From: Ignavibacteria bacterium
GTDB taxonomy: Bacteria; Bacteroidota; Ignavibacteria; Ignavibacteriales; Ignavibacteriaceae
Assembly: GCA_029863735.1 (NCBI GenBank)
Contig: JAOTUT010000019.1
Coordinates: forward strand, 1-12,561
Reading direction: 5' to 3'
Length of the DNA: 12,561 nucleotides
Shown in pieces: positions 1 to 12,561 of the stretch (positions are counted from its first letter, which is position 1; each line of letters starts with the position of its first letter). Position numbers and translations under genes: made by a program. The notes beneath the pieces are model-generated. The model searched no databases. It had not been told where the DNA came from and was given only the letters and a program-made list of their open reading frames with translations.

Positions 1-1
1 C

Positions 2-1789
2 GGTGATCTTGATTTTGTTTTCTCCTGCCAATTCATGCAGGTGTACATCCCCGACGACAGGGGTGCTGTATCGCTCTTTCGCAACCAGGGAGACGGCACA
101 TTCGATCCTTACGAGATCTATCCCCTCGTGGGGGGAAGTACTGGCACCGCGAATCTCGCAACCGCCGACGTGACGGGCGACAGCTGGGAGGACATTGTGG
201 TTTGCTGGGTGGGGGATGGTGAGGTCGGATGGGCCGTGCTTCCGGCCGACGGTATTGGCAACTTCGGCGCGGCAACGCGGTACATTGCCGGCGAGTCTCC
301 CACCGCCGTCTGTCCGGTTGACATCGATGGCGACCTCGACATCGACGTGGTGATACCTGCGGAAGGATCGCGGGCAGTGTCGGTTCACCTCAATCCTGGC
401 GATGCAAACTTCTCAACCCATCCCGTCTATCCACTCAATGGCATAGATCGTGACATGGATGCAGGAGACATTGACAACGATGGTGACGAGGACATCGCAT
501 CTTGCGGCTTCTTTGGAGTCAGAGTGTTTCGAAACCTCGGGGACGGAACTTTTGCCCCTTACGAGGATTACCCATCCGGTCAGGTGGCACGCAAGGTCAA
601 ACTGCGCGACCTCAACGGCGACGGTCTGCTGGATCTCGTCTGGGCCGACGACTCGTTCTCACCGCCCTATGATTTCAAGACTCGCATGAATACCGGAGGC
701 GGCAACTTCGGTCCGCTCACCAACTGGCCGGTAGGCACCTGCGGTACCTGGGATCTCGGAGTCTTCGACATCGACAACGACGGTGATCTCGATGTGCTAC
801 TCGCGGAGCTTCTGGCTTGCTTCGGCTACATCGAGAAGCACATCTATGTGAACAAGAACAACGGCAACGGCACCTTTGCTCCGCCCTACACGGTCGAAGC
901 ACCGGCAGGCATGTTCGGTATCACCGCCGGCGACTTCGACGAGGACGGGAAGCTGGATCTCGCTGCCACCATGTCTCTCGGCATCAATCTGTGGTTCGGA
1001 AATGGGGACGGCACTTACGGTGTCCAGGTTTTGTTGAACGCGCCGGAGGGAACACACGACCTCACCGCTCTCGATCTCAATGCGGATGGCCACATCGATC
1101 TTGTTGGGCAGGGGGCCCACAGTTATCCGAGCAGTACGCCCGGTGCCCATCTCACCGTGATCTTGGGAAACGGGGACGGAACGTTCCAGACTAGGCAGAT
1201 CTACGCCGGAGATCCATCCGGCTCGACAGGCATGGACATCGGCGACGTGGATCAGGATGGCGACGCGGATGTCTTGCTCTCGAACTACTACTCCCACGAC
1301 GTCTCTGTTCATCTGAACCTTGGAGACGGCACGTTCGAGGAGCCGCATCGACGCTACGGCGCCGCGGGGAACCTGATTGACATCCGGGTCCGAGACTTCA
1401 CCGGCGATGGTGTGCTCGACTTCAGTGTCGGCACCTCATTTGATCTCAACTCGCTCGGGGTGCAGGTAATTCCGGGCATTGGAAGCACACCGACAGGCAT
1501 CCACGATCACTCAAATGAACTGGTAAAAGAATATAAGTTAGAGCAATGTTATCCTAATCCCTTTAATCCGAGTACAAAAATAAAATATTCAATTCCACAA
1601 TCATCAAGAGTAGTCATTAAAGTATTTGACATACTTGGCAAAGAAATACAAACATTAGTCAACGAAGAAAAACCAGCAAGTAGTTATGAGGTTGAATTTA
1701 ATGCAACCAATTTACCAAGCGGAGTGTATTTCTATCAACTAATATCGGGAAATTTTGTTGAAACTAAGAAAATGATATTACTTAAGTAA
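2..1789 (+). CDS. FG-GAP/VCBS repeat protein with T9SS C-terminal sorting domain (5' partial)
   Basis: This is a secreted or surface protein built from FG-GAP/VCBS repeats, which form beta-propellers with calcium-binding loops. Numbering from the internal ATG at 35, about nine Asp-rich loops of the form DxDxDGxxD are visible, for example DIDNDGDEDI, DLNGDGLLDL, DIDNDGDLDV, DFDEDGKLDL and DVDQDGDADV, interleaved with GDGTF turns. The frame is open upstream of that ATG and reads GDLDFVFS from position 2, which is the end of another repeat, so the true start lies outside the window and the ATG at 35 is internal. The last 85 residues (about 500-584) are a type A T9SS sorting domain with YPNPFNPSTKI, a FDILGKEI segment, LPSGVYFYQL and a terminal KKMILLK. 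The protein should cross the outer membrane by T9SS and be released or anchored. The repeat part is GC-rich (37 of 60 bases in 301-360) and the sorting domain AT-rich (20 of 60 in 1621-1680). Ligand and function are unknown. Confidence 0.93.
   Translation, partial: GDLDFVFSCQFMQVYIPDDRGAVSLFRNQGDGTFDPYEIYPLVGGSTGTANLATADVTGDSWEDIVVCWVGDGEVGWAVLPADGIGNFGAATRYIAGESPTAVCPVDIDGDLDIDVVIPAEGSRAVSVHLNPGDANFSTHPVYPLNGIDRDMDAGDIDNDGDEDIASCGFFGVRVFRNLGDGTFAPYEDYPSGQVARKVKLRDLNGDGLLDLVWADDSFSPPYDFKTRMNTGGGNFGPLTNWPVGTCGTWDLGVFDIDNDGDLDVLLAELLACFGYIEKHIYVNKNNGNGTFAPPYTVEAPAGMFGITAGDFDEDGKLDLAATMSLGINLWFGNGDGTYGVQVLLNAPEGTHDLTALDLNADGHIDLVGQGAHSYPSSTPGAHLTVILGNGDGTFQTRQIYAGDPSGSTGMDIGDVDQDGDADVLLSNYYSHDVSVHLNLGDGTFEEPHRRYGAAGNLIDIRVRDFTGDGVLDFSVGTSFDLNSLGVQVIPGIGSTPTGIHDHSNELVKEYKLEQCYPNPFNPSTKIKYSIPQSSRVVIKVFDILGKEIQTLVNEEKPASSYEVEFNATNLPSGVYFYQLISGNFVETKKMILLK
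1501..1531 (+). other. Abrupt base-composition junction inside the T9SS substrate gene
   Basis: Upstream of about 1500 the gene is GC-rich with G/C-ending codons. From about 1510 it becomes AT-rich like the rest of the window. The switch lies in the linker just before the T9SS sorting domain, whose YKLEQ start is at 1532, and the reading frame is uninterrupted. This suggests that a foreign repeat region was joined to a resident sorting domain. An assembly chimera is the main alternative. Confidence 0.7.
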
Positions 1790-1817
1790 CTCTAACAACT
1801 TAATTCATTTTCTCCAA

Positions 1818-1851
1818 CCCCTGCTTAATAACATAAGCGGGGGTTTTGTTT
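1818..1851 (+). terminator. Rho-independent terminator of the T9SS substrate gene
   Basis: A 10-bp stem pairs 1818-1827 (CCCCTGCTTA) with 1834-1843 (TAAGCGGGGG), with one U-G wobble and a 6-nt loop. The T-rich run TTTTGTTT follows directly. It begins 28 nt after the stop codon of the plus-strand gene. Read on the minus strand, no T run follows the stem, so it is mainly a plus-strand terminator, although the TerC gene converges on it. Confidence 0.85.
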
Positions 1852-1869
1852 ATCATATTAGTGGTTACG

Positions 1870-2619
1870 TCAATTCCCTTTTTCCTCTGCAAACCTGTTC
1901 CTCAATACAACTGGTTTCCTTTTACTTTTCATTTTCAGATTTAACATTTCAACAAAAACCGAAAACGCCATTGCAAAATATATGTAGCCCTTTGGAATGT
2001 GCTGTTGAAATCCTTCTGCTATGAGTGATACACCAATCAACAATAAAAATGAGAGTGCAAGCATTTTAACAGTCGGATGTTTTTCAACAAAATCGCTTAT
2101 GCCTTTTGATGATACCATCATTACAATCACGGCAATGACTACTGCAAGAACCATAATTATTAATTCTTTTGCCATACCAACTGCAGTAATAACCGAATCC
2201 AGTGAAAATACAATATCAAGCAGCAATATTTGAACAATTACATTTGAAAATGATTTTACCGCTCTGCCGGAACTGTGGCTGTCCTCTCCTTCAAGTTTAT
2301 CGTGAATTTCGAAAGTGCTTTTCCCGATTAAGAATAATCCGCCTGCAATAAGTATTATATCTCTTCCACTTATTTCCTGTCCAAGTACAGTAAACAATGG
2401 TATCGTTAATTTCATTATCCACACGATTGAAAACAGCAAAAGTATTCTGGATATCATTGCAAGTGCTAAGCCTATTAGTCTTGCTTTATTTTGCTGTTCC
2501 TTTGGAAGCTTGCCGGATAGGATTGAAATAAAAATAATATTATCTATGCCGAGCACAATTTCCAGAACTGTTAAAGTCAGTAGTGCTATCAGCGATTCAG
2601 GGTTTGTAATCCATTCCAA
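1870..2619 (-). CDS. TerC-family integral membrane protein (YgdQ/Alx-like)
   Basis: This 249-residue polytopic membrane protein belongs to the TerC family. It has about seven hydrophobic segments (roughly 8-32, 45-70, 86-100, 125-147, 150-170, 185-200 and 211-228). The two hallmark acidic membrane motifs are present: LEIVLGIDNIIF (E20, D26, N27) and LLLDIVFSLDSV (D135, D141). The HIPKGYIYFAMAFSVFVE segment near the C-terminus is typical of the YgdQ/YoaE-type branch, and the length matches that branch. Studied TerC relatives such as Alx and the Bacillus MeeF/MeeY proteins export manganese or help metalate exported enzymes, so inner-membrane cation export is the likely role, though the substrate here is not known. 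The gene begins 30 nt after the stop of the upstream ABC ATPase gene on the same strand, so it is probably the last gene of that operon. A functional link to peptide uptake is not evident. Confidence 0.88.
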   Translation of the reverse strand: MEWITNPESLIALLTLTVLEIVLGIDNIIFISILSGKLPKEQQNKARLIGLALAMISRILLLFSIVWIMKLTIPLFTVLGQEISGRDIILIAGGLFLIGKSTFEIHDKLEGEDSHSSGRAVKSFSNVIVQILLLDIVFSLDSVITAVGMAKELIIMVLAVVIAVIVMMVSSKGISDFVEKHPTVKMLALSFLLLIGVSLIAEGFQQHIPKGYIYFAMAFSVFVEMLNLKMKSKRKPVVLRNRFAEEKGN

Positions 2620-2649
2620 TTTGTCATCTCAGATTTTTTATAAAAAAGT

Positions 2650-3429
2650 TTATTGGTTTGAAGAGGCTTGTATTTCATCATAAGTAAGATCCAGTGCTTC
2701 GGCAGAAAGAAGAAATCTTGTGTAACTTTTTTTGGGATTGCTGAAGACTTCGCTTGTTTCCCCGCTTTCCACAATCTCACCATCCTTTAAAATTATCACC
2801 CTGTTGGTAAGATTTCTCAGAATTTTTAGGTCGTGACTAATGCATATCATCGTAAGGTGAAATTCTTCGTTGAGTTTTCGGAAAAGCTTTACAAGATTTA
2901 ATTGCGATTCAACATCCTGTGCTGAAAATGGTTCATCGAGAATTAGTAAAACAGGATTAGTAGCAAGTAATCTTGCAAGCGCTGCTCTTTGCTGTTCGCC
3001 ACCACTTAACTGATATCCTCTTCGGTCATAAAGTTCTTTTGGGAATCCAACAGAGCTTAAAATATTTTCTCTTCCCTTTGCAATATATTTTTTATCAATT
3101 CTGTTGATGACTAACACTTCGTCTACCACACTTGAAATTTTTCTATATGGATTTAGGACTTCTCCATGGTTCTGGAAAAGAATTTGAATTGGACTGCTTT
3201 TTTTATTATTAGATTTAGAATTTAAAGTTATCTTGCCGCTGTCAGGTTTAATCAATCCTGCAATTACTTTTGCAAGCGTTGATTTGCCTCCACCGGATTC
3301 ACCGCAAACTCCCAAAATCTCACTACTCTCAACTTCAAATGAAACTTTCTTTAAAATATCGAACTGCTTTTTGCTTTCTTCGTTAACCACAACCGAGTAT
3401 GAAATATTTTCAACTTTAAGCAGAGGCAT
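2650..3429 (-). CDS. Peptide-type ABC transporter ATP-binding protein (OppF/DppF-like)
   Basis: This 259-residue ABC ATPase should sit on the cytoplasmic face of the peptide-type importer encoded across the divergent region. All nucleotide-binding motifs are intact: Walker A GESGGGKST (43-51), Q-loop Q86 in ILFQN, signature LSGGE (141-145) followed by QQRAALARLLA, Walker B LLILDE (161-166) and switch histidine H199 in ISHD. The end has a short version of the OppF/DppF tail (NPKKSYTRFLLSA), but the protein is much shorter than the usual 300-330 residues because most of the oligopeptide-specific C-terminal region is missing. Its ATG lies inside the end of the other ATPase gene (14-nt overlap), with a weak GAG-type ribosome site upstream, so the two are probably translationally coupled and form a heterodimer. 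The substrate could be a peptide, nickel or another solute of this transporter class. Confidence 0.9.
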   Translation of the reverse strand: MPLLKVENISYSVVVNEESKKQFDILKKVSFEVESSEILGVCGESGGGKSTLAKVIAGLIKPDSGKITLNSKSNNKKSSPIQILFQNHGEVLNPYRKISSVVDEVLVINRIDKKYIAKGRENILSSVGFPKELYDRRGYQLSGGEQQRAALARLLATNPVLLILDEPFSAQDVESQLNLVKLFRKLNEEFHLTMICISHDLKILRNLTNRVIILKDGEIVESGETSEVFSNPKKSYTRFLLSAEALDLTYDEIQASSNQ

Positions 3430-4177
3430 TGCTTATCTCTTTAAATGAATGGATAAAGTTTTTCATTTTATCATCAGTTGAATTTAAGAACTCATCGGGG
3501 TTATAAAAACGAGTGAGATTTCCTTCAGACAAATACGCAATATGGTCAGATGACTTAAGCGCAAAGTTAATATCCTGTGTAGCGATCAGAACTGATTTAT
3601 CATTGTCTCTAGTAAAATTTTTTATTTTTAAGAGGATAAGATTCATTACTGCATAATCAACTCCTGAAGTCGGCTCATCCAGAATCAGGATGTCCGGATT
3701 TGCTAGCAAAGCAAGAACAATTAAAAGCCTTTGAGCCATACCGCCGCTCAACTCATATGAATGGAGACCGGATAATTTTTTATATGTGGGCAGTAAAAAG
3801 AAAAGCAGCAGTTCTTCGATTTTAAGCGGACTTATGTTTGAAAGATCAAAGTAGTACTTAATCTTTTTCAGAGGATCAAAACTATTAGCAGCATCTTGAA
3901 AAACATAACTAATATTATGCTTTCTTATCTCCCTTAATTCGTCTTCTGAACAATTTAGTAAATCAGTTTCATTAAAAAAAACTTCTCCTTTTACTTCATA
4001 TTCTATTTTTGGAAGAAGTGCTGTGAGTGATTTTATAAGAGTTGATTTGCCCGAGCCGTTCTTCCCAAGAATTGTATAGACTTTACCTTTCTCGATTTCA
4101 AAATTGATGTCATTAAGAATTGTTCGTCTTTTTTCCTCATCAAGAATTGAAACTGAATTTATGTCTACACTAAGCAT
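3416..4177 (-). CDS. Peptide-type ABC transporter ATP-binding protein (OppD/DppD-like) with altered H-loop
   Basis: This is the partner ABC ATPase, 253 residues from the ATG at 4177. Walker A is GKNGSGKST (38-46), the Q-loop glutamine is Q94 in YVFQD, the signature is LSGGM (143-147) and Walker B is ILILDE (163-168) followed by PTSGVD. The switch histidine is replaced by glutamine: the motif reads LIATQD (Q201, codon CAG) instead of the usual THD or SHD. The oligopeptide-type C-terminal extension is also absent, so it is well below the 320-335 residues of OppD/DppD. An in-frame start at 4306 would add 43 residues with no ABC homology and overlap the divergent lipoprotein gene, so the ATG at 4177 is chosen: the ABC fold begins at once with MLSVDINSV. 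It is the first gene of the minus-strand unit. The Gln substitution suggests that one of the two ATP sites is catalytically weaker. Confidence 0.88.
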   Translation of the reverse strand: MLSVDINSVSILDEEKRRTILNDINFEIEKGKVYTILGKNGSGKSTLIKSLTALLPKIEYEVKGEVFFNETDLLNCSEDELREIRKHNISYVFQDAANSFDPLKKIKYYFDLSNISPLKIEELLLFFLLPTYKKLSGLHSYELSGGMAQRLLIVLALLANPDILILDEPTSGVDYAVMNLILLKIKNFTRDNDKSVLIATQDINFALKSSDHIAYLSEGNLTRFYNPDEFLNSTDDKMKNFIHSFKEISNASA

Positions 4178-4219
4178 CAGTAAAAATGTTGTTTTTCTTT
4201 TACTCAACAAAATAATAAA

Positions 4220-4248
4220 TTGACATGAGAAATTACTATTTGTAATAC
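4220..4248 (+). promoter_or_regulatory. Candidate housekeeping-type promoter for the importer/kinase operon
   Basis: A perfect TTGACA at 4220-4225 is followed after 17 bp by TAATAC at 4243-4248, which matches the -10 consensus at only three of six positions. The start codon is at 4261, so the leader would be only a few nucleotides long or absent. FCB bacteria often use a different -33/-7 consensus, so this assignment is tentative. No sigma-54 GG-N10-GC element is seen in the 83-bp divergent region, and no convincing minus-strand promoter could be picked. Confidence 0.3.
4232..4246. repeat. Short inverted repeat (ATTAC-N5-GTAAT) in the divergent intergenic region
   Basis: Perfect 5-bp arms at 4232-4236 and 4242-4246 are separated by 5 bp and overlap the candidate -10 element. 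The position would suit an operator controlling one or both divergent units. Five-base arms are short and can arise by chance in AT-rich DNA. Confidence 0.25.
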
Positions 4249-4260
4249 ACATTCTTCTTA

Positions 4261-5919
4261 ATGAATAAAAAAAATATAAATCTTCTGCTTCTTTTCTTTC
4301 TTTCATTACTTATAATTGCATGCGATTCAAAACAATCTACAACTAATAATCGTATTGTCATCGGAATTTCTGCAGATGTTCAGACATTTAGTTCGCTGTT
4401 TGCATTCAGCTATGAAGAAAGCGCTATTGCGGATTTGCTTTATCCCGGTTTGCTGGATTTTAGATGGAATTCTGAAAGAGGTGAACTAGATCCATATCCC
4501 ATGATTGTCCAAAGTTGGCGATGGTCGGAAGATTCTTCCTACATTAAGTTTTACTTGCGCGATGATATTTTTTGGTCGGATGGAATAAAACTTACTTCTG
4601 AGGATGTTGTTTTTTCTTACGATGTTTTTTCTGATCCGGATGTTCAAAGTCGTTTGCTCGGAACCTTCAATCAACTTTATTCCGATTCTGATGGACATAT
4701 TGATATTGAGAAAGCTTTTAAAGTAATTTCTCCGAACGAATTTGAAATACATTTCGTAGAAAATTCGGTTGCTGATTTAGTGAAGCTTTCTATTCCAATA
4801 ATACCTGAACATATATATTCTGAAATAAGCAGAGATCAGATTGCTAATAGCGAAATTAATTTTAATCCGGTTTCAAGTGGTCCTTTCAAATTGAAAAAAT
4901 GGAACAGGAATCAAACAATAACTTTAGAAGCAGACAGTAATTCATTTCTTTTCACTTCAGGTCAAGCTGCTGAACTTATCTTTAAAGTTGTACCTGACTA
5001 TACATCAAGAATTTTACAGCTAAGAAAAGGTGACATTGATTTTGTTGAATTGGTGAAAGTCGAAGATATCGAGGATCTTAAAGCTGAAGATAAATTGTCA
5101 GTGATTAGTATTGTTGGAAGAGAATATGATTATATCGGCTGGAATAATATTGACCCGGAATCATTTTCTCAGGGGAAAATAATTCCAAATAAATTTTTTG
5201 GGAGTAATAATGTTCGCAAAGCATTAACAATGTCAATTGACAGGAAAGCAATACATAATGAATATTTATTGGGTCAGGGAGAGCTGGCAGTATCTCCGGT
5301 TTCCAGGATTTTTAAATTGGCTTTTAATATGGAAGTGAAACCGTACGAATATGATCCGGAGGAAGCCAAAAAACTTTTAGCACAGGATGGTTGGAAGGAT
5401 GAAGATCGAAACGGAATTCTTGAAAAAGGTAATGAGGAATTTAAATTCAAAATGTATTACCCTGTTGGAAATCCGCTGCGAGAGTATGCTTCAGTAGTTA
5501 TTAAAAATAATTTAAAGTCAGTTGGAATTGAAGTTAGCATTGAAAAAATGGAACTAGGAACATTCATTGATAATCTTTACGACAGAAAACTTAATTCGTG
5601 GATGGCTGCCTGGGGAGTCCCGATACCATTAGAATTAAAGCCTTTCTGGTATTCTGATCCAAACATCGGTATGCTCAATTTTGCCTGCTATGGCAATTCG
5701 GAAGTAGATAAAATTCTTAATCAACTTAATAAACGAATCAACAATGAAAGAAAAAATGAATTAGTAAAGCAGTTTCAGGTAATTATTCATCAAGATGAAC
5801 CAGTGAGTTTTCTTTACTGGACTCCAAATATTATAGCTTATAACAAGCGAATAAAAAATTTGAATATAACTCCGTATGGAGTTTTAGTCCATTGTTGGGA
5901 GTGGACTCTTAATGAATAG
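4261..5919 (+). CDS. Peptide-type ABC transporter solute-binding lipoprotein (SBP family 5)
   Basis: This 552-residue extracytoplasmic substrate-binding protein of the DppA/OppA family would capture peptides or a related ligand and deliver it to the two permeases encoded just downstream. It has a lipoprotein signal: a basic MNKKN start, a hydrophobic stretch and a lipobox ending IIAC, with the lipidated Cys at residue 21. Family 5 features include YLRDDIFWSDGIKLTSEDVV (98-117), FNPVSSGPFKLKKW near residue 200, RKALTMSIDRKAI near residue 320, and an EYDPEEAKKLLAQDGW segment. The length is normal for the family. The ATG at 4261 has no Shine-Dalgarno upstream, which is common in this lineage, and the signal peptide starts directly at it, supporting the start. 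Its stop overlaps the next start by 8 nt. The ligand cannot be read from sequence; nickel- and sugar-binding members exist in the same family. Confidence 0.93.
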   Translation: MNKKNINLLLLFFLSLLIIACDSKQSTTNNRIVIGISADVQTFSSLFAFSYEESAIADLLYPGLLDFRWNSERGELDPYPMIVQSWRWSEDSSYIKFYLRDDIFWSDGIKLTSEDVVFSYDVFSDPDVQSRLLGTFNQLYSDSDGHIDIEKAFKVISPNEFEIHFVENSVADLVKLSIPIIPEHIYSEISRDQIANSEINFNPVSSGPFKLKKWNRNQTITLEADSNSFLFTSGQAAELIFKVVPDYTSRILQLRKGDIDFVELVKVEDIEDLKAEDKLSVISIVGREYDYIGWNNIDPESFSQGKIIPNKFFGSNNVRKALTMSIDRKAIHNEYLLGQGELAVSPVSRIFKLAFNMEVKPYEYDPEEAKKLLAQDGWKDEDRNGILEKGNEEFKFKMYYPVGNPLREYASVVIKNNLKSVGIEVSIEKMELGTFIDNLYDRKLNSWMAAWGVPIPLELKPFWYSDPNIGMLNFACYGNSEVDKILNQLNKRINNERKNELVKQFQVIIHQDEPVSFLYWTPNIIAYNKRIKNLNITPYGVLVHCWEWTLNE

Positions 5920-6910
5920 AGTTTTGAGATCACAATTTGTAAAAACTATTTTTATCAGATTATTATCTTCTTTATTAACTCTTTTTCTTCTTGTTAGCTT
6001 TTTATTTTTTATTATAAGATTATCTCCCGGTGATCCAACTGATAAATACGTTTCCGCTAAGCTTGGCAGTGAACTTTCTGAAAGAATAGCTGAAAAGTTT
6101 TCACTTAACCAACCAGTTGCTGATCAATACTTTGCATTTGTTTCTAATATCTTTAAAGGAGATTTAGGAGTATCTTATAATTACCGGCTTTCGGTATTTG
6201 AGGTTATCTGGGAATATTTTTCTTTCACACTGATATTTGCAAGCATTAGTTTCATCATTCAGATTAGTCTGAGCATCTTGCTTGCAATTCGTGTTGTAAG
6301 AAAGCAGAATAAAAGGATAGAGCAAATTAGTACTAACTTATCTCTTTTTGTTTATTCAATTCCTGCATTTGTTCTCGGCGTAACTTTGATTTATATCTTT
6401 TCTGTTCATTTGAATTTACTTCCAATTTCAGGTTTAAAATCGCTTGATCACGATGAACTATCATTCTTCCCCAGGATATTTGATCAACTGTATCATTTGA
6501 TTCTGCCTTTGATAACTCTTTCTGTTGGAGGTGTTGCACTGTTTTATAAATATATAAAAGAAAGTATGGACGAAATAAAAAATCATACTTTTGTTGCTAA
6601 CCTGAGAGCAACCGGACTGGATGAAAATTTAATCCTGAGAAAGCACATTCTTCCAAATGCCATTAGACCATTAATCTCCGTTGCAGGCGTTGAGCTTGGA
6701 ATAATTCTGGGTGGAACATTAATAACAGAAGTGATTTTCAGCCTACCTGGAATGGGTCGGTTAGCAATTGATTCTATCTTATCCAGAGATTATCCATTAG
6801 TGATTGGCTGCGTTTTTACTGCTGGCACAGTAATGATTTTTGCTAACTTTCTTGCTGATTTGGCAAAGTTGAAAATTGATAAAAGAATGATTAAAGGAAT
6901 TTTGAATTGA
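5912..6910 (+). CDS. Peptide-type ABC transporter permease (DppB/OppB-like)
   Basis: This 332-residue inner-membrane permease has the normal length and layout of the DppB family. It has a first membrane segment at about 15-36, then RLSPGDPTDKY with the conserved PGDP, a periplasmic region containing GDLGVSY (83-89), and five further membrane segments. The cytoplasmic coupling loop that docks on the ATPase reads LRATGLDENLILRKHILPNA (231-250). The segment GGTLITEVIFSLPGMGRL (267-284) is also characteristic of the family. The start codon lies inside the end of the binding-protein gene, and a GGGAG about 10 nt upstream may help initiation. The stop overlaps the TTG start of the next permease gene. 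It should form a heterodimeric channel with that protein. Confidence 0.93.
   Translation: MNRVLRSQFVKTIFIRLLSSLLTLFLLVSFLFFIIRLSPGDPTDKYVSAKLGSELSERIAEKFSLNQPVADQYFAFVSNIFKGDLGVSYNYRLSVFEVIWEYFSFTLIFASISFIIQISLSILLAIRVVRKQNKRIEQISTNLSLFVYSIPAFVLGVTLIYIFSVHLNLLPISGLKSLDHDELSFFPRIFDQLYHLILPLITLSVGGVALFYKYIKESMDEIKNHTFVANLRATGLDENLILRKHILPNAIRPLISVAGVELGIILGGTLITEVIFSLPGMGRLAIDSILSRDYPLVIGCVFTAGTVMIFANFLADLAKLKIDKRMIKGILN
6893..6898 (+). promoter_or_regulatory. Ribosome binding site supporting a TTG start at 6907
   Basis: AAAGGA lies 8 nt upstream of TTG at 6907. It is one of the few clear Shine-Dalgarno sequences in the window. The next in-frame ATG is about 70 codons downstream and would remove the N-terminal membrane segments, so this site decides the start. 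Confidence 0.6.
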
Positions 6911-8187
6911 AATCGAGATTAAAAATAATTCACTGGATAATTTTTCTTTGGCTGTTAGTAGTCATATTCAGATTTGATTTAATAATTGATTATCTCTCTT
7001 TGATTTTAAGTTACATCAGTCTGCTTTTTACTGATACTTTTTCTGCGTTTGCAGTTCTAAGATTTAGCTTTGTTGATGGATCTTTATCTACTCTTCTTTT
7101 TCTTTTGATTATTCCAATGACACTATATTTTAGAAAAAAATTACGCTTCATCACAGGCAAACTGAATTTCTCTTTCGCTTTTCTGGTATCACTCATTTTT
7201 GTTTTTCTGTTTGCGCCAATTATCTCAAATGAGAATCCTGAATTCTCGAAAAATCTATCTGTAACAAAACTACTTCCACCGTTGAGTTCTGTAAAACAGA
7301 TTGAGTTAAAATCTGATAAAGGGCAGAAATTATCTGAAGTTGAAACTTTTCGAGTTAATTCAGAAAGTATTATCAAACCGCCATTTAATAACAATATAAT
7401 GTTTGCGGATAGTGTAGTTATTTCAGATCAAGTTGTCTATTATCAAAAAAATGAAGCTTATGAAGTTGAAAGAGATTTGTTGATTAATAAAGCTGGAATT
7501 CCTGTTATCGAAGAAAAATTTTATTTACTTGGTACCGATGAGTTTGGAAGAGATTTATTTTCCAGACTTATTTATGGAACTCGTATTTCTATTACTGTTG
7601 GATTAGGGGCAGTCGTTCTATCATTTATTATAGGCATTATTTTAGGATTCATCGCAGGTTATCGGGGTGGTTTATTTGATATATTGCTTAATCGCTTTAC
7701 CGAAATGTTTTTAGCTTTTCCTGTAATTTATCTTATTGTATTAATCTTAGCTTTGTTTGGCAGTTCAATCTTATCAATCATAATTGTTTTGGGAATTTCT
7801 GGCTGGATGAGCTTATTTAAAATTGTAAAGAGTGAGGTTCTATCTATCAAACAAAAAGATTTCTTTTCAACAGCGGAACTTGTTGGTTTGAATAAGCTTC
7901 AATTATTATCAAGAGAAATATTACCTGTAATTTTGGCTCCGGTTTTAGTAAACCTGGTTTTTCTTTTCAGCAATGTAGTGCTTGCCGAAGCTGCTTTGAG
8001 TTATCTTGGGCTTGGAACAGGCAATACTTATCCTTCCTGGGGTTCAATGATAAGTTCAGGGCAGGAGTACATTACTAAAGCCTGGTGGCTTATTGCTTTT
8101 CCGGGATTAGGTTTAATATTAACATTATACACTTTTAACTCATCAGGAAGAATGCTCGGTAAAGTATTTAATCCAAGAATAAAATAA
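6907..8187 (+). CDS. Peptide-type ABC transporter permease (DppC/OppC-like), extended
   Basis: This is the second permease of the importer, with 426 residues against about 280-310 for most DppC proteins. The C-terminal half is canonical: LLGTDEFGRDLFSRLIYGTR (207-226), five membrane segments, a coupling loop TAELVGLNKLQLLSREILP (322-340) and the family end motif EAALSYLGLG with PSWGSMI. Two regions are extra. The N-terminus holds about three additional hydrophobic segments (roughly 8-22, 24-42 and 58-76) before the usual first membrane helix (88-106). The extracytoplasmic stretch between that helix and LLGTDEFGRD is about 100 residues (107-206), roughly twice the usual size. The start is TTG at 6907, overlapping the previous stop in TTGA and preceded by AAAGGA. 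The gene ends in TAATG, which overlaps the kinase start by one base. Confidence 0.9.
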   Translation: MKSRLKIIHWIIFLWLLVVIFRFDLIIDYLSLILSYISLLFTDTFSAFAVLRFSFVDGSLSTLLFLLIIPMTLYFRKKLRFITGKLNFSFAFLVSLIFVFLFAPIISNENPEFSKNLSVTKLLPPLSSVKQIELKSDKGQKLSEVETFRVNSESIIKPPFNNNIMFADSVVISDQVVYYQKNEAYEVERDLLINKAGIPVIEEKFYLLGTDEFGRDLFSRLIYGTRISITVGLGAVVLSFIIGIILGFIAGYRGGLFDILLNRFTEMFLAFPVIYLIVLILALFGSSILSIIIVLGISGWMSLFKIVKSEVLSIKQKDFFSTAELVGLNKLQLLSREILPVILAPVLVNLVFLFSNVVLAEAALSYLGLGTGNTYPSWGSMISSGQEYITKAWWLIAFPGLGLILTLYTFNSSGRMLGKVFNPRIK

Positions 8188-11100
8188 TGATAAATACCCG
8201 CTACGAAATAATTAAGAAACTGGGGGAGGGGAGAAGTACCGTTTATCTTTGTAATGATATTGAAGCTACTGATGAGAAGTATGCAATAAAAATTCTTCCT
8301 TCTGATGCAGACAATTATGAAAAAGAGTTTTTTATTAATGAGTATTTTACTCTTCAAAGACTGGAACATCCAAATATTATAAAAGCCTACGAATTAGGTG
8401 CTGTCTTTAAAACTGATGGTGAAGAGGGAATAGAGACTGGTTCAACTTTTATTGTATTGGAATATTTTGAAGGCGAAGAATTACTTTCCTCAAATGTAAT
8501 CAGCAATGAGGCTAATCTCAAAGAAATTGTTAAACAAATTTGTACTGCTCTTTATTACCTTCATCAGTCAAAATATATTTATTATGATCTTAAACCAGAG
8601 AACATTCTTGTTTCGTTAAAAGATAATTTCCCACAGTTAAGATTGATCGACCTTGGTCTTGCCGAATATTCTCCAGCTCCATCAAAGTACGAAATCAAAG
8701 GAACAACGCACTACATTGCTCCTGAACTGCTAAAAAAAGAAAAACACAATCATTCTGTGGATCTTTATTCACTTGGAATGATAATGTACCAGATTATTTA
8801 TAATAAGTTTCCATTTAATGCGAAGGTTGAGCTTGATGTTTATAAATCTGCTATAGAAGATGATTTCGATTTTCCAACGACTTCACATTTTTCTCAGGAA
8901 TTAATTAGTGTTGTTAAAAAGTTGTTGGAAAAAGACCTTAATCAAAGATATTCATCAGCCTTAGCAATAATCAAGGATTTGGGCTTTCCGATTAGTGTAG
9001 AGATCAGTGAAGAATTTTTACCTGCCAAAATTTATTCTTGTCGTGATTCTGTCATTAACCAATTGTCTGCATACATTGAAGATCAAGACAGTACAGCAGT
9101 TTTTACAATTAAAGGGTTTGAAGGTGTTGGCAAATCATCATTGCTAAATAAAATACACGAACTTTACCGGCAGGCTTTACTCGTCTCAGATGTTAAAGGA
9201 AAATCCGTTGAAGAATTAATTCGTTACCTTTTAAGACAAATTATTTTTTCAGAATCTGTTTATCCGAAACTTTCAGAAAAAGATAAATTATTTCTCCTGC
9301 AGCAGCTTGATTTAAGTCCGAAAGAAATTATTAATGAGTTCAAAACTTCTGTGGCAATAATTTCTTCAAATTGTAAATTCATTCTGCTAATTGATGATAT
9401 AAATTTATATGATCAACTTGTAAGTAACCTGATGTTGAATATTATTCCAATTCTTCAGGTAAATAATGTTAAAGTCATAGTAACTGAATCCTCAGAGCAT
9501 GAATTCCTGTCAGTTAATATTAATAACCGCAAAGAACTTACTTTAGGTCCTTTTGTTGATCAGGAATTAGTAACTTTTTTAGAAGAGAGTTATAGTTCGG
9601 ATTTCCCCCGGGAAAAGATAAAAAACCTTATAATTAAAAACGCTGATCTAATCCCGGGAAATATTAAATCGTTCATCAAAGATTTAATTCTTTTCGAAAT
9701 ACTGAAATTCTCAGAAAAAGGAGTAATCTTTTCTGATAACGAAGATAAGCTTTCGTCCATAACTGAAGCACATTTTGCTGTTTATGATTTAAGACTGACC
9801 AACCTTTCAAGGAAAGAACTAATTGCAGTGCAACTTCTGTCAGCAATTGACGTTTACATTGACTCTAATACCTTATCGATTCTTCTCGGATTAAGCAGAG
9901 AAGAAGTTGATAAAATGATTTTCAATCTTCAATTCAACAACATAACACAAAAATTCATTTCCGGACAGACACTAATTTTCACATCTGAGGCAATCAAGAA
10001 ATATATTTATGCATCGATTGAAAACAAGAAAAAGCTGCATCACAATATCGCCATAAAACTCACCAGGAAACTCCCTTCTTTTAACCGCCTGGAGTCTGCA
10101 AGGCAGTACGAATTAGCTGGTGAATTTGAAATGTGCTACAAGATAACGATGGAAGAACTTAAGGATGCTGAACTGCACTCAACATTCACTTATATGCAAA
10201 TGTTACTCAGTCATTTGGTGGAACTTCCTGTTAAACAGGAATTGATTGATTCAGCAAAAATTAAACTGAGTGAAGTCTATTTGAAACTTGGAGATGTGCA
10301 ATCATCACTGAATACAATTAAAGAGTTAAAGAATACGCTGCCTGAAACAAAGATCGATAGTAAATTATACTTTATAGAGGGAAGCGCACTAATTGCTTCT
10401 GGTGAGTATGACGCTGGTAAACGCGTAATGTCTGACCTCCTTAAGAAAATCAAAGATGTTAATGAGAAGAACCGATTAAAAGTTGAATTAGCTTATGCTG
10501 ATTTTGAGCTTAAGATGTATAATGAAGCTAACGAACAGTGTGATCATCTTCTCAACAACAAAAATCTTTTTCCGGAGTTAAAAGGACGCTGTTATAATTT
10601 AAAAGGAATGATTTATATATATCAAAGCAATGAATTGAATTCAGCTCTTGAAAATTTCATAAAAGCAAAATCTCAATTTGTTGAATCAAATCAGCCTGTC
10701 CGCATAGCAGGTGCAGAAGTAAATATTGGAAATGTATTTAACATACTTTCAAATTATGAAAAGGCCGAAGAGCATTTACAAAATGCTTCTAAAATTAATC
10801 AGTCAATCGGCAATCTTGATCAGGAGGGATTGCTTTTGCAAAACTTAGGGATATTTTACTTTAATCGGCAGAAATTTGATTCTGCAATTCAATCATATCA
10901 AAAAGCAATAAAGATATTTTTAAGTATAGGAAATGATTTAAGCAGGGGACTAGTTCTTTGGGACCTTGGGGAAATTTATATTACCATTTGTGAGTATGAA
11001 AAAGCCCTAAATTCATTGAATGAAGCTCAGCATCTATTTGAACAAATGAACAATTATTCTGAATTATCAGATGTATTGATTATGAAAGGAAAGTTATTTT

Positions 11101-11756
11101 ATAAGATCGGAGCATTTCAAAAACTAGAAGAAATTTTGGAAAGTTTTCAGATTAGTTATTCTAACCATAATCTTCAAGAGAGTCACCAAATTTTTCAAAA
11201 ATTGTTAATTCAATTGAGGTCTTTTTACAAAGAGAAAAAAATTTCAGTGGTTGAATTAATATCAATTCGAAAAGAGATGATCATGAGAAAAGACTATCAT
11301 AACTTTGTAGAGGTCATAAACATACTTGTCCAGTTTTATATCCATAAGAGGTTGTACCAGGAAGCCATTAAAGAACTTTATAGTCCAGAACTTATTGAAT
11401 TATGCTCACAAAATTCTATATTGGAAGCACAAAGAGAATATTTTTTAGGAATTATTTCTAAAAACATAAAATCAGATAAACTTTTGCCACCATTGGTATA
11501 TTTTGAAAAAGCATATGATTTAATAAAGGATGAGTATATAAACGAATTGACCTGGAAAGTTTTATTTGAAATTTCGGAATTATACATTGAAAGGGGCAAC
11601 CTCACTAAAGCAAAGTATTTTGTTACGTATAGCAGGGAGTTGATCTATTTTATAGCGGAAAAAATAGAATCACCACACTTACGGGCAGCTTATTTACGAA
11701 ATGGTGAAAGAATGTACACTTTAAAGAAATTAGAAAGTTTTTATCCTTCAAATTAG
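8187..11756 (+). CDS. Ser/Thr protein kinase - NTPase - TPR multidomain signalling protein
   Basis: This 1189-residue cytoplasmic regulator has three parts. An N-terminal eukaryotic-like kinase (about 6-265) has glycine loop GEGRSTVY (13-20), ATP-binding K35 in YAIK, catalytic D134 and N139 in YYDLKPEN, metal-binding D155 in a DLG variant of DFG, and TTHYIAPE (173-180). The usual HRD reads YYD, so it is a non-RD kinase whose catalytic Asp is kept. A central P-loop NTPase (about 280-620) has Walker A GFEGVGKSS (310-318) and Walker B ILLIDD (399-404), like the AAA_16/STAND modules of PknK-type kinases. The rest is helical, with clear TPR repeats at about 798-832, 843-872, 882-911 and 921-951. 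No membrane segment was seen. The start is coupled to the permease stop (TAATG), and the sigma-54 activator follows after 3 nt. It probably senses a cue through the TPR/NTPase part and phosphorylates or binds a regulator. The partner is not proven. Confidence 0.9.
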   Translation: MINTRYEIIKKLGEGRSTVYLCNDIEATDEKYAIKILPSDADNYEKEFFINEYFTLQRLEHPNIIKAYELGAVFKTDGEEGIETGSTFIVLEYFEGEELLSSNVISNEANLKEIVKQICTALYYLHQSKYIYYDLKPENILVSLKDNFPQLRLIDLGLAEYSPAPSKYEIKGTTHYIAPELLKKEKHNHSVDLYSLGMIMYQIIYNKFPFNAKVELDVYKSAIEDDFDFPTTSHFSQELISVVKKLLEKDLNQRYSSALAIIKDLGFPISVEISEEFLPAKIYSCRDSVINQLSAYIEDQDSTAVFTIKGFEGVGKSSLLNKIHELYRQALLVSDVKGKSVEELIRYLLRQIIFSESVYPKLSEKDKLFLLQQLDLSPKEIINEFKTSVAIISSNCKFILLIDDINLYDQLVSNLMLNIIPILQVNNVKVIVTESSEHEFLSVNINNRKELTLGPFVDQELVTFLEESYSSDFPREKIKNLIIKNADLIPGNIKSFIKDLILFEILKFSEKGVIFSDNEDKLSSITEAHFAVYDLRLTNLSRKELIAVQLLSAIDVYIDSNTLSILLGLSREEVDKMIFNLQFNNITQKFISGQTLIFTSEAIKKYIYASIENKKKLHHNIAIKLTRKLPSFNRLESARQYELAGEFEMCYKITMEELKDAELHSTFTYMQMLLSHLVELPVKQELIDSAKIKLSEVYLKLGDVQSSLNTIKELKNTLPETKIDSKLYFIEGSALIASGEYDAGKRVMSDLLKKIKDVNEKNRLKVELAYADFELKMYNEANEQCDHLLNNKNLFPELKGRCYNLKGMIYIYQSNELNSALENFIKAKSQFVESNQPVRIAGAEVNIGNVFNILSNYEKAEEHLQNASKINQSIGNLDQEGLLLQNLGIFYFNRQKFDSAIQSYQKAIKIFLSIGNDLSRGLVLWDLGEIYITICEYEKALNSLNEAQHLFEQMNNYSELSDVLIMKGKLFYKIGAFQKLEEILESFQISYSNHNLQESHQIFQKLLIQLRSFYKEKKISVVELISIRKEMIMRKDYHNFVEVINILVQFYIHKRLYQEAIKELYSPELIELCSQNSILEAQREYFLGIISKNIKSDKLLPPLVYFEKAYDLIKDEYINELTWKVLFEISELYIERGNLTKAKYFVTYSRELIYFIAEKIESPHLRAAYLRNGERMYTLKKLESFYPSN

Positions 11757-11759
11757 ACT

Positions 11760-12561
11760 ATGTCAGAAGGGCAATATAATATAAAAGTTTTTTCAGATTC
11801 AGAGGACCTGGTTTCCATTACTTCTGCTCTTAAGCAATTGGAGCTAAAAGGATTTCAACTGAACATATCATTTCCATCGGAACTTGATTTAGATAATAAT
11901 GATATAATAATTCTAAAAATTCAATCTCTCGACTCAACTTTATTTAAGAATGCACTAAAAGCAAGAAGAGGGAAAACAAATAAATTTATTGTAGTCATAA
12001 GCAACTCAGATGCTTTACTCGTGACTTCACTATTAAAGCAGGGATTCTTAGATATTTTTGTCTTTCCTTACGAGGTACTTAAATTCACTTCATATCTTGC
12101 CGAAGTAATTGCTAACAAATCATACATCACAGAAGTTAGTCGCATTGGAACATTTGGTATGAATCGCCATGGTATCAAATCAATTATTGGTGATTCAGAA
12201 AAACTTTTAAGAGCTTTAGAGTTGGCAAGCAAAGTTTCAGAAAAAAGTAATTCAAATGTTTTAGTACTTGGTGAAACCGGTACAGGTAAAGGATTATTTG
12301 CAAGAGCTATTCATAATAATGGTCCTGCAAATCAGTTCCCATTTATTGATATAGTCTGTACGGCTATACCTGAAAATTTGTTGGAGTCAGAGTTGTTTGG
12401 TTATGAAGCAGGTGCATTCACTGATGCCCGAACCAGAAAAGTCGGTTTATTTGAACTCGCTGAAAGAGGGACACTCTTTCTCGATGAAATTGGTGATCTA
12501 AGTTTTAATATCCAGACCAAGTTATTGAGAGCTGTTGAAAAGAAAGTTATAAAAAGATTAG
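11760..12561 (+). CDS. Sigma-54-dependent transcriptional activator with degenerate receiver domain (3' partial)
   Basis: The first 267 residues of an NtrC-type bacterial enhancer-binding protein are present, and the frame runs off the window. Residues about 6-120 fold like a response-regulator receiver, but the phospho-acceptor position holds lysine (DIIILKIQ, K53) and the conserved KP motif reads FP (VFPYE, 101-105), so Asp phosphorylation is not expected. From about residue 141 the sigma-54 AAA+ domain starts with SIIGDSEKLLRAL. Walker A is GETGTGKG (171-178), the sigma-54-contacting loop reads GAFTDA (218-223) instead of GAFTGA, and Walker B is TLFLDEIG (238-245). A C-terminal DNA-binding helix-turn-helix is expected beyond the window. 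The ATG is 3 nt after the kinase stop with no clear ribosome site, so it is probably translated with the kinase. It should activate sigma-54 promoters, with control by the adjacent kinase as a hypothesis. Confidence 0.92.
   Translation, partial: MSEGQYNIKVFSDSEDLVSITSALKQLELKGFQLNISFPSELDLDNNDIIILKIQSLDSTLFKNALKARRGKTNKFIVVISNSDALLVTSLLKQGFLDIFVFPYEVLKFTSYLAEVIANKSYITEVSRIGTFGMNRHGIKSIIGDSEKLLRALELASKVSEKSNSNVLVLGETGTGKGLFARAIHNNGPANQFPFIDIVCTAIPENLLESELFGYEAGAFTDARTRKVGLFELAERGTLFLDEIGDLSFNIQTKLLRAVEKKVIKRL

Follow-up and report, generated by a model that had tools for sequence, protein, structure and literature searches.

A conserved Opp importer, STAND-type Ser/Thr kinase and sigma-54 activator locus of Ignavibacteria as the candidate receiving side of a signalling circuit based on peptide import

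Peptides of the RRNPP systems are 5–10 residues long, and PknK is a kinase fused to a MalT-like NTPase-TPR part. Bacterial quorum sensing by imported peptides has been described in Gram-positives (PMC10075063, PMC9765709, PMC11343458). In Rap systems, pheromones can be duplicated in tandem (PMC11343458), and RRNPP receptors are recognized as proteins of 250–500 aa that match peptide-binding TPR models (PMC10075063). HstK-type dual kinases (cbSTKIII) of cyanobacteria carry, in order, a Ser/Thr kinase, an ATPase, a long central part and then GAF and histidine kinase domains (PMC2176072, PMC1262709). No paper on peptide signalling or on the present locus in Ignavibacteria was found in the open-licence literature.

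The window, i.e. the whole stretch of 12,561 nt from an Ignavibacteria bacterium that was analysed, contains an importer, a multidomain kinase and a sigma-54 activator (Table 1). We consider the chances slightly better than even that it encodes the receiving side of a circuit by which Ignavibacteria signal through peptide import.

Table 1. Positions of genes and domains in the window.
Feature	Position	Strand	Match
Opp-type ABC ATPase, oppF-like	2650..3429	-	Pfam ABC_tran 2.6e-28
Opp-type ABC ATPase, oppD-like	3416..4177	-	Pfam ABC_tran 3.6e-26
Extracellular solute-binding lipoprotein (SBP), family 5, OppA-like	4261..5919	+	SBP_bac_5 2.5e-70
Permease, OppB-like	5912..6910	+	BPD_transp_1 5.1e-33
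Permease, OppC-like, start codon TTG	6907..8187	+	BPD_transp_1 2.7e-24
Ser/Thr kinase-STAND NTPase-TPR protein, ~1,189 aa, proposed receptor	8187..11756	+	Pkinase 1.4e-50, TPR_12 9.9e-18
Ser/Thr kinase domain	8202-8957	+	
STAND-type NTPase, Walker A	9114-9137	+	
TPR superhelix	about 10086-11753	+	
Sigma-54 enhancer-binding protein, cut by window end	11760..12561	+	Sigma54_activat 3.6e-44

Five plus-strand genes, from the SBP to the activator (reading frame counted to position 12560), are arranged in a row with overlaps of 8, 4 and 1 nt followed by a 3-nt gap before the activator. These junctions agree exactly with those given in the preliminary description, and its gene identities are borne out by Pfam (SBP_bac_5, BPD_transp_1 twice, Pkinase with TPR families, and Sigma54_activat). 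It had overlooked the two Opp ATPase genes on the divergent minus strand; with these, the importer is complete and comprises all components of an Opp/Dpp-type system, namely a family 5 SBP, two BPD_transp_1 permeases and two ABC ATPases. The best NCBIfam matches of both ATPases are importer ATPases for peptides (dipeptide/oligopeptide), nickel and opines, every one below its cut-off, as is the match of the SBP to the Opp4A model. The first ATG of the oppD-like reading frame is at 4306, while an alternative ATG at 4177 gives a divergent gap of 83 nt to the SBP gene; this gap is 81–86 nt in about ten relatives, and 4177 is probably the start, judging by the gap length shared with several of them. 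Rfam returned no match in the window. Scans of the window for sigma-70 promoters (50 found versus 40.8, sd 5.9, in shuffles) and for terminators (6 versus 8.3) were set aside.

The kinase protein has the P-loop NTPase, winged-helix and repeat sensor of a STAND NTPase, and its model matches 6MFV, MalT (8BOB) and Apaf-1. The predicted structure of residues 270–1189 has a mean pLDDT of 87.0 and a pTM of 0.79, with fold matches to STAND/Apaf-1/MalT and to Rap/NprR; matches of the TPR fold are commonplace, APPBP2, MalT and LGN scoring like Rap. By sequence profile, AAA_16 is just under its Pfam cut-off (1.6e-6; 29.2 versus 32.6 bits) and TPR_MalT matches only below cut-off (25.5 versus 45 bits). 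A regular-expression tally of kinase motifs was discarded because its own strictness gave many misses, and conservation was read instead from an alignment of 54 rows, the first of them without the kinase part. In this alignment, the kinase columns K, D, N and D are at least 90% conserved, with YYD replacing HRD; the G-K of Walker A and the D of Walker B are also at least 90% conserved. The earlier label "PknK-like" holds for the kinase-NTPase-TPR order, but covers only part of the arrangement, since a histidine-kinase-like protein with a GAF domain (GAF-HK) in the locus makes it a split HstK-type order.

The activator consists of a degenerate receiver-like N-terminus and an AAA+ domain with GAFTDA replacing GAFTGA. 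Its Sigma54_activat domain is that of a sigma-54 enhancer-binding protein, and the AAA lid and HTH_8 are seen in a full-length relative (459 aa, locus L050). By eye, the ~125 N-terminal residues resemble a receiver in a 45-row alignment, with K, Q, H or others at the phospho-acceptor Asp position in all but about three rows (L097, L102, L104). The protein was previously described as receiver-less; a receiver-like part is recognizable by eye, but the conserved Asp that marks a phosphorylatable response regulator appears to be gone. The rpoN gene is present in 65/65 genomes examined, so its presence could not be linked to that of the activator.

Among 391 genomes sampled across the class, 62 encode a kinase of this kind. 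Gene order was analyzed in 64 loci (L001–L006 and L050–L107; L108 was left out as a genome's second stretch, and G150 because of its short ORF), with families assigned by profiles made from members of those very loci. The oppC gene is immediately upstream of the kinase in 50/64 loci (two of the other 14 are at a contig end) and the activator immediately downstream in 42/64; an oppD-class gene is present in 47/64. When unclassified ORFs shorter than 135 aa are ignored, 42/64 loci retain the SBP-oppB-oppC-kinase order, 29 of them with the activator as well. The SBP gene is absent between oppD and oppB in 8/84 loci, and one SBP relative was found elsewhere in all five of these eight that were tested. 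Six loci (L074, L098–L101 and L106) have no importer in view, five of which (L098–L101, L106) keep kinase, activator, lipoprotein, TPR and GAF-HK genes. The order persists while kinase identity drops to ~24%. Restriction of the row to one genome had been named beforehand as grounds for abandoning the idea of a sensing module; as the row recurs in many Ignavibacteria genomes, this objection falls away. The conserved importer-kinase-activator row is best read as a sensing module, although it extends beyond the five genes originally proposed: it includes the divergent ATPases and, behind the activator, either REP or a lipoprotein, then PROP, a TPR protein or both, GAF-HK (40/46 loci with at least four downstream ORFs) and, in many cases, a PAS hybrid kinase. 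Of the 36 GAF-HKs in activator-bearing loci, 16 have lost the phospho-His position.

The activator gene is followed in many relatives by one for a predicted secreted tandem-repeat protein, REP, with 2–16 copies of one 16-residue unit and an N-terminus that resembles a signal peptide by eye. The copies are near-identical within a gene despite high synonymous divergence, while 6.6 of 16 residues differ between genomes. REP distance also tracks the activator (r 0.28, p 0.02), and partial Mantel tests are liberal. The next gene encodes PROP, a beta-propeller protein (by a propeller match) with a barrel-like C-terminal end (by eye), which is predicted to be at the outer surface. An HExxH with a downstream Glu is the gluzincin-like metalloprotease motif; the HExxH and a later QE of PROP are invariant in 12/12 sequences, and no peptidase family matches above cut-off. 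PROP relatives occur in 66 genomes, 29 of which were counted as PROP by a score gap chosen afterwards (27 at ≥1,368 bits and fragments in G001 and G272); the remaining 37 have lower-scoring paralogues (≤811 bits), mostly without the kinase. REP was scored in 28 genomes, and in 27 after a match of 20% identity in G052 was dropped; all 27, out of the 62 kinase genomes, have the kinase and PROP, including genomes in which REP and PROP sit on other contigs. No REP match was found in genomes without the kinase among the 391, save one weak match that was set aside. In many kinase genomes without REP, its place is taken by a lipoprotein and a cytoplasmic TPR protein. This lipoprotein was considered as a pheromone source by analogy with enterococcal systems. 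The window ends before the REP position and REP is thus unseen in its genome, which presumably also encodes one. Matches of REP to CbiG_mid, Bflower, DUF3782 and phosphatidylserine decarboxylase (Pfam/NCBIfam) were rejected as sums of weak repeats in which no single stretch passes, and a PhrA_Strep match (E 0.022) covering the signal peptide of one REP was taken as chance.

About half of the activator-REP intergenic stretches contain a sigma-54-like site. With a first pattern, sites were also found upstream of other lipoprotein, TPR or PROP genes in 3/34 stretches (0.30 expected), in 0/22 before GAF-HK and in 0/80 other stretches. The second pattern, widened after inspection of four sequences, precedes 13/24 REP genes located after the activator (0.05 expected) and 0/13 REP genes elsewhere. 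Its other occurrences are before 4/21 lipoprotein and 1/2 TPR genes after the activator, 2/17 other lipoprotein and 2/19 other TPR genes, and 2/219 unclassified genes (0.35 expected), with none before 43 SBP, 22 kinase or 49 oppD genes. The -12 element, canonically TTGC, is TTGGC in the four or five closest relatives and TTGGG in G415. No site was found before the importer in the oppD/SBP gaps scanned, a zero that says little because these gaps are short. The first target of the activator is predicted to be the gene behind it, rather than the importer.

The order and co-occurrence of the genes, the evolution of the repeats, the promoter-like sites and the predicted folds together suggest that the locus may act as a pheromone-like loop, from precursor through protease, Opp import, TPR/kinase receptor and sigma-54 activator back to precursor. 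REP, likely the ligand precursor in the locus of many relatives, would be secreted and supply many copies of the 16-residue peptide, which PROP or another protease would free whole or in part. The OppABCDF importer would take up the peptide; its binding by the TPR superhelix would switch the NTPase/kinase, and the kinase and GAF-HK would in turn switch the activator, via phosphorylation or direct contact, the receiver-like part being seemingly unable to accept phosphate. The activator would then fire the sigma-54 promoter right behind its own gene, yielding more REP and PROP in a positive loop. The evidence for precursor supply, processing and this last step comes from relatives. Several observations speak against the loop: REP is seen in only 27 of the 62 kinase genomes, some kinase genes do not directly follow oppC, some loci lack the SBP gene or show no importer in view, the units are longer than RRNPP peptides, only about half of the REP genes behind the activator have a sigma-54-like site, with a non-canonical -12 element in the closest relatives, the TPR fold matches are commonplace, and REP distance also tracks the activator. 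The most specific form of this proposal is tentative and, in our estimate, falls somewhat short of an even chance: an Ignavibacteria peptide pheromone that a surface protease from the same locus releases from multicopy precursors, with dedicated Opp import, a STAND-type Ser/Thr kinase receptor and a receiver-dead sigma-54 activator amplifying precursor and protease, which would be an import-type quorum-sensing class outside Gram-positives with species-specific codes.

REP could instead have a structural or adhesive role, as a secreted repeat protein of the beta-solenoid or curli-like type that is displayed or trimmed by PROP, and be an output of a row that senses peptides or another cue and regulates a surface system. 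We regard this as unlikely, though it is the most serious alternative. It fits the secretion and tandem repeats of REP, the sigma-54-like sites, the propeller and barrel-like end of PROP, and an AlphaFold2 model with a weak beta strand per 16-mer; the confidence of that model is low (pLDDT 57.9), and a beta-solenoid or amyloid may be compatible with it. The identity of the copies within a gene and their divergence between genomes are harder to accommodate, since structural repeats need not match one another, whereas recognition by one partner would explain the identity; nor does it account for the restriction of REP to kinase genomes.

Less probable still is a nutrient- or stress-responsive split multi-kinase, a taken-apart HstK type in which Ser/Thr kinase-STAND-TPR protein and GAF-HK respond to an internal cue via GAF/TPR, with the importer as a co-expressed client and REP or lipoprotein as ordinary targets. 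Fused kinase-AAA_16-(unassigned)-GAF-PAS-HisKA-HATPase proteins of like order from a Nostoc plasmid and a Microvirga plasmid, the frequency of GAF-HK and the five loci with no importer in view argue for it; the frequent loss of the phospho-His argues against it, and the strict REP/PROP co-occurrence and copy identity would be left unexplained. Finally, a long operon preserved through co-expression or vertical inheritance, without regulatory link, appears very improbable: clade linkage can last through descent, but the order holds to the low kinase identity noted above, and REP, PROP and kinase co-occur even across contigs.

If the peptide circuit is correct, a Gram-negative group has evolved the logic of imported-peptide quorum sensing from different parts, combining a multicopy precursor with a receptor of the kinase-STAND kind and a sigma-54 switch, and a ligand is indicated for a family of orphan kinase-NTPase-TPR proteins. 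Because genome sequences directly reveal the 16-residue units, pheromone, receptor and specificity would be open to direct tests with synthetic peptides.

Compared with known systems, the importer resembles Opp/Dpp/Nik ABC importers in its SBP, two permeases and two ATPases, but reaches no NCBIfam cut-off. The activator shares the AAA+ sigma-54 domain, and in a relative the lid and HTH_8, with NtrC-family activators, from which it differs by a receiver-like part without phospho-Asp and by GAFTDA and other GAFTxA variants. The kinase protein shares the NTPase, winged-helix-like and TPR architecture of 6MFV, MalT and Apaf-1, with a kinase domain in front; its domain order is also that of PknK, a comparison made by description rather than sequence and in which TPR_MalT is under cut-off. 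The locus has the domain order of HstK-type dual kinases, but the Ser/Thr kinase and GAF-histidine kinase are encoded by separate genes, mostly with the activator and others between them, the importer is attached and the His of GAF-HK is often lost; forms fused in one polypeptide occur elsewhere. With RRNPP(A) systems of Bacillota (Rap-Phr, NprR-NprX, PlcR-PapR, PrgX), it shares a putative secreted precursor near a TPR receptor gene, several peptide copies per precursor, an Opp-type importer and a TPR fold of the Rap/NprR/PlcR type that matches Rap and NprR. It differs in its Gram-negative phylum, in a receptor of 1,189 aa with kinase and NTPase parts, well outside the RRNPP receptor size range, in output via a sigma-54 activator, in units that are longer, at sixteen residues, and present in up to 16 copies, in the protease-like gene beside the precursor and in importer genes within the row. 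RRNPP propeptides are adjacent, secreted and 10–100 aa long; REP, seen in relatives only, is close by, and nearly all REP genes exceed 100 aa. The circuit would work in an RRNPP-like manner, yet would not be a member of the RRNPP family.

The five plus-strand genes of the window are joined by overlaps of 8, 4 and 1 nt and then a 3-nt gap, exactly as given in the preliminary description, and the gene families named there were confirmed by Pfam. Its gene list left out two divergent ABC ATPase genes, whose presence makes the importer complete inside the window. In L050 and L051, both close relatives, the TerC-family gene likewise stands beside the opp ATPase genes. The repeat part of the FG-GAP ORF is GC-rich (0.58, first kb) compared with its tail and the remaining window (~0.33); the change falls inside this single ORF, at about 1500, which suggests either a passenger gained by horizontal transfer and attached to a native tail or a join made during assembly.

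Window genes outside the five-gene row
Feature	Position	Strand	Remark
FG-GAP repeat protein with T9SS sorting tail	2-1789		
TerC-family membrane protein	1870-2619	-	adjoins opp ATPase genes
ABC ATPase gene	2650-3429	-	divergent, upstream of five-gene row
ABC ATPase gene	3416-~4177	-	divergent, upstream of five-gene row

The gene row is a conserved signalling-transport locus. One genome-collection scan returned at least six loci encoding the Ser/Thr kinase-STAND NTPase-TPR protein (kinase), titled, among the matches listed, Ignavibacteriaceae (two), Ignavibacteriales, Melioribacteraceae, a Bacteroidetes bacterium and Bacterium BMS3Abin03; at least ten further loci match in the repeats only. The kinase is found in 62 of 391 sampled genomes (E up to 1e-60) of the class, by NCBI lineage, of the first locus found (title Ignavibacteriaceae). 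Another 58 loci were fetched and their neighbour genes classified, giving 64 loci. In these, oppC lies immediately 5′ of the kinase gene in 50 and the sigma-54 activator gene immediately 3′ in 42 (6 further loci end at the kinase 3′ side), and the pairs overlap or are at most 23 nt apart in 48 of 50 and 41 of 42 cases, respectively. The order binding lipoprotein (SBP)-oppB-oppC-kinase is unbroken in 42 of the 64 loci and includes the activator in 29, which bears out the conservation of the five-gene order among relatives. Among the 20 loci of a second set, drawn from the family to which the window's relative G186 belongs, the corresponding counts were 13 and 12. Counting against a simple story, the SBP gene is missing between oppD and oppB in 8 of 84 loci (64 + 20), and six loci (L074, L098-L101, L106) show no importer within the stretch viewed. 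Each of the five genomes with SBP-less loci that were tested has one SBP relative elsewhere.

On contig C1 of G396, the kinase gene is split: the parts for residues 374-1182 and 1-367 lie ~554 kb from each other and point in opposite directions, as a large inversion or a misassembly would leave them. G167 carries two kinase copies (L065, L108) with starts ~10 kb apart on one contig, and its repeat and propeller proteins (see below) are encoded on other contigs. In many loci oppF is followed by a ~155-aa gene starting 'KTNAIRILE' (L056:1910-2377, for example), whose product may resemble a YbaK-type deacylase.

In relatives, the activator gene is followed by a gene for a secreted tandem-repeat protein (REP) or a ~190-aa lipoprotein, then by an HExxH beta-propeller protein (PROP) and/or a ~415-aa TPR protein, in which no signal peptide was seen by eye. 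Next in the row is a ~435-aa GAF histidine-kinase-like protein (GAF-HK), often with a PAS hybrid kinase. GAF-HK is encoded in 40 of 46 loci having at least four downstream ORFs. Its H-box position is Q, L, Y or N (GQ.LQGLVH) in 17 of 49 sequences, 16 of them with the activator present, which suggests pseudo-histidine kinases. The histidine is lost in 16/36 proteins of activator-bearing loci versus 1/13 of activator-less loci (Fisher p 0.02); this test ran on related sequences and is only suggestive of a tie to the activator. In PROP, HExxH and a later QE are invariant in all 12 aligned sequences; the protein has TolB-like propeller similarity, and no peptidase family scored above its cut-off. 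PROP may be a protease.

Twenty-four of the 37 REP genes found lie immediately behind the activator. REP opens with a signal-peptide-like segment, in many cases ending AQ, and continues with a conserved NVEEAxRYRV-like stretch; after a linker come 2-16 copies of a 16-mer whose consensus is S-N-S-Q-L-E/D-E-L-G-S-R-Y-G-F/W-x-R/K. It is predicted in the window's own genome; G415, the closest relative with readable downstream DNA among the genomes searched (kinase identity 65%), has the row kinase-activator-REP-PROP-GAFHK. A large protein collection contains 155 REP relatives; among the 120 listed, those named are 'hypothetical protein', mostly from Ignavibacteriaceae or Ignavibacterium, with single labels of Bacteroidota and Bathyarchaeota.

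With its weakly confident beta model, REP may also be a structural repeat. In all 34 REP genes with enough clean copies, synonymous exceed nonsynonymous differences between copies (median pS 0.21, pN 0.00). Copies of one gene differ by 0.35 residues per 16, versus 6.58 between genes, and the 34 genes hold 32 distinct units. Since recent copying alone would also erase synonymous differences, selection holds the copies within each genome close to one another as they diverge between lineages. A single partner common to all copies, a receptor for instance, would have this effect.

REP was matched in 28 of 391 genomes; with one weak match set aside, all remaining 27 have the kinase (P 8e-25) and high-scoring PROP or pieces thereof. 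The kinase is likewise present in all 29 genomes with high-scoring PROP or pieces, a group chosen after a gap in scores was seen; in the two with no REP match (G333, G201), the fetched kinase loci end directly behind the activator. A further 37 genomes have weaker PROP paralogues only. The three proteins also occur together in genomes that encode REP and PROP on contigs other than that of the kinase. In partial Mantel tests, which are liberal, on 18 loci with correction for oppB, oppD and kinase-domain distance, REP unit distance follows that of SBP (r 0.43, p 0.0005), activator (r 0.28, p 0.02) and TPR (r 0.27, p 0.015), and does not track NTPase (-0.25) or oppC (0.12), a lead towards co-evolution of REP with SBP, TPR and activator.

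A preset scan used a sigma-54 consensus (sites of at least 9 of 12; expectation from shuffles). Sites were found behind the activator in 12 of 38 stretches (0.5 expected) and before other lipoprotein, TPR or PROP genes in 3 of 34 (0.30 expected). There were none behind the kinase where no activator intervenes (0/12), in other stretches (0/80) or in oppD/SBP gaps (0/32), which are short and weakly informative. A second pattern, widened after four sequences had been viewed, matched 13 of 24 REP-after-activator genes (0.05 expected) versus 0 of 13 REP genes elsewhere. G415 matches neither pattern and carries TGGCATAAGCATTGGGT, nearly identical to the element of L001, L050, L051 and L053, at the same place. 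This distribution points to the gene directly behind its own as the most likely first target of the activator. In L054:1-6303, four lipoprotein and three TPR genes (one cut), possibly a multi-target array, stand in tandem behind the activator, with sigma-54-like sites at two of the four lipoprotein genes.

The AAA+ domain of the activator looks intact, with GAFTDA or similar, and rpoN is present in 65 of 65 genomes. The activator had been termed receiver-less; by eye, it has a receiver-like N-terminus that lacks the phospho-acceptor, so classical phosphotransfer to it is unlikely.

Of the mechanisms considered, the one with most support is a peptide-import loop, in which a REP precursor would release a peptide, Opp would import it, and the TPR-STAND-kinase receptor would respond to it and drive, through the sigma-54 activator, more precursor. 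A search of open-licence literature found no paper that deals with this locus or with signalling by peptides in Ignavibacteria. The order kinase-ATPase-long middle-GAF-HK is matched within fused single proteins of one Nostoc and one Microvirga plasmid; such kinase-ATPase-GAF-HK fusions in cyanobacteria are described in PMC2176072 and PMC1262709 as dual or cbSTKIII kinases. The proposed loop would work like RRNPP quorum sensing. The locus is not assigned to RRNPP because its kinase falls outside the receptor definition given in PMC10075063. According to PMC11343458, Rap systems include precursors that carry several copies of a pheromone.
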